A DNA stretch of 64,000 bases, from positions 1 through 64,000 of the forward strand of contig CAMNGC010000010.1 of the NCBI GenBank assembly GCA_946537885.1, given 5' to 3'. A program made the position numbers and the translations under genes. This document shows positions 1 through 64,000 of this stretch, one piece after another (within the stretch, counting starts at the first letter, position 1; every line of letters starts with the position of its first letter). Source of the stretch: an uncultured Clostridia bacterium. Lineage in GTDB: Bacteria > Bacillota > Clostridia > Saccharofermentanales > Saccharofermentanaceae. The notes under the pieces are model-generated. The model was not told where the DNA came from. It did no database searches and saw only the letters and a program-made list of their open reading frames with translations.

Positions 1-8
1 ATTTTGGT

Positions 9-91
9 GGCACAAGAATTAGCGACGGGCTGGCGCTATGAATGCGCCGTATTCACTTTCTCAACAAAATGATATATGTCATTCTTGCTCC
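9..91 (-). other. Possible branched RNA fold at the left edge
   Basis: Positions 81-91 and 9-19 form an 11-nt inverted repeat with one mismatch and one G-U pair when read on the minus strand. They enclose a 5-bp hairpin (arms 32-36 and 44-48, GGCGC/GCGCC). The stretch lies immediately 3' of the conserved RNA at 95-243 and could belong to the same transcript. I see no ORF with a ribosome site running off the left edge. The fold is inferred by eye and the function is unknown. Confidence 0.25.
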
Positions 92-94
92 AAC

Positions 95-243
95 AATGCA
101 TACGTGATATCTTAATAACGTGTTCATGATGCATTTTGAAGCGCCTACGCTTTGCTGTATCTGACTTAAGACCCGCATCCGCCTATGATGCGGGTCTTGC
201 TATGTCAGTACAGTCCTGTTAGTTTCCCATGGGTCTGTACCTC
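95..243 (-). ncRNA. Structured RNA, copy 1 of a duplicated element
   Basis: About 150 nt, strongly similar to 4832-4984. On the minus strand the order is: a Shine-Dalgarno-like GAGGT (238-243); a three-codon ORF Met-Gly-Asn-stop (219-230); a helix formed by 204-213 with 155-165 containing one bulged A; a 12-bp hairpin (168-179 with 187-198) inside that helix; a 5-bp hairpin (148-152 with 139-143); and a final 7-bp helix (129-135 with 95-101) enclosing GATATCACG. Two segments are identical to copy 2: 30 nt at 138-167 and 22 nt at 215-236. The paired segments differ but keep pairing, which points to selection on RNA structure. It follows the stop of the 258-2456 gene and is read leftwards. I do not recognise it as a known riboswitch class. 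Confidence 0.6.
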
Positions 244-257
244 GTCTTCTCTAGATT

Positions 258-2456
258 TTACTCACTTTCGCCAATCAACAAACTTACTCTGTTATCAATA
301 ATCTCAATCACATCATCAAGATTCTTCTGTCCTTTAAGGTATGCCTGTATCTCCTCAGATAAGATTCTCGTTATCGTATAATATGTCGAGTAATAATGAT
401 CTCCGCTATTTATCATATCCACATAGTTATCTATTACATGCTGATCGATCAGATCATCACTATCGTATTCATTTATACATTCGATCAATGCGGCTTTATT
501 AACAGGAATATGATCAGAATACTCTTGAACATCATCACTAAGCAACTCCTGTATGAGCTCTTGCCCCCCATCGCAACATGAAGAGCATGTTGTTATTGAT
601 ACTGCAGAAGAGGCTATATAGGATGCGCTCCTACCGTCACAAGAAGGAAGCCCTATGAGTTTTATCTCTGCAAGCGAAGGTCCATACATCATATAATCCG
701 CCGCGAACCCTTGCAACACCGAGTAAGTTACTCTACTCTTGTTAAAGATAATCATTTCAGGGATATTATCATATAAATATGAGGCTAATTCCCTGAATTC
801 ACTATTATCAAAACTAATTCTCCCGTCACTGTCGTTATATAGATCAAGAGACGAACTCACCAGGATATTGAAATACGTTATTCTGTCTTGGACAACATAA
901 AGTGGATCATTTCCATCACAATAATCTCTCACAAAATCAGGATAATTATGAAATTCTATCCCGTCCTCTGAATAACCGGAGTCAGTTCTTATTGTCAATC
1001 CTTGCAAACATACATCTATGGGCAAAAAATAGTATGCTCCATTTTCCTCGGACGCATTAAATGCATTGGCCAAATAATCTTCTTCGGAAAGATTGAGACC
1101 GGAGATATACGATGATAGATCAACAAGATACTGATTATTATGAAGCTCACAATACTCCGCTCCTCCAAGAACAATATCCGGCCCTTCACCTGATCGTATA
1201 TCTGCCATGAGTTGATTAATAGCTGCACTACGACTCCTAATTAATTCCAAATCATAATCGTCTTCGGATATCAGCTGATCGAAATAATTCCAGAAATTAT
1301 ATGTGTCACTGATCACTATGTAGTAACTATTGTCCTCATTGTTGTATCTGCGAATTCCCTCTGCCTCCACAGCAGTCACCTGTTCAATATAAGCCGCTTT
1401 AATTATCTGTTTGCCTGCATTTGGATTACTGTCAGATTTGTTAAGAACTACAAAATCCGTATCGAACACTCCCGGACTGATAATAATACGTTCGTCTTCT
1501 ACAGATACTATTCTGGCATTAGAATAAAGACTATAGGATAAATCAGTATTATTAAAGTCCAATAATATGTGTTCTTCACCATTTCCATCTGATTTGATCA
1601 GGTTGCTTGATTTGATTGAATAAGTATCCGAGAGTTCATTAGTTTCTGACAATTGATAAGAATCAGTATTAAGGAGCAACTCAGTTTCTCTTCCAAATCT
1701 GGTGACAGACAATATGATATTGTCTTCATTTGATATGCTTATATCCCCAACAAAATCAACGTCTTCAAGAGGGATTCTGTCAACTTTATCGCCATCATAA
1801 ACATAAACCGAATAATCTGAATTCCCTTCGTAGCATTCCAAAAATACTTTACCATTCAAGAAGACGACATTATTTACTGATACAAATGCAGAATTATCTG
1901 TAGAAGCAATATCAATTAATTGAAGATCACTGATTTCCTTGTTTTCATAATCCATATTGGCTAAGTATGTTTTTCTCCCTCTGTAATCACTATACTGCAG
2001 TGTTAAAACTATGTAGGTCTGTCCATTGTTTTCATATATCCCATCAACATTATCAACAATACAATCTTCCTCAGAGAAAATACTGCTTAGATCTATCACT
2101 CCGATTATTGTTCCCTCTTCCCCTTTCTCTATACTGATACAGGTTATTTCGGATACCTTTCTATAATCATCCCCGACGTATTCATAGCCTCCATGATAGA
2201 TATATAATCGGTCAGCTGTAATAGCTTTTATAATACTGTTAACTACAGCATCAGGTGATTCATAATCAAACGACAAGTCCTCAGTGAGAGCAGTGAATGT
2301 AGTCGATTCCCACCATATGTCGTTCTCGCTGATATAAGCCGGCGTATTCTTGACGTTTTCATCTTTATTGCCATCCTTAATAAGATTGCAAGATGAGAAG
2401 GTAAAGATACCTATTAATACAAAAAGAAATATCCCGATCTTACTGTGCTTTGTCAT
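258..2456 (-). CDS. Lipoprotein with C-terminal solute-binding-protein-like domain
   Basis: A 732-residue exported lipoprotein: a hydrophobic signal segment ends in the lipobox FSSC (Cys about residue 23). Residues about 40-350 are rich in beta-strand patterns (repeated Tyr/Asp/Asn motifs) and may form a propeller-like sensor domain; I cannot assign a family. Residues about 375-720 resemble the family 1 extracellular solute-binding fold, with segments such as GEGPDIVLGG and YYFLPIDV. The start overlaps the stop of the upstream membrane-protein gene by 4 nt (ATGA), so the two are translationally coupled. No ABC ATPase is nearby. Base composition and codon use are more AT-rich than the rest of the window, which suggests acquisition by transfer. 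Ligand and role are unknown. Confidence 0.7.
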   Translation of the reverse strand: MTKHSKIGIFLFVLIGIFTFSSCNLIKDGNKDENVKNTPAYISENDIWWESTTFTALTEDLSFDYESPDAVVNSIIKAITADRLYIYHGGYEYVGDDYRKVSEITCISIEKGEEGTIIGVIDLSSIFSEEDCIVDNVDGIYENNGQTYIVLTLQYSDYRGRKTYLANMDYENKEISDLQLIDIASTDNSAFVSVNNVVFLNGKVFLECYEGNSDYSVYVYDGDKVDRIPLEDVDFVGDISISNEDNIILSVTRFGRETELLLNTDSYQLSETNELSDTYSIKSSNLIKSDGNGEEHILLDFNNTDLSYSLYSNARIVSVEDERIIISPGVFDTDFVVLNKSDSNPNAGKQIIKAAYIEQVTAVEAEGIRRYNNEDNSYYIVISDTYNFWNYFDQLISEDDYDLELIRSRSAAINQLMADIRSGEGPDIVLGGAEYCELHNNQYLVDLSSYISGLNLSEEDYLANAFNASEENGAYYFLPIDVCLQGLTIRTDSGYSEDGIEFHNYPDFVRDYCDGNDPLYVVQDRITYFNILVSSSLDLYNDSDGRISFDNSEFRELASYLYDNIPEMIIFNKSRVTYSVLQGFAADYMMYGPSLAEIKLIGLPSCDGRSASYIASSAVSITTCSSCCDGGQELIQELLSDDVQEYSDHIPVNKAALIECINEYDSDDLIDQHVIDNYVDMINSGDHYYSTYYTITRILSEEIQAYLKGQKNLDDVIEIIDNRVSLLIGESE

Positions 2457-3196
2457 TTTTTGTTTTCCTTTCGAGCATTTCTATGAGATATAGTTATATA
2501 CACCAGTATTGAGATAAAAAACAAATAATACAAGAATGAGTACCAAACAGGGAAAGTCTTTCCCACATATATCATTTTGAAATGTTCAGCATAATTAGCA
2601 TTTGTTAAAGGCAACAACCATTTAATCGAACTCCCCTCATGTGACATCAATATATTAGCTAAGCAAATAATAAGTATTACAAGCACACCGTTTATTCTCT
2701 TAAATCTATCCTTCAATACTATATACACCAATGACAATAAAATAATCACTAAATATATGAGTATCACGGAGCAACCGAAAGCCGCGGCAATGGTATTTCT
2801 AGTGTATAGATATGGGGGGATATCATTGGTACCCTTTATAGTTTGATAACTCCAAAGTCTTCCAATGTAAGAAATCGGCATAGAAGCAACGCAAAGTATA
2901 ATAAATACAGCAAACAGAAACAATCCAGATGAAGCAAAAGTGCACATTACTTTTTGTGGGCCTTCGAAAACACTATAGTTCAACCTTGATAGCGTAAGAA
3001 CATTTACAACTATTCCACAAAGTACCAAAAAGTACTCATACTTTGTATTAGTAATTAACACAAATGGCTCTAATATATTTACAGGATACGAGAACAGATA
3101 ATAAGAACTATAGCAATCGTGTACGCCCATTGCTATCACATATATTCCCGTAAGCAATACGATACTCTCATAAATACGTTTCTTTCTATCACACAT
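2453..3196 (-). CDS. Polytopic membrane protein of unknown function
   Basis: A 247-residue protein with about six or seven hydrophobic segments, for example around residues 10-28, 54-70, 88-110, 135-160, 170-185 and 215-237, and a basic C-terminus. There is no recognisable transporter signature and no ATP-binding partner. It lies between two lipoprotein genes, 1 nt after the upstream one and overlapping the downstream one by 4 nt, so the three probably form one membrane-associated complex. It could be a permease-like subunit or a membrane anchor for the two lipoproteins; the sequence does not decide. Confidence 0.6.
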   Translation of the reverse strand: MCDRKKRIYESIVLLTGIYVIAMGVHDCYSSYYLFSYPVNILEPFVLITNTKYEYFLVLCGIVVNVLTLSRLNYSVFEGPQKVMCTFASSGLFLFAVFIILCVASMPISYIGRLWSYQTIKGTNDIPPYLYTRNTIAAAFGCSVILIYLVIILLSLVYIVLKDRFKRINGVLVILIICLANILMSHEGSSIKWLLPLTNANYAEHFKMIYVGKTFPVWYSFLYYLFFISILVYITISHRNARKENKK

Positions 3197-3197
3197 A

Positions 3198-4331
3198 TTA
3201 ATATCCTAAATTGACTATACGATAAGCTTGTACACTCCCATCAACCGGATCAACGATTAATGCTTCGTTATAGCCTGTCTCAGAATTATGAATAACAATT
3301 TTCCATACCGGGTATAAAAGAAAACTCTCGTTCCACCGAACCGGGATTTTATTCATATAAAGCGAATCGTACATTCCAACAGGAAAGCACTCATATAAGA
3401 ACTCAACCTTATCAACAACAAATAATCTTTCATGAGATAGTGCATCACTGACGGTATCTAGTGCATATTTCAAATGCTTATTTATATTGATTTTTTCAAG
3501 ACAAGTAACATCACATAGTCCCCTGAAACTATCAATTGCATCAATAGTATGATCATCCACGTAAAAAGTAACACATCGCCATGTACATGGGAGATCAGTC
3601 TTTAATTCTGATGTGTATCCGTCTTCATAATCAATCGGTACACCGAACAATGCAGCTTGACCAAAGCATGCCACAACCTTTTTGTTATCTCCTAAACTAT
3701 ATGATCTGATTTTTTGTGTATAAAGCTCAATCGACTCATCCATATATGGTATATGTAAGCCTGATAAGAACTCGTTATTATAACTTACTATATCAGCTAG
3801 GCTTGTAACTCCATTTATTAGATTGAAAGTATCGTTTTTATGTGTGTCAAATTCTGTATAGTAGTACTCTTCATCAAATGTTACAAACTCAGGGATATAG
3901 CTTGTCGAATAAACATCTCCTGCGGCAGTTGCAATCTGCCCTTTATTTAAATGAACAGTCGAATGAAGGTATTCTCCTTTTACCTCATTACTATCATATG
4001 ATAGTATTAAGGGCTCATCCTGCAAATCAGCAGTTATGGCATCCCTGTCTACTAATACTCCAGTTGAAAGCATAAAACTATAGAACTCATCGTAATCATC
4101 ATTAGATAACGGAGTCAAAGGAATTGCCGACATCTTATATGAAGAACATGCGCTTTCAATACCAGGAACTGAAAAAAGAGTCTTAGAACAATCCAGATTA
4201 TCATAGCATGAATAAACCAAGTTGTAATCATTTGTATCATCACAATTTTGAACTTGTGGCATAGGTTGACAAGCTGTTAATAGCATTGTTTCCAAAAGTA
4301 ATAACAGACAATTCCGCAATTGATATTTCAT
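3198..4331 (-). CDS. Lipoprotein of unknown function
   Basis: About 377 residues from the ATG at 4331. The frame also offers TTG, GTG and ATG codons up to 4343; the last ATG is chosen because it directly precedes the basic and hydrophobic signal segment and has GGTG about 6 nt upstream. The signal ends in the lipobox LTAC. The C-terminal 40 residues (pattern P-W-K-I-V-I ... V-D-P-V-D-G-S-V-Q-A-Y) resemble the closing strands of PepSY/YycH-like extracellular domains, but the similarity is weak. It is third in the block of exported proteins and sits 1 nt before the membrane-protein gene. AT-rich like its neighbours. Confidence 0.6.
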   Translation of the reverse strand: MKYQLRNCLLLLLETMLLTACQPMPQVQNCDDTNDYNLVYSCYDNLDCSKTLFSVPGIESACSSYKMSAIPLTPLSNDDYDEFYSFMLSTGVLVDRDAITADLQDEPLILSYDSNEVKGEYLHSTVHLNKGQIATAAGDVYSTSYIPEFVTFDEEYYYTEFDTHKNDTFNLINGVTSLADIVSYNNEFLSGLHIPYMDESIELYTQKIRSYSLGDNKKVVACFGQAALFGVPIDYEDGYTSELKTDLPCTWRCVTFYVDDHTIDAIDSFRGLCDVTCLEKININKHLKYALDTVSDALSHERLFVVDKVEFLYECFPVGMYDSLYMNKIPVRWNESFLLYPVWKIVIHNSETGYNEALIVDPVDGSVQAYRIVNLGY

Positions 4332-4346
4332 AATCATCACCAAAAC

Positions 4347-4380
4347 AATCTAGGAGGAGCCATTAAGCTACTCCTAGATT
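4347..4380 (-). terminator. Hairpin between two exported-protein genes
   Basis: Perfect 10-bp inverted repeat (4347-4356 with 4371-4380) with a further 3-bp pairing in its loop. On the minus strand it is followed only by TGTTTT, so it is a weak terminator, an attenuator or an mRNA-stabilising stem. It separates the 4386-4787 gene from the downstream lipoprotein gene. Its minus strand also holds an 8-codon ORF with AGGAG upstream (4337-4363) whose stop overlaps a possible start of the lipoprotein gene. Confidence 0.5.
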
Positions 4381-4385
4381 AAGCG

Positions 4386-4787
4386 TTATCTCTTGGATAT
4401 AGTTCCCTTAATATGTGCGGTTCCACCACTATTGTAATTAAGAGTAAAAGTGAAAGTTACATAATTGGCCCATGGCAAAGGTGCGGCATATCCAATATGA
4501 TATGTTCCTGTAGATGATAACTGCGCAGGAACCCCGGTTGCATAGGGACAAGTAATGGTTACCGCTTTAAGTGTAGAAGTTCCAGAAACTTCTGTTACAG
4601 AAACATCATACCCAGCTCCAGATACAAAAATATCCCTAGTTTGACTAAATACATTCCCATAAGATGAATTAGTGTATACTAATTCAAAGTTTGCACTGTT
4701 GTATGCTGTTGCGCTGGAAATTGTGAACATAGATCCCATTACAAAAACTATTAATGCTAATATCAAAAGTATTTTTTTCTTTAACAT
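4386..4787 (-). CDS. Small exported protein of unknown function
   Basis: 133 residues with a clear Sec signal peptide (MLKKK followed by about 18 hydrophobic residues, predicted cut near SSATA). The mature part of about 105 residues is rich in Ser, Thr, Tyr, Val and Gly, with alternating beta-strand patterns and a single Cys. There is no lipobox or anchor, so it is probably secreted or retained through other proteins. The start has GAGG 9 nt upstream. The gene is preceded by the structured RNA at 4832-4984, which forms most of its leader. No family recognised. Confidence 0.6.
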   Translation of the reverse strand: MLKKKILLILALIVFVMGSMFTISSATAYNSANFELVYTNSSYGNVFSQTRDIFVSGAGYDVSVTEVSGTSTLKAVTITCPYATGVPAQLSSTGTYHIGYAAPLPWANYVTFTFTLNYNSGGTAHIKGTISKR

Positions 4788-4831
4788 GCCATTTTCCTCT
4801 ACATCGCATAATTGTTTTTCCTTGCCTCACC

Positions 4832-4984
4832 CCCTATACACGTGATATCCTGTTAATGCACTGGATGCAGGGTATGAAGCGCCTACGCTTTGCTGTATCT
4901 GACTTGGAAGACTCGTATTTCCGGTACGGGTCTTCTTTTATGTCAATACAGCCCTGTTAGTTTCCCATGGGTCTATACCTCCTT
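4832..4984 (-). ncRNA. Structured RNA, copy 2, in the leader of the 4386-4787 gene
   Basis: Same architecture as 95-243. On the minus strand: AAGGAGG (4978-4984), the three-codon ORF Met-Gly-Asn-stop (4957-4968), a helix 4942-4951 with 4893-4903 (one bulged A), an inner hairpin 4125-bp-scale stem at 4907-4917 with 4925-4935 (one mismatch), a 5-bp hairpin at 4877-4890, and a final helix 4865-4872 with 4832-4839. Changes relative to copy 1, such as a C-G to U-G pair and AAUGCAU/AUGCAUU to CCCUGCAU/GUAUAGGG, mostly preserve pairing. It ends about 45 nt before the start codon of the exported protein, a position typical of a cis-regulatory leader. Confidence 0.6.
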
Positions 4985-4999
4985 GTTCTTATCTGTCTG

Positions 5000-5593
5000 T
5001 CAATAGCTTGTGAAGTGACCTGTGCTGTCACATGTAAGTGTTAGTGTATATGATTTGCTCTGACCATTACTTGAAGCTATTCCATATATGCGTACATAAG
5101 CTTTGCTTGTCGTAATACTTCCGGAAGTAATTGTCGGACTACTGTTCCATGTGCTATAAACAGGTTTTGTATAACTACCATCACGAGAAATAACATTACA
5201 ATATCCGGTTCCATATGTGAACGTTCCTGATACCGAAACAGTAAAGATCTTAATTCCCTCATCTGTATAATAACTTCTGGATACACTATTACTTGCACCC
5301 TGAGTTCTGACAAGTGCAGGCTCACCTATAATCTGAACTGATACGGTTCTATCATCATAATCTATCTCTATGCTGAATTCGCTAATATTCTCAGGAACAT
5401 ATTCATAGCAGTCTGCTGAATCCGGATGAACCGTTTGGACAAGATCGATAAACTCAGAATAACTCTCTACTTCATGCGTCTCGAGATACTCAATAAGACT
5501 GAAGTCGGTCCCATCAATTTGCTCTTGATTTGGAGAATACCCCATAACGCTTAGTGTTGAGATTGTCAATAGTGTAGCGATCAGTTTCCTCAT
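5000..5593 (-). CDS. Exported protein of unknown function
   Basis: 197 residues with a short N-terminal signal (MRKLIATLLTISTLSVMG), no lipobox, then an acidic region (residues about 20-75) and a Ser/Thr/Tyr-rich C-terminal domain with strand-like repeats (SYYTDEG, TYGTGY, SYTLTLTC). The ribosome site is GGGAGG 8 nt upstream of the ATG. It lies 5 nt downstream of the XRE-type regulator gene, so the two are probably co-transcribed and the regulator may sense or control this protein. No family recognised; AT-rich codon use. Confidence 0.6.
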   Translation of the reverse strand: MRKLIATLLTISTLSVMGYSPNQEQIDGTDFSLIEYLETHEVESYSEFIDLVQTVHPDSADCYEYVPENISEFSIEIDYDDRTVSVQIIGEPALVRTQGASNSVSRSYYTDEGIKIFTVSVSGTFTYGTGYCNVISRDGSYTKPVYSTWNSSPTITSGSITTSKAYVRIYGIASSNGQSKSYTLTLTCDSTGHFTSY

Positions 5594-5598
5594 TTGTG

Positions 5599-6120
5599 TT
5601 ACCTCCCATTATTATTCACTGTATTAACAGTTACAGAATCATCCTCCATCGTGAAATATGATGGATTTCCCATTTCTATTGGCCCTTCCTTAATCTCTCC
5701 CCTTAAACCATGATTCATCCAAAAAAGCCATGTAAAGAAGACAAGTGCAAGGATAAGCAAGCAGGTAATTATCACAACTGAACTTTGAAGCCTTTTGTGT
5801 CTGATGATCGTCTTGATCTTCTCATCATCAAAGGAACTCTGATTCGCTTCGATCTTACTTACCTGATAAAGAATACTGTCAATTCGATCTGAAGTTTCAC
5901 GTATTACACTATCTGTATCTTTTTCCTCAATCTCAGCAGAATCTTCCAAATAAGAATCACCAAACAAAGCTCTAATGCGTTCCATATCTTCTTCAGTAGG
6001 ATCGAGCTTATTATTTTCCCAACGTGATAAAGTCGATCTGGAAACATGAAGCTTCTCAGCCAATTCAGATTGAGAAATACAATTATCTACTCTATATTTG
6101 ATGATTTTTCTGCCGTCCAT
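5599..6120 (-). CDS. Membrane-anchored XRE-family transcriptional regulator
   Basis: 173 residues from the ATG at 6120, chosen because GGAGG lies 8 nt upstream; the frame stays open to 6192 but without a ribosome site. Residues about 5-55 form a lambda-repressor-like HTH (SQSELAEKLHVSRSTLSRWE). A linker with coiled-coil character follows, then a single transmembrane segment at about 110-132 and a C-terminal tail of about 40 residues that should lie outside the cell. This layout suggests a one-component membrane sensor. It heads the block of exported proteins, and the palindromes at 6188-6201 and 6239-6256 upstream are likely operators. Confidence 0.75.
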   Translation of the reverse strand: MDGRKIIKYRVDNCISQSELAEKLHVSRSTLSRWENNKLDPTEEDMERIRALFGDSYLEDSAEIEEKDTDSVIRETSDRIDSILYQVSKIEANQSSFDDEKIKTIIRHKRLQSSVVIITCLLILALVFFTWLFWMNHGLRGEIKEGPIEMGNPSYFTMEDDSVTVNTVNNNGR

Positions 6121-6143
6121 ATATTTTCCTCCATCATATCTTG

Positions 6144-6171
6144 AGTCTACATATGCAAAATTGCTTGTCAA
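6144..6171 (-). promoter_or_regulatory. Promoter of the XRE-regulator operon
   Basis: Minus-strand TTGACA (6166-6171), a 16-bp spacer and TAGACT (6144-6149). This places the transcript start about 17 nt before the chosen ATG. Confidence 0.5.
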
Positions 6172-6187
6172 TGCAAAAACTGAATGT

Positions 6188-6256
6188 TGCACATATGTGC
6201 ACGAGAGAACGCCCTGTTTTCAGGGCTTGTGCAAATTGTGTGCAAATATATGCACA
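6188..6256. promoter_or_regulatory. Palindromic operator cluster upstream of the XRE regulator
   Basis: Perfect 14-bp palindrome TGCACATATGTGCA at 6188-6201; an inverted pair TGTGCA/TGCACA with a 6-bp spacer at 6239-6256; and a further TGTGCA half-site at 6228-6233. A 6-bp hairpin GCCCTG/CAGGGC lies between them (6211-6226). The sites sit just upstream of the regulator promoter, consistent with autoregulation. Confidence 0.5.
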
Positions 6257-6259
6257 TTA

Positions 6260-6426
6260 GAACTATTCTAATAAAGCTTAATACATAGAATAATTACATA
6301 ATAAATAGGCATTCGAACGAAGTTTTAGCTTGCGTGAAACACCCTTTTCGAGCAGCAGGATCCTCACCTGAGATAAGAATCTGTTGACAGCCAAATCAGT
6401 CTCGCCATCTGAGAATCTGTCCATAA
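6260..6426. other. Gap between the accessory block and the oxidoreductase operon
   Basis: Together with 6121-6259 this is a 360-bp gap. Beyond the promoter and operators described separately it holds an AT-rich stretch (6260-6300) and about 120 bp without recognisable signals apart from one TTTTCGA. A 48-codon minus-strand ORF (6278-6424) has no ribosome site and begins inside the neighbouring terminator region, so I do not call it a gene. Confidence 0.5.
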
Positions 6427-6459
6427 CAAAAATGCCGCACCTTCAAATGAAGATGCGGC
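6427..6459 (-). terminator. Terminator of the oxidoreductase operon
   Basis: Minus-strand hairpin GCCGCA-TCTTC / GAAGG-TGCGGC (11 positions, one mismatch, 4-nt loop) followed by ATTTTTG. Confidence 0.85.
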
Positions 6460-6480
6460 CTGATCTTTAACGGTCGATTA

Positions 6481-7020
6481 TTACTTGGCAAACTCCGCGC
6501 CCTTGTCAAAAGCCTCAAGGTTACCCGGTATCAGCTTGTGACGTCTCTCGGGAAGGATCTCATAGAGAGCCGACTCGAAAGAAGCTCTGCTGAAGCATCC
6601 CGTTGCCGCTGAAAGGCATCCAAGCATCGTGATCGTAGCAAAAGCCATGCTGCCAAGCTCTGATGCGATCGAGGAAGCATTCATCGGGATGAACTTGATA
6701 TCATCACGAGACGGAGCATACTCGAAGAGCGAAGAATCCGTTATAAGGATTCCGCCGGGCTTGATGGAAGGTTCAAACTTCTCTGCTGAAGGCTGGTTAA
6801 GGCAGATAACAACATCTGCATCATTAACTACAGGAGAACCGATAGCCTCGTCAGAGATGACAACTGAACAGTTTGCCGTACCGCCTCTCATCTCAGGTCC
6901 GTATGAAGGGAACCAGGAAACCTCCTTGCCTTCATGAAGTGCAGCCTCTGCTGCAAACTTACCGGCAGAAAGGATACCCTGTCCGCCGAATCCTGCGAGG
7001 ATAATAGAGAAATCTATCAT
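6481..7020 (-). CDS. vorC: 2-oxoacid:ferredoxin oxidoreductase, gamma subunit
   Basis: 179 residues, the usual length for the gamma subunit of four-subunit 2-oxoglutarate or branched-chain 2-oxoacid:ferredoxin oxidoreductases. The signature GFGGQG near the N-terminus and the EMRGG motif are typical of the gamma domain. With the beta, alpha and ferredoxin-like delta subunits encoded upstream, it forms a cytoplasmic complex that converts a 2-oxoacid plus CoA to acyl-CoA, CO2 and reduced ferredoxin, or the reverse. Its start overlaps the beta-subunit stop by 4 nt. The substrate (2-oxoisovalerate or 2-oxoglutarate) cannot be told from sequence alone, so the symbol could equally be korC. Confidence 0.85.
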   Translation of the reverse strand: MIDFSIILAGFGGQGILSAGKFAAEAALHEGKEVSWFPSYGPEMRGGTANCSVVISDEAIGSPVVNDADVVICLNQPSAEKFEPSIKPGGILITDSSLFEYAPSRDDIKFIPMNASSIASELGSMAFATITMLGCLSAATGCFSRASFESALYEILPERRHKLIPGNLEAFDKGAEFAK

Positions 7021-7799
7021 GACTTCACCTCCGCATCTGATTGGCCGAGATTCTTAAAGTCGATATCCTGACCCTTGAAGCATCCGAGAGGATACTGAGG
7101 GATCATCTTCTCCTTGAGCCAATCCATAGCCTCGATAGGCTCCTTGCCCCAGTTGGTGGGACAAGTGGACAGGAACTCTACCATGGAGAATCCGAGGCCT
7201 GCCTGCTGAACCTTGAAAGCATTCTGAACTGCCTTCTTGGCATTCTGGATATTCTTGAAGTCAGTAAGGCAGACACGCTCGACATAAGCTGCACCCGTAA
7301 GCTGTGAAATAAGCTCACTGACATTAATGGGATAGCCCTGATAAGAAGCATCTCTACCGAACGGAGATGTAGTCGTTACCTGACCTAAGAGCGTAGTAGG
7401 AGCCATCTGACCGCTTGTCATACCGTAAACTGCATTATTTACGAAGAAAGCTGTGATCTTCTCGCCTCTTGCGGCAGCGTGAATGATCTCTGCTGTACCG
7501 ATGGAAGCCAGATCTCCGTCTCCCTGATAAGTAAATACGATCTTATCCTTGAGAGTTCTCTTGATACCTGTAGCGACAGCCGGTGCGCGTCCGTGAGCAG
7601 CCTGAACTGCATCACAGGCAAAATACTCATAACTGTTATATGTACAACCAACGGAAGCAACAGAAACAGTATCTTCCAGGATTCCCATCTCCACCATAGA
7701 CTCGGCGATTATCCTGTGGATAATACCGTGATGGCATCCGGGGCAATAGTGAAAGGGCTTATCCGTAAGACCCTTTGTCTTCTCGAAAACAACAGCCAT
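7017..7799 (-). CDS. vorA: 2-oxoacid:ferredoxin oxidoreductase, beta (TPP) subunit
   Basis: 260 residues. The N-terminal CPGCHHG motif and the thiamine-diphosphate/Mg signature GDGD with downstream NNAVYG are those of the beta subunit. It holds the cofactor that attacks the 2-oxoacid. Length fits the four-subunit type rather than the fused pyruvate enzyme. Second-last in the delta-alpha-beta-gamma operon; the alpha stop and beta start overlap at position 7799. Symbol by analogy to vorDBAC operons; korB is equally possible. Confidence 0.85.
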   Translation of the reverse strand: MAVVFEKTKGLTDKPFHYCPGCHHGIIHRIIAESMVEMGILEDTVSVASVGCTYNSYEYFACDAVQAAHGRAPAVATGIKRTLKDKIVFTYQGDGDLASIGTAEIIHAAARGEKITAFFVNNAVYGMTSGQMAPTTLLGQVTTTSPFGRDASYQGYPINVSELISQLTGAAYVERVCLTDFKNIQNAKKAVQNAFKVQQAGLGFSMVEFLSTCPTNWGKEPIEAMDWLKEKMIPQYPLGCFKGQDIDFKNLGQSDAEVKS

Positions 7800-8875
7800 C
7801 AGACTTCCCTCCCTTCGTGAATAGCAATGATCTTTTCGAGGATTTCCTTCTGAGTGGGAAGGTTACCGCCCATTCTTCCGTAGAAATAAACAGGCTTCTT
7901 ACCACATACAGCAAGGCGTACATCCTCAACCATCTGACCTGCAGACAACTCGATATCAAGGAAAGCCTTGACATTGTCTCTGTCTGCGGCAGCTGCGATA
8001 GGCGCACTCGGGAAAGGCCAAAGTGTGATCGGACGGATCATGCCTACCTTGATACCAAGCTCGGCAGCCTGTCTGATTACATTGCGGCAGATTCTCGAAC
8101 ATGTGCTGAAAGCGGTGATGACGATCTCGGCATCCTCGACACCGAACTCCTCATACCTTACTTCGTGCTCCTCGATATACTTATACTTCTCCTGAAGCTC
8201 TCTGTTCTTAGCCTCGAGATCATCAGGATTGATATAGATGGAAGTAACTGTATTATGCGTCTGTCTGCCGCCCCTGCCAACTGCAGCCCAAGGCTTATCA
8301 ACGACCTTGATAGGCTCCTCATCCCTGAAAGCAACAGGCTCCATCATCTGTCCCAAGGTACCGTCGCCCAGGATCATAACGAGCATTCTGTATGTATCTG
8401 CAAGATTAAATGCCTCGACAGTAAGCTCATAAAGTTCCTGAACGGAAGCGGGCGCGATAACAAGATTCCTGTAATCGCCGTGACCGCCACCCTTGGTAGC
8501 CTGCCAATAGTCACCCTGTGAAGGCTGGATACCGCCAAGGCCCGGGCCTGCTCTTACGATATTTACTGCAACGGCAGGAAGCTCGGCACCTGCGATATAT
8601 GAGATACCTTCCTGCTTCAGCGAGATTCCCGGCGAAGAAGATGATGTCATAACTCTGGCACCGGCAGCAGCTGCTCCATATACCATGTTAATGGCAGACA
8701 CCTCGCTCTCGGCCTGTACAAAATTACCGCCGATCTCGACCATCTTCTTGGCCATATAATGCATTACCTCAGTCTGAGGTGTAATAGGATATCCGAAATA
8801 ATTCCTGCAGCCGGCTCTGAGAGCAGCCTCGGCAATTACTTCGTTACCTTTCATCAAAACTCTTTTTGTAGCCAT
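7799..8875 (-). CDS. vorB: 2-oxoacid:ferredoxin oxidoreductase, alpha subunit
   Basis: 358 residues, full length for the alpha subunit. The N-terminal domain (ALRAGCRNYFGYPITPQTE) is the pyrimidine-binding domain and the C-terminal third is the transketolase C-like domain (VITAFSTCSRI). It pairs with the beta subunit to build the active site. It lies 9 nt downstream of the ferredoxin-like delta subunit with GGAGG before the ATG. Such enzymes make branched acyl-CoA for fatty-acid or amino-acid metabolism, or 2-oxoglutarate in anaerobes. Could also be named korA. Confidence 0.87.
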   Translation of the reverse strand: MATKRVLMKGNEVIAEAALRAGCRNYFGYPITPQTEVMHYMAKKMVEIGGNFVQAESEVSAINMVYGAAAAGARVMTSSSSPGISLKQEGISYIAGAELPAVAVNIVRAGPGLGGIQPSQGDYWQATKGGGHGDYRNLVIAPASVQELYELTVEAFNLADTYRMLVMILGDGTLGQMMEPVAFRDEEPIKVVDKPWAAVGRGGRQTHNTVTSIYINPDDLEAKNRELQEKYKYIEEHEVRYEEFGVEDAEIVITAFSTCSRICRNVIRQAAELGIKVGMIRPITLWPFPSAPIAAAADRDNVKAFLDIELSAGQMVEDVRLAVCGKKPVYFYGRMGGNLPTQKEILEKIIAIHEGREV

Positions 8876-8884
8876 AGTCCCTCC

Positions 8885-9091
8885 TTACCTCTCTACCACA
8901 ATGACAGAATCGGGACACTGAACCGCGCAGAATGTACAACCGATACAGGATGCGGGATCAATGCAGACAGCGGGGTGATAACCCTTGTTATTCAGTCTGG
9001 ATTTGTCAAGCTCGAGGATCTTCTTGGGACAGGCATGCACACAAAGGCCGCAGCCCTTGCACAGATCGTCACTAAATGTAACTTTTGCCAT
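8885..9091 (-). CDS. vorD: 2-oxoacid:ferredoxin oxidoreductase, delta (2x4Fe-4S) subunit
   Basis: 68 residues from the ATG at 9091 (GGGG 8 nt upstream; the ATG at 9097 lies almost on the ribosome site). Two C-x2-C-x2-C-x3-C clusters are visible (CKGCGLCVHACP and CIGCTFCAVQCP), so it carries two [4Fe-4S] clusters that pass electrons from the TPP subunit to ferredoxin. First gene of the operon, downstream of a good promoter. Confidence 0.85.
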   Translation of the reverse strand: MAKVTFSDDLCKGCGLCVHACPKKILELDKSRLNNKGYHPAVCIDPASCIGCTFCAVQCPDSVIVVER

Positions 9092-9124
9092 AGTCATTCC
9101 CCTTCATGCTTTGATATTCAAATC

Positions 9125-9153
9125 ATTATATATCGAAAGGTTGGTATCTTCAA
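9125..9153 (-). promoter_or_regulatory. Promoter of the oxidoreductase operon
   Basis: Minus-strand TTGAAG (9148-9153), 17-bp spacer, consensus TATAAT (9125-9130). A second TTTTCGA-type motif lies upstream at about 9178. Confidence 0.75.
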
Positions 9154-9242
9154 TTTGTTTTTGTTCATTGTATTTATCGAAAAGAGTAATAAAAGCCTCT
9201 TCACGGAAAGATCTCGAACTTATTTGATCAGACGCGGGAAGC

Positions 9243-9270
9243 AAAAAGAAGGCTGTCCGAGGACAGCCTT
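9243..9270 (-). terminator. Terminator after the SPFH gene
   Basis: Minus-strand AAGGCTGTCC / GGACAGCCTT stem followed by CTTTTT. Confidence 0.85.
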
Positions 9271-9297
9271 CCGTTAATCTGACTTATTACGCCGGGA

Positions 9298-10653
9298 TTA
9301 CTCGATCTTGTTACCGCACTCAGGGCAGAACTTGCCAAGCTTACCGTCAGCAGGTGTATAACCGCACTTAGGGCAGGACGTAGGAGCTGCTGCGGGCTGA
9401 GCTGTACCGCACTCTGCGCAGAACTTACCCTTGTTGACAGTACCGCACTGGGGGCATGTCCAACCATCTGCTGCAGGAGCAGGCTGGGCTTCACCACACT
9501 CGGCACAGAACTTGCCGGTATTGCCTGCATGACCCTTCGAGCATGTCCATCCGGCAGCGGCTGCTGCGGGAGCTGCGGCTGCTGCCTGCTGCTGAGCCAT
9601 CTGAGCCTGCTGCTGACCCAAGAACTGGAATGCAGCTGCATTGCCTCCGCCAAAGCCACCCTGCATACCGCCGATCATACCCATACCCATGAGACCGGTA
9701 GCTGCACCTGCAGAATTGCCTGCTGCAGTATTGAGAGCCTCTGTTGTTCCGAGAACCTGCTGAGCTGCAAGAGCGCTCGGATCGGAGCCAAACATCTTGG
9801 CCTGATCGACCTGCTCGATTCTCTGACGGGACTTATCATCAGGTGTGATCGTGCCGATGGCAACGGAATCAACCAGAATACCTCTGTTCTGCAGCCACTC
9901 TTCGTCGAGAGCTTCCTGCATATACCTGCGAAGTCTTCCCTGCTCGGAAGGAAGATTGGAGAACATGATCTTGTCCTGACCGCCGCACTTGTTAAGAACC
10001 TCGGAGAAGCTGTCAAGGAACTCTGTACGAGGCTGCTTAGGATCAGAGGGCTTACCCATAAGATCGATAGTTCTGAACTCACCTGTGATATTACCGACAC
10101 ATCTGAAGAAAGCTACGGGATCCTCTACATGGAAAGAGAAAGCTCCGTTCAGTCTGATGTAGATATTTCTATACTCAGGATCGTTATATGCCAAAGGTGT
10201 TGCGGTGCCGAACTTGTTGTCCCTCATCTCCATCATATTTACAAAGTAAACTCTCTGCTGCTTGGAGATCTCACCGCCGTGACGCATTCTCTCCCATGTA
10301 TCGGCGACTACTGCCTTAGCATTTGTCAGGAAATGTGAATCCGACAGAACGGAAGGAGAACTTGAAGAATCCCATGTGTACATACCGGGCTCTGTAGTAA
10401 AATCGATGATCTTACCATTATCTACAAGGAGAAGAGCCGTCTTCTCGGGAACGGCAATATGCGAGCCGTTTGTGATAACTTCAGAATTACCCTTATTCTT
10501 TCCTTTCTGAATCTGTGCTGCGCCCTTACGGACCAGAACATCCTGACCGAGAGAGTCGCATGTGAAGAACTCAAGATACTGATCTGCTACTTCCGAGCTG
10601 ATGGAAGAGCCGATCACACCAATTACATTTGCTGCTGCTCTAATCAATCCCAT
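9298..10653 (-). CDS. SPFH-domain protein with C-terminal zinc ribbons (YdjI-like)
   Basis: 451 residues. Residues about 30-280 form an SPFH/band-7-type domain of the YdjI (virion-core-protein-like) family. Residues about 290-360 are Ala/Gly/Met/Gln-rich and flexible (FGGGNAAAFQFLGQQQAQM). The C-terminus carries three zinc-ribbon modules with paired Cys motifs (WTCSKGHAG...FCAECG, WTCPQCG...FCAECG and SCPKCG...FCPECG). SPFH proteins assemble into oligomers at the membrane; members with C-terminal zinc ribbons are common in Firmicutes but their role is unclear. It is a single-gene unit with its own terminator. Confidence 0.8.
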   Translation of the reverse strand: MGLIRAAANVIGVIGSSISSEVADQYLEFFTCDSLGQDVLVRKGAAQIQKGKNKGNSEVITNGSHIAVPEKTALLLVDNGKIIDFTTEPGMYTWDSSSSPSVLSDSHFLTNAKAVVADTWERMRHGGEISKQQRVYFVNMMEMRDNKFGTATPLAYNDPEYRNIYIRLNGAFSFHVEDPVAFFRCVGNITGEFRTIDLMGKPSDPKQPRTEFLDSFSEVLNKCGGQDKIMFSNLPSEQGRLRRYMQEALDEEWLQNRGILVDSVAIGTITPDDKSRQRIEQVDQAKMFGSDPSALAAQQVLGTTEALNTAAGNSAGAATGLMGMGMIGGMQGGFGGGNAAAFQFLGQQQAQMAQQQAAAAAPAAAAAGWTCSKGHAGNTGKFCAECGEAQPAPAADGWTCPQCGTVNKGKFCAECGTAQPAAAPTSCPKCGYTPADGKLGKFCPECGNKIE

Positions 10654-10798
10654 AACAAATTCCTCCGATGATTATGTTTTACTGTTTTAATGGCATTTAA
10701 CAATGCTCACCACGAAAATCATAACATTTTTCGACAATTATGACAATAAAAACTGTCACGGCATCTCTCATGATCAAGTGGCGATCCGTGTTTGTTTT

Positions 10799-11410
10799 CT
10801 ATCCTATTAATAATTTGATCTCATCGATCAGCGATGCTTCGTCAGTCACCCTGAAAGCCTGCATTCCGCAGTCTATTGCCCCCTGTACATTTGTCGGACG
10901 GTCATCGAAAAAAAGACACTCGCCTGCATTAAGCCCGTATTTGTCAAGCAGATATTCATATATCTCACGATTCGGCTTGATCTTATGGATCATATACGAA
11001 ACGACCGCACCGTCGATATATTTGAGAAAAGAAGCCCCCGCAGTATGCCTTGCAAAGAGCACACTCGAATAATTAGACAGCAGATAGATACGATAACCGG
11101 ATTCGCGCAGTCTCGGAAACAGATCCCACACATCGGGCCTTTTCACCTGCATGAGACCGGTATTCTCCATCATCCAGCGAATGTCCTTTTCCCAATGCGG
11201 ATATTTGGCGCAGTATCTTTCGACCACCTCGTCAAAGGGAATATTCTCATAGTCGAATTCCAGCCATAAAGGATCATCGAAGATCGTGCGCCCGAAAACA
11301 AGCGCATCCTCGTAAGCCATGCCGTGATCTTTGGTCAGCATATCCTCCCACCTGTAACCTAAGAGCACGCCTCCGACGTCGAAGACAAGGTTACGGATAT
11401 CAGTAGTCAT
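10799..11410 (-). CDS. HAD-superfamily hydrolase (subfamily IA)
   Basis: 203 residues. The first motif FDVGGVLL is the variant DxGG in which the second Asp is replaced by Gly, as in the YihX/epoxide-hydrolase N-terminal branch. Motif II LLSNYS, a conserved Lys (HKIKPNREIYE) and the acidic motif FFDDRPTN are present. It should act as a small-molecule phosphatase in the cytoplasm; the substrate is unknown. It overlaps the stop of the P-loop gene by 11 nt and belongs to the mutS2-led unit. Confidence 0.75.
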   Translation of the reverse strand: MTTDIRNLVFDVGGVLLGYRWEDMLTKDHGMAYEDALVFGRTIFDDPLWLEFDYENIPFDEVVERYCAKYPHWEKDIRWMMENTGLMQVKRPDVWDLFPRLRESGYRIYLLSNYSSVLFARHTAGASFLKYIDGAVVSYMIHKIKPNREIYEYLLDKYGLNAGECLFFDDRPTNVQGAIDCGMQAFRVTDEASLIDEIKLLIG

Positions 11411-12086
11411 AGTGTATGGTTCTTCTCAGTCTTATGATCTCGGGAGCCGTAAGCTCAGACTGCTTTTCGACAGGAACAAATTCATCCATCACACTCGTTG
11501 CAAGTAGCGGGATACCGGTATACTCCCCGGCCTTACGGATTATTTCCTCTCCCTCGATTATTTCTTCCACAGTCGTCTGCTCCAATAGATTGGTGTTGCA
11601 GATATAGCCGTCGATCTTAAGACGCGCCGCATCCTCCAGCTCGCGTGTCATCTGCACCACAGACTCGGCATCAGCCGTAAAAGGTCTTCTGGTATTGACC
11701 ACCATGTAAAGGTTAAAATCAATTCCTTTGAGTCGCGAATAGAGCGATCCCAGAACATAAGCACCCATATCCTCGCCGCCGATGTCAAAAACCCCGCTAT
11801 AAGCCGGATCATCGAAAATAACATACATCTCACCGCTTAATACCGGAGCATCTACATTAGAGTTTGCATATGACGGATAGATGACTCTGATGCCGTCCTC
11901 ACCCAGCTTTCTGGCAGCGTCGGCAGAACGGTAGAAAGGGTTCACTATGTCGAGATCCGCCAGAAGTATCTTACTTTCCGGCTTGCTCTCCTTCATCATC
12001 AAGGCCATATTCACCGACAGTTCGGATTTACCGCTGCCGTAGGCGCCGATTATTATGTTAAGTCTTTTTTCGTTGATTATACTCAT
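11400..12086 (-). CDS. P-loop ATP-binding protein (MinD/ParA-like)
   Basis: 228 residues. The Walker A motif GAYGSGKSE is near residue 13, followed by LLADLDIVNPF, as in deviant-Walker ATPases of the SIMIBI class, and FDIGGED takes the Walker B position. Such proteins are found in Clostridia near mutS2 or HAD genes, without an established role. It lies 17 nt downstream of mutS2 and overlaps the HAD gene, so the three are probably co-transcribed. Confidence 0.65.
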   Translation of the reverse strand: MSIINEKRLNIIIGAYGSGKSELSVNMALMMKESKPESKILLADLDIVNPFYRSADAARKLGEDGIRVIYPSYANSNVDAPVLSGEMYVIFDDPAYSGVFDIGGEDMGAYVLGSLYSRLKGIDFNLYMVVNTRRPFTADAESVVQMTRELEDAARLKIDGYICNTNLLEQTTVEEIIEGEEIIRKAGEYTGIPLLATSVMDEFVPVEKQSELTAPEIIRLRRTIHYDY

Positions 12087-12103
12087 TTATCTCACCTGCT
12101 GTT

Positions 12104-14572
12104 TCAGTTTAGGAAAGCGATCGTCACTCCGTCATCGCCTTCGCCCTTAATGCCAAGACGGTGATCCCTGACTCTGGCATCGGCCGACAGGAAGGAATCG
12201 ACAGCGCTTCGAAGGGCCCCGGTTCCTTTGCCGTGAACGATCCTGATAGATTTTATTCCTGACAGCTGACAATCGTCAATGTAATTGTCAAGGGCGCTCT
12301 CAGCCTCGGCAACGGTCTTGCCGATAAGTAATATCTCAGACATGGTATGCATGGTCTTTTCCATGCGAAGACTATTGGAAGAATCCGGTTTATAGTTGCT
12401 TACGGTCCTCTTGCGGCTCTTGTAGCTGTTGTCAGTTGTTTTCGCTTTGTTCTCGGCAGTCGGCATTCTAAGCTGTGACTTCTCAACGGTGTAAGTCATA
12501 CTGCCCGAAGAGATCCGGAGCTTGCCGTTCCTGCCCGGAGCCGAGATAACCTTGCCAAGTATATTCAGATGAGGCACAAAATACTCCTCGCCCTCTTTGA
12601 CATTCACCGGCACTTCGCCCGGCAAAGAGACAGAATCCAGCAATTCATCCTCTTCGTCGGAAGCCAGATCCTTTAGCCCTGCTCTTAAACGTCTTCTGAT
12701 CTTATCAAGCTCATCTGCCGCATCCGCAGCATTATCCTCACGAGCTCTTTTACCAACGCTTCTGATCAAGTCGGTCAACTCTTCTTCCTTCTCTTTAAGA
12801 AGCTCGCGCTGCTGCGCCCGTGACTCATTTAATATCTTCGTCTTGGAACTCTTAAGAGCAAGCCGCTCTGCCTCGAGCTCTGCTATTTTCTCGCTTAAGT
12901 TGCGATTCAGGACCTCATTCTCCTGCCTGAGCCTCTCTGCTTCTTTACTGTCAGTCTCAGCCTTGGAAAGAAGCTTCTCATAGCTCATCTCCTCTTCACT
13001 AAGCTGCATCTGAGCCTCGCGGATAATACGCTTGGGCAGTCCCAATTTCTCGGAGATCACAAAGGCGTTACTTACACCCGGTGTACCGATTATCATTCTA
13101 TAGGTCGGCGACAAGGTCTCCGTATCGAACTCGAAAGCAGCATTGATTACGCCTTCCTTGCCGATAGCATAGGCCTTGAGTTCCTTGTAGTGAGTCGTAG
13201 CCATTACGGTACAGCCTTTAGCGAAAAGCTCATCTAATATGGCAACTGCCAGCGCCGCGCCCTCTGCCGGATCCGTACCGGAACCGAGCTCATCCAGAAG
13301 CACAAGCGATCTGCCCTTCACATTCTTCAGTATGAATACGATGCTCGACATGTGAGCCGAGAAGGTTGACAGACTCTGCTCAATGCTCTGCTCATCGCCG
13401 ATGTCCGCCAATACACGATCAAAGACTGCTACTTCCGAACCCACACTACACGGGATCATGAGTCCTGCCATAGTCATGAGAGTTAATAGACCGCAGGTCT
13501 TAAGAGATACTGTCTTACCGCCGGTATTAGGGCCTGTGATTATCAGCGATCTGTAATCATATCCGTTGATTATATCGACAGGAACTACCTTATCTGCTGC
13601 GATTAGCGGGTGGCGGGCCTTATTAAGGCGTATCTTGCCCTCTTGGTTGAGAGCAGGCTTTACGGCTTCCATGCTGATGGCAAGATTCGCTTTAGCCGAA
13701 GCAAGGTCGACGAACTCGATCACAACCATAGCTGACCTTAAAGAATCCTTTAATGCCAAGACTTGGGATGTCAGCATCTTTAAGATCCTCTCGATTTCTG
13801 CCTTCTCCAGAGTGATCAGCTCGCGGATACGGTTATTTACCTCGACTACTGCCATGGGCTCGATAAAGACCGTCTGCCCCGTGGAAGATGTATCATGGAC
13901 AATACCGGGTAAAGAAGATTTGCACTCGGCTCTTACCGGCACACAATAGCGGTCGCCGCGCATTGTGATTATAGCCTCCTGAAGAATATCCTCCTTCTGC
14001 CTGATAACACGGTTTAAGAGAATTCTTATATTATCCTGAATGCTCCTCTTCTCCTGCCTTATCCGGAAAAGCGCCTCGCTGGCACGATCATTCATCTCGT
14101 CCTCATTATCGATCGAACCTGAGATCGACTTCTCAAGATGCGACATATCATCGATCGTGGATATTGCAGCGAAAAGAGCCGTCTCATTCATCTCACTTTT
14201 CTCATTGGAAATGATCCCGCGAAGCTCCGCCGCCCCCCTTAAGAAAGACGCAACATTCAGGAGCTGCTTCATACTAAGACAGCCACCGGCCTCCGCATAG
14301 CTGATCAGGCCGTCCAGCTCCGGGAAATTTCCCAGAGGCAACTGGCCGTATTTATTGATATATTCCAAGACTTCATTTGTCTCTTCAAGCGTTCGCTTTA
14401 CGGTGTCGTAATCTGTAGTCGGAACAAGGCGTGACGAAGCGCGCCTTCCGTATTCGGTGCGGGCGAAAGCCGTGAGCTTTTCGATGATACGATCGAATTC
14501 AAGGATCCGCAGCACGCGCCCCTTGATCTGCTTTCTTAATAACTCATCTTCGAAAGTACTGTATTGGTACAT
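12104..14572 (-). CDS. mutS2: MutS2 family protein
   Basis: About 822 residues from the ATG at 14572; a GTG two codons upstream is an alternative start. In order: a clamp/lever region (1-310), the ATPase core with GPNTGGKT (Walker A) and LLDELGSGTDP (Walker B), a long coiled coil (about 520-640), a KOW-like segment and a C-terminal Smr nuclease domain with the HGKGTGALR motif. MutS2 lacks the mismatch-recognition domain of MutS. In Bacteria it suppresses homologous recombination and, in Bacillus, acts in rescue of collided ribosomes through its Smr and KOW domains. First gene of the unit with the P-loop and HAD genes. Confidence 0.93.
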   Translation of the reverse strand: MYQYSTFEDELLRKQIKGRVLRILEFDRIIEKLTAFARTEYGRRASSRLVPTTDYDTVKRTLEETNEVLEYINKYGQLPLGNFPELDGLISYAEAGGCLSMKQLLNVASFLRGAAELRGIISNEKSEMNETALFAAISTIDDMSHLEKSISGSIDNEDEMNDRASEALFRIRQEKRSIQDNIRILLNRVIRQKEDILQEAIITMRGDRYCVPVRAECKSSLPGIVHDTSSTGQTVFIEPMAVVEVNNRIRELITLEKAEIERILKMLTSQVLALKDSLRSAMVVIEFVDLASAKANLAISMEAVKPALNQEGKIRLNKARHPLIAADKVVPVDIINGYDYRSLIITGPNTGGKTVSLKTCGLLTLMTMAGLMIPCSVGSEVAVFDRVLADIGDEQSIEQSLSTFSAHMSSIVFILKNVKGRSLVLLDELGSGTDPAEGAALAVAILDELFAKGCTVMATTHYKELKAYAIGKEGVINAAFEFDTETLSPTYRMIIGTPGVSNAFVISEKLGLPKRIIREAQMQLSEEEMSYEKLLSKAETDSKEAERLRQENEVLNRNLSEKIAELEAERLALKSSKTKILNESRAQQRELLKEKEEELTDLIRSVGKRAREDNAADAADELDKIRRRLRAGLKDLASDEEDELLDSVSLPGEVPVNVKEGEEYFVPHLNILGKVISAPGRNGKLRISSGSMTYTVEKSQLRMPTAENKAKTTDNSYKSRKRTVSNYKPDSSNSLRMEKTMHTMSEILLIGKTVAEAESALDNYIDDCQLSGIKSIRIVHGKGTGALRSAVDSFLSADARVRDHRLGIKGEGDDGVTIAFLN

Positions 14573-14638
14573 TTTCACCTTTTCCTGTAAGTTTATTCAG
14601 CTCATTATACACTACCTGCAAAAGAGTAGAATTAATGC

Positions 14639-14667
14639 TTGTGCGCAATCGGTTGTTCGTATAGAAT
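14639..14667 (+). promoter_or_regulatory. Promoter of the secreted galactanase with embedded LacI-type operator
   Basis: TTGTGC (14639-14644), 17-bp spacer, TAGAAT (14662-14667). The 18-base sequence GTGCGCAATCGGTTGTTC (14641-14658) overlaps the -35 and fills most of the spacer. It is identical to the operator at 25585-25602 and has the CG-centred symmetry of LacI-family sites, so a bound repressor would block RNA polymerase. Confidence 0.75.
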
Positions 14668-14704
14668 TAAGCTATCAAAACTCTCATAAAGGACGGTCCG
14701 ATCC

Positions 14705-16660
14705 ATGAAGAACAAACTCAAGCGATACGCCGCGGTGATCCTGGCAACTTCGATGCTTTGCGCCGCCTGCAGCAAGAAAGAAAAAGAAGTTTACGAACCG
14801 GTTCTTCCCACAGCCTCCGAAGAGGCCGATATCTTTGTCGAACCGATACCGAATATGCCCGATGATTTTATAAAGGGCATGGATATCTCCTCCCTCATTG
14901 CCGAAGAAGAGAGCGGAGTTAAATACTATGATGAGAACGGAGAGGAGCAGGATCTCCTTAAGATCCTTGCCGACAACGGGATCAACTATATAAGAGTACG
15001 AGTTTGGAACAATCCATACGATGCAGAAGGCAACGGATACGGCGGCGGCAATTGCGATGTAGAGAAGGCGGCCGAGATTGGAAGCCGCGCTGCCGATTAC
15101 GGTATGAAGCTCCTTGTAGACTTTCACTACAGTGATTTCTGGGCTGACCCCAACAAACAGTTTACTCCCGTAGAATGGAGACGCATCTCCGTTGAAGAGA
15201 AGGCACAGCTGCTCTATGATTTCACAGTCTCTTCCCTGGAGGAGATCATGGACGAAGGTGCAGATGTCGGCATGGTCCAGATAGGAAATGAGATCAACAA
15301 CGGCATGTCAGGCGAATATGAGATCCCCAACATCATGACGCTCTTGACATCAGCGTCCGAAGCAGTACGCTCTGTCGATCCCGATATAAAGATCGCGGTG
15401 CATTACACGGAGATAGATGCACGCGAGGATACACTTCAGAAGGCCGCCACACTGGAACAGTATGGTGTTGACTATGATATTTTCGGTGTGTCCTATTATC
15501 CTTATTGGCACGGCACTATGGATAATATGGAAGATGTACTATCCACAATAAAATCCACATATGGCAAAGACACCTGCGTCCTTGAGACATCCTATATGTT
15601 TACCGGGGAAGACGGCGATATGTTCGGCAATTCCCTATCAGGAGAAGATGTGATAGACGGATATCCTGCAACAGTTCAGGGACAGGCTTCATGCATCCGC
15701 GATATCATGGCACATGCGGCAAGCGCCGGTTCGCTCGGAGTCTTCTACTGGGAGGGAGCTTGGATCCCTGTCGGAAACTCATACGAGAGCAATTATTCCA
15801 TCTGGGAGGAACATGGTTCAGGCTGGGCTTCGAGCTATTCGACTGCCTATGACAGTCAGGACGCCGGCAAGTATTTTGGCGGATGCTCCTGGGATAATCA
15901 GGCCTTTTTTGACTTTGAAGGCCATGTCCTCCCTTCACTTGGTGTCTTCAAGTATGTGAATTACGGTGCAACCGCCCCCCTCGAGGTCATGGCATACGGG
16001 GATGTATTCGTTGAAGTGCAGATCGGCGAAACGCTTATCATGCCGGAGACAGTCCCCGCTTACTACAACGATCCCAAAGTAACGGACGGAGTGCCGGTAA
16101 CCTGGGACGAGATTGACATCGACACCAATGTAGCCGGAAGCTATGAAGTCAGCGGAGTTACGGAAGACGGAACCGCTATCATCGCGACGGTCAAGGTCGC
16201 TAATATCAACTATATTGTTAATCCCGGCTTTGAAGACGTTGACATGAGCATGTGGGATGTCAATGATATGGGCGACGGCAACTCGACTGACCGTCAGACC
16301 AAGGCAGGAGATGCCTACGACGGCGAAAACTCTTTTCACTTCTGGAGCACCTCCGACATTTCCTTTACAGTATCGCAGACTTTCACTGACCTGCCCGCGG
16401 GAAGCTATGCTGCAACCTGTCAGATCCAGGGCGGCGACGTTGGAGACAATGCGCAGATCTATATATTTATCGAAGTAAACGGCAACGAAATAACTTCATC
16501 CCCCGTTGAGCTTGCCGGATGGGTAAATTGGCAGACCGCACTTGTAAACGGCGTCCAAATAGAGGAAGGCGATACTGTCACCGTAGGCGTACATGTCGAA
16601 GCAGCTGCAGAAGGCTGGGGCACGATCGATGCCGTAGAATTCTATTCTGAAATGGCGTAA
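14705..16660 (+). CDS. ganB: Secreted endo-beta-1,4-galactanase (GH53) with CBM61-like domain
   Basis: 651 residues. The signal peptide ends in lipobox CAAC (Cys22), so the enzyme should be tethered to the outer face of the membrane. Residues about 54-430 are a GH53 barrel that cleaves beta-1,4-galactan of type I arabinogalactan; the acid/base Glu is in QIGNEINNG and the nucleophile Glu in VLETSY. A small Ig-like domain follows (about 435-500), then a C-terminal beta-sandwich starting NYIVNPGFEDVDMSMW that resembles CBM61, a galactan-binding module often joined to GH53. A Ser/Glu-rich linker follows the lipid Cys. Expression is predicted to be controlled by the operator at 14641-14658. The symbol follows Bacillus ganB. 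Confidence 0.88.
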   Translation: MKNKLKRYAAVILATSMLCAACSKKEKEVYEPVLPTASEEADIFVEPIPNMPDDFIKGMDISSLIAEEESGVKYYDENGEEQDLLKILADNGINYIRVRVWNNPYDAEGNGYGGGNCDVEKAAEIGSRAADYGMKLLVDFHYSDFWADPNKQFTPVEWRRISVEEKAQLLYDFTVSSLEEIMDEGADVGMVQIGNEINNGMSGEYEIPNIMTLLTSASEAVRSVDPDIKIAVHYTEIDAREDTLQKAATLEQYGVDYDIFGVSYYPYWHGTMDNMEDVLSTIKSTYGKDTCVLETSYMFTGEDGDMFGNSLSGEDVIDGYPATVQGQASCIRDIMAHAASAGSLGVFYWEGAWIPVGNSYESNYSIWEEHGSGWASSYSTAYDSQDAGKYFGGCSWDNQAFFDFEGHVLPSLGVFKYVNYGATAPLEVMAYGDVFVEVQIGETLIMPETVPAYYNDPKVTDGVPVTWDEIDIDTNVAGSYEVSGVTEDGTAIIATVKVANINYIVNPGFEDVDMSMWDVNDMGDGNSTDRQTKAGDAYDGENSFHFWSTSDISFTVSQTFTDLPAGSYAATCQIQGGDVGDNAQIYIFIEVNGNEITSSPVELAGWVNWQTALVNGVQIEEGDTVTVGVHVEAAAEGWGTIDAVEFYSEMA

Positions 16661-16677
16661 ACGTTCTGCGTAATATC

Positions 16678-16728
16678 AAAGCCGGATCATCTAAATGGTA
16701 TACATTTGGATGGTCCGGCTTTTTTATT
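16678..16728 (+). terminator. Terminator of the secreted galactanase gene
   Basis: Long hairpin closed by AAAGCCGGA/TCCGGCTTT and followed by TTTTTTATT. Confidence 0.85.
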
Positions 16729-16744
16729 CTCACCTATATCTGAG

Positions 16745-16960
16745 CTTGAGGTAATCCGTGGGCCTTTTACCCACACAGTTAACCCAAGCTGGGTTAACAC
16801 TCAAGGTAATCCGCGGGCCTTTTACCCACGCTGTTAACCCAAGCTGGGTTAACACTCGAAGTAATCCGAGGACCTTTTAAGCGAGACCTTAAGCAAGTTG
16901 CTTAACCCTGCACTTAAAACCCTGCATTTTTAAGCAAACCCTTAAGCAATGTGCTTAAGC
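16745..16960. repeat. Array of four palindromes with a 53-55 bp period
   Basis: Four palindromes are centred near 16788, 16843, 16897 and 16950. The first two have 9-bp arms GTTAACCCA/TGGGTTAAC, the third TTAAGCAA/TTGCTTAA and the fourth CTTAAGCA/TGCTTAAG. Units 1 and 2 are near-identical 55-bp direct repeats that also carry a second small palindrome GTGGG/CCCAC. Units 3 and 4 keep the spacing but have diverged in sequence. The array fills the gap between convergent genes. No ORF or terminator accounts for it. Confidence 0.7.
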
Positions 16961-16989
16961 TCCCACTTAATCCGGCTTTTCGAAAAAAA

Positions 16990-18534
16990 TCACTCGATCA
17001 CTACAAATGCCTGAGCCCCCAGATCGATCCGCACGCACTCGCCGGCAACCTTAACGGAAGCGTCACCGATACTTGCAAGCACTCGCCCCGATATCCCCAA
17101 CGACCGGCTTATGCTGACATTAGAACCGCTCGGGTTTATCGCGCACACGACCTTCCCCCTGCGGTAAACAAAAGGCTGCCCGTCGCAAACAACGGCAAAA
17201 TCACCGTCCGCCTGAAGATCCGTTATCGAATGGCGAAGCGCTGTCAGGCGGCGCACACAGTTAAGGAGGGAATCTGTCTGTTTTTCTTCTTGCTCCACAG
17301 TCGGCGCATCTGTTGCAGGATCCACCGGCAGATAGAGCTTATCCGGGGCAGCCGCAGAGAAGCCGAGATTTGCAGCCTCGGACCACTGCATCGGCGACCG
17401 ACTGCCGGTACGGCCATAACCTCCTTCGTGAGTGGGCAGATCAAGATAACGCATACCGATCTCGTCGCCATAATAGATAAAGGGCACGCCGGGCATAGTA
17501 AGAATAAAGGCCATTACAAGCTTTACTGCAGCTATATCAAGGTTTTTACGAAGACGCGGCGTGTCATGATTGCCGCTGATAAATGATATATATCCATAGT
17601 CACGCGAATTGTTATACCTATAAAGATAATCGTCGAGGAAGCGTCTTATGTTACCGCCGCTGTCTTTCAGGAAATAGCTTTGATCTCTCCCCTGACTCTC
17701 GTAGTCACGCACCAGTGTGTTATAGCCATTACCAACATGATCAAGATAAAAATCCATATGAAATCCGGCTTTAAGCGCGAGTGTAGGATCGCCCCATTCG
17801 GACACCAGAGCAGCCTCCGGATATTCCTGATCCAGCATCGCCCTGATATCCGTCCAGATCCTTGCTGTCGCGCTCTTGACGTTATCATCTTCCTTAACAA
17901 GAGAATCAGCCATGTCCACGCGGAAACCGTCGCAGCCCTTTGAGAGCCAGAAGCGCATGATATCTTTAAGCGCCTGCCTTGTAGCCATAGGCCCATCATC
18001 TTCAGTCCCCTGCTGCCAAGGAAGTTCAGGCTTTGCAAACCCATAATTCAAGGCCGGCTGACACTTAAAGAAATTCAGCATATAGACGCCGTCACGCTCG
18101 CATTCTCCGCTTATATATGGATGACCTCCGATACCATGCCAGACACTGTCTGTCCAGATATACCTGTCGCTCATGTCATTACGCTCTGCTCGCGAACTCT
18201 CGATAAACCACGGATGCTCCTCGGATGTGTGTCCCGGCACGAGATCCAAGAGCACGCGGATTCCCATGTCATGAGCCTTTTCGAAAAGCTCGTAAAGATC
18301 CTCGTTGCTCCCGTATCGTTCCGCCACTTTAAGATAATCACGAACATCGTAACCCGCATCCTTAAAGGGCGAATCGTAAACAGGGTTAAGCCATATGGCA
18401 TTACAGCCCAGAGATGCGATATATGGCAGTTTGGAGATGATGCCTTGTATATCTCCTATTCCATCCCCATTGCTGTCCATAAATGACTGAGGATATATCT
18501 CATAAAAGATCGCGTCTTTCAGCCAAGACGGCAT
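16990..18534 (-). CDS. GH13 alpha-amylase-family glycosidase, cytosolic
   Basis: 514 residues from the ATG at 18534, which has GGAGG 8 nt upstream (the ATG at 18540 sits on the ribosome site). The GH13 signatures are clear: FRVDMADS with the nucleophile Asp, LVSEWGDP with the acid/base Glu and SGNHDTPR with the transition-state-stabilising Asp. There is no signal peptide. It probably hydrolyses imported alpha-glucosides or transfers glucosyl units; the exact subfamily is uncertain. Its position as last gene of a galactan operon is unexpected, since galactan has beta bonds; it may broaden the operon's substrate range. Confidence 0.8.
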   Translation of the reverse strand: MPSWLKDAIFYEIYPQSFMDSNGDGIGDIQGIISKLPYIASLGCNAIWLNPVYDSPFKDAGYDVRDYLKVAERYGSNEDLYELFEKAHDMGIRVLLDLVPGHTSEEHPWFIESSRAERNDMSDRYIWTDSVWHGIGGHPYISGECERDGVYMLNFFKCQPALNYGFAKPELPWQQGTEDDGPMATRQALKDIMRFWLSKGCDGFRVDMADSLVKEDDNVKSATARIWTDIRAMLDQEYPEAALVSEWGDPTLALKAGFHMDFYLDHVGNGYNTLVRDYESQGRDQSYFLKDSGGNIRRFLDDYLYRYNNSRDYGYISFISGNHDTPRLRKNLDIAAVKLVMAFILTMPGVPFIYYGDEIGMRYLDLPTHEGGYGRTGSRSPMQWSEAANLGFSAAAPDKLYLPVDPATDAPTVEQEEKQTDSLLNCVRRLTALRHSITDLQADGDFAVVCDGQPFVYRRGKVVCAINPSGSNVSISRSLGISGRVLASIGDASVKVAGECVRIDLGAQAFVVIE

Positions 18535-18553
18535 AGTCATTCCTCCCGGATAA

Positions 18554-19666
18554 TCAGCCCTTGAAATCTCTTATAACCGCTAATGTCTTAAGTACTTTGC
18601 CCTCATAATCGAAAAGCGCCTGATTAGCCCACTCGTTACCGCCGGGGCCTTTCTCACCCGTGTATTCAAGCGCATATTCACTTGCCCAGCCGCAGCCGGG
18701 AACCGGAACCCAACCGGGCTCCCAATAGTAAAAACCCCTGCCCTTTCCGTCAGGCAGCGATGCGATGCGATTCATGACATCTGTCATAAAAGCCGACTGA
18801 CCGTCAACTGTCATAGGATATTCAAGTGAAGCTAAGAGTTCCTGACGAGTGGCCATACCTTTGAGCTCATCTATAGGACGGCCTTCGTATTTACGATAAT
18901 CCTCAGTGGAGAATCCCATTGAGACTTCTGCCACAACGATATCTTTGCCGTAACGGGCGATCATGTCCCTCATGTTATTTTCGAGCTGGGGGATACTGCC
19001 GTGCCAGAAGGGGTAATAAGACATGCCGATGATGTCAAAGTCCTCTCCCCTTTCCATATAGTGATCGAACCAGTCAACATACATCTCATTATTGCCGCCA
19101 TTATCCAGATGTATCATGGTCTCGGCCTTACAGCCGACATCCTTGATGGCCCGCATGCCGGAGCTTACAAAAGACGCAATGTTATCATATTCCGGCTTAC
19201 GGCCATAGGGCCAGAGCAAACCGTTTGTGATCTCGTTTCCCACCTGGATCATATCAGGTTCAACATCTTGGGAACGCATGGCCAGAATAACATCGGAAGT
19301 ATAGTCATAGATCGCCTTGCTAAGCCCCTTGACGTCAAGGCCCTGCCAGGCTTTGGGGATTGTCTGCTTACCGGGATCTGCCCAGAAATCGCTGTAGTGG
19401 AAATCCAACAAGATGCTCATGCCGGCCCTTTTGGCTCGCCCGGCCAGTTCAATAGTCTTCTTAAGATCGTTTGTACCGGCGCCGTAGGGCTTGCCATCAC
19501 GGCTGTAAGGATCGTTCCAGAGTCTTAATCTTACCGAATTTACTTTATGTTCTGCGAGGATCTCGATAAGATCCCGCTTATTGCCATTCTCATCATAGTA
19601 GACCGCGCCGCAAGCTTCTTCTTCGATCAGCGTGGATATATCCATTCCTTTAATAAAATCACTCAT
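18554..19666 (-). CDS. Cytosolic GH53 endo-/exo-beta-1,4-galactanase
   Basis: 370 residues from the ATG at 19666 (GAGGTAATGAG just upstream; the longer frame lacks a ribosome site). It is the GH53 catalytic domain alone, with QVGNEITNG (acid/base) and VVAEVSMGF (nucleophile region) and no signal peptide, unlike the secreted paralogue at 14705. It should trim imported galacto-oligosaccharides inside the cell, next to the GH42 enzyme. It lies 19 nt before the GH13 gene and behind a hairpin at 19691-19724. Confidence 0.85.
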   Translation of the reverse strand: MSDFIKGMDISTLIEEEACGAVYYDENGNKRDLIEILAEHKVNSVRLRLWNDPYSRDGKPYGAGTNDLKKTIELAGRAKRAGMSILLDFHYSDFWADPGKQTIPKAWQGLDVKGLSKAIYDYTSDVILAMRSQDVEPDMIQVGNEITNGLLWPYGRKPEYDNIASFVSSGMRAIKDVGCKAETMIHLDNGGNNEMYVDWFDHYMERGEDFDIIGMSYYPFWHGSIPQLENNMRDMIARYGKDIVVAEVSMGFSTEDYRKYEGRPIDELKGMATRQELLASLEYPMTVDGQSAFMTDVMNRIASLPDGKGRGFYYWEPGWVPVPGCGWASEYALEYTGEKGPGGNEWANQALFDYEGKVLKTLAVIRDFKG

Positions 19667-19690
19667 CTCATTACCTCTGTCATAAAGTAT

Positions 19691-19724
19691 GCTCCCCCGC
19701 CAAACGAGGGGAAAGCGGGGGAGC
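19691..19724 (-). terminator. Intra-operon hairpin before the cytosolic GH53
   Basis: Perfect 10-bp GC-rich stem GCTCCCCCGC/GCGGGGGAGC, followed on the minus strand by ATACTTTA rather than a T-run. More likely a partial terminator or a stabilising 3' stem than a full stop. Confidence 0.6.
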
Positions 19725-19744
19725 AATCGAAAGTTATCACTGTA

Positions 19745-19957
19745 TCAGTCGAAATCTGTTATCCGCTCAAGCATCCTCTTATAGCGGAATCTTACCATCT
19801 CATTCTTTGCCAGTACATCCTCTTCTGTACCTGTATACTGACAACGTATGCAATAGTATTCTTTCTTGTCTTTGTCATAGAACATATCGATGTCCAGATC
19901 TCTCATGAAGCATGAGGGACAACGATAGTTCAGTCTGCCTTTGCCAGATTGAGCCAT
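19745..19957 (-). CDS. Small zinc-ribbon-like protein
   Basis: 70 residues with two Cys pairs, C13-P-S-C16 and C36-I-R-C39, spaced as in a treble-clef or zinc-ribbon fold, then a basic helical C-terminus. Its start lies inside the last 28 nt of the upstream gene in another frame, so the two are translationally coupled. The regular Cys spacing and operon position argue for a real gene. The role is unknown; it may be a regulatory or chaperone subunit for the preceding CAZyme-like protein. Confidence 0.6.
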   Translation of the reverse strand: MAQSGKGRLNYRCPSCFMRDLDIDMFYDKDKKEYYCIRCQYTGTEEDVLAKNEMVRFRYKRMLERITDFD

Positions 19958-21759
19958 GTGCTGAATACCTCCTTGTCATGAACCTGTTTTGTATAGCCGA
20001 GTGTAAACATCGGTGAGAATGCGTAGCCTTCCTTAATATAGGCTTCCCCATCTTCGCAATCAGTCCTGAGCGTGACAGCCGTCTCGATGGCGGGGATCAC
20101 GGCACGTGCCTCCTTGGCTCCCTTAACGAAGGCCTCACGACACTTATACGCATAATCGATCTTCTGATCACCAACCGTCAGCGTGACACAAGTCATATCT
20201 TCGGGATACTCTGTTGTACCATAGCAGGCAACGATATACTCATTGATCGTAACCTCGGCATCCGGATCACTCATCTCGAGAATATTACGTTCGATCCGGA
20301 TCTCCGAAGATCCCTCCTCGAAAATAACTCTCGTCTGAAGTTTTACCGTCATATCCGCAAACTCGATATCCACAGGATCAAGCGTCAGGATCCTTGCCTT
20401 ACCCTCCTGAGAGAACTTCGCATGTGTCCTGCAAAGAGCCAGATCGACTTCTTCTCCGTTGTGGCAGACCTTGGCACTTCTTAATGTGCCCTCACCTGCA
20501 TAGTGTGTGAAATAACCTGCTCTGTATTTCTCCTGGATCAGGAAAGGATATGAAGCATCCTGAACATGTTTGGTACCGATACCTACTTCCCACTTAAGCT
20601 TCGCAGCATAGGGGCGAAGATCAACGACTGCACCGCCCTGGTCCATGTTTACACATGCTCTCATATAGGGATCGGCATACCAGAAGATCTGCTTGTTCGA
20701 ACCGTAAAGGATATCCTTCCACAGAGCGCATTCAGGCTCCGTATAGCTCTTGTTCGCACGATAGAAGTCAGCGAACTCGGCCATGGTCATATCGATAAGC
20801 TTTCCCTCTTTCTTGAGTTGACCGTAGTAAGCCATGCCCTCTTCATAGGACTTGCAAAGAAGCTCATAAGGTGCCTCCCAACGGCCCATCTTATTAAGCC
20901 ATCCGGGACCGACGAACATCATGTTATAAGAATATCCGTTGTTAAACTTCTCGAGATGCCTGTACTGATCAACGAGATTGAAGAAATAAGGAAATTCCCA
21001 TGTCTTCGTGTCATAGATCATGCCGCGGAGAACATTCTGAGGATGGGTTCCGAAGTTGGATCCGTTTCCGTCATAGCATGCCATAAGGTCTCTCGACAGA
21101 TGCGGAATCGCAACTATTCCGGAATCCTCTTCTTCATTGGCGGCAGGCGCGTGGGTGTTCTGCTTGGAGGGGATCCATGGATTCCACGGGCCGCCGTCAA
21201 ATAAAGTGTACCAGGAGTTATTACATGTGTGGTAAGCCTTGGGGCCCTCTTCCCAACATGTAGCGACTGCAGCCTTGACCGAAGGGTATTTCTCCTTGAT
21301 GTAGTTGGTCAGATCGGCATCCATATAATAGGAGCCGGTAGATTCAGGATAGAATCCGAATATGTCATGGAACTTTTCGAAAACATCATCTACGATAGCT
21401 TTCTTATCCTCCATAGAGAACATCCAGATGCAGAAATCCTTCGTCTTATACTTCTTACGGAACTCTTCACAAGGAAGTCCCAGAAGAGAGAGTGCGATCT
21501 CATCACCGTACTTCTCATGGTGTTCCTTAGCCAACTGCACAGCCTCCTCATTGAAGAGGCTGGCGTAGGTCATCTGAATCGTTACCTTCAGGCCGTTCTT
21601 ATGAGCTGTTTCCTGCTGGAACTTAAAGATATCCAGTGACTCGGTAAGAAGCGACTTGCGACCGATGTCTTCGGTCTTACCCTGTCCCGTAACCTTCTCC
21701 GCATATTCGGGGACCATCTCGGGACGATGAATAATGTTGACTGCAAAAGTCGTGTTCAT
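19930..21759 (-). CDS. Unassigned carbohydrate-active-enzyme-like protein in the gan operon
   Basis: 609 residues with no signal peptide. The N-terminal 350 residues read as a (beta/alpha) barrel of the polysaccharide-deacetylase/GH57/GH38 type: alternating strands and helices, FGFYPESTGSYYMDADLTNY, a Trp/Pro-rich loop (GGPWNPWIPS), HLSRDLMACYDGNG and FVGPGWLN. The C-terminal 250 residues are beta-rich, like the sandwich domains of glycoside hydrolases. I cannot place it in a CAZy family. Position between the importer permeases and GH53 implies a function on imported galactan oligomers or their substituents, such as arabinose or acetyl groups. GGAAG ribosome site upstream of the ATG. Confidence 0.6.
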   Translation of the reverse strand: MNTTFAVNIIHRPEMVPEYAEKVTGQGKTEDIGRKSLLTESLDIFKFQQETAHKNGLKVTIQMTYASLFNEEAVQLAKEHHEKYGDEIALSLLGLPCEEFRKKYKTKDFCIWMFSMEDKKAIVDDVFEKFHDIFGFYPESTGSYYMDADLTNYIKEKYPSVKAAVATCWEEGPKAYHTCNNSWYTLFDGGPWNPWIPSKQNTHAPAANEEEDSGIVAIPHLSRDLMACYDGNGSNFGTHPQNVLRGMIYDTKTWEFPYFFNLVDQYRHLEKFNNGYSYNMMFVGPGWLNKMGRWEAPYELLCKSYEEGMAYYGQLKKEGKLIDMTMAEFADFYRANKSYTEPECALWKDILYGSNKQIFWYADPYMRACVNMDQGGAVVDLRPYAAKLKWEVGIGTKHVQDASYPFLIQEKYRAGYFTHYAGEGTLRSAKVCHNGEEVDLALCRTHAKFSQEGKARILTLDPVDIEFADMTVKLQTRVIFEEGSSEIRIERNILEMSDPDAEVTINEYIVACYGTTEYPEDMTCVTLTVGDQKIDYAYKCREAFVKGAKEARAVIPAIETAVTLRTDCEDGEAYIKEGYAFSPMFTLGYTKQVHDKEVFSTWLNLAKAD

Positions 21760-21786
21760 ATACTTGCTTCCTTTCGAGGCTCGAGA

Positions 21787-22644
21787 TTATTCTTTGCTCG
21801 AACCGCTTGTAATTCCTTCTACGTAGTACTTCTGCATGATCAGGAAGAGAATTGAGATCGGGATAGATACCAACAGACCGCCTGCGCAGAAATGCGTGAA
21901 GTGTGCGTTCAGTCTGCTCTTATCGAGCATGTTGTAGAGACCGATAGCCAATGTCCACTTGGAAGAATTGGTTCCGAGGATGAGCTTGGCAAATACGAAG
22001 TCTCCCCAAGGCATCAGGAACGAGCTGATGACCTGATATACGATGATAGGCTTACACAGGGGCAGTACTACTCTGAAGAAGATTCCTGCCTCGGAGCAAC
22101 CGTCGATGATGGCAGCTTCTCTGATACTTGTCGAGATCGTATCCATATATCCTTTTACGATCAGATATCCGAGACCGGATCCGGCAGAGTATACGATGAT
22201 CATTCCGATGTGGCTCTGAGTAAGATCCAATGCCTTCATCAGGAAGTAGATAACTACCATGGACAAAACGCCCGGGAACATATTGAGGATCATGGAGATG
22301 TTCATTATGAATCTTCTTCCCTTGAAACGGCAGAAGCTCAATGCATAGCTGACCATCAATACGAATGTTGTAGAGATAAGACAGGTGAAGACCGCTATGA
22401 TGAATGTGTTCTTGAACCAGATCTTATACTTCATGATACCGTCAGTCGTATACTTGGTATCCTTGAAAAGGTCTACGAAATTATGTGCTGACCACTTCTC
22501 AGGGAAGAATTTGGATACGCTGATACCGGTGTCAAGCTTAAAGGATGTAACTATCAGCCAGATGATCGGGATAAGCCAGATCAGTGCCAGGACTGCTAAC
22601 AGAATGTGTTTTATAACAACACTTATATGTCTTCTCTTTTCCAT
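21787..22644 (-). CDS. ganQ: ABC sugar transporter permease, MalG/GanQ type
   Basis: 285 residues with six hydrophobic segments. The EAA loop, REAAIIDGCSEAGIFFRVVLP, is the docking motif for the cytoplasmic ATPase. It overlaps the MalF-type permease at position 22644 (stop/start overlap). Together they form the channel for galacto-oligosaccharides captured by the lipoprotein at 24266. No ATPase gene is present in the locus; as in Bacillus, where MsmX serves several importers, a shared ATPase encoded elsewhere is expected. Confidence 0.85.
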   Translation of the reverse strand: MEKRRHISVVIKHILLAVLALIWLIPIIWLIVTSFKLDTGISVSKFFPEKWSAHNFVDLFKDTKYTTDGIMKYKIWFKNTFIIAVFTCLISTTFVLMVSYALSFCRFKGRRFIMNISMILNMFPGVLSMVVIYFLMKALDLTQSHIGMIIVYSAGSGLGYLIVKGYMDTISTSIREAAIIDGCSEAGIFFRVVLPLCKPIIVYQVISSFLMPWGDFVFAKLILGTNSSKWTLAIGLYNMLDKSRLNAHFTHFCAGGLLVSIPISILFLIMQKYYVEGITSGSSKE

Positions 22645-24119
22645 TATCTGTAGTCCTCCTCTTTGTTACCTCTCATCATGATCGCGAAGGAAATGAGTGT
22701 GAAGGTCGCACAAGCGATGAAGACAATGATACCGATTACGGAAGCTATGTTATAGCTCGCGTTCTCATTGGTAAGGCGGAACAGCCATGTAACCAGAAGA
22801 TCCGGTTCCTTTGCATTGGCCGCAGCCATCTTCAGATCGTGTGTCTGGTAAATATCCTGTGTCAACAGGTAGATAACGTTGAAGTTGTTGATATTACGTA
22901 CGAAGTCCGTAATAAGAGCAGGGCCCTGAACAACCAGGAAGTAGGGCATGATGATATGAACAAATATCTGGAAGTTATTTGCTCCGTCAAGCCTTGCGGA
23001 CTCAACCTGGCTCTGAGGGATATTCATCAGTACGCCTGTAGCGATCAGCATCTGATAAGGTACGCCAACCCAGATATTGATCATGACGATCATGAACTTG
23101 GTCCATTTGGGATTCGTCAGGAACGGAATAGTATCGGGCGTCGGGATCAGATGCATATTGTACAGAAGTTTGGTAAGACCGATGTCCGAGCAGATCGTAT
23201 TGAAGATACCCGAATCTCTGAAGAAATTGCGGACCAGGATAAGAGATACGAACTGAGGAACGGCGATCGTAATAATAAAGAGTGTTCTCCATACTCTTCT
23301 GAATTTGATACCGTCGGAGTTGATGAGCTTTGCAAGAAGTATACCGCCGATAAAGCAGGTAAAGGTTGCAAGAAATGCCCACAGGAGTGTCCATCCGGCA
23401 ATGCGCCAGAAAGCATAATTGAAATTGGAATTCTTATTGCTGAAGAATGTCGAGAAATTGTCCCATACCTTACCGACTACTTCACCGCTTGCATTCTTAA
23501 CTCTCCAAGTCCAAGTAAACAAGTGCGTTGGAGGAGTATGCTCAAGTCCGCCATAGTTGGTGAAAGCGATAGCAATAAGGATAAGGATCGGCAGGATGTT
23601 GATAAGGATTACGCCCAGTGTAGGCAAAGTCAACAATGTGAGATGGAAATTGCCTTCAATAAGAGAACGAAGATCCTGCTTAAAGTTATTGATAGGTCTT
23701 CCGTGTTCTTTTCTCACCTGAAGCTCATATACTGCCTTCATATTGTGGATCCAGAAAAGGATAAATACAAAGATAATGAATATGGCTACTATGGAATTGA
23801 GTAAGATCAGGAAGGAATTGTCATAGTTATTGATACGGGTGTTAAGTCCGACCTTCTCATATGCGTACTCTACAGTACCGAGTGTTCCGAACTTCGCAAA
23901 GTTCGGAGCCGCAAAGAATATCATCGAGAGGATAAACAGGATCTGAACAAGGAATACCAGAATTCCTTTGATCACCTGCTTACGTGCGATATATCCGGTA
24001 CCCATAGCGACAGAGGACAGGCGCACATACTTATCACCGTTCTTAAAAGCGGCGATAAGATCCCTGAAATAGCCGAAATGGCCACGGGATGTATTGTTGG
24101 GAGTCTTCTTAAGAGTCAT
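22644..24119 (-). CDS. ganP: ABC sugar transporter permease, MalF/GanP type
   Basis: 491 residues, longer than typical 300-residue permeases because of an N-terminal extension with extra hydrophobic segments (about residues 50-75 and 100-125), as in MalF and GanP. The core has six membrane segments and an EAA loop QVESARLDGANNFQIFVHIIMP. It forms the heterodimeric channel with the MalG-type subunit. Separated from the binding-protein gene by 146 bp with a terminator-like hairpin. Confidence 0.85.
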   Translation of the reverse strand: MTLKKTPNNTSRGHFGYFRDLIAAFKNGDKYVRLSSVAMGTGYIARKQVIKGILVFLVQILFILSMIFFAAPNFAKFGTLGTVEYAYEKVGLNTRINNYDNSFLILLNSIVAIFIIFVFILFWIHNMKAVYELQVRKEHGRPINNFKQDLRSLIEGNFHLTLLTLPTLGVILINILPILILIAIAFTNYGGLEHTPPTHLFTWTWRVKNASGEVVGKVWDNFSTFFSNKNSNFNYAFWRIAGWTLLWAFLATFTCFIGGILLAKLINSDGIKFRRVWRTLFIITIAVPQFVSLILVRNFFRDSGIFNTICSDIGLTKLLYNMHLIPTPDTIPFLTNPKWTKFMIVMINIWVGVPYQMLIATGVLMNIPQSQVESARLDGANNFQIFVHIIMPYFLVVQGPALITDFVRNINNFNVIYLLTQDIYQTHDLKMAAANAKEPDLLVTWLFRLTNENASYNIASVIGIIVFIACATFTLISFAIMMRGNKEEDYR

Positions 24120-24181
24120 GGTGATACCTCATAGACAGTGATAATTCGAAAAAAAGATAAGGGATTGTTTAGAAAAGGAAA

Positions 24182-24212
24182 GCCTCATATGCCTTCAAAT
24201 GACATATGAGGC
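24182..24212 (-). terminator. Hairpin between binding protein and permeases
   Basis: Perfect 10-bp stem GCCTCATATG/CATATGAGGC followed by TTTCCTTTTC on the minus strand. In sugar ABC operons such a stem typically lets the binding protein be made in excess over the permeases. Confidence 0.75.
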
Positions 24213-24265
24213 AATCCGTGTGTTTTATGTGATTGTAGACCCTTAAGGATCAGTATTCACAGTCA

Positions 24266-25543
24266 TCAGATTACAGCTGCTTCAATACCGGCAACACACT
24301 CATCAAGGAGAGTCTGCAAAGCGGTATTATCAGGATTTCCAGCTGCAAGGATGCTACCGAGGGAAGCTGCGGGAGCCCAGTAGTTGCCACCTACACGTTG
24401 AGGTGTAGCATAAGCTGCCTGAGCGGCGAGAGCTGCGATAGCGGGATTGCTCTGAACTGCGTCAGAAGCGGATGCGTTGATGTTTGAGGGACCAAGGCCA
24501 CGAGTTTCAAATCTTGTTACCTGGCTCTGCTCGTTTGTCAGGTACTCAGCAAGGAGTGTAGCCCAACCTGCCTGAGCGGACATAGCATTAACACCGATAA
24601 GCTTATAGCCGGAGAAGGAAGACATCTGAACCTGCTCACCATTCAATGTGAATGTAGGAAGCTTTGTTGCAGCATAACCGTCACCGTAAGCAGCTTCGAT
24701 AGCCTGAGCATTCCACATACCGGAAACAACTGCAGAATAAACGCCGTCGTTTACGCCTGTCATAATGCCTGCATCGTCACCAGCATTTACAAAAGTGCCA
24801 CTTGTGCAGAGGTCGATGATTGCCTGAGCAACATCTGTTCCGCCTTCTTCGTTCCAGTTACATGTATTTGTAACACCGTCATCTGCAAGACCCAAGTCAA
24901 AACCTGCGCCCTTGAAGAATGAATATAAATACCATGCATCGGATACGCACATACCGATCTTTGAGCCATCGGCAGCAGCGGCAGCCATCATTGCGTCAAG
25001 AGACTCAACATCAGACTCAGAATAAACATTGCTGTCATAGTAGAGGAAGTAACCGTTATCAGCTGTCATAGGATAAGCATAAAGCTTGCCGTCTACTGTA
25101 GCTGCTTCAACGGAACCGGCGAGATTCTCTTCGGAAACATTGAATGTGTAGGAATCTGTAACCTCGAGCAATGCACCTGCGCGAACCAGCTCATTGATCT
25201 GGTCATCAGCGAAAGCAAATACGTCTGCTGCAGCAGAGATATCAGTAAGAACAGTATCCTTTGCTGTAGACTCGGAGCAAGCTTCAACCGTGATGTCAAA
25301 AGATACATCGGGATACTCTGCCTTGAATCCGTCGATAAGTGTTTTAGTAAGTTCCTGATCTTCCTCAGAAGCCCATACTGTAAGCTTTACAGTACCGTCT
25401 GTGGAATCGATGAGATCCTGGATCGCATCGCCTGATCCTGCCGAATCACCGCTGTCGGAATCCTTGTCGTCGCTGGAACATGCAGCGATGCAGGACATTA
25501 CCATCATTGCGGAAAGGATTACGGCTACAAATTTCTTTGCCAT
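24266..25543 (-). CDS. ganS: Sugar ABC transporter substrate-binding lipoprotein, GanS type
   Basis: 425 residues. The lipobox is IAAC (Cys22) followed by a Ser/Asp/Gly-rich linker; the rest is a family 1 extracellular solute-binding protein (LTVWASEEDQ at the start of the fold; DVFAFADDQI and VVSGMWNAQAIEAAYG further on). Likely ligand: beta-1,4-galacto-oligosaccharides released by the secreted GH53. First gene of the long minus-strand gan operon with a consensus promoter and an operator just after the -10, and with AAAGGAGG before the ATG. Confidence 0.85.
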   Translation of the reverse strand: MAKKFVAVILSAMMVMSCIAACSSDDKDSDSGDSAGSGDAIQDLIDSTDGTVKLTVWASEEDQELTKTLIDGFKAEYPDVSFDITVEACSESTAKDTVLTDISAAADVFAFADDQINELVRAGALLEVTDSYTFNVSEENLAGSVEAATVDGKLYAYPMTADNGYFLYYDSNVYSESDVESLDAMMAAAAADGSKIGMCVSDAWYLYSFFKGAGFDLGLADDGVTNTCNWNEEGGTDVAQAIIDLCTSGTFVNAGDDAGIMTGVNDGVYSAVVSGMWNAQAIEAAYGDGYAATKLPTFTLNGEQVQMSSFSGYKLIGVNAMSAQAGWATLLAEYLTNEQSQVTRFETRGLGPSNINASASDAVQSNPAIAALAAQAAYATPQRVGGNYWAPAASLGSILAAGNPDNTALQTLLDECVAGIEAAVI

Positions 25544-25584
25544 GTGTTTGTCCTCCTTTATTAGGTGATAACCTTCTTAACCTC

Positions 25585-25638
25585 GTGCGCAATCGGTTGT
25601 TCTACTCGGATATTAGCAAACTGCATAAATGCTGTCAA
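25585..25638 (-). promoter_or_regulatory. ganS promoter and LacI-type operator
   Basis: Minus-strand TTGACA (25633-25638), 17-bp spacer, TAATAT (25610-25615). The operator GTGCGCAATCGGTTGTTC (25585-25602 on the plus strand) covers the expected transcription start, a classic repression position. It matches all 18 bases of the galactanase operator. Confidence 0.85.
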
Positions 25639-25916
25639 CAACAAATTTAATCGATTTGTAAAATTGTGCATAGCCGGCCGGCTTAATGTGCGCAAATAGT
25701 TATTTTCGATGCCCATGAGATTATCTATTGCGCAGAATTAACACCGGCAGGCTGTCAGGCCAGCGAGGTTGGCGGAAGCGACAATTTTTGGACATGATCA
25801 AGCTGTTACTCTGTCGTTTTATTGTCGCTCGCCTTCCCCAAACACCGATCCGTCAAGGATCAGATTCTTTAGCATATAGTCCACGCCGGCTCCTTCCCTT
25901 CCAAATCCTCCAAACA
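25639..25916. other. Non-coding gap upstream of ganS
   Basis: Part of a 436-bp gap between ganS and the repressor gene. It holds two GCGCAA/TTGCGC half-sites (about 25688 and 25723) like those in the operators, one TTTTCGA (about 25697), and a 9-bp inverted repeat AGCGACAAT/ATTGTCGCT near 25786-25829. A 70-codon plus-strand frame (25728-25940) has no ribosome site and reads through the terminator. No gene supported. Confidence 0.5.
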
Positions 25917-25957
25917 GAGACGAAGCCTCTCGGTACATGACCGGGAAGCTTCGTCTC
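25917..25957 (-). terminator. Terminator of the LacI-type repressor gene
   Basis: 10-bp stem GAGACGAAGC/GCTTCGTCTC with an inner CGGT/ACCG stem, followed on the minus strand by TGTTTGG. Confidence 0.7.
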
Positions 25958-25979
25958 CAGACCTTATTTACAGCAAAAT

Positions 25980-27005
25980 TCAGAGTGTCGATCCTTTAAG
26001 CATTACTTCGTAACTTAGCATTACTTTCTCATTTACAGGCTGTCCGTCAATATAATCCAGCAGAGTCCTGCATGCAGTCATGCCGAGCTCTTTGGGATCA
26101 TATTGAAGTGATGTGATAGGAGGCTGATTACGATCCAGCAAGATACTGTTATAGAAAGATGCAACCTTGATATCCCCGGGAATACTTATGCCGTCACGGT
26201 TCAGATTATTTATAACCGTGTAGCATATATGGTCATCGGCACAGACGATACACTGGACTTTATTGCGCAATGCCTCGTCAAGAGCCCTCTCTATATCTTC
26301 ATCTGTATCACAATCCATATAAATATTGCTGTTATCCGGCTTTACCCCACCGGCTTCAACACCATCCATAAAACCTTTGAGACGTGACTGATTAACAACA
26401 TGATTACTGTTTCCGCATATAAAAGCCAGCTTTCTGATGCCCTTAAGGATCAGTATCGAGGTCAATTCCTTACAAGCGGCAACATGATCATTATCTATCT
26501 GGATAACGCCTTTCTCGGGTGTACTGCCTATGACCACAAAGGGAATCTCCCCCTCCAGCAGGCATTTAACATTAGGGTCATCAAGAAGCGTTCGTGCAAG
26601 GATTATACCGTCAACCTTGCGGTTATTGATGACTCTCTGAAGACCTGACAGATCATTATCGAAAACAAGCGAGATCAGGATATCATAATCAAAAGCAGCC
26701 GCGATCTCTTCCACGCCCATCATACAACGCTGAAAAAAGGGCAGCGCATCATTATCCGAATCACCGGGAACGATCCAGCCGATATTATAGGTTTTGGAGT
26801 TTGCAAGTCCCCTGGCGAGTTGATTGGGCTTATAGTCATGTTCAGCAATAAAGTCGAGAACCTTGGTCCTGGTATCCTCACTAATCCTTCCCTTCCCTGA
26901 AATGGAACGGGAAACAGTTGACTTGGAAACACCCAGTGCTTCAGCAATATCAGCTATTGTGAGCTTTCCACCGTCTAAAGGATTGTTGGGATTTAACTGA
27001 ACCAT
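25980..27005 (-). CDS. ganR: LacI-family repressor of the galactan locus
   Basis: 341 residues. N-terminal LacI HTH (LTIADIAEALGVSKSTVSRSISGKGRISEDTR) with hinge helix KPNQLARGL, then a periplasmic-binding-like effector domain (about 75-341). It lies divergent to the GH42 gene and next to ganS. The CG-centred operators in front of ganS, the secreted galactanase and its own gene fit this repressor. Galactobiose or galactose is the likely inducer, as for Bacillus GanR. Named by synteny and function; the effector is inferred. Confidence 0.85.
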   Translation of the reverse strand: MVQLNPNNPLDGGKLTIADIAEALGVSKSTVSRSISGKGRISEDTRTKVLDFIAEHDYKPNQLARGLANSKTYNIGWIVPGDSDNDALPFFQRCMMGVEEIAAAFDYDILISLVFDNDLSGLQRVINNRKVDGIILARTLLDDPNVKCLLEGEIPFVVIGSTPEKGVIQIDNDHVAACKELTSILILKGIRKLAFICGNSNHVVNQSRLKGFMDGVEAGGVKPDNSNIYMDCDTDEDIERALDEALRNKVQCIVCADDHICYTVINNLNRDGISIPGDIKVASFYNSILLDRNQPPITSLQYDPKELGMTACRTLLDYIDGQPVNEKVMLSYEVMLKGSTL

Positions 27006-27049
27006 ATCTTGCCTTCCTTTACAAATACAATCGTTCGTGTTATATTCTG

Positions 27050-27063
27050 CGCAAACGGTTGCG
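27050..27063. promoter_or_regulatory. LacI-type operator in the ganR/GH42 intergenic region
   Basis: CGCAAACGGTTGCG, a near-perfect palindrome around CG and the most symmetrical of the three sites. It lies downstream of the ganR promoter and upstream of the GH42 gene. Additional half-site TTGCGCA at 27093-27099. Confidence 0.75.
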
Positions 27064-27079
27064 TATCTGTTCCTACTTC

Positions 27080-27108
27080 AATCTACCAATAGTTGCGCAG
27101 GATGTCAA
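27080..27108 (-). promoter_or_regulatory. Promoter of the LacI-type repressor gene
   Basis: Minus-strand TTGACA (27103-27108), 17-bp spacer, TAGATT (27080-27085). The operator at 27050-27063 is just downstream of the expected start, so the gene is probably autorepressed. Confidence 0.6.
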
Positions 27109-27136
27109 CCTAAAATAACTTTTCGACGAGGAAATA

Positions 27137-29131
27137 ATGATGTTTTACAAGGACCAAATACTTTTCGGCGCGGCATATTATGATGAGTACATGCCCTATG
27201 ACAGGATCGACACTGACTTTAAGATGATGAAGGATGCCGGAATGAATGTCATAAGGATCGCGGAATCCACATGGAGCACATGGGAAATCGAAGACGGTGT
27301 TTTCGATTTTACAAAGTTGCACAAGATGCTGACAAAGGCCAATGAATACGGGCTTAAAGTGATCATCGGCACCCCTACTTATGCCATTCCCTCTTGGCTT
27401 GCAAAGAAGTACCCGGAGGTCCTTGCGGTAACTGCATCAGGACGGCATCTTTACGGTCACAGGCAGCTCACGGATATTACTAATCCGGATTATCTAAGAT
27501 ACGCCGAACGGATCATAAGGCGGCTGATGGAAGAATGCCGCGGTTATGACAATATCATAGGTGTGCAACTGGACAACGAGACGCGCTCAGCCGGGGCAGC
27601 TTCCGAAGCAACTCAGGCCTTGTTTGTTGCTCAGATGATGAAGAAATACCCTGATATAGAAGATTTCAATCAGGCTTTCGGTCTGGATTACTGGAGCAAC
27701 AGGATCTCGCGTTGGGAGGATTTCCCGGATGTTCGCGGAACGATAAACGGCAGCCTGTCCGCCGCATACAAGTATTTCCTGCGCAACGTAATAACGGAAT
27801 TTCTTGAGTGGCAGTCGAAGATCGTCAGAGAGTATCTGACAGATGATCAGTTCATTACGCATAATTTCGACTTCTCCTGGATCGATTATTCATATGGCAT
27901 TCAACCAGAAGTCAACCAGCAGGATGCGGCTCGGTGCATGGACGTGGCAGGTGTCGATATCTACCACCTGTCGCAGGATCGATTCGACGGTTCGACTATA
28001 GCGTTCGGCGGAAGCGTCGGGAGATCGCTCAAGAAGGATAATTATCTGGTACTCGAGACACAAGCCCAGGGCCGTGCGAATTGGGTTCCCTACCCCGGGC
28101 AGCTCAGGCTCGCCGCCTATAGCCACCTGGCCTCGGGCGCCGACAGCGTCATGTACTGGCACTGGCACTCGATCCATAACTCTTTCGAGACATATTGGAA
28201 GGGCATCTTAAGCCACGATCTTAAGCCCAACGAGATCTACAATGAATTATCCGCCTTCGGCCGCGAGATGCGTTCTATCGAATCGCACCTGATCAACCTG
28301 ACCAAGTCCCCTTCCGTGGCTATCCTTGTCGACAACAGAAGCCTTACCGGTCTTAATGAATTCCCCTGTGACGACACAGATCCGAACACGCCGGATTATA
28401 ACAAGATCTTAAGGACATTCTGCGACGCCCTCTATAAGCTCAACATCGAATATGACCTGGTATATAAGGACGATCCTATCGAAAAGTATACTTTGGTCTT
28501 AGTCCCCGCCCTCTATTCAGCCACCGAGGATACCATTGCGCGCCTGAAAGCCTATGTTCAAGGCGGCGGTCACCTGCTTGCCACATTCAAGAGTTTTGTC
28601 GCCGATGAGGAGATCAAGGTCTATCACGATCTGCAGCCTCATAATATGACTGATTGTCTGGGACTTTCTTATCAGCTCTTCACTATACCGAGAGATGTTA
28701 CGATCACGATCGACGGCAATAGCTACCCTGCGCAGGGTTTTATGGAGCTGGTAACTGCAGCCGAAGCTGACAGTATCGCATGTTATGAACACCCGATCTG
28801 GAAGAAGTATTCGGCCCTGACAGCTCATAAATATGGCGAAGGAACAGCATATTATCTGGCAACACTCTTAGGCCACGACGGCTCTACTGCCCTCTTGCGT
28901 CATATTCTTCCCGAGTGCGGCATCAGTATACCGAAGAACCTCTACCCTCTCATCATCAAAAGCGGCATTAATCAACTCGGCAGAAAGGTCACATATATGT
29001 TCAACTACTCGACTGCCAAAATAAGCGGACAAATATCCTGTTCCGGAAGGGATCTGCTGTCAAAGAAGGTGTATACAGAAGGCGATCCTTTCGAGATAGA
29101 AGCTCTGGATCTGATGATAGTGGAAGAATAA
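27137..29131 (+). CDS. ganA: Beta-galactosidase, GH42
   Basis: 664 residues with no signal peptide. The N-terminal GH42 barrel begins LFGAAYYDEYMP; the acid/base Glu is in GVQLDNE and the nucleophile Glu in LVLETQAQG. A beta-galactosidase trimerisation-like domain (about 395-600) and a C-terminal sandwich follow. It releases galactose from imported beta-1,4-galacto-oligosaccharides in the cytoplasm, completing the pathway begun by the GH53 enzymes. GAGG lies 7 nt before the first ATG; two ATG codons are adjacent. Divergent from the repressor gene and sharing its operator region. Confidence 0.9.
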   Translation: MMFYKDQILFGAAYYDEYMPYDRIDTDFKMMKDAGMNVIRIAESTWSTWEIEDGVFDFTKLHKMLTKANEYGLKVIIGTPTYAIPSWLAKKYPEVLAVTASGRHLYGHRQLTDITNPDYLRYAERIIRRLMEECRGYDNIIGVQLDNETRSAGAASEATQALFVAQMMKKYPDIEDFNQAFGLDYWSNRISRWEDFPDVRGTINGSLSAAYKYFLRNVITEFLEWQSKIVREYLTDDQFITHNFDFSWIDYSYGIQPEVNQQDAARCMDVAGVDIYHLSQDRFDGSTIAFGGSVGRSLKKDNYLVLETQAQGRANWVPYPGQLRLAAYSHLASGADSVMYWHWHSIHNSFETYWKGILSHDLKPNEIYNELSAFGREMRSIESHLINLTKSPSVAILVDNRSLTGLNEFPCDDTDPNTPDYNKILRTFCDALYKLNIEYDLVYKDDPIEKYTLVLVPALYSATEDTIARLKAYVQGGGHLLATFKSFVADEEIKVYHDLQPHNMTDCLGLSYQLFTIPRDVTITIDGNSYPAQGFMELVTAAEADSIACYEHPIWKKYSALTAHKYGEGTAYYLATLLGHDGSTALLRHILPECGISIPKNLYPLIIKSGINQLGRKVTYMFNYSTAKISGQISCSGRDLLSKKVYTEGDPFEIEALDLMIVEE

Positions 29132-29158
29132 AGACGGATCATTAACGAGTATCGAAAA

Positions 29159-29187
29159 GCCCTCGGGACTTCAAGAGTCCCGAGGGC
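29159..29187. terminator. Bidirectional terminator between GH42 and the LRR gene
   Basis: 12-bp stem GCCCTCGGGACT/AGTCCCGAGGGC in a convergent gap. T-rich on both sides: CTATTGTCTTTATT on plus and TTTTCGA on minus. Confidence 0.85.
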
Positions 29188-29223
29188 ATCTATTGTCTTT
29201 ATTCCTATCCTGACGTTCTCCCT

Positions 29224-31143
29224 TTACTTCACGATCCCATACTCGGAGCATATGTTACTCCACTCGACAGATCCCGCGAAGCCCTGGAAAACACTTTCTC
29301 TGCTGACGCCATTGTTAAGCTGATTCAACCAGTCATTGTAGCCGGCGCTATCAGGCTCTCTGTTCATAAATGTTCTGTAAAGTCTTGTTACATACTCAGC
29401 GTTCGAGAAGTTCTGGCTCTGGAACTCATCACTGAAGAAGAACCCGTGCGCGACTTCAGATCCGCTCGCTCTCCTGTTGGCAAGCTGAGTCGACCAATCG
29501 TTAAGACCTGCAGCATCGGGATTACGGCCAAGACATGTTGTATAAAGTCTTGTTGCGAAGCCGATTACCTGCTCACTCGGCTCCACGGTTATATTAGGCA
29601 CTCCGGTACCTCCTGAAGAGATACCGAATTTGAGGCAAAGATTTGCCCACTCGGTAGAATTGATAAAGCCATTAAGAACGCTCTGACGGCTGGCACCGTT
29701 TTGCAGCTGGCCCATCCAGTTATTAAATCCTGCCGTATCAGGATCACGATCGAAAAATGTATGATAGAGTCTGTTAAGGAACTCAGCGTCACTGAGGTTC
29801 ATGGCAATGAACTCATCACTTAAGAAGAAGCCCTTTGCAGCATCTGCACCCGAATAGCCCTGATGGGTAATTCGGTCAACCCAGTCAGCCTTTCCCGAAG
29901 GATCCGAGGCTCTTCCGAGAGCAACGGTATAAAGTCTCTCTACAAATCCGGAGACACCGGATCCGGAGGATGATGATGCAGCCGTTGTGATGATAGTTAT
30001 ATTTTTGTCGACTGTAAGATCACGCTTATTAATATAGTTATAACACCCCTCCTCCTCATTATAAACTACATCCTCAGTGAAATAACAGATAGCAGTATCC
30101 GGGATATTAGGATCCGGATATCCGCCACCGGCATTATAAGCTTCTATAAGATATCTGTTGTTGGAGATATTAAGGCTTGTAAAGTCATTAGAATAACAAT
30201 CAAGAAATGTTATTTCCGTATTATGACTAATATCAAGAGAAGTCAGTTTATTAGTATGACAATAGAGAAGATCCAAAGCACTATTATGGCTGACATCAAG
30301 TGTTTTCAGATTATTATTATAACAGTAGAGCTTTTCGAGCTTAGTAATTCTACCAAGATTAAGGCTGGTCAGATTGTTATTATCGCACTGGAGCCATTTA
30401 AGAGCTGTATTATTGCTGACATCAAGACTTGTCAGATTATTATTCGGACAATAAATACTTTCAAGAAGAGTATTCTTGCTCAATGACAGGCTGGTCAAGT
30501 TGTTATGGTCACAAGACAAATCTAAAAGAGCTGTATTATTGCTTACATCAAGACTTTTGAGATTATTATCGCTACACGACAAGGTATAAAGTGCCGGATT
30601 CTTGCTAACATCAAGAGAAGACAATTGATTAGAGTAGCACCACAAAAAACCAAGTAAAGAATTATTTCTTAAATTAAGAGAAGTCAGGCGATTGCCGGAA
30701 CAAATCAGACCTTCCAATTTACTATTATTGCTGACATCAAGACTGGTCAGATTATTCTCTCCGCAACTAAGCCATATAAGAGCAGTATTCCGGGAAACAT
30801 CAAGATTAGATATGTTATTGCCGGCGCAAGCAAGACTCGTAAGCCCGGTAAAGATCTCAACACCTTTAAGCGAAGTTATCTTTTCCCCACTTTCCGACGA
30901 GCACGTCACATCAATATCGGTAACTGCTTTGATCTCAGCGGTACTTAATACGCCGTCTTTATTCGAGTCAAAATTAGTACTGACATAATTTCTGAAAACC
31001 GCATCCGGGAAATTCTTTGTGTTAATAGCAACATTAGCATCGGCACTGACATGTCTCGGACCAAGCGGCCCGGCTACAGGCGCTGCTGCAGTAAACAACG
31101 CAACAAGAAGAATCGTACTTACGACTTTAACAATGCTCTTCAT
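29224..31143 (-). CDS. Secreted leucine-rich-repeat protein with DUF4214 repeats
   Basis: 639 residues from the ATG at 31143 (GAGGGGG upstream). A signal peptide of about 25-30 residues is followed by an EF-hand-like calcium loop DSNKDGVLSTAEI, then about ten 20-21-residue leucine-rich repeats of the type TALxWLxCxxNNLTSLDVSNN (about 80-350). The C-terminal third holds tandem DUF4214 modules (LYTVALGRASD, LYHTFFDRDPD, LYTTCLGRNPD and LYRTFMNREPD), a repeat found in cell-surface proteins. No LPxTG motif or C-terminal membrane anchor. Likely a surface adhesin or carbohydrate- or protein-binding factor; the partner is unknown. No terminator separates it from pfkA. Confidence 0.8.
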   Translation of the reverse strand: MKSIVKVVSTILLVALFTAAAPVAGPLGPRHVSADANVAINTKNFPDAVFRNYVSTNFDSNKDGVLSTAEIKAVTDIDVTCSSESGEKITSLKGVEIFTGLTSLACAGNNISNLDVSRNTALIWLSCGENNLTSLDVSNNSKLEGLICSGNRLTSLNLRNNSLLGFLWCYSNQLSSLDVSKNPALYTLSCSDNNLKSLDVSNNTALLDLSCDHNNLTSLSLSKNTLLESIYCPNNNLTSLDVSNNTALKWLQCDNNNLTSLNLGRITKLEKLYCYNNNLKTLDVSHNSALDLLYCHTNKLTSLDISHNTEITFLDCYSNDFTSLNISNNRYLIEAYNAGGGYPDPNIPDTAICYFTEDVVYNEEEGCYNYINKRDLTVDKNITIITTAASSSSGSGVSGFVERLYTVALGRASDPSGKADWVDRITHQGYSGADAAKGFFLSDEFIAMNLSDAEFLNRLYHTFFDRDPDTAGFNNWMGQLQNGASRQSVLNGFINSTEWANLCLKFGISSGGTGVPNITVEPSEQVIGFATRLYTTCLGRNPDAAGLNDWSTQLANRRASGSEVAHGFFFSDEFQSQNFSNAEYVTRLYRTFMNREPDSAGYNDWLNQLNNGVSRESVFQGFAGSVEWSNICSEYGIVK

Positions 31144-31196
31144 AATAGTCCCCCTCAAACTGTCAAGATGACCACACCAAAGTTTCTTGTCTATTA

Positions 31197-32252
31197 TTAC
31201 GACAGTCTCTTGGCGTTCTCGATATCTTCGGCAGGAATGGTCTTCTTCATATTGATACCTTCCTCAATGTCGATATCCGTGATCTTGCCGTCCTTTTCGA
31301 TAATAAGACGATTGTATCTCTTCTCAAGCAGACAATCAATGGCATGAACGCCCATAAGGCTTGCTGTGGTTCTGTCGCGAAGCGTCGGCGAGCCGCCTCT
31401 TTGGAGATGTCCGAGGATCGTAGGACGTGACTCTATGCCGGTCTGCTCCTCGATCTTCTTGGCGATGTCTGACGCGGATCCGACTCCCTCTGCAACGATT
31501 ACGATGTAATGTCTCTTGCCCTTGTTACGGCCATCGAGGATCGTTCTGATAACATCACGGTTGAAGTCATACTCGATCTCGGGGATCAGGATACACTCTG
31601 CACCTGTCGCGATACCGACATTCAAAGCGATATAACCTGCTCTTCTACCCATAACTTCGATTACGCTGCATCGCTCGTGGGAGGATGCGGTGTCACGGAG
31701 CTTATCGATTGCTTCCATAGCCGTGTTCATTGCCGTGTCATAACCGATGGTATAATCTGTGCATCCGATATCATTGTCGATGGTACCCGGGATACCGATG
31801 ACAGGCATGCCGATTCTGGCGAGCGCTCTGGCACCCTTGAAGGAACCGTCACCGCCACTTACCACAAGTGCGTCGAGGTCATAAACCTCCATCATACGAG
31901 CGCCCTTGAGAACACCTTCCTTTGTCGTGAAAGTCTTGGATCTCGCAGTCATAAGGAAAGTACCGCCACGCTGCAGTGTCTCCGAGACATCTCTTACCGT
32001 GATCTGAGAGATCTCACCCTTCCACAGTCCATGGAAGCCTCTTGTAACACCATAAACCTCGAATCCGGCGTTGATACCGGCTCTTACTACAGCTCTGATA
32101 GTAGCATTCATTCCTGGAGCATCGCCGCCGCTGGTCAGCACACCGATCTTACGGATCGGCTGTACCTCATCCGGATTGACATTGTCATAGTTCTTCGCTA
32201 CCAGTGTATCGATATCAGGAAGATTGGATTCATCATATAGAAGTCTGGACAT
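31197..32252 (-). CDS. pfkA: ATP-dependent 6-phosphofructokinase
   Basis: 351 residues from the ATG at 32252 (GGAGG 5 nt upstream). The PFK signature begins at KIGVLTSGGDAPGMN; GGDGS at the ATP site and PGTIDNDI (Gly rather than the Lys of pyrophosphate enzymes) indicate ATP dependence. The protein has an N-terminal extension of about 30 residues and a C-terminal tail of about 20 beyond the classical 320-residue enzyme. It phosphorylates fructose 6-phosphate in glycolysis. Last gene of the rimP-to-pfkA run, though a separate promoter is possible in the 139-bp gap. Confidence 0.9.
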   Translation of the reverse strand: MSRLLYDESNLPDIDTLVAKNYDNVNPDEVQPIRKIGVLTSGGDAPGMNATIRAVVRAGINAGFEVYGVTRGFHGLWKGEISQITVRDVSETLQRGGTFLMTARSKTFTTKEGVLKGARMMEVYDLDALVVSGGDGSFKGARALARIGMPVIGIPGTIDNDIGCTDYTIGYDTAMNTAMEAIDKLRDTASSHERCSVIEVMGRRAGYIALNVGIATGAECILIPEIEYDFNRDVIRTILDGRNKGKRHYIVIVAEGVGSASDIAKKIEEQTGIESRPTILGHLQRGGSPTLRDRTTASLMGVHAIDCLLEKRYNRLIIEKDGKITDIDIEEGINMKKTIPAEDIENAKRLS

Positions 32253-32391
32253 ATATACCTCCGAGGGACATGTCCTGCCATTCGGCGGTGTCATGCAAAA
32301 TTCTGGAACTATTATACACTACCCGTCGTTTATGATGAACTGCTTTGATAGGATTTTCGAAAAGAATCTCTTCACCGACAGTGACGCCGTC
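32253..32391. other. pfkA leader region
   Basis: 139 bp with a TATAAT (minus strand, about 32316) in the context GGTAGTGTATAAT, also seen before mutS2, and the palindrome TTTTCGAAAA at about 32354-32363. No terminator after ridA was found. Confidence 0.35.
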
Positions 32392-32766
32392 TCACATCTC
32401 CGCAACAGCCTCGATCTCTACCAAAACGCCCTTTGGAAGATCTTTAACAGCGACACAGGAGCGCGCCGGCTTAGATACAAAATAGCCGGCGTATACCTCA
32501 TTAAAAACAGCAAAATCATTTATATCAGCCAGATAGCATGTGGTCTTGACTACATCCTCAAAGCCGACACCTGCAGCCTCCAGGATAGCCCCCACATTAC
32601 GGCAGACCATATCAGCCTGCCCTCTGATATCGGTCGTTTCGACCTTGCCTGTCTCAGGATCGATCGGGATCTGCCCCGATGTGAATAACAGGCCGGCTGC
32701 CAGCTTAGCCTGCGAATAAGGTCCGATTGCCTCCGGTGCTCTCTTCGTGTAAACCGTCGATGCCAT
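32392..32766 (-). CDS. ridA: RidA family enamine/imine deaminase
   Basis: 124 residues, the usual length. YSQA near the N-terminus, GQIPIDPETG, and the C-terminal signature RSCVAVKDLPKGVLVEIEAVA with the active-site Arg and terminal Glu match RidA/YjgF. It hydrolyses reactive 2-aminoacrylate-type imines formed by PLP enzymes. GGAGG before the ATG. It lies 33 nt downstream of the HAD gene. Confidence 0.92.
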   Translation of the reverse strand: MASTVYTKRAPEAIGPYSQAKLAAGLLFTSGQIPIDPETGKVETTDIRGQADMVCRNVGAILEAAGVGFEDVVKTTCYLADINDFAVFNEVYAGYFVSKPARSCVAVKDLPKGVLVEIEAVAEM

Positions 32767-32799
32767 GATCAGTTCCTCCCTGCAGTATGCCTATGAGAT

Positions 32800-33480
32800 T
32801 CAGCCGAGGAGCTTTGCTTCCAGCTCTTCTACGGTTGATACTACCACACTTGCGCCATTTGTAAACAAAAAATCTTGAGTCTTAAAACCCCAGTCCACAG
32901 AAATAATATCCATGTTACAGTTACGGGCCAAGCGGATATCCACTTCCGAATCGCCCACAAGCACGGCATCTGAAGCTTTTACACCGAGTTTCTCGAGAGT
33001 CAGCATAACAGGCTCGGGATCCGGCTTAAGAGCCACCCCTTCCCTGTGGCCCCTGATATCGTCCAGCATATCGTGGAAAAAGAAATCACATAGCTTAAAT
33101 GTTGCATCGTGATCCTTGTTAGATAAGACTGCGATCTTGATGTCCGCATCATGAAGATGTCTCAGCATAGCGATAACGCCGTCATATGGAGTCGTGTAGT
33201 CGATGCAGCACTCAAGGTAGATCTTACGGTCTATCGCCAGAAGTTCTGCTACCTCATCAGAATCGATAACATCTTCCGCGGTAACTGCCTCACCCTTATC
33301 ACGCGCAATGCTTCTGGCAATGAGTTTTCGAGCACCGTTTCCTACCATAGAGGCAAGCTCTTCCACCGGTTGTTCATCAAGTCCCATGGCCACGCGAGCT
33401 TTATTAACCGCCACGGCCAGTCCCTGAGCGGTATTGAGAACAGTACCGTCCAGATCAAAAATAATAGCTTTGTATGACAT
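32800..33480 (-). CDS. HAD hydrolase, phosphoglycolate-phosphatase-like
   Basis: 226 residues. Motif I FDLDGTVLNT, motif II VLSNKD, a conserved Lys in LKPDPEPV and motif IV VGDSEVDI with a helical cap between motifs I and II (subfamily IA). Most like Gph/PpaX phosphatases. Its start lies 1 nt after the rodA stop; GGTCAATAAA precedes the ATG. Confidence 0.82.
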   Translation of the reverse strand: MSYKAIIFDLDGTVLNTAQGLAVAVNKARVAMGLDEQPVEELASMVGNGARKLIARSIARDKGEAVTAEDVIDSDEVAELLAIDRKIYLECCIDYTTPYDGVIAMLRHLHDADIKIAVLSNKDHDATFKLCDFFFHDMLDDIRGHREGVALKPDPEPVMLTLEKLGVKASDAVLVGDSEVDIRLARNCNMDIISVDWGFKTQDFLFTNGASVVVSTVEELEAKLLG

Positions 33481-33481
33481 T

Positions 33482-34606
33482 TTATTGACCTCTGTCCATT
33501 GATATATTCAGGATTATTCCGAAGGCTATGTAATTAACCATCATCGCTGTTCCGCCCAAACTGATAAACGGCAACGGAATACCGGTAATAGGCAAGAGTC
33601 CTACAGACATCCCCATGTTCTCGATAAAGTGGAAAGCAAAAGATGCGGCAATACCTACAACGACATAAGAATATGCCGGTCGTGAAGCTTTACTGCTGAC
33701 ATACATGCAGCGGCAAAGGAAGAAAAAGGTCAGGATGATGATAGCCGTCGTCCCTATAAAACCCAGATGTTCTGATATTGCCGAATAGATAAAGTCACTT
33801 TCCTTAACCGGAACCTTAACATAGATACCGGTACTGTTTCCTGCAAGTCCCCCTGAGGCTATGGCCGCTTTGGATTGGACCAGATTATACTCTGTCTTCG
33901 GGTCGGATCCTTCAAATACCAGTGACAGGATCCTCTTCTTCTGATATGAAGCCAAGTAAAAATTCCAGACAAAAGGAACTCCGATAACGATAACCGCAGA
34001 TATGGCCAACAGGAAATATCTGTATTTAACGCCCCAGACAAACATGATACATACAAAAGAAAAAACGATAACCATCGCGGTACCGAAGTCCGGCTGATGC
34101 AGGATCAAGAGCATGGGGGGAGCGTATACTCCCGCCAGATAGCCGAAGCCTCTGATTATCCCAATCTCCTTCTTTCCCATCTGCTCGAAAATATCCGATG
34201 CCACGATAACAAGTCCTATCTTAGCCAGCTCCGACGGCTGGAAAGTACCTATAACAGGCAGGTTGAGCCAGGCATCGGCACCCCACGTATCGACCATGGT
34301 GTAACCATCCAAAGGAACCAGTAACAGAAGGAAGAGTGAAGCTCCGTATATCACCCAACCGATCATCTTCAGAAAGTGAGTATCCAGAAGACATATGATC
34401 AAGGCGATAAAGATACCCATTGCAGCAGCGGTAACCTGTCGATAGAAGTTGCCCGGATAAGCATCATAACCGTTTGACAATACTCGATTAAGGACAAACA
34501 AGCCGATAATCGTGATCAGGAGAATAGGCACCACCAGAAAGTAATCGATGGAGCGAAGAGAGCCGTTATTACGCAGTCTTACTATTCCCGACTTCTGTCC
34601 TGCCAT
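33482..34606 (-). CDS. rodA: SEDS-family peptidoglycan polymerase RodA
   Basis: 374 residues from the ATG at 34606, with GGAGG about 13 nt upstream; the frame extends to 34645 but overlaps lgt without a ribosome site. About ten hydrophobic segments; SEDS motifs such as NLPVIGTFQPSELAKI, HQPDFGTA, and PLPFISLGGTAMM near the C-terminus are present. RodA polymerises glycan strands during elongation, with a class B PBP. Directly follows lgt. Confidence 0.88.
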   Translation of the reverse strand: MAGQKSGIVRLRNNGSLRSIDYFLVVPILLITIIGLFVLNRVLSNGYDAYPGNFYRQVTAAAMGIFIALIICLLDTHFLKMIGWVIYGASLFLLLLVPLDGYTMVDTWGADAWLNLPVIGTFQPSELAKIGLVIVASDIFEQMGKKEIGIIRGFGYLAGVYAPPMLLILHQPDFGTAMVIVFSFVCIMFVWGVKYRYFLLAISAVIVIGVPFVWNFYLASYQKKRILSLVFEGSDPKTEYNLVQSKAAIASGGLAGNSTGIYVKVPVKESDFIYSAISEHLGFIGTTAIIILTFFFLCRCMYVSSKASRPAYSYVVVGIAASFAFHFIENMGMSVGLLPITGIPLPFISLGGTAMMVNYIAFGIILNISMDRGQ

Positions 34607-34607
34607 A

Positions 34608-35666
34608 TCAGTTGTCAGAACCTCCGTCAACTGCCTTGTCAGCATCAGACTTGTCTTCCGTCATATCCTGAGCTACAGGATCTTCTGCATCTTCCTCGTC
34701 GGCAGGGACAGCCTCTCCGATCTCATCAGGCATCTTATCCCCTTCTCCATCTTCGGCTTGCGCCGGTGCGATGACGGGTCCATCAGAGATCACCGTCTCA
34801 TTAGCGAAAAACTTCGCGGGGATCTCCTTACGCTCGTAGTTCTTCAAATGAGCTACAAGTATATAAACCAGTCCGCCGATCACCAAAAGAAGTGACAGGA
34901 GCTGAGATGTTCTGATGTTTGTTGAACCGATATAGAGCGAATCAGTCCTTAAGCCTTCGATAAGGAATCTGAAGGCGCCGTAAACGATCATATAGACAGC
35001 GGTCGTCTCGAAAGCGTGCTTACTTCTCTTTCTTACCCGGAGCAGGATAATAAACAAAGCGAGATCTACGATCGATTCGTAAAGGAATGTGGGATGAACA
35101 GGCATCGTGCTGTCAAGGTCCGGACAGTGCTTCTCGAGATAAGCTGAGACCTTGCTGCTTGTCATACCCCATGGGAGCTTGGTCGTCGTACCGAAAGCTT
35201 CCTGATTGAAGAAATTTCCCCAGCGGCCGATAGCCTGGCCCAAGGCGATATAAGGAATACAATAGTCAGCGCATGTTGTAAAAGGAATCTTACGGATACG
35301 GGTCATTATGAAGGCCCCAAGGAAGGCTCCGAGGATACCGCCGTAGACAGCAAGTCCTCCGGATCTTGTATCAAAGATCCTTTTAAGGTCGCCCGAATAA
35401 TAATCCCATTCGCAGAGAACATAATAAAGCCTTGCTCCAACGATCGCCGAAGGAAGCGACACCAATAGGATATCGTAGACCAGATCCGAGGGAAAATTAT
35501 TCTTTCTTGCATGTTTGATCGCCAGAATAACGCATAGGACCATACCAAGCGCTATCAGTAAGCCGTACCAATATACTTCAAGTCCTCCGATCTTAAACGC
35601 CACATCATTGATCGTCACATCGGCATCCATCTCGGGAAAGCTGACTTTTACTTTATCATAATTCAT
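34608..35666 (-). CDS. lgt: Prolipoprotein diacylglyceryl transferase
   Basis: 352 residues from the ATG at 35666 (AGAGGTAAAAGGT upstream); 54 nt separate it from ribF. Seven membrane segments and the Lgt signature GRWGNFFNQEAFG are visible. It transfers diacylglycerol to the lipobox Cys of prolipoproteins such as the several encoded in this window. The C-terminal 70 residues (after KNYERKEIP) are a long acidic Asp/Glu-rich cytoplasmic tail, unusual in length for Lgt. Confidence 0.92.
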   Translation of the reverse strand: MNYDKVKVSFPEMDADVTINDVAFKIGGLEVYWYGLLIALGMVLCVILAIKHARKNNFPSDLVYDILLVSLPSAIVGARLYYVLCEWDYYSGDLKRIFDTRSGGLAVYGGILGAFLGAFIMTRIRKIPFTTCADYCIPYIALGQAIGRWGNFFNQEAFGTTTKLPWGMTSSKVSAYLEKHCPDLDSTMPVHPTFLYESIVDLALFIILLRVRKRSKHAFETTAVYMIVYGAFRFLIEGLRTDSLYIGSTNIRTSQLLSLLLVIGGLVYILVAHLKNYERKEIPAKFFANETVISDGPVIAPAQAEDGEGDKMPDEIGEAVPADEEDAEDPVAQDMTEDKSDADKAVDGGSDN

Positions 35667-35719
35667 ACCTTTTACCTCTGTTTGTATGTCTTTTGACCAT
35701 AGGCTATGATACCACAGCA

Positions 35720-36664
35720 CTAATTAAAATTCTCACTGATATATGCGGCAGCTTCCGCCTTATTTGCCTCTACCGCCAGACGCAGGTCTTCTTCACTCGC
35801 GAAGCGTGTCTCACTTCTCAGGAAATGAAGCAGTTCAACACGGATCCTGGCGCCGTAGATATTCTCATCAAAATCGAAAATAAAGGTCTCGGCTATATCT
35901 GCCCCCTCACTTTCCACAGTCGGACGTCTTCCAACATTAGTAACACCGTAGAGCACCCTGTTTCCAAGTCTTATACGGGACACATATACACCTCTTTTTA
36001 CAATAGCCTTTGTCTCCGGTATCAGGACATTAACAGTAGGAAATCCAAGTTTACGCCCTAATTGCCTGCCTCTTATGACCTGCCCTTCATAGCTGAAGGG
36101 ACGTCCGCCGCACAAGTCGGTGTATAGATCCATATCCCCACTCTCGATACATTCCCTGAGCCAGGTCGATGCGATCCTTCTGCCGCTCGTATCGTCAGTT
36201 TTATCCGGGATGATCTTATAATCGATTTCAGCCTTCTCACACATACTGCGGAGTAGTTCTGTATCACCTCCGGCATCCTTACCGAAGCGATAGTCTTCTC
36301 CGGTGAATACTGCCGCTGCCCCCATCCTTTGTATGAGCATATCTCTGACAAAATCTTCAGGCGCCATATCTCTGACTTTCTCGTAATCGAGTATGATCAG
36401 CTCCTCTACGCCCATATCCGAGAGGATCTCAAGCCTGTCGTTGATGTCAGTCATCAGTCTGCCGTCATTCTTCGGGAAGTTGACAAAAGTCTGAACTGCC
36501 GCAACAAGCCCTCTGCCGCGCGCAGTCCTTACCATCTTCTTTATTATCTCCGTATGCCCCTGATGAAGGCCGTCAAAGTAGCCCAAAGCTACCGCTCTGC
36601 CATAGGGCAGAAAGGCCATGCTGTCAGGATAGACTTTTACGGTTCCGTTAATCATCTGTCGCAA
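35720..36664 (-). CDS. ribF: Bifunctional riboflavin kinase / FAD synthetase
   Basis: 314 residues (start TTG at 36664 with AAAGG upstream, or ATG at 36655). The N-terminal FAD synthetase domain has ALGYFDGLHQGHTEI (nucleotidyltransferase GxxHxGH-type site); the C-terminal riboflavin kinase domain has GRQLGRKLGFPTVNV. Converts riboflavin to FMN and FAD. Overlaps the truB end by 17 nt, a common ribosome-maturation operon order. Confidence 0.92.
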   Translation of the reverse strand: MRQMINGTVKVYPDSMAFLPYGRAVALGYFDGLHQGHTEIIKKMVRTARGRGLVAAVQTFVNFPKNDGRLMTDINDRLEILSDMGVEELIILDYEKVRDMAPEDFVRDMLIQRMGAAAVFTGEDYRFGKDAGGDTELLRSMCEKAEIDYKIIPDKTDDTSGRRIASTWLRECIESGDMDLYTDLCGGRPFSYEGQVIRGRQLGRKLGFPTVNVLIPETKAIVKRGVYVSRIRLGNRVLYGVTNVGRRPTVESEGADIAETFIFDFDENIYGARIRVELLHFLRSETRFASEEDLRLAVEANKAEAAAYISENFN

Positions 36665-37613
36665 GCATCCTTTCGATGCGCAGGAGCTTCCTGCCGTTCT
36701 CCATGGCGGTGTACATTACCGCCGTGACGCGACCTTCATAGAGGGCGCGGTATTTTGTTGTGCCGATGTCATTTTCGAGCAGTTCATTCATATGCGAATC
36801 AGCCGGTATCTTGCGTCCCAGCCTCACATCCTTATACTCACTGTCACTTAGCATGATCTTCGGCATATAATCCAATGTTATCTCAGGATCAGCCATAAAA
36901 GACCAATCACCGCTGTCTGCCATTGTCTTAAGCTCTTCTTCGCTATATGCATCTTCAACGCGAAAAGGCCCGCAGCTCATGCGTCTTAAGCTGTCAGCAT
37001 ATGCCCCGAATCCGCTCATTTTCCCTATATCATCGCAGATCGTCCTGATATAGGTACCTTTGGAACATTCTACGGTAAAATCCGCCTCGAAAGTATCTTC
37101 CCTTCTTCTGATCTCGTTGATCGTAATAGAGAATATCTTAACCTTATGAGGCTTAAGCTCCACTTCATCGCCCTTTCGAGCCAGCTCATATGCCTTGCGG
37201 CCATTGATCTTTTTGGCAGAAAACTTAGGCGGCATCTGTTCAGTTATCAAAGCTTCTTGCTCGAAAAGCTCTCTTATTGACTTATAATCCTCTGCCTCAA
37301 GCTTTTCCAACTCATCAGCCGTGGGCATGCGCCCCCCTGTCACTTCGCCGTCACGATCCATACTGTCGGTACTCTTACCGAAGACCGCCACACACCTGTA
37401 GGATTTATCAAAATCATCAGCATAACGAACGAACCTGAGGGCTTTGCCGGTATAAACAGGCAAAAGCCCCGTTGCAAAAGGATCCAATGTCCCGTGATGA
37501 CCGACTTTCTTTGTTCCAAGCAGCTTCTTGACATAAGAATCCACATTCATGGAAGTGATACCGGGCTTCTTATCTATCAATATAAGACCTGATCGGGAGT
37601 CACTAAGATTCAT
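36648..37613 (-). CDS. truB: tRNA pseudouridine-55 synthase
   Basis: 321 residues. The catalytic Asp lies in HGTLDPFATGLLPV and KINGRKAYELARKGDEVEL is the second TruB signature. The C-terminus carries a PUA-like extension. It makes pseudouridine 55 in the T-loop of tRNAs. Start overlaps the nrnA stop by 4 nt. Confidence 0.93.
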   Translation of the reverse strand: MNLSDSRSGLILIDKKPGITSMNVDSYVKKLLGTKKVGHHGTLDPFATGLLPVYTGKALRFVRYADDFDKSYRCVAVFGKSTDSMDRDGEVTGGRMPTADELEKLEAEDYKSIRELFEQEALITEQMPPKFSAKKINGRKAYELARKGDEVELKPHKVKIFSITINEIRRREDTFEADFTVECSKGTYIRTICDDIGKMSGFGAYADSLRRMSCGPFRVEDAYSEEELKTMADSGDWSFMADPEITLDYMPKIMLSDSEYKDVRLGRKIPADSHMNELLENDIGTTKYRALYEGRVTAVMYTAMENGRKLLRIERMLATDD

Positions 37614-38641
37614 AAAAGCTTATTCACCCTGTCCGTTATCTCGTCTCTTAGCTCATCTAACTGCCGGTCTTTAACCGTAAAACCGGCAGCTCTCACATGT
37701 CCGCCACCGCCGTAAGACTCGGCAAAAACAGAACAGTCAAAGCTCTCTTTAGACCTCAGGTTGGCTCTTATTGCGCCATCCTCCGTCTGTCTTAGGACAA
37801 CGGCCAGTTCAACGCCCTCGATATCACGAAGTCTCGAAACTACATCAGCTACTTCGTCGCGACCTGCTCCGAATCTGCTGAACATATCGTTGTCGATACA
37901 AGTAATCGCCAGCTTCCCGTTAAGGAGCAAGGATGCATTGACGCAGGCAGCGTTCGAGATAAAGAACTCACTCGGCATCTTACGGTCGAACTGGTAGTAG
38001 CAGATGATCGCCACATCGGCTCCAAGCTCCATCAGCTCCCCTGCAACGATCAGGGTCTCTGGCGAAGTATTACGATAAGTGAACCTTCCCGTATCGGTAA
38101 CGATGCCCATCAGGAGGCATTCAGCAGTCCTTTTATCGATCAGCTCTTCGACAGGGATGCCCTTTATATCAGCAAGGGAAACAGCTGTATAGTAGCATAG
38201 CTCACAGGCAGAAGATGCTTCCGGCCTGATCCACATATTCTCACCCTTGAGTTTTACGCTGGCATGATGATCTATGATCAGCTTGTCGGGACAGGCATCA
38301 TAGATCTCGCCGCAATCTCCCATACGGTGTCCCTCTGAACAATCCACGGCGAAAGCAATGGCGCAGTCACGATCCTCCTCATTTTCCAACGGGAAAACAA
38401 GAAGATCATCAACGCTCAGGAAAGCCATATTATCCGGCAAACGTTCGGGCATCGCCACATAGGCCTCTGCACCGAGTTTTCTCAGCAGGCTTACCAGAGA
38501 ACAGGATGATCCGATACAGTCACCGTCAACGCTCTTGTGCGGAAACACAAGGATCCGGCTGCCGGATTCTGTCGCCCTCTTGGCGGCCTCGACCATCTGC
38601 CGGGCCATCCTCAAAGCATCATTCCTGTATATTTCCTTCAT
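37610..38641 (-). CDS. nrnA: DHH-family nanoRNase / pAp phosphatase
   Basis: 343 residues. DHH motifs are visible: DGDCIGSS, the DHH triad in IIDHHAS and the C-terminal DHHA1 GGGHVRAAG. Family members degrade 2-5 nt RNAs and dephosphorylate 3'-phosphoadenosine 5'-phosphate. Its ATG lies within the last 23 nt of rbfA, with GAAGGAG upstream. Conserved between rbfA and truB in Firmicutes. Confidence 0.9.
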   Translation of the reverse strand: MKEIYRNDALRMARQMVEAAKRATESGSRILVFPHKSVDGDCIGSSCSLVSLLRKLGAEAYVAMPERLPDNMAFLSVDDLLVFPLENEEDRDCAIAFAVDCSEGHRMGDCGEIYDACPDKLIIDHHASVKLKGENMWIRPEASSACELCYYTAVSLADIKGIPVEELIDKRTAECLLMGIVTDTGRFTYRNTSPETLIVAGELMELGADVAIICYYQFDRKMPSEFFISNAACVNASLLLNGKLAITCIDNDMFSRFGAGRDEVADVVSRLRDIEGVELAVVLRQTEDGAIRANLRSKESFDCSVFAESYGGGGHVRAAGFTVKDRQLDELRDEITDRVNKLL

Positions 38642-39041
38642 CAGTTGCTTCTCCTTCTTCTGCTGTCAGTCCGAGCTCGCGTCTCCTGACTTCGTCATCA
38701 TGGAGAGTGCGGTCAATAAGGTCGTTCATCCTCGCTGCATCCTCCAGCGAATTATCCGCCTCGAAATGCAGCTCGGGAGCGACTCGCAAGTTGATCTGCT
38801 TGCACATCTCACGTCTGATAAAGCCTTTGGCGTGCTCAATTGCATCCATACAGCCCTTCTTTGTAGCCTGATCTCCGTAAACGGAAACATAGGCCGTGGC
38901 ATGCGTAAGATCGGATGACATCTTAACGGATGTCACCGATGTAAGGAAAGGGATCCGGGGATCCTTGACCTTATTGGATATGATGTCGGATAGGACTTTC
39001 TGCATCTCATCTCCGACAATTGCCGCTCTGTTACGACGCAT
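38619..39041 (-). CDS. rbfA: 30S ribosome-binding factor A
   Basis: 140 residues from the ATG at 39041 (AAAGGAAG upstream); a TTG six codons earlier is less likely. The KH-like fold signatures KVKDPRI, VKMSSDLTHATAYVSVYG and LRVAPELHFEAD are typical. It helps 16S rRNA 5'-end processing and late 30S assembly. Follows infB as in most bacteria. Acidic C-terminal tail. Confidence 0.93.
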   Translation of the reverse strand: MRRNRAAIVGDEMQKVLSDIISNKVKDPRIPFLTSVTSVKMSSDLTHATAYVSVYGDQATKKGCMDAIEHAKGFIRREMCKQINLRVAPELHFEADNSLEDAARMNDLIDRTLHDDEVRRRELGLTAEEGEATDEGNIQE

Positions 39042-39064
39042 AATCTGTCTTCCTTTCAAAGCTA

Positions 39065-41866
39065 TCAGGTCCTTGCGACCTCACGGATCTCATAAGCCTC
39101 GATGATGTCACCGATCTTGATGTCGTTATAGTTCTCGATAGAAAGACCACACTCATAACCTGTGTTTACTTCCTTAACGGCATCCTTCATCCTCTGGAGT
39201 GATCCGAGGTGACCGGTGTAAACGACAACATCGTCTCTTACGACACGAACATCGCTGTTACGAGTAATCTTACCGTCGAGTACATAGGCGCCTCCGATGG
39301 TACCTACGCCGCTTACCTTGAAGAGCTCTCTGATCTCAACATGACCGAGCACAACTTCCTCGAGTGTAGGAGCAAGCATACCCTTCATGGCATTTTCGAC
39401 ATCCTCGATAGCGTTATAGATGACGCTGTAAAGTCTGATATCAACATTTACTTCCTTGGCCATCTCGGTAATGATCGCGTTAGGACGTACGTTAAATCCG
39501 ATGATGATGGCGTCTGATACATCAGCAAGCGTCACATCCGACTCGTTGATGGCACCGACGGCACCATGGATTACCTTAACTCTTACCTCGTCATTACTGA
39601 GCTTCTCAAGCGACTGAATAACAGCCTCAACAGAACCCTGAACGTCCGCCTTAACGATAAGGTTGAGATCCTTAACATCACCTGCAGCGATATTGGCGGC
39701 AAGTGTCTCAAGGCTCATTCTGGAGCTCTTATGCATATGATCCTCACGCTGCTTGATCTTACGCTTCTCTACAAGCTGACGAACAACCTTATCATCCTTA
39801 CCTGTAACATCATAAAGTGTCTCGCCGGCCTCAGGTACTTCAGGAAGTCCCAAGATCTCGACAGGAATTGAAGGTCCGGCCTTCTTGATCTCGCTGCCCT
39901 TGTCGTCATACATGGCACGGATATTACCCAGCATGGCGCCGCAGACAACGCTGCTGCCGTGCTTCAGAGTACCCTGCTGAACAAGGACTGTAGCAACAGG
40001 ACCGCGGTTCTTGTCAAGCTTGGCCTCGATAACGGTACCCTTTGCCTGTGCCGTAGGATCCGCCTTAAGCTCAAGAACATCCGCAGTGAGAAGTACCATC
40101 TCGAGCAGATCGTCAATACCCTGTCCCTGCTTGGCGCTAACCGGAACCATAATAGTAGAACCGCCCCACTCCTCAGGGATCAATTCATAATTGGAAAGCT
40201 CCTGCTTAACCTTATCGATATTGGCGCCGGGCTTATCTATCTTGTTGATCGCTACGATGATCTCCGTATTAGCTGCTTTGGCGTGGTTAATAGCCTCGAT
40301 CGTCTGAGGCATGACACCGTCGTCAGCCGCTACAACAAGGATAGCAATATCTGTTACCTGAGCACCACGGGCACGCATTGTCGTAAAAGCTTCATGACCC
40401 GGAGTATCAAGGAATGTGATCTGTCTGCCTTTAAGTCTTACCGTATAAGCACCGATGTGCTGTGTGATACCGCCGGCTTCACCTGATACAACGGAGGTTG
40501 CTCTGATGCGGTCAAGGAGCGAAGTCTTACCATGGTCAACGTGACCCATAACAACAACGACCGGAGGTCTCTGCTTAAGTTCGCCTGTTTCAGTCTCCTC
40601 CTCGAAAAGGATATCTTCCTCCGTAACTTCCGTAATAGGCGTGGCATTGATGCCGAAAGCATCTGCCAGCAGGCAGGCTGTATCAAAATCGAGCTCCTGA
40701 TTGATGGTAGCAAGCATTCCAAGCTTCATCAACTCCTTGATAACATCTGCGCTCTTCTTGCCGATACCCTCTGCAAATTCCTTTACGGTAATAAAAGGAG
40801 GCAGCTGGATATCTGTTATCGTCTGCTCTACAACCGGTGCGGCGCTGAAGGAATTCTTCTTTTTCTTCTTGCGGCCGTATGAATAATCATCATAATCTCC
40901 GTCCTCAGAGATCCTTCCGCTGAACTGGGAATTCTTGTTCTTCATCCTGCGATCATTGCCGTTACCGCCCTTGGCATTGTCACGGCTGTCATACTGACGC
41001 TTCTCGATGGCATTACGTTCAACGAAATTAGCCCTGCTCTTTCTTACCTCATCTACGGGAGTATCAGTCTTGGGCTTAGAAGCTTTCCTGGGTTGCTGCT
41101 TTGTATTAGGTTCATCATCCTTATCCTTTGCAAAAGCGCCTCCGCCATTACCGCCTCTATTCTGGTATCCGCCGCCACGGCCGCCGTTCGCGCCGTTACC
41201 GCCGCGGTTCTGATAAGAGCCTCTTCCTGATGCAGCGCCTGCTCCATTACGATTACCGTAACGATTATTTCTATTATCGGAGATCACGGTAGAACTCCTT
41301 ATTGTCTCAGGCATAGCAACAACAGCGGAAGAAATCTTACGCTTATCTATAACGGGTGTCTCATTTTTGGCGGGAGCTTTATTCTCGCTCTCGGGCCTCT
41401 TTACTTCCTTTTCCTTCTTCTCCGGAGCGGACTCAGGCTTAGAAACTTCCGTCTTCTCACTCTTAACTGCAGGCTTCTTCTCAGCTGCACTGTTTTCCTT
41501 AACTTCAGTCTTGGGAGCAGCTTTCTTCTCGACAGGCTTTTCCTCTTTTACTTCTGTCTTAGGAGTCTGTTCTACGGGAGCAGCAGTCTTTTTCTCCTCT
41601 TTCTTAGTCTCAGCAGGTTTATTCTCCTTCTTGGGAGCTTCCGTTTCAGCCTTTTTTACCGTCTTGGCAGGAGCTTTCTCGGCAGGAGCAGGTTTGGTCG
41701 CAGGGGCGGCCGCTTTTTCTGCTGTAGTCTTCTTCTCGGCAACAGCTGCATCGGCTGACGAATCAGTCTTCTTCTTATGCACTCTCCTTATCTTAAGCTC
41801 CTTATTACCGGACACTCCGCCCATTATTATCTGAGGCTGTTTATTGTTATCGGTGTTATCACTCAT
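39065..41866 (-). CDS. infB: Translation initiation factor IF-2
   Basis: 933 residues. Residues 1-185 are a low-complexity Lys/Ala/Glu/Pro stretch; about 200-250 is a Gly/Asn/Arg-rich block (repeats of [12 protein letters not shown] type). The IF2 N domain follows, then the GTPase with GHVDHGKT at 441-448, DTPGHEA and NKIDKP, and the C1/C2 domains that bind fMet-tRNA. Begins at the ylxQ stop (shared base). Confidence 0.95.
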
Positions 41867-42207
41867 TAACTTTCTTCCTCCGTATCATCGTATTCTTCAA
41901 GCATTTCCGTAAGTCTCTTTGCCATTCCCTTATCGGTTATGACCAGGATCGCTCTGTCGGGTTTGCCAATCGTCATTCCCAGTTCGGCTTTGGAACCAAA
42001 GCTGAAAGCCGCAGGGAACTCACCTTCATATTTCTCTGCCAGGTTCATCAGGCTTTCTAAAGTGTTAGTCGAGATATTTTTCGAAAATATTATCAACTCA
42101 CCTCTGCCCGCTCTCAGTTCCGAAGCAACTGCATCATATCCTGATACAAGCTTACCGGCCCTCATCGCAAGTCCGATGAACCTTAAGATATCCTGCTTAC
42201 TCTTCAA
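41866..42207 (-). CDS. ylxQ: L7Ae/L30e/S12e/Gadd45-family RNA-binding protein YlxQ
   Basis: 113 residues from a TTG start at 42207, chosen because GGAGGAG lies 7 nt upstream; the upstream ATG would force a 71-nt overlap with ylx[18 protein letters not shown] is the L7Ae-family core. In Bacillus the family binds K-turn-like RNA; the exact role is unresolved. Standard position between ylxR and infB. Confidence 0.85.
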
Positions 42208-42484
42208 GAGCTTTCTCCTCCGCACAAAGAGCAAGGATCTCATCAGCGAGAGCCTTAAGCTGATCATCAGTCAAGCTCTGCTTCAATCCCTTGGACAATC
42301 TGTGTGCCTTAAGCTCCGTCATTATGCAGGACTGCTGTCGGCAAAGATAGGCACCGCGTCCGGGAGCCTTGCCTGTCGGATCATAGATGATATTACCATC
42401 CTCGGATAAGACCACCCTTAACAGATCCTTCTTATTCCTGCGCTCGCGGCAGGACACACACATTCTCTGAGGTATCTTCTTCAT
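42197..42484 (-). CDS. ylxR: YlxR family nucleic-acid-binding protein
   Basis: 95 residues. The signature KIPQRMCVSCRERRNKKDLLRVV and GKAPGRGAYLCRQ match YlxR/RnpM, shown in Bacillus to bind RNase P RNA. Overlaps the nusA end by 1 nt. Confidence 0.9.
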   Translation of the reverse strand: MKKIPQRMCVSCRERRNKKDLLRVVLSEDGNIIYDPTGKAPGRGAYLCRQQSCIMTELKAHRLSKGLKQSLTDDQLKALADEILALCAEEKALEE

Positions 42485-43644
42485 CAGTTCTCACTGTCCT
42501 CTTCAACAACCGTAAACTTGTCGAGCATCATCTGCGTTGCCTCGGAAGCCTCATCGGATTCTTTCTTGATATCGATCTTGAAGCCCGTGAGCCTTGCAGC
42601 GAGACGTACATTCTGACCGCTTCTGCCGATGGCAAGTGTGAACTGTTGGTCAGGTACGATGACTTTTGCATAGTTCTCTACCGAACCGTCTTCCTTTTTG
42701 GTGATCTCAGTATCTACTCTGATGACCTTGGCAGGCTGCAGAGCCTCGCTGATAAAGAGAGCGGGATCTGCGTTCCAATCGACGATATCGATCTTCTCTC
42801 CGCCCAACTCTTCCATAATGTGCTGAACTCTTGCGCCTCTGGGACCTACGCAGGCACCCTTGGCATCAACATTCTCATCTCTGGAATAAACAGCAACCTT
42901 GGATCTTGAACCGGGTTCTCTTGATACAGCATTGATAATAACTTCACCGCTCTTGATCTCAGGAACTTCCAACTCGAAAAGCTTCTTAACCAGGTCAACG
43001 GATGTTCTGGAAAGAGTTATGGAAGGATGACCATTATGTTCTTCAACACACTGTACCAGGAACTTCATGGAGCTGCTCTGTCTGTAGACCTCACCTCTGA
43101 TCTGGCCTTCACGGGGCAGAACGGCCTCTGCTCTGTCAATATCAACATAAATATTGCGAGCATCATTACGAAGGATCGTACCTGTGGCGATCTCACCGAT
43201 CCTGCCGGAGAATTCGTCCTGGATCCTTCTATATTCAGCGTCTCTTACCTTCTGGGAGATAGCGCTCTTAGCTGCAGATGCTGCGAGTCTTCCGAGCTGG
43301 TCTACATCGATACCGATCTCGATCTCATCACCGAGTTCGATCTCGTCATCCATAGCCTTTGCTTCCTCGAAAGCGATCTCGTTATCGGGATCCATTACCT
43401 CTTCTACAACTGTAACGAGCTTATATACGAACATCTCGCCTGTCTCTCTATCGATCTCAGCCTGAACATTTTTGATCTGACTCTTATCCTTATCGCCGGC
43501 AAACTCACGTTTAAATGCAGCGACCATACCCTCCTCGATAGACTTTATAAGTACTTCCTCATCTATACCGCGCTCCTTAGCCAGAAGTCTGATAACGTCC
43601 AGCACATTCTCGCGCGGCTCCTCATTCTGTGTTTTCTTTGCCAT
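42484..43644 (-). CDS. nusA: Transcription termination/antitermination factor NusA
   Basis: 386 residues: N-terminal RNA-polymerase-binding domain (1-130), S1 domain (about 133-200, GTILRNDARNIYVDI) and two KH domains (GACVGPRGARVQ and LAIGRSGQNVRLAARLTG). No C-terminal acidic repeats, the usual Firmicutes form. It promotes pausing and intrinsic termination; see the rimP-leader terminator. Confidence 0.95.
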   Translation of the reverse strand: MAKKTQNEEPRENVLDVIRLLAKERGIDEEVLIKSIEEGMVAAFKREFAGDKDKSQIKNVQAEIDRETGEMFVYKLVTVVEEVMDPDNEIAFEEAKAMDDEIELGDEIEIGIDVDQLGRLAASAAKSAISQKVRDAEYRRIQDEFSGRIGEIATGTILRNDARNIYVDIDRAEAVLPREGQIRGEVYRQSSSMKFLVQCVEEHNGHPSITLSRTSVDLVKKLFELEVPEIKSGEVIINAVSREPGSRSKVAVYSRDENVDAKGACVGPRGARVQHIMEELGGEKIDIVDWNADPALFISEALQPAKVIRVDTEITKKEDGSVENYAKVIVPDQQFTLAIGRSGQNVRLAARLTGFKIDIKKESDEASEATQMMLDKFTVVEEDSEN

Positions 43645-43677
43645 TTTCTTATCCTCCTTAAATTATTTACTTTGTAA

Positions 43678-44142
43678 TTAGAATTCTATATGCCTTGTTG
43701 CCTTGGCAATGTCTTTATACTCTACTCTGATGTTTGTTCCGTCCTCTGCCGTAAGAACAACTGCCTCTTCTTCACCTGAAGCTATAGTTGCAACAAATGT
43801 CTTGCCCTGATCAATAGCCTTGAAGAGTGTAACATCAAGCTTCTCACCCTCGTATCTTCTATAGTCAGCGGCTGTAGTCAAAGGTCTCGTAAGCCCCGGA
43901 CTGGACACTTCGAAATAATCTGCATCATGCTTAAGCTGTTCATCAAAGATCGGATCGATCACCCTCGTGAACTCCTCACATTCGTCAATGCCGATACCGC
44001 CTTTACGGTCAATAAAGAGCCTTAGGAACATATCCGGCCCTTCTTTCTTATACTCGGCATCCACCAGCTCAAGTCCCATCTGTTCGGCTACCGGCTTAGC
44101 AATATCAAAGGCCGCCTGCGCCGTCTTGGATCTTCCTGCCAT
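43678..44142 (-). CDS. rimP: Ribosome maturation factor RimP
   Basis: 154 residues. N-terminal domain with LVDAEYKKEGPDMFLRLFIDRKGGIGIDEC and VSSPGLTRPL, the RimP signature. Needed for 30S maturation. First gene of the operon; AGGAGG lies 6-11 nt before the ATG and directly abuts the U-tract of the leader terminator. Confidence 0.93.
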   Translation of the reverse strand: MAGRSKTAQAAFDIAKPVAEQMGLELVDAEYKKEGPDMFLRLFIDRKGGIGIDECEEFTRVIDPIFDEQLKHDADYFEVSSPGLTRPLTTAADYRRYEGEKLDVTLFKAIDQGKTFVATIASGEEEAVVLTAEDGTNIRVEYKDIAKATRHIEF

Positions 44143-44160
44143 CTCTCCTCCTTACAAAAA

Positions 44161-44185
44161 CAAAAAACGGACTCAAGAGCCCGTT
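44161..44185 (-). terminator. Intrinsic terminator in the rimP-nusA leader
   Basis: Minus-strand 8-bp stem AACGGGCT/AGTCCGTT with a CUUG loop followed by TTTTTTGTTTTT. It lies between the promoter (44214-44242) and the rimP ribosome site, so transcripts must read through it. In Bacillus subtilis a NusA-dependent leader terminator controls the same operon. Confidence 0.8.
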
Positions 44186-44213
44186 CAGCGATGTAAATAT
44201 CTAGAACACATCA

Positions 44214-44242
44214 ATCTTAACACAATGAGTGTAGTTAGGCAA
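44214..44242 (-). promoter_or_regulatory. Promoter of the rimP-nusA-infB operon
   Basis: Minus-strand TTGCCT (44237-44242), 17-bp spacer, TAAGAT (44214-44219), placing the start about 65 nt before the rimP ATG. Confidence 0.6.
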
Positions 44243-44381
44243 ACCTTTTCGAATTATGTATATTTTGACCAAAACAGATAAATATTTTTGTCAGTTTACT
44301 ATTCAAATTATACTGTAATTAAAGTAAAATAGATTTATCCAGTAATCCAATGGATAGTTTGTAACCAAAGGAGAATAAATT

Positions 44382-44789
44382 ATGATCAAGATTATTGCAG
44401 GTGAGAAGGGTACGGGAAAGACCGCCAGACTTGTTGAGGACATCAACAATGTGGCTACAACAGATACCAATGTAGTATGTATCGAGAGCGGCAACAGACT
44501 GGATCAGCTTATTAAGTACAGCGTCCGTCTCGTTAATATCAAAGAATATCCGGTAAAGGGATACGATCAGCTTCTCGCTTTTATCGGCGGTATCTGTTCC
44601 AAGGACTATGATCTTACACACATTTATATTGACAGTATATATAAGGTAGCCGGTGACGATTCAGTCGCTAATCTCGAAGCCTTTGTGAATTCACTTGATC
44701 AGTTCACTAAGGATACACCCATTACGATATCCATCTTCCTGAGCGGTTCTCTCGACTCCCTCACAGACGGGATCAAGAAGTTTATCTGA
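44382..44789 (+). CDS. Small P-loop NTPase-like protein
   Basis: 135 residues with Walker A GEKGTGKT at residues 7-14 and a hydrophobic strand THIYIDSIYK that may serve as Walker B. It is half the size of usual P-loop kinases and lacks further signatures; similar clostridial proteins are loosely annotated as ATP-binding. AAAGGAG before the ATG, single-gene unit with its own terminator. Function unknown. Confidence 0.7.
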   Translation: MIKIIAGEKGTGKTARLVEDINNVATTDTNVVCIESGNRLDQLIKYSVRLVNIKEYPVKGYDQLLAFIGGICSKDYDLTHIYIDSIYKVAGDDSVANLEAFVNSLDQFTKDTPITISIFLSGSLDSLTDGIKKFI

Positions 44790-44810
44790 GTTAATATCTT
44801 GAGAACACAG

Positions 44811-44857
44811 GGCTGTTCCTTCGGGGACAGCCTTCTTACTTGCTCTTTTTATTTTTT
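44811..44857 (+). terminator. Terminator after the P-loop gene
   Basis: 9-bp stem GGCTGTTCC/GGGACAGCC with a TTCG loop, then a T-rich tract ending in TTTTTTT. Confidence 0.8.
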
Positions 44858-44936
44858 TGTAATTTAACGGAAACTTACTGTAATAAGACTTAATGTATCA
44901 TTAAATTACTAAATATATTTTACGGAGGGTACCATT

Positions 44937-45320
44937 ATGGGCAATTTCATCAAGGAATTTAAGGCATTTGCTCTTAAGGGTAATGTTATGGATATGGCCA
45001 TCGGTGTCATCATCGGTGCTGCTTTCGGTAATATCGTAACTGCTCTTACAGACAGCTTTATCAACCCGCTGCTTCAGCTCATCCCCGGTAACGGAGAAGT
45101 CGGCGGAGCATTCTATATCAAGGATGTTGCATTCACATACGGTGCATTCATCACCGCTGTTATCAACTTCATCATCATGGCTTTCGTCCTCTTCCTGCTC
45201 ATCAAGGGCATCAACAGGCTCATGGCTATCGGCAAGAAGGAAGAAGAAGCAGCTCCTGCAGAACCTTCTGATGAGGTTAAGCTCCTTACTGAGATTAAGG
45301 ATATTCTGGCTAACAAGTAA
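44937..45320 (+). CDS. mscL: Large-conductance mechanosensitive channel
   Basis: 127 residues. The MscL N-terminus FKAFALKGNVMDMAIGVIIGAAFG forms TM1; TM2 is about residues 68-90; the C-terminal helix ends LLTEIKDILANK. It opens under membrane tension during hypo-osmotic shock. GGAGGG before the ATG; followed by a strong terminator. Confidence 0.95.
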   Translation: MGNFIKEFKAFALKGNVMDMAIGVIIGAAFGNIVTALTDSFINPLLQLIPGNGEVGGAFYIKDVAFTYGAFITAVINFIIMAFVLFLLIKGINRLMAIGKKEEEAAPAEPSDEVKLLTEIKDILANK

Positions 45321-45351
45321 TCAAAGGATTACTGTTCCCATAAAACACACG

Positions 45352-45395
45352 AAACCTGCCAACTAAGTCCAACGACTTGTTGGCAGGTTTTGTTT
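45352..45395. terminator. Terminator between convergent mscL and Fur-family genes
   Basis: Stem AACCTGCCAAC/GTTGGCAGGTT with an inner AAGTC/GACTT stem, followed on plus by TTTGTTT. Confidence 0.85.
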
Positions 45396-45415
45396 ATCTG
45401 CTTATTATTAAAGGA

Positions 45416-45856
45416 TCATTTATTGCGGCGTATCTTCCCGCCCGACGAGGCAGCTGCGCACTTAGGGCAATAGCCGCGTGCAGTAACTTCACAATTCAAT
45501 ATTTCAGCTCCCGGGAGTTCATCAAGAAAATCAGCTGTCTTACAGGAGATATCGAAAAAGTTCCTGCAGTCCAGACAATAAAAGTGTCCGTGAAACTTCG
45601 TAACACCATCATAATGACGCGTACCGTCAGGAGCAGTAATCTGCTTAATAAGCTTCGCTTCGGCGAGCTTGTCGGTAACATTATAAACTGAAGCAAGAGA
45701 CAAAGAAGGATTAGTATCCTTCAAGCTGTTATATATCTGCTCGCATGTCGGATGAGTCTTGGTACTCAGTAAGTAACCGAATATTAGAATTCTGGGAACA
45801 GTAACCCTTATATCCGCCTCTCTGAGAAGTCTTGTGGCTTCAGCTTCGGCGTTCAC
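45416..45856 (-). CDS. perR: Fur/PerR-family metalloregulator
   Basis: 146 residues. Winged-helix domain with PRILIFGYLLSTKTHPTCEQIYNSL and SLASVYNVTDKLAEA, then the metal-binding domain: HGHFYCLDC and YCPKC supply the structural zinc Cys pairs. Best fit is the PerR branch (peroxide sensing), but Fur or Zur function cannot be excluded. An inverted repeat at 45876-45899 just upstream suggests autoregulation. Confidence 0.8.
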   Translation of the reverse strand: MNAEAEATRLLREADIRVTVPRILIFGYLLSTKTHPTCEQIYNSLKDTNPSLSLASVYNVTDKLAEAKLIKQITAPDGTRHYDGVTKFHGHFYCLDCRNFFDISCKTADFLDELPGAEILNCEVTARGYCPKCAAASSGGKIRRNK

Positions 45857-45875
45857 TTTAGTTCTCCTTAATTAG

Positions 45876-45899
45876 AATGATTACAAATCTATAATCATT
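45876..45899. promoter_or_regulatory. Fur/PerR-box-like operator
   Basis: AATGATTA and TAATCATT arms (8 bp) around an 8-bp centre. AT-rich and of the size bound by Fur-family dimers, 20 bp upstream of the regulator's ATG. Confidence 0.6.
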
Positions 45900-45938
45900 T
45901 TAATAAAACAAGAGTTGATTTGCAAGAGATTTTAATTA

Positions 45939-46139
45939 TTAAGTATTCGCCTCTATATCACTCATTACGGAAGAAACAGCTTCATTGTGAGCTTCCATTA
46001 CACTTGTAGCACTGTGAGCTCTATTCAAGTAATCAGAAACCTGAAATATCATAACAACTGACAGTATTACAATGATAGCAATTACCAAAACCATTTCTAT
46101 CAAAGTAAACCCCTTCTTACTCTTATTTAATCTCTTCAT
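45939..46139 (-). CDS. Short prepilin-like protein
   Basis: 66 residues. It has a class III (type IV pilin) leader: KKGFTLIEMVLVIAIIVILSV, with cleavage expected after KKG and Glu at mature position 5. The mature protein would have only about 55 residues, almost all the N-terminal helix, so it resembles a minimal pseudopilin. No pilus assembly genes are nearby. Ribosome site GGGGGATC upstream. Confidence 0.7.
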   Translation of the reverse strand: MKRLNKSKKGFTLIEMVLVIAIIVILSVVMIFQVSDYLNRAHSATSVMEAHNEAVSSVMSDIEANT

Positions 46140-46267
46140 ACGTTGATCCCCCTCGGATTAACTTTATGAATAAATTATAAACCAACATTTATATATAATC
46201 CACACTTTGTTCACAATCTTTTCACATTTATCCGAACTTTTTTATAAAAAAACGCACTATTTTCGAG

Positions 46268-46298
46268 AAAAAAAGGCTTCGCAATTTGATAGGGCGAA
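46268..46298 (-). terminator. Terminator downstream of the ArsR-type gene
   Basis: Minus-strand TTCGC/GCGAA stem with an 11-nt loop followed by CCTTTTTTT. About 120 nt of 3' sequence separates it from the ArsR stop. Confidence 0.65.
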
Positions 46299-46375
46299 AA
46301 GGTGTTTATGCTGGCGCATTCGTTCCTGCCGTCAACAGATTTGATGTCCGGAGGCCATTTCTGTTGACGCCTTTT
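46294..46375. other. Foldable region between the ArsR gene and its terminator
   Basis: A 9-bp outer pairing (46294-46302 with 46367-46375) and a competing 9-bp inner stem GTCAACAGA/TCTGTTGAC (46331-46339 with 46360-46368). May be a structured 3' UTR or a small RNA; no ORF of note. Confidence 0.35.
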
Positions 46376-46419
46376 CAATTACTAATCCCCACAGACTCTA
46401 TAAAAAAAGAAGAAGTTAT

Positions 46420-46875
46420 TCACTTCTTCTTCTTTTTATCTTTGTCTTTTTTCTTCTTATCCTTATCTTTTTTCTTCTTCTTCTTCTCTTCAGCTATTGT
46501 CGAGACTTCATCATCGGCAGCTTTCACGGGGCGTTCCTTCTTTGGCAAAGATCTTACCGCCCTCCTCTTCGAAGCCACGGGAATCGTCTTTTCCTGCTCT
46601 CCCGAACGAAGAGCGTTGGCCAAGGACTCGATAAGTATTATCATCTTCTCGTTTATGGAATACAGGCTGCGACGTCCGTCCTTGCGAACATTGACCGCCC
46701 CGCAGTCAACAAGAACACTCATATGGTGTGACAGCGTCGGTTGTGTAATGCCCAACTCCGGAAGAATATCAGCTGCACATATTTCGCCGTGCGAAGAGAT
46801 CACAAAAAGGATCCTGAGCCGCATGGGCTCGGCGATCTCGGCAAGAATAGAATAATCCGTTTCTTTTGTTCTCAT
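46420..46875 (-). CDS. ArsR-family regulator with poly-Lys tail
   Basis: 151 residues. Residues 1-95 are a winged helix of ArsR type (ILAEIAEPMRLRILFVISSHGEICAADILPELGITQPTLSHHMSVL). The C-terminal 25 residues are Lys/Asp repeats ending in KKKKK, encoded by a purine-rich AAG/AAA/GAT repeat. No metal-binding Cys motif is visible. It is 9 nt downstream of the YhbD-like gene, so the two regulators may act together. Confidence 0.75.
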   Translation of the reverse strand: MRTKETDYSILAEIAEPMRLRILFVISSHGEICAADILPELGITQPTLSHHMSVLVDCGAVNVRKDGRRSLYSINEKMIILIESLANALRSGEQEKTIPVASKRRAVRSLPKKERPVKAADDEVSTIAEEKKKKKKDKDKKKKDKDKKKKK

Positions 46876-46884
46876 TGTTCACCC

Positions 46885-47514
46885 TTATGCAATAAGCTGA
46901 TCCTTGAGGGCCTCTTCAAACTCAACAAGGTTAGCACAGGCAATTATCTCTGTATTGTCTTCGAGAAGTATCTCGTCTTCGCCTCTTACTAATACTGTCA
47001 TGGGAACGCCCATCTTACGAAGTAGAAGCAACTGATAGTCTTTACTGGCTTCAATGGATAAATATTTACACAGAAGCTTAATGACCTGCTTGGCATCTTC
47101 GAGATAGATTCCGGAAAGTTTCATAAGATGATCAACAACATACATACCGAAAACATCATTGAAATCAAGCAATTCTTTTCCCGGGTATACGCTGGTAAAT
47201 GCAGTCAGGCTGAGCTTAGATACCAGATTAAGCTCAGTAAAATCCTTAAGAGGGATCTTAAAGCTCTCAACGTTGGCAGAGAAAAGTTCCTGCATCTGCT
47301 CTGCAGTCAGTTCACCTTTCAGATCTTTGATCCTGTCGATCCTGGCAAGCACTTTGGTCCTCGGAAAATAAGTAGCCTGTCCCGTTTCTGTTGCCTTATG
47401 GATGAACCAACTCTCGGGGATCAGACCCATGCGCTTCCATCTGTACAGCGTTCCGTAGGATATCTGTGCAATTCTAAGTAGTTGCTTTTTCGAAATAAGT
47501 TCTTCGTCTGCCAT
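46885..47514 (-). CDS. YhbD (DUF4004) family MerR-like regulator
   Basis: 209 residues from the ATG at 47514 (GAGGTG 7 nt upstream). The N-terminal HTH (SKKQLLRIAQISYGTLYRWKRMGLIPESWF) and the following FPRTKVLARI match the YhbD/DUF4004 family, MerR-like at the N-terminus. The C-terminal domain is unassigned. In Bacillus the family neighbours genes of unknown function. Here it precedes the ArsR gene. Confidence 0.75.
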   Translation of the reverse strand: MADEELISKKQLLRIAQISYGTLYRWKRMGLIPESWFIHKATETGQATYFPRTKVLARIDRIKDLKGELTAEQMQELFSANVESFKIPLKDFTELNLVSKLSLTAFTSVYPGKELLDFNDVFGMYVVDHLMKLSGIYLEDAKQVIKLLCKYLSIEASKDYQLLLLRKMGVPMTVLVRGEDEILLEDNTEIIACANLVEFEEALKDQLIA

Positions 47515-47609
47515 ACAGTTCACCTCACATATAGTTTCCGTTGTTATCATTCTATAGGAGCAATGTTACAAACGAGCGACACGGGTGTAAAAAAATAAGC
47601 ACAAAAACA

Positions 47610-47643
47610 CAAAAGAAAGGACTGCCCCAAACGGAGCAGTCCT
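47610..47643 (-). terminator. Terminator after the coiled-coil protein gene
   Basis: Minus-strand AGGACTGC/GCAGTCCT stem followed by TTTCTTTTG. Confidence 0.8.
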
Positions 47644-47668
47644 GACAGACATATCTGATCGCTCAAGA

Positions 47669-48544
47669 TCAACCGATCTTAAAAGCCGAGAAGATCTTCC
47701 TTATTGCATCAAGCATATCTTCCATTCTGTCTTCATCAATATAGTGTCTCATAAAGAGAGCCAGAACAAGAAGCGCTATGATTATGACCATGTGAACAGC
47801 CAACATAGCTCGACCGAAATTCTTGATATTCTTATTTCTGGGGATTATAGACAAGATGATTGAAACGATAATTCCGATACCCGGCAATACACCAAGGAGT
47901 CCAAGCCAGAAGAACTTGGATGTTGAGACAGGCTTATAGACCTTAGGACACTGATCTATGAGAGCCTGAACAGCAGCAGCCTTCTTGGCCTTCTTCTCAG
48001 CCTTCTTAGCTGCCTTGGCGTCTGCCTTTGCTTTTGCTTCTGCTTTCTTCGCTTCAGCCTTAGCCTCGGCCTCTGCCTTCTTCGCTTCTTCAGCAGCTTT
48101 CTTGGCGGCAGCTTCCTCTGCTCTTCTCTGCTCTGCCTGAGCTTCTTCTAAGGCAAGAGCCTCAGCTTTGGCAGCTTCCTCTGCCTTTCTTGCCTCTTCT
48201 GCTGCTTGTGCCTTAGCAGCCTCCTCGGCCTTTTTTGCCTCTTCAGCTGCCTTAGCCCTTGCCGCTTCCTCAGCCTTTCGTGCCTCTTCAGCAGCTTTAG
48301 CCTTTGCTGCTTCCTCTGCTTTTCTTGCTTCTTCAGCTGCTTTAGCTTTTGCAGCTTCAGCTTCCGCCTTTGCCTTAGCCTCTGCTTCTGCCTTAGCCTT
48401 AGCTGCAGCCTCAGCTTCTGCTCTTGCTCTGGCCTCAGCCTCTGCCTTTGCAGCAGCAGCCGCCTCCGCCTGAGCAGCTTTCAATGCTTCCTGGGCTTCC
48501 TGTGAAGCCTGCGCAGCCTTCTTTACATCATCGGAATCACTCAT
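47669..48544 (-). CDS. Ala/Lys/Glu-rich coiled-coil protein with C-terminal membrane segments
   Basis: 291 residues from the ATG at 48544 (GGAGGTG upstream). Residues about 10-200 are a TolA-like low-complexity helix built of near-identical AAEEARKAEEAAKAK repeats. Two hydrophobic segments follow (about 213-238 and 250-270), so the long helix is probably cytoplasmic or a stalk. Function unknown. The repeats create long spurious ORFs on the opposite strand. Confidence 0.75.
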   Translation of the reverse strand: MSDSDDVKKAAQASQEAQEALKAAQAEAAAAAKAEAEARARAEAEAAAKAKAEAEAKAKAEAEAAKAKAAEEARKAEEAAKAKAAEEARKAEEAARAKAAEEAKKAEEAAKAQAAEEARKAEEAAKAEALALEEAQAEQRRAEEAAAKKAAEEAKKAEAEAKAEAKKAEAKAKADAKAAKKAEKKAKKAAAVQALIDQCPKVYKPVSTSKFFWLGLLGVLPGIGIIVSIILSIIPRNKNIKNFGRAMLAVHMVIIIALLVLALFMRHYIDEDRMEDMLDAIRKIFSAFKIG

Positions 48545-48603
48545 AACCAGCACCTCCGTATAGATCAAATATGTTTAAGTATAACACATTCGAGAGTGCT
48601 GTG

Positions 48604-49347
48604 TTAATAAGGAGCAGCGTAACCTTCAGCCTTCTTTACAGCCTCTTCCAGACTCATCCCCTTAAAGTCTCCCGCGGCGAAAAGCCTTCCGGATTTCAAG
48701 TCATCTACAAAGGCTCCGACGATAACACCGGGCAGAGCATCTTCGGGTGCATTAGGAGCATTCGGTCCTCCGAGATCCGTTCTGCACCAGCCGGGATCAG
48801 TAAGGCTTATGATCACATCCGAACCATTAAGCTTGGATCCGATGTCGATCGTAACTTTATCGAGCGCCGCCTTGGATGCAGAATAACCGGCCTGTTCAGG
48901 CTCAAGTCTTATGCCGCTCGTGGTATTGACGATCCTTCCAAAGCCCTTTTCGACCATCTTAGGCAGAAAATGATAGCAGATCATCATGGGAGCTATGGTA
49001 TTGATCTTAAAACTGATATCGTAGTCAGAGACCGGTGTTGTGAAATAATCACTTCTATATGCGATCTGCATACCCGCATTATTAAGAACGATATCTACGC
49101 GGTAGCCCAGGCTGTCGATCTCAGCCAGCATCCCGGAGACGGATTCCGGATCGGATAATTCCGCTGCCACACCAATAGCCATGACACCCTGTTTCCTAAT
49201 CTCGGTCAAAGTAACTTCCGCATGAGCCACGTCTCTAGATTGAGCGATTATATTACATCCTCTTTTGGCCAGTTCCAGCGCTGCAAGCTTACCTATTCCG
49301 CGGCTTGCGCCCGTTACAAGAGCCCATCTGCCTTTGATATCCAACAT
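48604..49347 (-). CDS. Short-chain dehydrogenase/reductase
   Basis: 247 residues. Cofactor motif TGASRGIGK, NNAG in the centre and the catalytic Tyr-x3-Lys as YSASK, with Ser upstream (NTTSG). Rossmann-fold NAD(P)H-dependent oxidoreductase, cytoplasmic; substrate unknown. Single gene with a promoter in the 150-bp gap after the gpmI terminator. Confidence 0.85.
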   Translation of the reverse strand: MLDIKGRWALVTGASRGIGKLAALELAKRGCNIIAQSRDVAHAEVTLTEIRKQGVMAIGVAAELSDPESVSGMLAEIDSLGYRVDIVLNNAGMQIAYRSDYFTTPVSDYDISFKINTIAPMMICYHFLPKMVEKGFGRIVNTTSGIRLEPEQAGYSASKAALDKVTIDIGSKLNGSDVIISLTDPGWCRTDLGGPNAPNAPEDALPGVIVGAFVDDLKSGRLFAAGDFKGMSLEEAVKKAEGYAAPY

Positions 49348-49444
49348 ATTTCAATCCTCCGATTCGATATTGCTTTTATTGTATATCATCTTCTTTTCGA
49401 TGAGTCCGATAACACAGCTCGAAAATTGTATAAATCTATCATAG

Positions 49445-49473
49445 CAAAAACGGCACGGAAAGAATCCGTGCCG
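49445..49473 (-). terminator. gpmI terminator
   Basis: Minus-strand CGGCACGGA/TCCGTGCCG stem followed by TTTTTG. Confidence 0.85.
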
Positions 49474-49498
49474 CCTTAGAAGTCTCGTAGACCTGTTA

Positions 49499-51277
49499 TT
49501 ACTTCTTGATAAGCAAGGACTCACCCGTCATCTCGGCAGGCTGGGGAAGCCCCATGATCTGCAGAAGCGTAGGTGCTATATCGCACAGTCTTCCGCCCTC
49601 GCGAAGTGTATACGAAGGATCATAGTTATAGAGAATAAACGGAACAGGGTTCGTGGTGTGAGCCGTGTGGGGCTGACGTGTCTCATAGTTGAGCATCTGC
49701 TCTGCATTTCCGTGATCTGCGCAAATGAAAAGAACGCCGTCCATCTTCTTTACAGCCTCAACGGCAGCTCCAACACACTGGTCGATCCTCTCAACAGCAG
49801 CTATGGCAGCCTCAAGCACACCCGTGTGACCTACCATGTCAGGGTTGGCAAAATTGATGATGATTACGTCATAGTCACCGGAAGTAATAGCTGCATTAAG
49901 TTTCTCGGATACTTCAGGAGCACTCATCTCGGGCTTAAGGTCGTATGTGGCAACTGCAGGAGAATTAACAAGTGTTCTGTCCTCACCTGCATTAGGTTCC
50001 TCAATACCGCCGTTGAAAAAGAAAGTAACATGCGCGTACTTCTCTGTCTCAGCGATACGAAGCTGACGGAGGTTATTCTTGGCAAGATACTCGCCGAGAG
50101 TATTAACGATCTCTACCTTCTTGAAAGCGACATACTTATTGGGGATAGTCTCATCGTAATCCTTAAAGCAGACATATGTAAGAGGCATAAAACCATTTGC
50201 CCTCTTAAGATATGCAATGCTCTTTGTATCATCAGCAGAACCACCCTGAGCCTTAATATCTTCGTCACTGTAGCAGAAAGCCTTGGTGATCTCACGAGCG
50301 CGGTCAGGACGGAAGTTAAAGAAAATAACGGAATCGTTAGGCTTGACCACAGAGATGGGCTTGCCGTCCTCATCTGTAATAACCGTAGGCAGAACGAACT
50401 CATCCGTAACACCCTTATCGTAGGAATCCTGCATAGCCTGGATAGGATCCTTGGCCATAACGCCCTCACCCTTAACGAGAGAATCATATGCAAGCTGTAT
50501 CCTGTCCCAGTTATTGTCACGATCCATAGCATAATAACGGCCGGACAGAGATGCTACTTTACCTACGCCGATCTCAGCCATCTTGTCGATGAGCTCCTGC
50601 AGATAGCCTTTACCGGATGCCGGCGGAGTATCTCTTCCGTCGAAAAACGGATGAACATATACATTCTCGAAGCCCTCTCTCTTGCACAGTTCAAGCAGAG
50701 CATATACATGCGTGTTATGGCTGTGAACGCCACCATCGGACAAAAGACCCCAAAGGTGCAGGTCGGAATTATTCTTCTTGCAGTTATCAATAGCACGAAG
50801 CAGATCCTCATTCTTAAAGAAATCGCCATCCTCAATGTACTTGGTAATGAGAGTCAGATCCTGATAGATGATTCTGCCTGAACCGATATTCATATGTCCG
50901 ACCTCGGAGTTACCCATCTGACCATCGGGAAGACCAACTGCAAGACCTGATGCATATCCCTTAACGAAAGGGCACTCTGCCTCAAGTTTATCCATTACAG
51001 GAGTATTTGCCATATAAACGGCATTTGCCTCTGTGTTGTCGGACAGACCGTAACCGTCCAAAACCATCAATACAACCGGTTTTTGTCTCATTTCTGTATT
51101 CCTCCTTATAAAACGATTCAAAGAGTTGTCGTAAATATATCCGTTACCGGCAAGCTTCTCTTGTATCTCCGACTCAGAAATATCGAGATCGTAGCAAAGA
51201 TCTTCCAAACACTTAAAGTTGTCGCGAAGCTGAGTATTAATGTAACTGAGCAACATCGCCGGATCTTTTGGAATCAT
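49499..51277 (-). CDS. gpmI: DUF4250 domain fused in frame to 2,3-bisphosphoglycerate-independent phosphoglycerate mutase
   Basis: 592 residues in one open frame. Residues 1-57 (MIPKDPAMLLSYINTQLRD...) match the small clostridial DUF4250 family, normally a free protein of about 60 residues. From Met63 on the protein is a complete 530-residue GpmI: VVLMVLDGYG, the phosphoserine site MGNSEVGHM, the metal site DHGNAE. A strong internal ribosome site AAGGAGG lies 8 nt before Met63 (ATG at 51091), so GpmI can also be made alone. The enzyme interconverts 2- and 3-phosphoglycerate in glycolysis. The internal site is encoded by the Ile-Arg-Arg linker, as if the DUF4250 stop had been lost. Confidence 0.88.
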   Translation of the reverse strand: MIPKDPAMLLSYINTQLRDNFKCLEDLCYDLDISESEIQEKLAGNGYIYDNSLNRFIRRNTEMRQKPVVLMVLDGYGLSDNTEANAVYMANTPVMDKLEAECPFVKGYASGLAVGLPDGQMGNSEVGHMNIGSGRIIYQDLTLITKYIEDGDFFKNEDLLRAIDNCKKNNSDLHLWGLLSDGGVHSHNTHVYALLELCKREGFENVYVHPFFDGRDTPPASGKGYLQELIDKMAEIGVGKVASLSGRYYAMDRDNNWDRIQLAYDSLVKGEGVMAKDPIQAMQDSYDKGVTDEFVLPTVITDEDGKPISVVKPNDSVIFFNFRPDRAREITKAFCYSDEDIKAQGGSADDTKSIAYLKRANGFMPLTYVCFKDYDETIPNKYVAFKKVEIVNTLGEYLAKNNLRQLRIAETEKYAHVTFFFNGGIEEPNAGEDRTLVNSPAVATYDLKPEMSAPEVSEKLNAAITSGDYDVIIINFANPDMVGHTGVLEAAIAAVERIDQCVGAAVEAVKKMDGVLFICADHGNAEQMLNYETRQPHTAHTTNPVPFILYNYDPSYTLREGGRLCDIAPTLLQIMGLPQPAEMTGESLLIKK

Positions 51278-51371
51278 TTAACTTCTCCTTGATCATAAAT
51301 CTTAAAAACCTGTATGATTGTATCACAATTACCCTCGTCTAACCACAATGATTATTAGATTATCCCCATAC

Positions 51372-51401
51372 TTGCAAGAATTTGTCCATTCGTGTTATAC
51401 T
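51372..51401 (+). promoter_or_regulatory. tRNA-Val promoter
   Basis: TTGCAA (51372-51377), 18-bp spacer, TATACT (51396-51401), 15 nt before the tRNA. Confidence 0.65.
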
Positions 51402-51415
51402 TTTCCTTGCTTAAA

Positions 51416-51492
51416 GGGCGCTTAGCTCAGCTGGTCAGAGTACCTGCTTGACGTGCAGGGGGTCACAGGTTCGAGCCCTGTAGCGCCCACCA
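51416..51492 (+). tRNA. tRNA-Val (anticodon GAC)
   Basis: 77-nt cloverleaf: acceptor GGGCGCT/AGCGCCC with A-CCA encoded, D-arm with AGCTCAGCTGGTCAGAG, anticodon stem CCTGC/GCAGG around TTGACGT (anticodon GAC) and T-arm with GTTCGAG. Followed by an intrinsic terminator. Confidence 0.95.
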
Positions 51493-51500
51493 GATGTGAA

Positions 51501-51533
51501 GGGAGATACAAGTCATTGGTATCTCCCTTTTAA
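51501..51533 (+). terminator. tRNA-Val terminator
   Basis: Perfect stem GGGAGATAC/GTATCTCCC followed by TTTTAATTT. Confidence 0.9.
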
Positions 51534-51670
51534 TTTCACTTATTAATGAACAAAGGAGCCCCCTACGAATGTCAAAAGAAAGAAAACATTGTCTACTGCG
51601 ATTTGCTTGAGCATCTATTATTGCATGTTTTGATTTGTTACTACCCCCATCCTGAGAAAGTAGCTCAACA
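51534..51670. other. Non-coding stretch after tRNA-Val
   Basis: First part of a 456-bp gap between the tRNA terminator and the convergent methyltransferase gene. No ORF with a ribosome site, terminator or known RNA seen in this part; the palindrome array follows. Confidence 0.5.
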
Positions 51671-51863
51671 TACCAACTGAATTCTTAAATTCTTTTCTCA
51701 GTGGGTATTGAGCGCCATCTTACTACCCACCGGATTATGTTTTTTCGTTTTCAGTTGGTAAATTCAATGCCAAATACCCACTGAAAATATTTTTTTCTTC
51801 TTCAGTTGGTATTTTTCGAGCATAATTACCAACTGAAAATGAAGCTCTTGTTTTCAGTTGGTA
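51671..51863. repeat. Array of eight 10-bp motifs in alternating orientation
   Basis: Variants of TCAGTTGGTA and its reverse complement TACCAACTGA at 51671, 51698, 51724, 51751, 51775, 51802, 51827 and 51854, strictly alternating, with centres 24-27 bp apart (so 51-53 bp for two). Neighbouring motifs can pair; the last pair makes a perfect 13-bp stem. Located between the tRNA and a convergent gene. Not CRISPR: units invert and no cas genes are present. Confidence 0.75.
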
Positions 51864-51989
51864 AAATCCTTTATGCTGTAGCTTAAAATGAGCTCCTGGC
51901 TGAGCTCAGAGATCCCATGCATACGTAAAGAACAGATTTTGCGATCATGTATGCGCCCGGCGTTCACAGCTTATCGTCCGACCGGTCCC

Positions 51990-53213
51990 TTATATCACCT
52001 GCAGTATAAAGAACTTCAGGTAGTCCGTCTCCCCTACATTCATCAATATAGGGTGGTCGGGCGCCTGCTGCCTCTTCTCGATCTGCTTCAGGCGAACACC
52101 CGCATCACGGGCAGCAGACTCCAACATCTTGATAAAGCTTTCCTCATCCATAAAGTGAGAGCAGGAACAAGTCGCCAGATAGCCGCCGCGAGGCAGAGCT
52201 TTCATGGCGCGGTAATTGATCTCCTTATATCCTCGCTCGGCGTTGGACTTGGTCTTACGAGATTTTGTAAAAGCCGGCGGATCCAGAATGATCATGTCGT
52301 ACTCCCCTTTTCGCAATTCAGGAAGCAGATCGAAAACATCCGCGGCTTCAAAACTCATCCTGTCTGCGAAGCCGTTCAGTTCAGCATTTGCTCGCGCCAT
52401 CTCAACGGCAGTCTCAGACACATCAACGGCGTGAACGTGTTCTGCTCCGCCACGCGCAGCATTAAGCGCGAAGGATCCGGTATGTGTAAAGCAATCTAGC
52501 ACTTTCTTGCCGTGCGCTATGGAGGCTACGGCTTCGCGGTTATACTTTTGATCCAGGAAGAATCCCGTTTTCTGACCATTTACGACATCCACATGATAAC
52601 GGATACCGTTCTCGACTATCTCTGCCAGCGTATGATCCGGTTCTTCCTGTCCATCCGGCACATAAAAACCCTTATACTCTTCGAGCCCCTCCAGCTCGCG
52701 GATCTTTACATCATTACGCTCGTAGATGCCGGCGATCTTCTCGCCGCGAGATCTCATGACGTCGAGGATACAGTCGTAGATAAGAGCTTTTCGCTGATCG
52801 ATACCCAAGGACAGCACCTGAGATACAAGAAGATCTCCGAAGCGATCCACTGTCAGCCCCGGGAATTCATCCGACTCGCCAAAGATAAGTCGGCAACAGC
52901 TCATATCTTCCGGACGCATGACCGTCTTACGGTAATCCAGAGCATATTCCACCCTTCTTCTCCAAAATGCCTCATCGAAAACATCGTTGGCATTACGGGA
53001 GATTATCCTTACGCGTATCTTGGAATGGGAATTAATAAAACCGGTGCCGACGTACTTGCCGCCGCTCGTAAGAACGTCGACAAGCTCGCCGTCTGCCGGT
53101 TCACTTTGAATCTCGCTTATCTCGTTATCATAGACCCAAGGATGAAGACTCTCCTGTCGTCTCTTCCCTCTCTCGGAAAGTATTACTCTCTTATACTGAC
53201 GTTCTGTCTTCAT
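51990..53213 (-). CDS. Class I SAM-dependent rRNA methyltransferase (RlmI-like)
   Basis: 407 residues. N-terminal PUA domain (residues 1-80), then an RlmI-type EEHEE domain and a Rossmann methyltransferase: VLDCFTHTGSFAL binds SAM, ILDPPAFTKS is the catalytic NPPY-like motif and ATCSCSHF follows. Probably methylates a cytosine of 23S rRNA, as RlmI does at C5. Its N-terminus abuts the thiT gene (38 bp), probably co-transcribed with it. Confidence 0.85.
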   Translation of the reverse strand: MKTERQYKRVILSERGKRRQESLHPWVYDNEISEIQSEPADGELVDVLTSGGKYVGTGFINSHSKIRVRIISRNANDVFDEAFWRRRVEYALDYRKTVMRPEDMSCCRLIFGESDEFPGLTVDRFGDLLVSQVLSLGIDQRKALIYDCILDVMRSRGEKIAGIYERNDVKIRELEGLEEYKGFYVPDGQEEPDHTLAEIVENGIRYHVDVVNGQKTGFFLDQKYNREAVASIAHGKKVLDCFTHTGSFALNAARGGAEHVHAVDVSETAVEMARANAELNGFADRMSFEAADVFDLLPELRKGEYDMIILDPPAFTKSRKTKSNAERGYKEINYRAMKALPRGGYLATCSCSHFMDEESFIKMLESAARDAGVRLKQIEKRQQAPDHPILMNVGETDYLKFFILQVI

Positions 53214-53251
53214 CGTGGCTCCTTACCGAGCCCATTGGGGCTCTTGTTTTG

Positions 53252-53950
53252 TCAGGATACCGCGTCGGCCTGAACCTTGTTGAGAGCATTTCTTACCGCG
53301 GGGATAAGAAGCACTACAACCGTCAGAGCGCACTCGGCACCAAGATATATACCATTATACGCCAAAGAATAGAGAGCGCCGCTGGTAAATCCCCAATCGG
53401 ATGCATATTCACTGAAGAAGAGCCATCCGGACAGGAATGCAAAAGCATATCTTCCGAGCACCGACAAGATATAAGCAGGCACAATTCCGTATCTCATTTC
53501 CTTGATCTTAGAAGGGATGGCACCTGAAAGACCAAGAGCGCCGAACGCAAAGATATAGTCAATAAGCATCTGGGGGATACTGATAATATAAGGATCAACC
53601 AGCATCTGCAGGATACCGTAGGCCACTCCGACCGTAAGGCCAGTGCCGAGACCATACCAGAAACCTATAAGTGAGATGAAGAGCATGCTGAAGAGTGTGA
53701 TGGATCCGCCCATAGGGAACGAATACAACTTGGCAAAGGATGTCAGAAGCGCCAGAGCCATAGCCATAGCCGAGAACGCCATCTTCTTCGTGCTCATCTT
53801 CTTTTTGCTTCCGAAAATAGACACGCCGATGATCAGGAACACAATAGCGATAACTACAAGAGCCGTATAACCGGCATCCTTGAGTTCGTACATGGTTCCG
53901 CCGTAACCGTCGTCAACCTTCTTTGCAAACAGACCGAAAAAACTACTCAT
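53252..53950 (-). CDS. thiT: Thiamine-specific ECF transporter S component ThiT
   Basis: 232 residues with an N-terminal hydrophobic segment of its own plus about six more. The ThiT signatures LQMLVDPYIISIPQMLIDY and the following FAFGALGL are clear. It binds thiamine and works with the shared ECF energising module encoded elsewhere. Its leader is a TPP riboswitch, which supports the assignment independently. Confidence 0.92.
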   Translation of the reverse strand: MSSFFGLFAKKVDDGYGGTMYELKDAGYTALVVIAIVFLIIGVSIFGSKKKMSTKKMAFSAMAMALALLTSFAKLYSFPMGGSITLFSMLFISLIGFWYGLGTGLTVGVAYGILQMLVDPYIISIPQMLIDYIFAFGALGLSGAIPSKIKEMRYGIVPAYILSVLGRYAFAFLSGWLFFSEYASDWGFTSGALYSLAYNGIYLGAECALTVVVLLIPAVRNALNKVQADAVS

Positions 53951-53956
53951 AAAAAA

Positions 53957-54044
53957 AGACCTCCCTCCGTCGGCATTACCCGTGCAGGTTCATCGGGTCG
54001 ATGCTCAATAGCACCCTCTCAGCCGGTCACACCAGCTCCCCGTG
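53957..54044 (-). promoter_or_regulatory. TPP riboswitch (THI element)
   Basis: On the minus strand the THI-box consensus blocks occur in order: GGGGAGCTGG, GGCTGAGAGGG, GACCCGATGAACCTG and CGGGTAATGCCGACGGAGGG. The last block merges with the thiT ribosome site (GGAGGGAGG), so ligand binding can hide it; regulation is probably translational. Confidence 0.93.
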
Positions 54045-54079
54045 TAATAGTGAACATCTCGTTCACGGTCGCAAATATA

Positions 54080-55090
54080 CTACATTCTTCCGATACTTAC
54101 AAGACGTACAACACATTCTTCCACAAATTTACGAACTTCACGTTCATAAACAGCCGGAGATTTGTCATAACACATAAGATGCCCGGCGTGATCCACCTGC
54201 ACCAGGCGCTTAGGCGCTCTGATATTGTCATAGATCCGTTTAGATCCTTCAGGCGGGGTCACATCGTCATTTCCGCCCTGAAAGATCAAGACCGGCACTC
54301 TGGTTCGATCTGCATGAACAGCCGTGTCACACAGCCTTATATCCAACCCCTTGCGTTTAATTGCCATGCGGCGGACAGAACTGAGAAATAATCTGCCGTC
54401 GAGCTTGTAATGCGCCTTGATCTTATTTTCGAGGATCGTCTCAAGCTGCTCATAGGGGGAATCTGCAATTATTCCGGCGACATTCTCCGGGAAATCTTTC
54501 TGCTGGGATGCCAGTAGAGCCGTCGATGCACCGAGGCCCCTGCCCATAATGAAGATACGGCAATCGTTTCCCACCTGCTGTCTTACAAAATCGATCCAGC
54601 GAATGAGATCGACGCTCTCGTAAAGGCCGTATGTGCAAGTCTTACCTCCGCTCATCAGATGAGCTCTGCCGTGAGCTATGAGAACATGACATTGGATCTG
54701 TTTCATAAGAAGCCTCGCATAAGCGCTCATCTCGCTGGGGTGCTCGTCATAAGCATGAAGCAGGATAACCGCAAATCTGCTGCTCCTGTCAGCTGATGGC
54801 CTGAAGTAGCCTGACAGTCTCACTTTATCAAAAGAATCGATCCTTACGTTCACGAATTCCATCCTGTTGGTGTAGAACCAATTACGACCGCGCCCATAGA
54901 CCGTACTCTGATCGATCTTCGAAGGTGAACGGTCGACCTGGGGCATGGGCTTGGGGCGCTTAAAGATCTTCACGTAGAGCTTACGACAGACGGTCAAATA
55001 ACCGAGGTAGAGCGCTGCTACTGCAAGAAAGAACAGCAACACCAATAAGATCACGGCTATAGTCAGTTTGCCCGAAGCGAGGATCATCAT
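54080..55090 (-). CDS. Membrane-anchored alpha/beta-hydrolase with an altered nucleophile site
   Basis: 336 residues. N-terminal transmembrane anchor (about 7-32), then an alpha/beta-hydrolase fold of the clostridial YqkD/acyl-peptide type. The nucleophile elbow reads GRGLG: Gly185 (codon GGC at 54536-54538) stands where GxSxG proteins have Ser. The acid (GGNDDVTP) and His (VDHAGHL) are kept. One A-to-G change from AGC would explain the loss. It may be inactive, a binding protein or use another residue. Overlaps the aminopeptidase gene by 4 nt. Confidence 0.75.
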   Translation of the reverse strand: MMILASGKLTIAVILLVLLFFLAVAALYLGYLTVCRKLYVKIFKRPKPMPQVDRSPSKIDQSTVYGRGRNWFYTNRMEFVNVRIDSFDKVRLSGYFRPSADRSSRFAVILLHAYDEHPSEMSAYARLLMKQIQCHVLIAHGRAHLMSGGKTCTYGLYESVDLIRWIDFVRQQVGNDCRIFIMGRGLGASTALLASQQKDFPENVAGIIADSPYEQLETILENKIKAHYKLDGRLFLSSVRRMAIKRKGLDIRLCDTAVHADRTRVPVLIFQGGNDDVTPPEGSKRIYDNIRAPKRLVQVDHAGHLMCYDKSPAVYEREVRKFVEECVVRLVSIGRM

Positions 55091-56364
55091 TTGATTACAA
55101 CATCCTCCACCCTTTCCTGTCCGCCTGTCAGAAGCTCACAACCGTCCTCCGTCACAAGTACATCATCCTCGATCCTGAAGCCCACATTCCACTCGGGAAT
55201 ATAGACTCCGGGTTCGATAGCAAGGCAATTTCCCGGCTCGAAAAGCTTCTGCTTCACAGCACAGTCATGCACATCGAGACCCAAATGATGTCCCGTGTTA
55301 TGCCAATAATACGCTCTCGCGTCTTCAACTCCAAACCCTTCATCAACGATCCCCTGTTGCTTAAGCCAATTCACGGTTATTGTCTTCATTTCTTCGTTGA
55401 GCATATTGAAATTAACACCGGGCCTTATATAGTTGAAAGCCGCCTTACGCAGCTCGGTTATAAGATCCAGCAGCAGAAAGCGTCTGTCCTCATTCTCAAA
55501 GGCTCTTATTCCCTCAGATCTGTCACCCACAAAATAAACCCTCGATATATCGGCACAATAGCCTGCAACTCTGGCTCCGACATCGATCTGAATCAGATCT
55601 CCCGGCTGAGCTATGACACCATCCTCTCCCTCAGGATCTCCATGGTGCAGATAAAATGAATTAGAACCTATTGCCGTTATGGTGCCGAACGCAGGTATCA
55701 GACTTCCTCTCGAAGCCATACCATATTCCAAGGCCGTATAAAGTTCCAGCTCGGTAACACCGGGGCGGATATGTTTCTTCATGTCTTCGAGTGCAGCTTC
55801 TGTGATCCTGCCTGCCGCTTTTATCGCTTTTATCTCTTCGGGCGTCTTTACCATGCGAAGTTCTATGAGATCGCGGCTGATATCTATCGGCATCCGCTCT
55901 TTATTAATGGCGGCAAGCCTCCCGCTTATATCCTTGCTCTCCTGCATGATGGATTCCCAATCCGAAGCAGGCGTTAAAGGACTGTCGCCTCCGAATAATT
56001 CCATAAGATCATTATCGAATTCATCAAGCGGTCTTATATCAGCCGTATCGATGCCGGAAAGCTCCGCAAGCTCCTCAAAGGACAAAGTCTTACCATGCCA
56101 TCTCTCGACCATGGCATCCTTTACCGGGGCATAGAGCCGCGTCTCGAACAAATCACCCTTATGCTTTATCAGGATCAGCTTGCCTCTCTGATAATCAAGC
56201 CCTGTCAAATACCAGAAATTACGGTCAGGCAAAAAGCGATATTCCGTATCAGCGCACATTGCCGCCGCTTCTCCTGCGAAAATAAGAACCGCTGTCTCTT
56301 CCGGCAAGCGGTCCATTAACTTCTTTCGATTATTAATATAAAAACTACTGCTTAATCTCATCAA
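55087..56364 (-). CDS. pepP: Xaa-Pro aminopeptidase (M24B)
   Basis: 425 residues. AMP_N domain (FYINNRKKLMDRLPEETAVLIFAG), then the pita-bread catalytic domain with metal ligands in QIDVGARVAGYCADISR (two Asp), HHLGLDVHD (His), AIEPGVYI (Glu) and RIEDD (Glu). It removes N-terminal residues preceding proline. It overlaps both neighbours by 4 nt, forming a three-gene unit with the acyltransferase and hydrolase. Confidence 0.9.
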   Translation of the reverse strand: MMRLSSSFYINNRKKLMDRLPEETAVLIFAGEAAAMCADTEYRFLPDRNFWYLTGLDYQRGKLILIKHKGDLFETRLYAPVKDAMVERWHGKTLSFEELAELSGIDTADIRPLDEFDNDLMELFGGDSPLTPASDWESIMQESKDISGRLAAINKERMPIDISRDLIELRMVKTPEEIKAIKAAGRITEAALEDMKKHIRPGVTELELYTALEYGMASRGSLIPAFGTITAIGSNSFYLHHGDPEGEDGVIAQPGDLIQIDVGARVAGYCADISRVYFVGDRSEGIRAFENEDRRFLLLDLITELRKAAFNYIRPGVNFNMLNEEMKTITVNWLKQQGIVDEGFGVEDARAYYWHNTGHHLGLDVHDCAVKQKLFEPGNCLAIEPGVYIPEWNVGFRIEDDVLVTEDGCELLTGGQERVEDVVIK

Positions 56365-57011
56365 CTTCTCACGTCCGAACGAACATTATACTCATCGAAC
56401 GAGATGGTATTATTGATATAACTGAGTGTCGCACCGGGAGCTCTTCTGATAAGACCCGGATTACCGATAACAATAGATCCGTCGGGCACATCAAAATTTA
56501 CATATGCGCCGGGAGCGATCAGAACATTATTACCGATATTGATATTACCTACGATAACGGCATTGGCACCGATCCACACAAAGTTACCGATATGAGGAGA
56601 ACCCTTACGCTTACCTCTGAACTGTGTACCGATAACAACGCCTGTAGAGACATTACAGTTATAGCCGATGACGGACTTCGGATGAATAATGACACGACCG
56701 AAATGAGCAAGATAAAAGCCCTTGCCGATATTAGTGTCATATGGGATCTGTATGTGATACTTACGCGACAACCTGTCAAGGTAGAAATTAAAGACCTTGA
56801 ACTTTGCCTTGTTCAAAACGCGTCTCCATCCGTCATATTTGGAGATCTGATCATAATAATATCTCGTTCTACGGAAAGCACTGATATAGCTGAACTCGGG
56901 ACTCGATCTGAGTTCCTGAAGATAAGTCGTATAGATAGCCTTCGTGCGTCTCGCATTTCCGGTATATCTGAACAGATCACTATAGACTATATCTTTCAAT
57001 TCGTCGTTCAT
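56361..57011 (-). CDS. Serine O-acetyltransferase-like hexapeptide acyltransferase
   Basis: 216 residues. C-terminal left-handed beta-helix hexapeptide repeats (IGYNCNVSTGVVIG, IGANAVIVGNINIGNNVLI, VIGNPG) with an N-terminal helical part resembling CysE. KGFYLAHFGRVIIHP contains the His typical of the active site. It may acetylate serine for cysteine synthesis or another hydroxyl acceptor. Confidence 0.75.
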   Translation of the reverse strand: MNDELKDIVYSDLFRYTGNARRTKAIYTTYLQELRSSPEFSYISAFRRTRYYYDQISKYDGWRRVLNKAKFKVFNFYLDRLSRKYHIQIPYDTNIGKGFYLAHFGRVIIHPKSVIGYNCNVSTGVVIGTQFRGKRKGSPHIGNFVWIGANAVIVGNINIGNNVLIAPGAYVNFDVPDGSIVIGNPGLIRRAPGATLSYINNTISFDEYNVRSDVRS

Positions 57012-57102
57012 AAATTCCCTCCGCTATTCTTACACTAAAAATTTTATAACTTTTAGAAAAATAACTCAATATGCCCAACAAAAAATCTCAGTATTTTCGC
57101 CC

Positions 57103-57381
57103 TTAATTCTCTATCTTAAGCCAGGGATTATTATGCGACGCATCATCGAAAACTCTCTTTATCGCGATCATGTACTTGCCCATCTTCTCGTCGGCAGCAT
57201 CCATTCCCGTCAACTTGACCTTTACCGGCTCATCCTCACAGCCCACTTCAGACAGGCAATCGTAGAGTGCGTCAAGATTGCGGCCATAATATGAAGGAAG
57301 TTCGAGGCTGTTGATCAGTATGGAATGAACCTCCCAATAGCTGGCAACCCCGGTAAAATCAATCGTTATAACATCTTTCAT
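57103..57381 (-). CDS. Barstar-family RNase inhibitor
   Basis: 92 residues from the ATG at 57381, which has GGAGG 8 nt upstream (the earlier ATG at 57396 overlaps it). The barstar fold is shown by ITIDFTGVASYWEVHSILINSLELPSYYGRNLDALYDCLSE, where YYGRNLDALYD is the barnase-binding helix region. It has no signal peptide, as required to neutralise the RNase inside the cell. Lies directly downstream of the barnase gene. Confidence 0.88.
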   Translation of the reverse strand: MKDVITIDFTGVASYWEVHSILINSLELPSYYGRNLDALYDCLSEVGCEDEPVKVKLTGMDAADEKMGKYMIAIKRVFDDASHNNPWLKIEN

Positions 57382-57399
57382 CCTGCTATCCTCCATCAG

Positions 57400-57915
57400 T
57401 TACTCTTCGCCGTATAAAAGCGTAAATGTCTCATAGTGATCATCGGTGTAGTAGATCTGTCCGTCACTTGAATAGATCAGTCTCTCGGCTCCTCTCGAAG
57501 ATGCCCCGAGAGTGTTAATATCGCACTCGTGATATTCCCTGCCGGGTACCTCGGGAAGAGTGCCCTCATAGTTACCGTACCAGTCGCCTCCGATACACAT
57601 GCCCGGGGCGTAGACCTCGACCGATCCGCCGCTCCAGCCGAGTTCCCGGGCCTCGTTCTTAGTGATGAAATTACCGGGCAATTCGCCGTAAGTGTGGATA
57701 TAGAGGGCAACATCTTCTGCTGTGGTATATGAACCGTCGCGATCGATAGCGGCAGAGGTCTCAGCAGGCTCTGTAACTTCCTCTGTAGTCTCAGATACGC
57801 TTGTATCAACTTGTGTCTCTTCGTCTTCCTCAAGCAGGATATCACATCCGGCAAAAGCAAAGATCATAGCCATTATCAGCAATAGCGGCAGGAATAGTCT
57901 TTTAAGTCTGTTCAT
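57400..57915 (-). CDS. Lipid-anchored barnase-type ribonuclease
   Basis: 171 residues. Signal peptide with lipobox FAGC (Cys24), an acidic Thr/Glu linker (about 30-58), then a complete barnase domain. Catalytic residues are kept: Glu130 (HECDIN), Arg141, Arg145 and His160 (DDHYETF), corresponding to barnase Glu73, Arg83, Arg87 and His102. Barnases are usually freely secreted; the lipobox predicts retention on the outer membrane face. The inhibitor gene follows. Possible role in RNA scavenging or competition. Confidence 0.88.
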   Translation of the reverse strand: MNRLKRLFLPLLLIMAMIFAFAGCDILLEEDEETQVDTSVSETTEEVTEPAETSAAIDRDGSYTTAEDVALYIHTYGELPGNFITKNEARELGWSGGSVEVYAPGMCIGGDWYGNYEGTLPEVPGREYHECDINTLGASSRGAERLIYSSDGQIYYTDDHYETFTLLYGEE

Positions 57916-57986
57916 CTTTATCTGTCTCCCCTCTGTGCAGGATAGGACTTTTCGATGAGATTATTCTAACACAGCCATGCGACCTG

Positions 57987-58015
57987 TTGGTGGAAAAGCC
58001 TCAAAGTGGTATAAA
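57987..58015 (+). promoter_or_regulatory. yqeY promoter
   Basis: TTGGTG (57987-57992), 17-bp spacer, TATAAA (58010-58015). Confidence 0.65.
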
Positions 58016-58043
58016 TAATACAGATCGAAAAGGAGGTATTCTC

Positions 58044-58481
58044 ATGACAATACAGGAATTACAAAAGGAAATGATCACAGCCATGAAAGCGCGCGACAAG
58101 GTTCGCAAGGAATCCATCTCCAATCTTATCGCCGCAGTAAAGAAGGTAGCAATCGACCGCGAGTGCCGCGACAACATAACCGAAGATCTGGTAGATGAGG
58201 TTATCCTTAAGGAGACAAAATTAGCCCGCGAACAGGTAGATACCTGCCCCGACTCAAGGCCCGAGCTCAAAGAAGAGTACACACTGCGCTACAATATCTA
58301 CAAGGAATTTGCGCCCGCGCAGATGGACAAGACTCAGGTCGAGGAATTTATCAAAAAGAATTTTGCCGATCTGGTCGAGGCCCAAAACAAAGGCGCGCTT
58401 ATGAAGAGTTCCATGCAGGCCTTAAAGGGTAAGGCAGACGGCAAGCTCATCAATGAAGTCGTAAGCAAGATCTGCGGCTGA
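58044..58481 (+). CDS. yqeY: GatB/YqeY domain protein
   Basis: 145 residues from the ATG at 58044 (AAAGGAGG 7 nt upstream; the promoter starts after the earlier in-frame ATG). Helical YqeY domain related to the tail of GatB (MTIQELQKEMITAMKARDKVRKESISNLI, and the C-terminal GALMKSSMQALKGKADGKLINEVV). It is thought to act in tRNA-dependent amidation or tRNA binding; the exact role is unsettled. Confidence 0.9.
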   Translation: MTIQELQKEMITAMKARDKVRKESISNLIAAVKKVAIDRECRDNITEDLVDEVILKETKLAREQVDTCPDSRPELKEEYTLRYNIYKEFAPAQMDKTQVEEFIKKNFADLVEAQNKGALMKSSMQALKGKADGKLINEVVSKICG

Positions 58482-58501
58482 TAAAAATCGAAAAACATAA
58501 G

Positions 58502-58534
58502 AGGGTCGCAAACTTATAGTGTGCGACCCTTTCT
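58502..58534 (+). terminator. yqeY terminator
   Basis: Perfect 9-bp stem AGGGTCGCA/TGCGACCCT followed by TTCTTAT. Confidence 0.8.
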
Positions 58535-58582
58535 TATATCCAAAATATATCAGACGCGACAGCCTGCCCGCGCCCTAACGGC

Positions 58583-58987
58583 TTATGACCTCCCCATTAC
58601 CTCACAATATGCAAGAACGGCATTACGGACACACATATCACAAGGGCAGAGCACCTTGCCTGTATCAACACCTTTAAGCTCGCGGCATATAGTGGCCCCG
58701 CCGCATTTCTCTTTGAAAGCTTCGGATATCTGTTTGCTGTATCTGACGGAGCCTTTACCGCCGCTTTTAAGACCGGCAATGATCCCTGCGCCAATAAGAG
58801 ATCCGCAGGTCGCCTCAAGATTTCCCATGCCGACCGCAAATCCGGCAGCGGCCTGTCTTAATATCTCAGGATCGACATCCGTCTCCCCTGCCAGCGCAGC
58901 CGTCACCGCCTGGCAACAGTTATAGCCGCCTTCCTGTTTAAGGTACACAGCCTTCTCGGCCAGCATGCTTATTTCGGGATCAGTCAT
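58583..58987 (-). CDS. C_GCAxxG_C_C family protein
   Basis: 134 residues from the ATG at 58987 (GGAGG upstream). Conserved Cys residues at NCCQAV, GNLEATCGSLIGAG and the C-terminal LCPCDMCVRNAVLAYCE fit the C_GCAxxG_C_C family, widespread in anaerobes and thought to be redox or metal-binding. Not essential elements of an operon here. Confidence 0.85.
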   Translation of the reverse strand: MTDPEISMLAEKAVYLKQEGGYNCCQAVTAALAGETDVDPEILRQAAAGFAVGMGNLEATCGSLIGAGIIAGLKSGGKGSVRYSKQISEAFKEKCGGATICRELKGVDTGKVLCPCDMCVRNAVLAYCEVMGRS

Positions 58988-59117
58988 AGAGAGCACCTCC
59001 GGGATTCTTTTCTCTAATCATAGCATAAGCTGCCGATTACTCCATCAGCGTGGTGCCTCCTGATCGTGAATATTTCTTATTGCAGCGTCCTTCCCCCAAG
59101 CAAGAGCCCCACAAAAC

Positions 59118-59152
59118 GAAAAAACCGCCTCAAAAGCAAGCTTGAGACGGCT
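59118..59152 (-). terminator. Terminator after the fused isomerase/acyl-CoA ligase
   Basis: Minus-strand stem GCCGTCTCAAG/CTTTTGAGGCGGT (some mismatches) followed by TTTTTTCG. Confidence 0.8.
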
Positions 59153-59172
59153 TTATTGATTTTAAGATCGGA

Positions 59173-61698
59173 TTACGCGGTAACGATCTTGTTAGCATCC
59201 TCCAGATTGTGTCTCTCAACAGCCTGCTCACGCATCTTGTACTTTAAGATCTTTCCGGCTGCATTCATGGGGAACTCCGAGACAAAATCAACATATCTGG
59301 GAACCTTGTGTTTTGCCATATGGTCTCTTACATACTGCTTGATCTCATCTTCGGAAGACTCCTCACCGGGCTTTAAGATGACGCAAGCCATGATCTCCTC
59401 ACCATAGTCGGCATCAGGCACACCAATAACCTGAACATCCTGGATCTTGGGGTGGGTATAAAGGAAGTCCTCGATCTCCTTAGGGTAGATATTTTCACCG
59501 CCTCGGATGATCATATCTTTGATACGGCCTGTGATCTTGTAGTAGCCGTCCTCAGGGCGTCTCATGGCAAGGTCACCGGAATGGAGCCAGCCGTCTTCAT
59601 CGATTGCAGCGGCAGTTGCCTCCGGCATCTTATAATAACCCTTCATTATGTTATAGCCGCGTGCACAGAATTCGCCTGCCACACCGTCGGGAAGCTCCTC
59701 ACCCGTCTCAGGATCAACGATCTTAGTCTCAACACCGAAAATAGACGGACCGACAGTATTTACTCTCTGCTCGATCGTATCAGTCGTCTTACTCATTGTA
59801 GTTGCGGGAGAAGCCTCTGTCTGACCGTATGTGATAACGATCTCCGGCATATGCATCTTTTCGATTACTTCTTCCATCGTCTTGATAGGACAAGGTGATC
59901 CTGCCATAATACCTGTTCTCATATGAGAGAAATCAGTCGAGGGGAAATTCTCGTGACCGAGCATGGCGATAAACATCGTGGGCACGCCGTGGAAGCAGGT
60001 GATCTTCTCCTGATTGATGCAGTGAAGGCCCTTACGAGGCGAGAATGCCGTTATAGGCGACATGGTAACGCCGTGAGTAACGGATGCGGTCATAGCAAGC
60101 ACCATACCGAAGCAGTGGAACATAGGCACCTGGATCATCATTCGATCAGCGGTGGACAGATCCATGCAGTCGCCGATAGCTTTACCGTTATTGACTACAT
60201 TATAGTGGGTAAGCATAACACCCTTCGGGAAACCTGTCGTACCGGATGTATACTGCATGTTGCAGACATCATGCTTATCGATCGTTCTTCTTACCTTCTC
60301 CACTTCACTATAGGGAACTTTCTCTGCAAGAGCAGGCATATCATCCCAGTGGAAACAACCGGGAATGCGGGACTCGCAGGTAATGACATTTTTAAGATAA
60401 GGAAGTCTTGCGGCCTTGAGTTCGCCGGGCTTGCTGTCCTTGAGCTCAGGACAGATCTCATTGATGATCTTTACATAATCGGAGTCCTTATACTTGTCGA
60501 TCATGACCAGGGTCATCGTATCCGACTGCCTTAAAAGATACTCGATCTCATGGATCTTATATGCGGTATTGACCGTTACGAGAACAGCACCGATCTTAGT
60601 CGTTGCCCAGAAAGTGATATACCACTGGGGAACATTTGTGGCCCAGATAGCAACGTGATCGCCCTTCTTAACACCCATAGCCAACAGGCTTCGGGCAAAA
60701 TTATCCACATCGACTCTGAACTCGGGATACGTTCTCGTGTAGTCGAGTTCTGTATATCTGAAGGCATACTGGTTCGGGAACTCCTCACAGATTCTATCCA
60801 GGATATCCGGGAAAGTATAGTCGATCAGAGTTTCCTTGGGCCAGGGATAGTATCCGCTATCGCGCTTGTCCCGTTGAAGAGAATGCTTATGTCTCGTTCT
60901 GTAGGGTTCCATAAAGGAAGCAAAGTGCGGAACTGCGATGCCTGCATCACAGAGCTCGTGAGCCCATCTGTAAACCCACTCAAAGGAAACATAGCCCTGA
61001 TAATTAATTGAATCAAGCGCATTGAACATATCGTCAAGGGGCATGTCACCATCCCCCATCAGCTTATAACTGACCTTACCATTCTCAATGACGCTGTCCT
61101 TAACGTGGGTATACTTGATATATTCGCCCAGGTTCTTGACTGTTATCTCGGGATCTTCATTGAAATATCTGTAAGGATGATGCAGATCCCAGAGAGCTGC
61201 GATCTTACGGTTACCGACACGATCCAGCAATCTCTTGAGTCTTGCAGTGTCAGCATATACACCATTGGTCTCCACCAAAAGTGTTACGTTATACTCTTCC
61301 GCTATAGGGATCAGTCTTACCAAAGCCTCATAGACAACCTCATCGTCTATCTCGGCAGCGGGGGCCGGATCCTTATCTCCGAGAATCCTTATATAGCTTG
61401 AGCCGAGCTTACCGGCAAGCTTAGCATACTCGGTGATCTCCTCAGCAGCGAGATCAAAATTCTCCCTGCTTGAAATAACCGTACCTGAGGACAGGCAGGG
61501 AATCTCAAGGCCCAAAGAATCAAGTTTTGCCTTCGTCTTAGCGATCTCGCTGTCGCGGAAAGGCAAGGCTTTATAAGAGAAAATGTTATTTCCGAGACCT
61601 CTTAGCTCGATTCCGTCAAAACGCAGATCTTTTGCCATCGAATAGATCTCAGGCCAGGAGAATGACGGGCAAGCCAGTGTCGAAAAAGAAATTTTCAT
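59173..61698 (-). CDS. Fusion of TIM-barrel sugar-phosphate isomerase-like and AMP-forming acyl-CoA ligase domains
   Basis: 841 residues from the ATG at 61698 (GGAG 9 nt upstream). Residues about 1-260 are an AP-endonuclease-2/xylose-isomerase-like barrel (KISFSTLACPSFSW, LLVETNG, AALWDLHHP, KYTHVKDS, VSFEWVYRW). Residues about 290-830 are an acyl-CoA synthetase: YTSGTTGFPKG (P-loop), YGQTE, DGWLHSGDLA, GRIKDMIIRGGENIYP and the C-terminal Lys in AAGKILKYKMRE. The ligase part resembles medium- or long-chain fatty acyl-CoA ligases. The link between a sugar-type barrel and acyl activation is unexplained. Confidence 0.85.
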   Translation of the reverse strand: MKISFSTLACPSFSWPEIYSMAKDLRFDGIELRGLGNNIFSYKALPFRDSEIAKTKAKLDSLGLEIPCLSSGTVISSRENFDLAAEEITEYAKLAGKLGSSYIRILGDKDPAPAAEIDDEVVYEALVRLIPIAEEYNVTLLVETNGVYADTARLKRLLDRVGNRKIAALWDLHHPYRYFNEDPEITVKNLGEYIKYTHVKDSVIENGKVSYKLMGDGDMPLDDMFNALDSINYQGYVSFEWVYRWAHELCDAGIAVPHFASFMEPYRTRHKHSLQRDKRDSGYYPWPKETLIDYTFPDILDRICEEFPNQYAFRYTELDYTRTYPEFRVDVDNFARSLLAMGVKKGDHVAIWATNVPQWYITFWATTKIGAVLVTVNTAYKIHEIEYLLRQSDTMTLVMIDKYKDSDYVKIINEICPELKDSKPGELKAARLPYLKNVITCESRIPGCFHWDDMPALAEKVPYSEVEKVRRTIDKHDVCNMQYTSGTTGFPKGVMLTHYNVVNNGKAIGDCMDLSTADRMMIQVPMFHCFGMVLAMTASVTHGVTMSPITAFSPRKGLHCINQEKITCFHGVPTMFIAMLGHENFPSTDFSHMRTGIMAGSPCPIKTMEEVIEKMHMPEIVITYGQTEASPATTMSKTTDTIEQRVNTVGPSIFGVETKIVDPETGEELPDGVAGEFCARGYNIMKGYYKMPEATAAAIDEDGWLHSGDLAMRRPEDGYYKITGRIKDMIIRGGENIYPKEIEDFLYTHPKIQDVQVIGVPDADYGEEIMACVILKPGEESSEDEIKQYVRDHMAKHKVPRYVDFVSEFPMNAAGKILKYKMREQAVERHNLEDANKIVTA

Positions 61699-61834
61699 AC
61701 AAAAACACTCCAATTAAGCATATTTTCGATATTATATTGTATTGTTTAGAATAAAAGTGTCAATTAAAAAAACGATAAAAAACTTCAGCAAATACTGCTT
61801 TTATAAGCTCGAAAACATTTCGGCGCATATTAAT

Positions 61835-61858
61835 AGCCGCCTTATCACTAAGACGGCT
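61835..61858 (-). terminator. Terminator after the small membrane protein gene
   Basis: Minus-strand AGCCGTCTTA/TAAGGCGGCT stem (one mismatch) followed by ATTAATATG; weak T-run. Confidence 0.55.
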
Positions 61859-61879
61859 CCGTTTCTTAATATCCGATTG

Positions 61880-62518
61880 TCAGTTGTCGCTGTCGTCCTC
61901 GATGGCGTTCTTAACGATCTCGTCGATCTCGGAATCTGCTCCCTTGCCGCTGAACTGGGGCTTGATAGCACCCTCACTGTTACGTGCGCCGTAAGCATCC
62001 GCGATAGCAAACGCCTCTTCCTTCAGCTTGAAGAAATCCTCCCTGGAAGCCAGATCATTGGTGCTCGTCTGGAAGCAAACATCTTCATACACATCATCGA
62101 AAACAAGATAGAAAGTCTTCTGCTTGTTCCCGACTCCCGTGGAATCCAACATCGCCTCAGCCTTGCTGGGCTCGCCGTCTCTGGAATCGAGGTTCTCAAA
62201 AGGAATCTTAACCTTGGAGAACCTGTAGCGCAGGACGATCTCCTTCATATTGTAGTCAACAGCTACTCGATAGTCAGCGATCAGGAAGGTCTGGATAAAG
62301 ACCATCACACAGATCAACGCTGCAATAGCGCAGAAGATCCCGAGACCAAGGCCGCCGTCACGCATAAAGAAAAAGCACGCACCTGCTGCGAATGCAACAA
62401 ACAATATAGTTGTTACGATCCTTCTGATCGTAATCTGACGGCTGCTGGCTGCAAAGCAATGCACACCTTCCTGAGGCAAAGCCGCCACTTTCTCCTGATT
62501 CTCATATTCAGTTGCCAT
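61880..62518 (-). CDS. Small membrane protein of unknown function
   Basis: 212 residues with two adjacent hydrophobic segments (about 35-52 and 56-78), then a cytoplasmic domain with PH-like strand patterns (YRVAVDYNMKEIVLRYRFSKVKIPFENL) and an acidic C-terminus ending EDDSDN. GGGG precedes the ATG. No family recognised. Confidence 0.6.
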   Translation of the reverse strand: MATEYENQEKVAALPQEGVHCFAASSRQITIRRIVTTILFVAFAAGACFFFMRDGGLGLGIFCAIAALICVMVFIQTFLIADYRVAVDYNMKEIVLRYRFSKVKIPFENLDSRDGEPSKAEAMLDSTGVGNKQKTFYLVFDDVYEDVCFQTSTNDLASREDFFKLKEEAFAIADAYGARNSEGAIKPQFSGKGADSEIDEIVKNAIEDDSDN

Positions 62519-62734
62519 ATACTAACCCCTTTCAAACACTTACCCGATAATAATACCACAAAAATCACAGAAAAATGACTATTACCAAAAATAATAGATT
62601 ATTTCTGTGATCCCGGTATACATTTCATTTCTCTATCCTCATTCCATTACCGGAGCCTTCATCATCAGCATTAACATATAAGCTTCCGTACAGAACATCG
62701 TCATCGTAATAATCAACTGGTTCTGAACCTGAAG

Positions 62735-62763
62735 AAAAAGCCCTCGGCACAACATCCGAGGGC
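62735..62763 (-). terminator. valS terminator
   Basis: Minus-strand GCCCTCGG/CCGAGGGC stem followed by TTTTTCTTC. Confidence 0.85.
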
Positions 62764-62784
62764 TTCACTTATTATTGTCTGCAA

Positions 62785-64000
62785 TCAGATCTTGGATAGA
62801 ATCTCGATCCTATCTGTGATGCTCTTATACATCTCAGTGTACTTGGCCTGCTTCTCTCGTTCAGCAGCAATAACCTTCTCCGGAGCCTTACTTACAAAGG
62901 ACTCATTTGAGAGCTTACCTTCAACACGCTTAAGCTCGCCCTCGATCTTCTCTTTCTCCTTGGCAAGTCTCTCAAGCTCCTTGGAGATGTCGATCAGATC
63001 TTCAAGTGGCATATAGATCTCGCCGCCCTCGAAAACAGCCGCCACCGCAGTCGCAGGAATGCCCGCCTTGTCTTTCTGAGTATCGATCGAGCTTACCGAC
63101 GCGAGTCTCTCGAGGAAAGGCAAACCGTCAGTAAATGTTTTCGCGATCGTGTCATCTGCAGTAACCAGGATAACGTGTGCCTTACGGGAAGGTACAACAC
63201 CCATCTCCGCCCTGATGTTACGGATGGATCTGATGCCGCTCATAAGGATCGTCATCGTCTTCTCGTCCTCAGGGAACGAAGGGATCTTATCTGCATCAGG
63301 CCAATCGGAGATCATGATCGACTCCGAAGCTCCGTCCAGGAACAGATTTGAATAGACTTCCTCTGTTACAAAAGGCATAAAGGGATGCAGCAACTGCATG
63401 GATACGCCGAGAACATAATTAAGCAGGTATTGTGCCTCGAGTCTTGTAGGACACTCCTTATCAAACAGTCTGCTCTTGGCAATCTCGATATACCAGTCGC
63501 AGAATGTCTCCCAGATGAAATCAACGATCTTGGACAGTGCAACACCGTATTCATACTTCTCGAAGTTAGCAGTAGCCTCGGATACAAGTCTGTTAAGTCC
63601 CGTGAGGACCCACTTATCCTCGAGAGTGAACTTGGAAGGATCTGCCTTGCTGACATCGAGGTCATCCTCGCAGTTCATGATAACGAATCTCATGGCATTC
63701 CAGATCTTGTTGCTGAAGTTACGACCCATCTCGATCTTGTCTTCCTGGAATCTCTGGTCATTACCGGGAGCATTACCTGTTACGAGGGCGAATCTCAGGG
63801 AGTCGGCGCCGGACTTTTCGATGATCTCGAGCGGGTCGATACCGTTGCCCAGGGACTTACTCATCTTACGGCCCTGAGAGTCTCTTACGAGACCGTGTAT
63901 CAGTACATCGCGGAAAGGTACATCATCCATATGAGCCATACCGGCAACGATCATTCTGGAGACCCAGAATGTGATAATGTCATAACCGGTAACAAGCGTA
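62785..64000 (-). CDS. valS: Valyl-tRNA synthetase, C-terminal part (5' end outside the window)
   Basis: 405 residues to the window edge; the frame stays open to position 64000 (TGYDIITFWVSRMI), so the gene continues to the right. KMSKS occurs as RKMSKSLGNG, followed by the anticodon-binding domain (about GMRFVI... to HPFMPFVTEEVY) and a C-terminal coiled coil (ISKELERLAKEKEKIEGELKRVEGKL) as in ValRS. It charges tRNA-Val, including the GAC isoacceptor at 51416. Confidence 0.95.
   Translation of the reverse strand, partial: TLVTGYDIITFWVSRMIVAGMAHMDDVPFRDVLIHGLVRDSQGRKMSKSLGNGIDPLEIIEKSGADSLRFALVTGNAPGNDQRFQEDKIEMGRNFSNKIWNAMRFVIMNCEDDLDVSKADPSKFTLEDKWVLTGLNRLVSEATANFEKYEYGVALSKIVDFIWETFCDWYIEIAKSRLFDKECPTRLEAQYLLNYVLGVSMQLLHPFMPFVTEEVYSNLFLDGASESIMISDWPDADKIPSFPEDEKTMTILMSGIRSIRNIRAEMGVVPSRKAHVILVTADDTIAKTFTDGLPFLERLASVSSIDTQKDKAGIPATAVAAVFEGGEIYMPLEDLIDISKELERLAKEKEKIEGELKRVEGKLSNESFVSKAPEKVIAAEREKQAKYTEMYKSITDRIEILSKI

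Follow-up and report, generated by a model that had tools for sequence, protein, structure and literature searches.

A structured leader RNA with a conserved mini-ORF ahead of small exported-protein genes in rumen bacteria

The locus and its two RNA copies

The window, the whole 64,000-nucleotide stretch of DNA analysed here, comes from an uncultured Clostridia bacterium and carries two copies of a structured RNA, both on the minus strand. A preliminary description had placed them at 95–243 and 4832–4984; their presence is upheld, and the covariance model (R1) gives slightly wider extents, 81–244 for copy 1 (165.5 bits) and 4818–4982 for copy 2 (166.8 bits). The identical blocks reported earlier are recovered when the copies are aligned pairwise, as AGACCCATGGGAAACTAACAGG (22 nt) and AAGTCAGATACAGCAAAGCGTAGGCGCTTCA (about 30 nt).

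Copy 2 lies between two minus-strand ORFs. Upstream, the ORF of a 197-aa exported protein (5000–5593) ends 17 nt before the Shine-Dalgarno sequence of the element; downstream is the ORF of a 133-aa small exported protein (4386–4787) with an N-terminal signal-peptide-like stretch, for which copy 2 is the leader, as had been proposed. The structure model of the 133-aa protein is beta-rich and of low confidence (pLDDT 60). Copy 1 follows a 732-aa lipoprotein-like gene (258–2456, minus strand), which ends 13 nt before it and has no Pfam or NCBIfam match above cut-off. Base 1 of the window is base 1 of its contig, and copy 1 reaches the contig end, so its downstream gene is missing.

Read from its 5' end, copy 2 consists of an extended Shine-Dalgarno sequence with an invariant spacer, GGAGGUAUAGACC (4970–4982); a mini-ORF, AUG-GGA-AAC-UAA (4957–4968); helix P1 (GCUGUA-U-UGAC / GUCA-GA-UACAGC) around a variable hairpin, P2 (4892–4952); a conserved single-stranded linker, AAAGCGUAGGC (4881–4891); hairpin P4 with the conserved loop stretch GAUAUCAC (4824–4880); and a conserved 3' tail, AAGGAA (4818–4823). 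Copy 1 has the corresponding Shine-Dalgarno sequence and spacer GAGGUACAGACC (232–243), the same mini-ORF (MGN, stop; 219–230), P1 with variable P2 (154–214), the same linker (143–153) and P4 (87–142), all on the minus strand. The linker and tail are evident from the alignment, the helices from pair counts over nine copies.

BLASTN finds two more copies in the same genome (E = 9e-49 and 1e-19), and five are present in same-genus relatives; this genome and one relative, G019, together account for six of the nine. BLASTN relatives of copy 2 occur in its own genome and in G019 and G011. In its own genome the element begins 13–35 nt past the preceding stop codon, and the copies share one orientation, between co-directional genes. 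One copy, c12, is 98% alike to copy 2 over 109 nt and diverges beyond, which suggests exchange between copies. Contig breaks occur near copies.

Relation to known families

Against Rfam release 15 (4227 families), with each family's gathering score as the criterion, neither window copy matches at gathering or convincingly at E up to 5; the sole match in a permissive scan scored 15.8 bits vs a cut-off of 112. No tRNA or tmRNA was detected, and no description of the element was found in the literature. An intrinsic terminator was rejected, neither window copy having a minus-strand terminator-like site, as was a phage or plasmid origin, since records of plasmids and phages gave no match. Motif matches in viral contigs run into longer ORFs, lack both short stop and fold, and resemble chance matches or the beginnings of ordinary genes; a weak R1 match (L052), which lies where an ordinary gene begins, was discarded. 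The element is uncatalogued, and looks like a new control element for small secreted proteins.

Conservation of the fold

The RNA is structured in the window copies and their relatives. In an alignment of nine copies, 91% of base-pair cells are formed, vs 30–38% when the partners are slid; P1 is paired in 99% of cells and P2 in 85%. Compensatory changes on both sides occur in 17 of 39 pairs, a number reached by none of 500 shuffles, and still in 15 of 39 when the alignment is not fitted to the structure. In P4, 9 of the 15 pairs are doubly changed among copies. The preliminary description had named helices that differ in sequence and stay paired: these are GCUUCAAAAUGCAU/AUGCAUUGUUGGAGC in copy 1 and GCUUCAUACCCUGCAU/GUGUAUAGGGGGUGAGGC in copy 2, and the C-G/U-G swap cited there falls at alignment columns 38/88. 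Its proposal had been open to refutation by an absence of covariation; among homologues the covariation is clear. Folding z-scores are -4.5 for copy 1 and only -1.6 for copy 2.

P1/P2 and P4 form long hairpins. Several unpaired stretches are conserved, namely the linker (GNGUAGGM), the P4 loop (GAUAUCAC or GUAUAGCAC) and the tail, and are flanked by variable paired arms. The linker is poorly preserved in g11, G011b and G025.

A conserved mini-ORF at the 5' end

At the 5' end, a strong Shine-Dalgarno sequence and invariant spacer lead into an AUG that is usually followed at once by a stop: GGAGGURYAGACC-N-AUG-GGN-NNN-UAA. Of 85 same-genus genomes, 18 contain the motif of Shine-Dalgarno sequence and spacer, at 27 places in all; the reversed control pattern gives none. 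Among 32 distinct leaders, the AUG frame is closed at the third or fourth codon in 24, compared with 7 and 0 for the other two frames. The codons vary and all three stops are used, with early stops concentrated in the AUG frame. The mini-ORF is therefore shown to be conserved as an ORF. Exceptions are c20 and g19b, which have no early stop, and g11, whose mini-ORF has nine codons. A longer protein encoded within the element was rejected, since the reading frame is not kept from copy to copy; c20 stays open over 54 codons, but its relatives do not. The mini-ORF leader is more widespread than the fold, and only part of the leaders carry the conserved fold.

Downstream genes and a second RNA group

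A gene for a 107–138 aa exported protein lies downstream of six of the seven structured copies checked. Copy c12 has no intact small exported gene downstream; its next large ORF begins 332 nt on. Nearly all of the leaders examined (about 30) precede small signal-peptide proteins of 100–157 aa, so that the association described for copy 2 repeats in other species. These proteins belong to several unrelated families, which makes the leader, and not the gene, the common feature. Two further leaders (L084 and L086) precede proteins similar to the 133-aa protein, and genes with a C-terminus like that of the 197-aa protein (YSLTLTCDDSG..SY, stop) stand upstream of many others.

Some leaders belong to a second group with a similar two-hairpin RNA whose helices likewise covary. 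This differently folded group and the 5' mini-ORF had both been overlooked in the preliminary description. The covariance model of the second group (R2) does not detect the window group, and profile searches between the groups give only E of about 0.3–0.9, at the right places. Of 13 second-group loci, 7 have the linker-plus-tail motif of the window group where it would be expected, against a single unrelated match in about 533 kb. Kinship of the two groups, as judged from these motifs, is likely, not proven. Complementarity between the Shine-Dalgarno sequence and one strand of P4 (GCACCUC) is present in seven of the nine second-group leaders, exceeding nearly all shuffles; this anti-Shine-Dalgarno is absent from the other two. 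In the window group, pairing of the Shine-Dalgarno sequence with GCYUC is not above shuffles. The leader has been found so far only in one genus of rumen bacteria and a near neighbour.

Proposed mode of action

Why would many species keep, ahead of unrelated secreted proteins, an AUG and a stop with nothing but one or two arbitrary codons between them? The pattern points to ribosome occupancy, and not the peptide, as the regulatory event. The element would be a 5' leader, or lie between the genes of an operon, where a ribosome would bind the very strong Shine-Dalgarno sequence and read the two- or three-codon mini-ORF. Occupancy would probably have two consequences: the downstream mRNA would be shielded from nucleases, and the choice between helices would be determined. 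In one alternative, UAYAG beside the Shine-Dalgarno sequence would pair with CUGUA in a hairpin closing over the mini-ORF; in the other, CUGUA would pair with the later UACAG, forming P1. The first pairing is possible in all nine copies, and in the nascent window copies the hairpin has a predicted energy of -9 to -10 kcal/mol. UAYAG and CUGUA never vary on both sides, so their conservation neither supports nor denies the pairing.

The earlier suggestion of a new cis-regulatory RNA of an exported-protein system is supported in so far as position and conservation imply regulation in cis. What we infer here is that the element acts in cis, that the pairings compete, that the mRNA is protected and in which direction control runs. 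If the leader RNA acts, a ribosome occupying the mini-ORF is probably the means; the chance that the element is a structured leader working in cis on its own mRNA, and setting the amount of the downstream exported protein by this route, can be put at about even. That it represents a new class of ribosome-sensing leader, in which mini-ORF occupancy rather than the peptide flips helices and sets the output of small secreted proteins, is offered tentatively and is on balance doubtful.

A rather unlikely explanation, still deserving some weight, is that of a processing or mRNA-stability element, whose hairpins and strong Shine-Dalgarno sequence would mark a site of cleavage and protection, so that parts of an operon mRNA accumulate differently with no switching. 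The operon-internal site just past a stop codon and the long P1/P2 and P4 hairpins fit it, and the strong, extended Shine-Dalgarno sequence resembles stabilising leaders (PMC3997798). However, taken alone it leaves the conservation of the linker and loop unexplained, and likewise the retention of start and early stop codons, since a strong Shine-Dalgarno sequence alone stabilises (PMC3997798). A riboswitch, in which the linker and P4 loop form the binding site of a small molecule or signal, the fold switches expression and the mini-ORF is only a part of the expression platform, would account for aptamer-like unpaired stretches between variable arms and for the Shine-Dalgarno/anti-Shine-Dalgarno layout of the second group. 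It is nevertheless quite improbable: the genes downstream of the leaders examined encode solely secreted proteins, none of them metabolic or for transport, the linker is poorly preserved in several leaders, and the range is one genus.

The same elements might be read as DNA. An operator or promoter repeat of a quorum-sensing regulon (Agr/LytTR type), with the RNA pairing incidental, is suggested by six leaders, one of them decayed, that lie about 150–200 nt after agrB, and by a direct repeat, TTTTACTTTATCCC, with a spacing of about 21–22 bp, ahead of several leaders. agrB scores above cut-off in 15 of 22 leader-bearing genomes, but was not found in the genome of the window (87.6% complete) or in G019, the main holders of structured copies; promoter-like matches in the window region do not exceed those in shuffled sequence, and compensatory arm changes are not expected of a protein site. 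Such a repeat is thus very unlikely. Slighter still is the likelihood that the element is a mobile repeat, such as a transposon end or MITE, and folds by chance. There are several copies per genome, contigs break nearby and c12 appears to have exchanged sequence with copy 2; yet the helices covary, the orientation is constant between co-directional genes, and plasmid and phage records hold no match. The ends of the nine aligned copies (GGAGG... and ...AAGGAA) are, by reading, not inverted repeats, and no transposon-like ends were noticed; the preliminary description would have taken a match to a known transposon end or MITE as refuting its proposal.

Comparison with known systems

Like the riboswitches and leader RNAs of Rfam, the element has covarying structure upstream of genes and conserved unpaired stretches; it matches none of their families. 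In erm-type leader-peptide attenuators, a translated short ORF is followed by strands with alternative pairing (1:2 against 2:3). Here, too, a short ORF precedes strands predicted to pair alternatively, but with only two or three codons and no conserved peptide it is unlikely to work by peptide-dependent stalling.

In Firmicutes, leaders with a strong Shine-Dalgarno sequence stabilise the mRNA, and the STAB-SD leaders of cryIIIA and ermC (PMC3997798) share with the present element a strong Shine-Dalgarno sequence in a long Firmicute mRNA leader. STAB-SD stabilisation needs no start codon, whereas here the AUG, short frame and stop are conserved, together with a covarying fold. If the proposed mode of action is correct, the leader would single out a group of small exported proteins in rumen bacteria, possibly with a role in competition, for which no annotation exists at present. 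It would also be a naturally recurring case of control by minigenes, of which just a few isolated instances are known to date. Expression of the downstream gene is raised when its leader contains a two-codon minigene; cis action has been reported, and mRNA protection by ribosome binding proposed (PMC8708949). The minigenes of axe-txe and of LEE1 ler and LEE4 esp likewise have an ORF of 2–6 codons with its own Shine-Dalgarno sequence in the leader of the regulated gene (PMC8708949). Those are single cases, whereas here about 30 leaders share an invariant Shine-Dalgarno sequence, spacer and AUG, part of them with a conserved fold.

A structured leader RNA and its relatives

The two segments that the preliminary description had taken for one RNA present twice are both real and both on the minus strand, and a covariance model of the window-type RNA (R1) places copy 1 at 81-244 and copy 2 at 4818-4982. 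Both of the identical blocks said to be common to the segments are present in the two copies, the helices differ in sequence yet keep pairing, as had been proposed, and the element, described as unrecognised, is indeed absent from Rfam. Its 5' end consists of a Shine-Dalgarno sequence (GGAGGU), a spacer (RYRGACC-N) and an AUG followed by one or two codons and, in most copies, a stop (the mini-ORF). On the 3' side of the mini-ORF lies P1 (GCUGUA-Y-UGAC / GUCA-GA-UACAGC), which encloses the variable P2 hairpin; the unpaired linker AAAGCGUAGGM then separates P1/P2 from the long hairpin P4, which opens with GCYUY, closes with RRGGC or GGAGC and has a loop stretch near GAUAUCAC, and the element ends in a 3' tail, AAGGAA.

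Is this fold upheld by the variation among copies? In an alignment of nine copies, which was fitted to the structure and hence leans towards it, standard pairs occupy 91.2% of pair cells, against 30-38% with the partner slid one to three columns out of register, and both-sided changes occur in 17 of 39 pairs, a number reached by none of 500 shuffles. In a MAFFT alignment built from seven copies without fitting to the structure, 15 of the 39 show double changes.

Since the contig starts at window base 1, the gene downstream of copy 1 is missing. Contig breaks adjoin elements both here and in the same-genus genome G019 (C30:1), the expected outcome for repeated leaders. Just upstream of the exported-protein gene that precedes copy 2 lies the gene of an HTH (XRE-like) protein that probably has a membrane segment (5599-6192, minus strand). 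The window also has an ordinary TPP riboswitch (53945-54052, minus strand; 60.7 bits).

With copy 2 as the BLASTN query, further copies are found in the same genome at C12:46631-46739 (98% over 109 nt) and C20:2800-2907 (79%); among same-genus genomes, G019 has two copies and G011 one. R1, built from seven copies from these three genomes, recovers all seven and adds one each in G011 (C6, 87.5 bits) and G025 (C11, 78.3 bits), as well as a decayed piece in G011 (C18). An evenly drawn sample of 391 genomes from the class yielded no copy outside the genus. Where a record that carries the element or one of its P1-only relatives is named, it is a rumen MAG (Saccharofermentans, Mageeibacillus, Ruminococcaceae, Clostridiales and one Paludibacteraceae). 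The P1-only leader (L094, 6481-6530, minus strand) and exported gene of the Paludibacteraceae-named record closely resemble those of a Ruminococcaceae record (L092), and the former may be mis-binned.

The mini-ORF leader is more widespread than the window-type fold. Weak R1 matches consist of the 5' end alone. A search of 85 same-genus genomes places the motif GGDGGTRYRGACCNATGK at 27 sites in 18 of them and the reversed control pattern at none; an order-wide search adds two true leaders, from a neighbouring genus of the same family, and two unrelated matches. In 24 of 32 distinct leaders the AUG frame is closed at its third or fourth codon; for the other two frames the corresponding counts are 7 and 0. 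Because the leaders are mutually related, these numbers do not give an independent-sample probability. The peptides vary (MW, MWI, MWM, MWW, MGN, MGY, MGK, MGC, MVS, MVY, MC) and each of the three stop codons occurs; it is therefore the short frame, not the peptide, that is conserved.

In a second group, the MW-type leaders, the mini-ORF is preceded by a hairpin (H1), the linker GAGUAGGAGUUU, another hairpin (CUGAUCGAGUGCU/AGCACCUCUGAUCAG) and the tail GUAARCAAGGAA, an order of parts that matches P1/P2, linker, P4 and tail. With its covariance model, R2, six genomes give 12 strong loci, two of which lack a mini-ORF, and others give weaker loci. The pairs hold (91% against 30-44% slid), with double changes in 6 of 24. 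Cross-searches between the groups are weak; of 13 second-group loci, 7 have the window-group linker-plus-tail motif where it would be expected. As background, about 533 kb of sequence from other loci contains one unrelated match; the other match listed there (L063) is itself such a leader. In 7 of 9 second-group leaders the P4 strand GCACCUC and the Shine-Dalgarno sequence GGAGGUGC are complementary (-11 to -15 kcal/mol, against about -8 for shuffled sequences).

Neighbouring genes

The first large ORF past nearly every leader examined encodes 100-157 aa with a signal-peptide-like start, about 60-210 nt away. The exception is the C12 copy, with only a 737-aa lipoprotein-like ORF at 332 nt. These small exported proteins form several families without obvious common sequence, and those tested gave no above-cut-off match in Pfam or NCBIfam. 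At one locus (L036, 3389-6361) the exported protein is directly followed by an ABC transporter whose two permeases are LolE/FtsX-like or related; it may serve export or immunity.

In six places (G001, G008, G017, G155 and twice in G011) the leader follows closely on agrB, separated from it by an agrD-like gene; one of the six is a decayed copy. At L058 (690-1190) a decayed copy without a Shine-Dalgarno sequence directly follows an agrD-like gene ending in PKRPKK. In the AgrB search the adjacent agrB also appears split into two frames in G001:C11, G017:C4 and G008:C13, possibly by frameshift or sequencing error. Other leaders (L066, L068, L070, L078, L079, L080 and L088), which have the mini-ORF without the window-type fold, are preceded by a direct repeat, TTTTACTTTATCCC, spaced 21-22 bp, likely a regulator site common to them; the repeat looks similar to LytTR-type operators. 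No agrB was found in the window's own genome or G019, and thus the agr link does not reach the window.

Possible mode of action

As a feature of sequence and structure, this structured leader RNA, restricted to one genus and equipped with a conserved mini-ORF, is well supported, and its position makes action in cis the natural reading. How might it work? In the window's own genome 13-35 nt separate the Shine-Dalgarno sequence from the stop codon of the gene before it. A ribosome would bind at the mini-ORF and halt short of the folded part. All nine copies allow UAYAG, beside the Shine-Dalgarno sequence, to pair with CUGUA, and in predicted folding of nascent RNA up to CUGUA this hairpin forms in both window copies (-9 to -10 kcal/mol). 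Once the downstream UACAG is synthesised, P1 would outcompete the hairpin, and a ribosome sitting on the mini-ORF would block the UAYAG/CUGUA pairing. We offer this ribosome-gated switch as a hypothesis; the pairing shows no both-sided variation in the nine copies, so that conservation is no test of it. More simply, ribosome binding may protect the mRNA from nucleases, as has been proposed for two-codon minigenes (PMC8708949) and for Firmicute leaders with strong Shine-Dalgarno sequences (PMC3997798).
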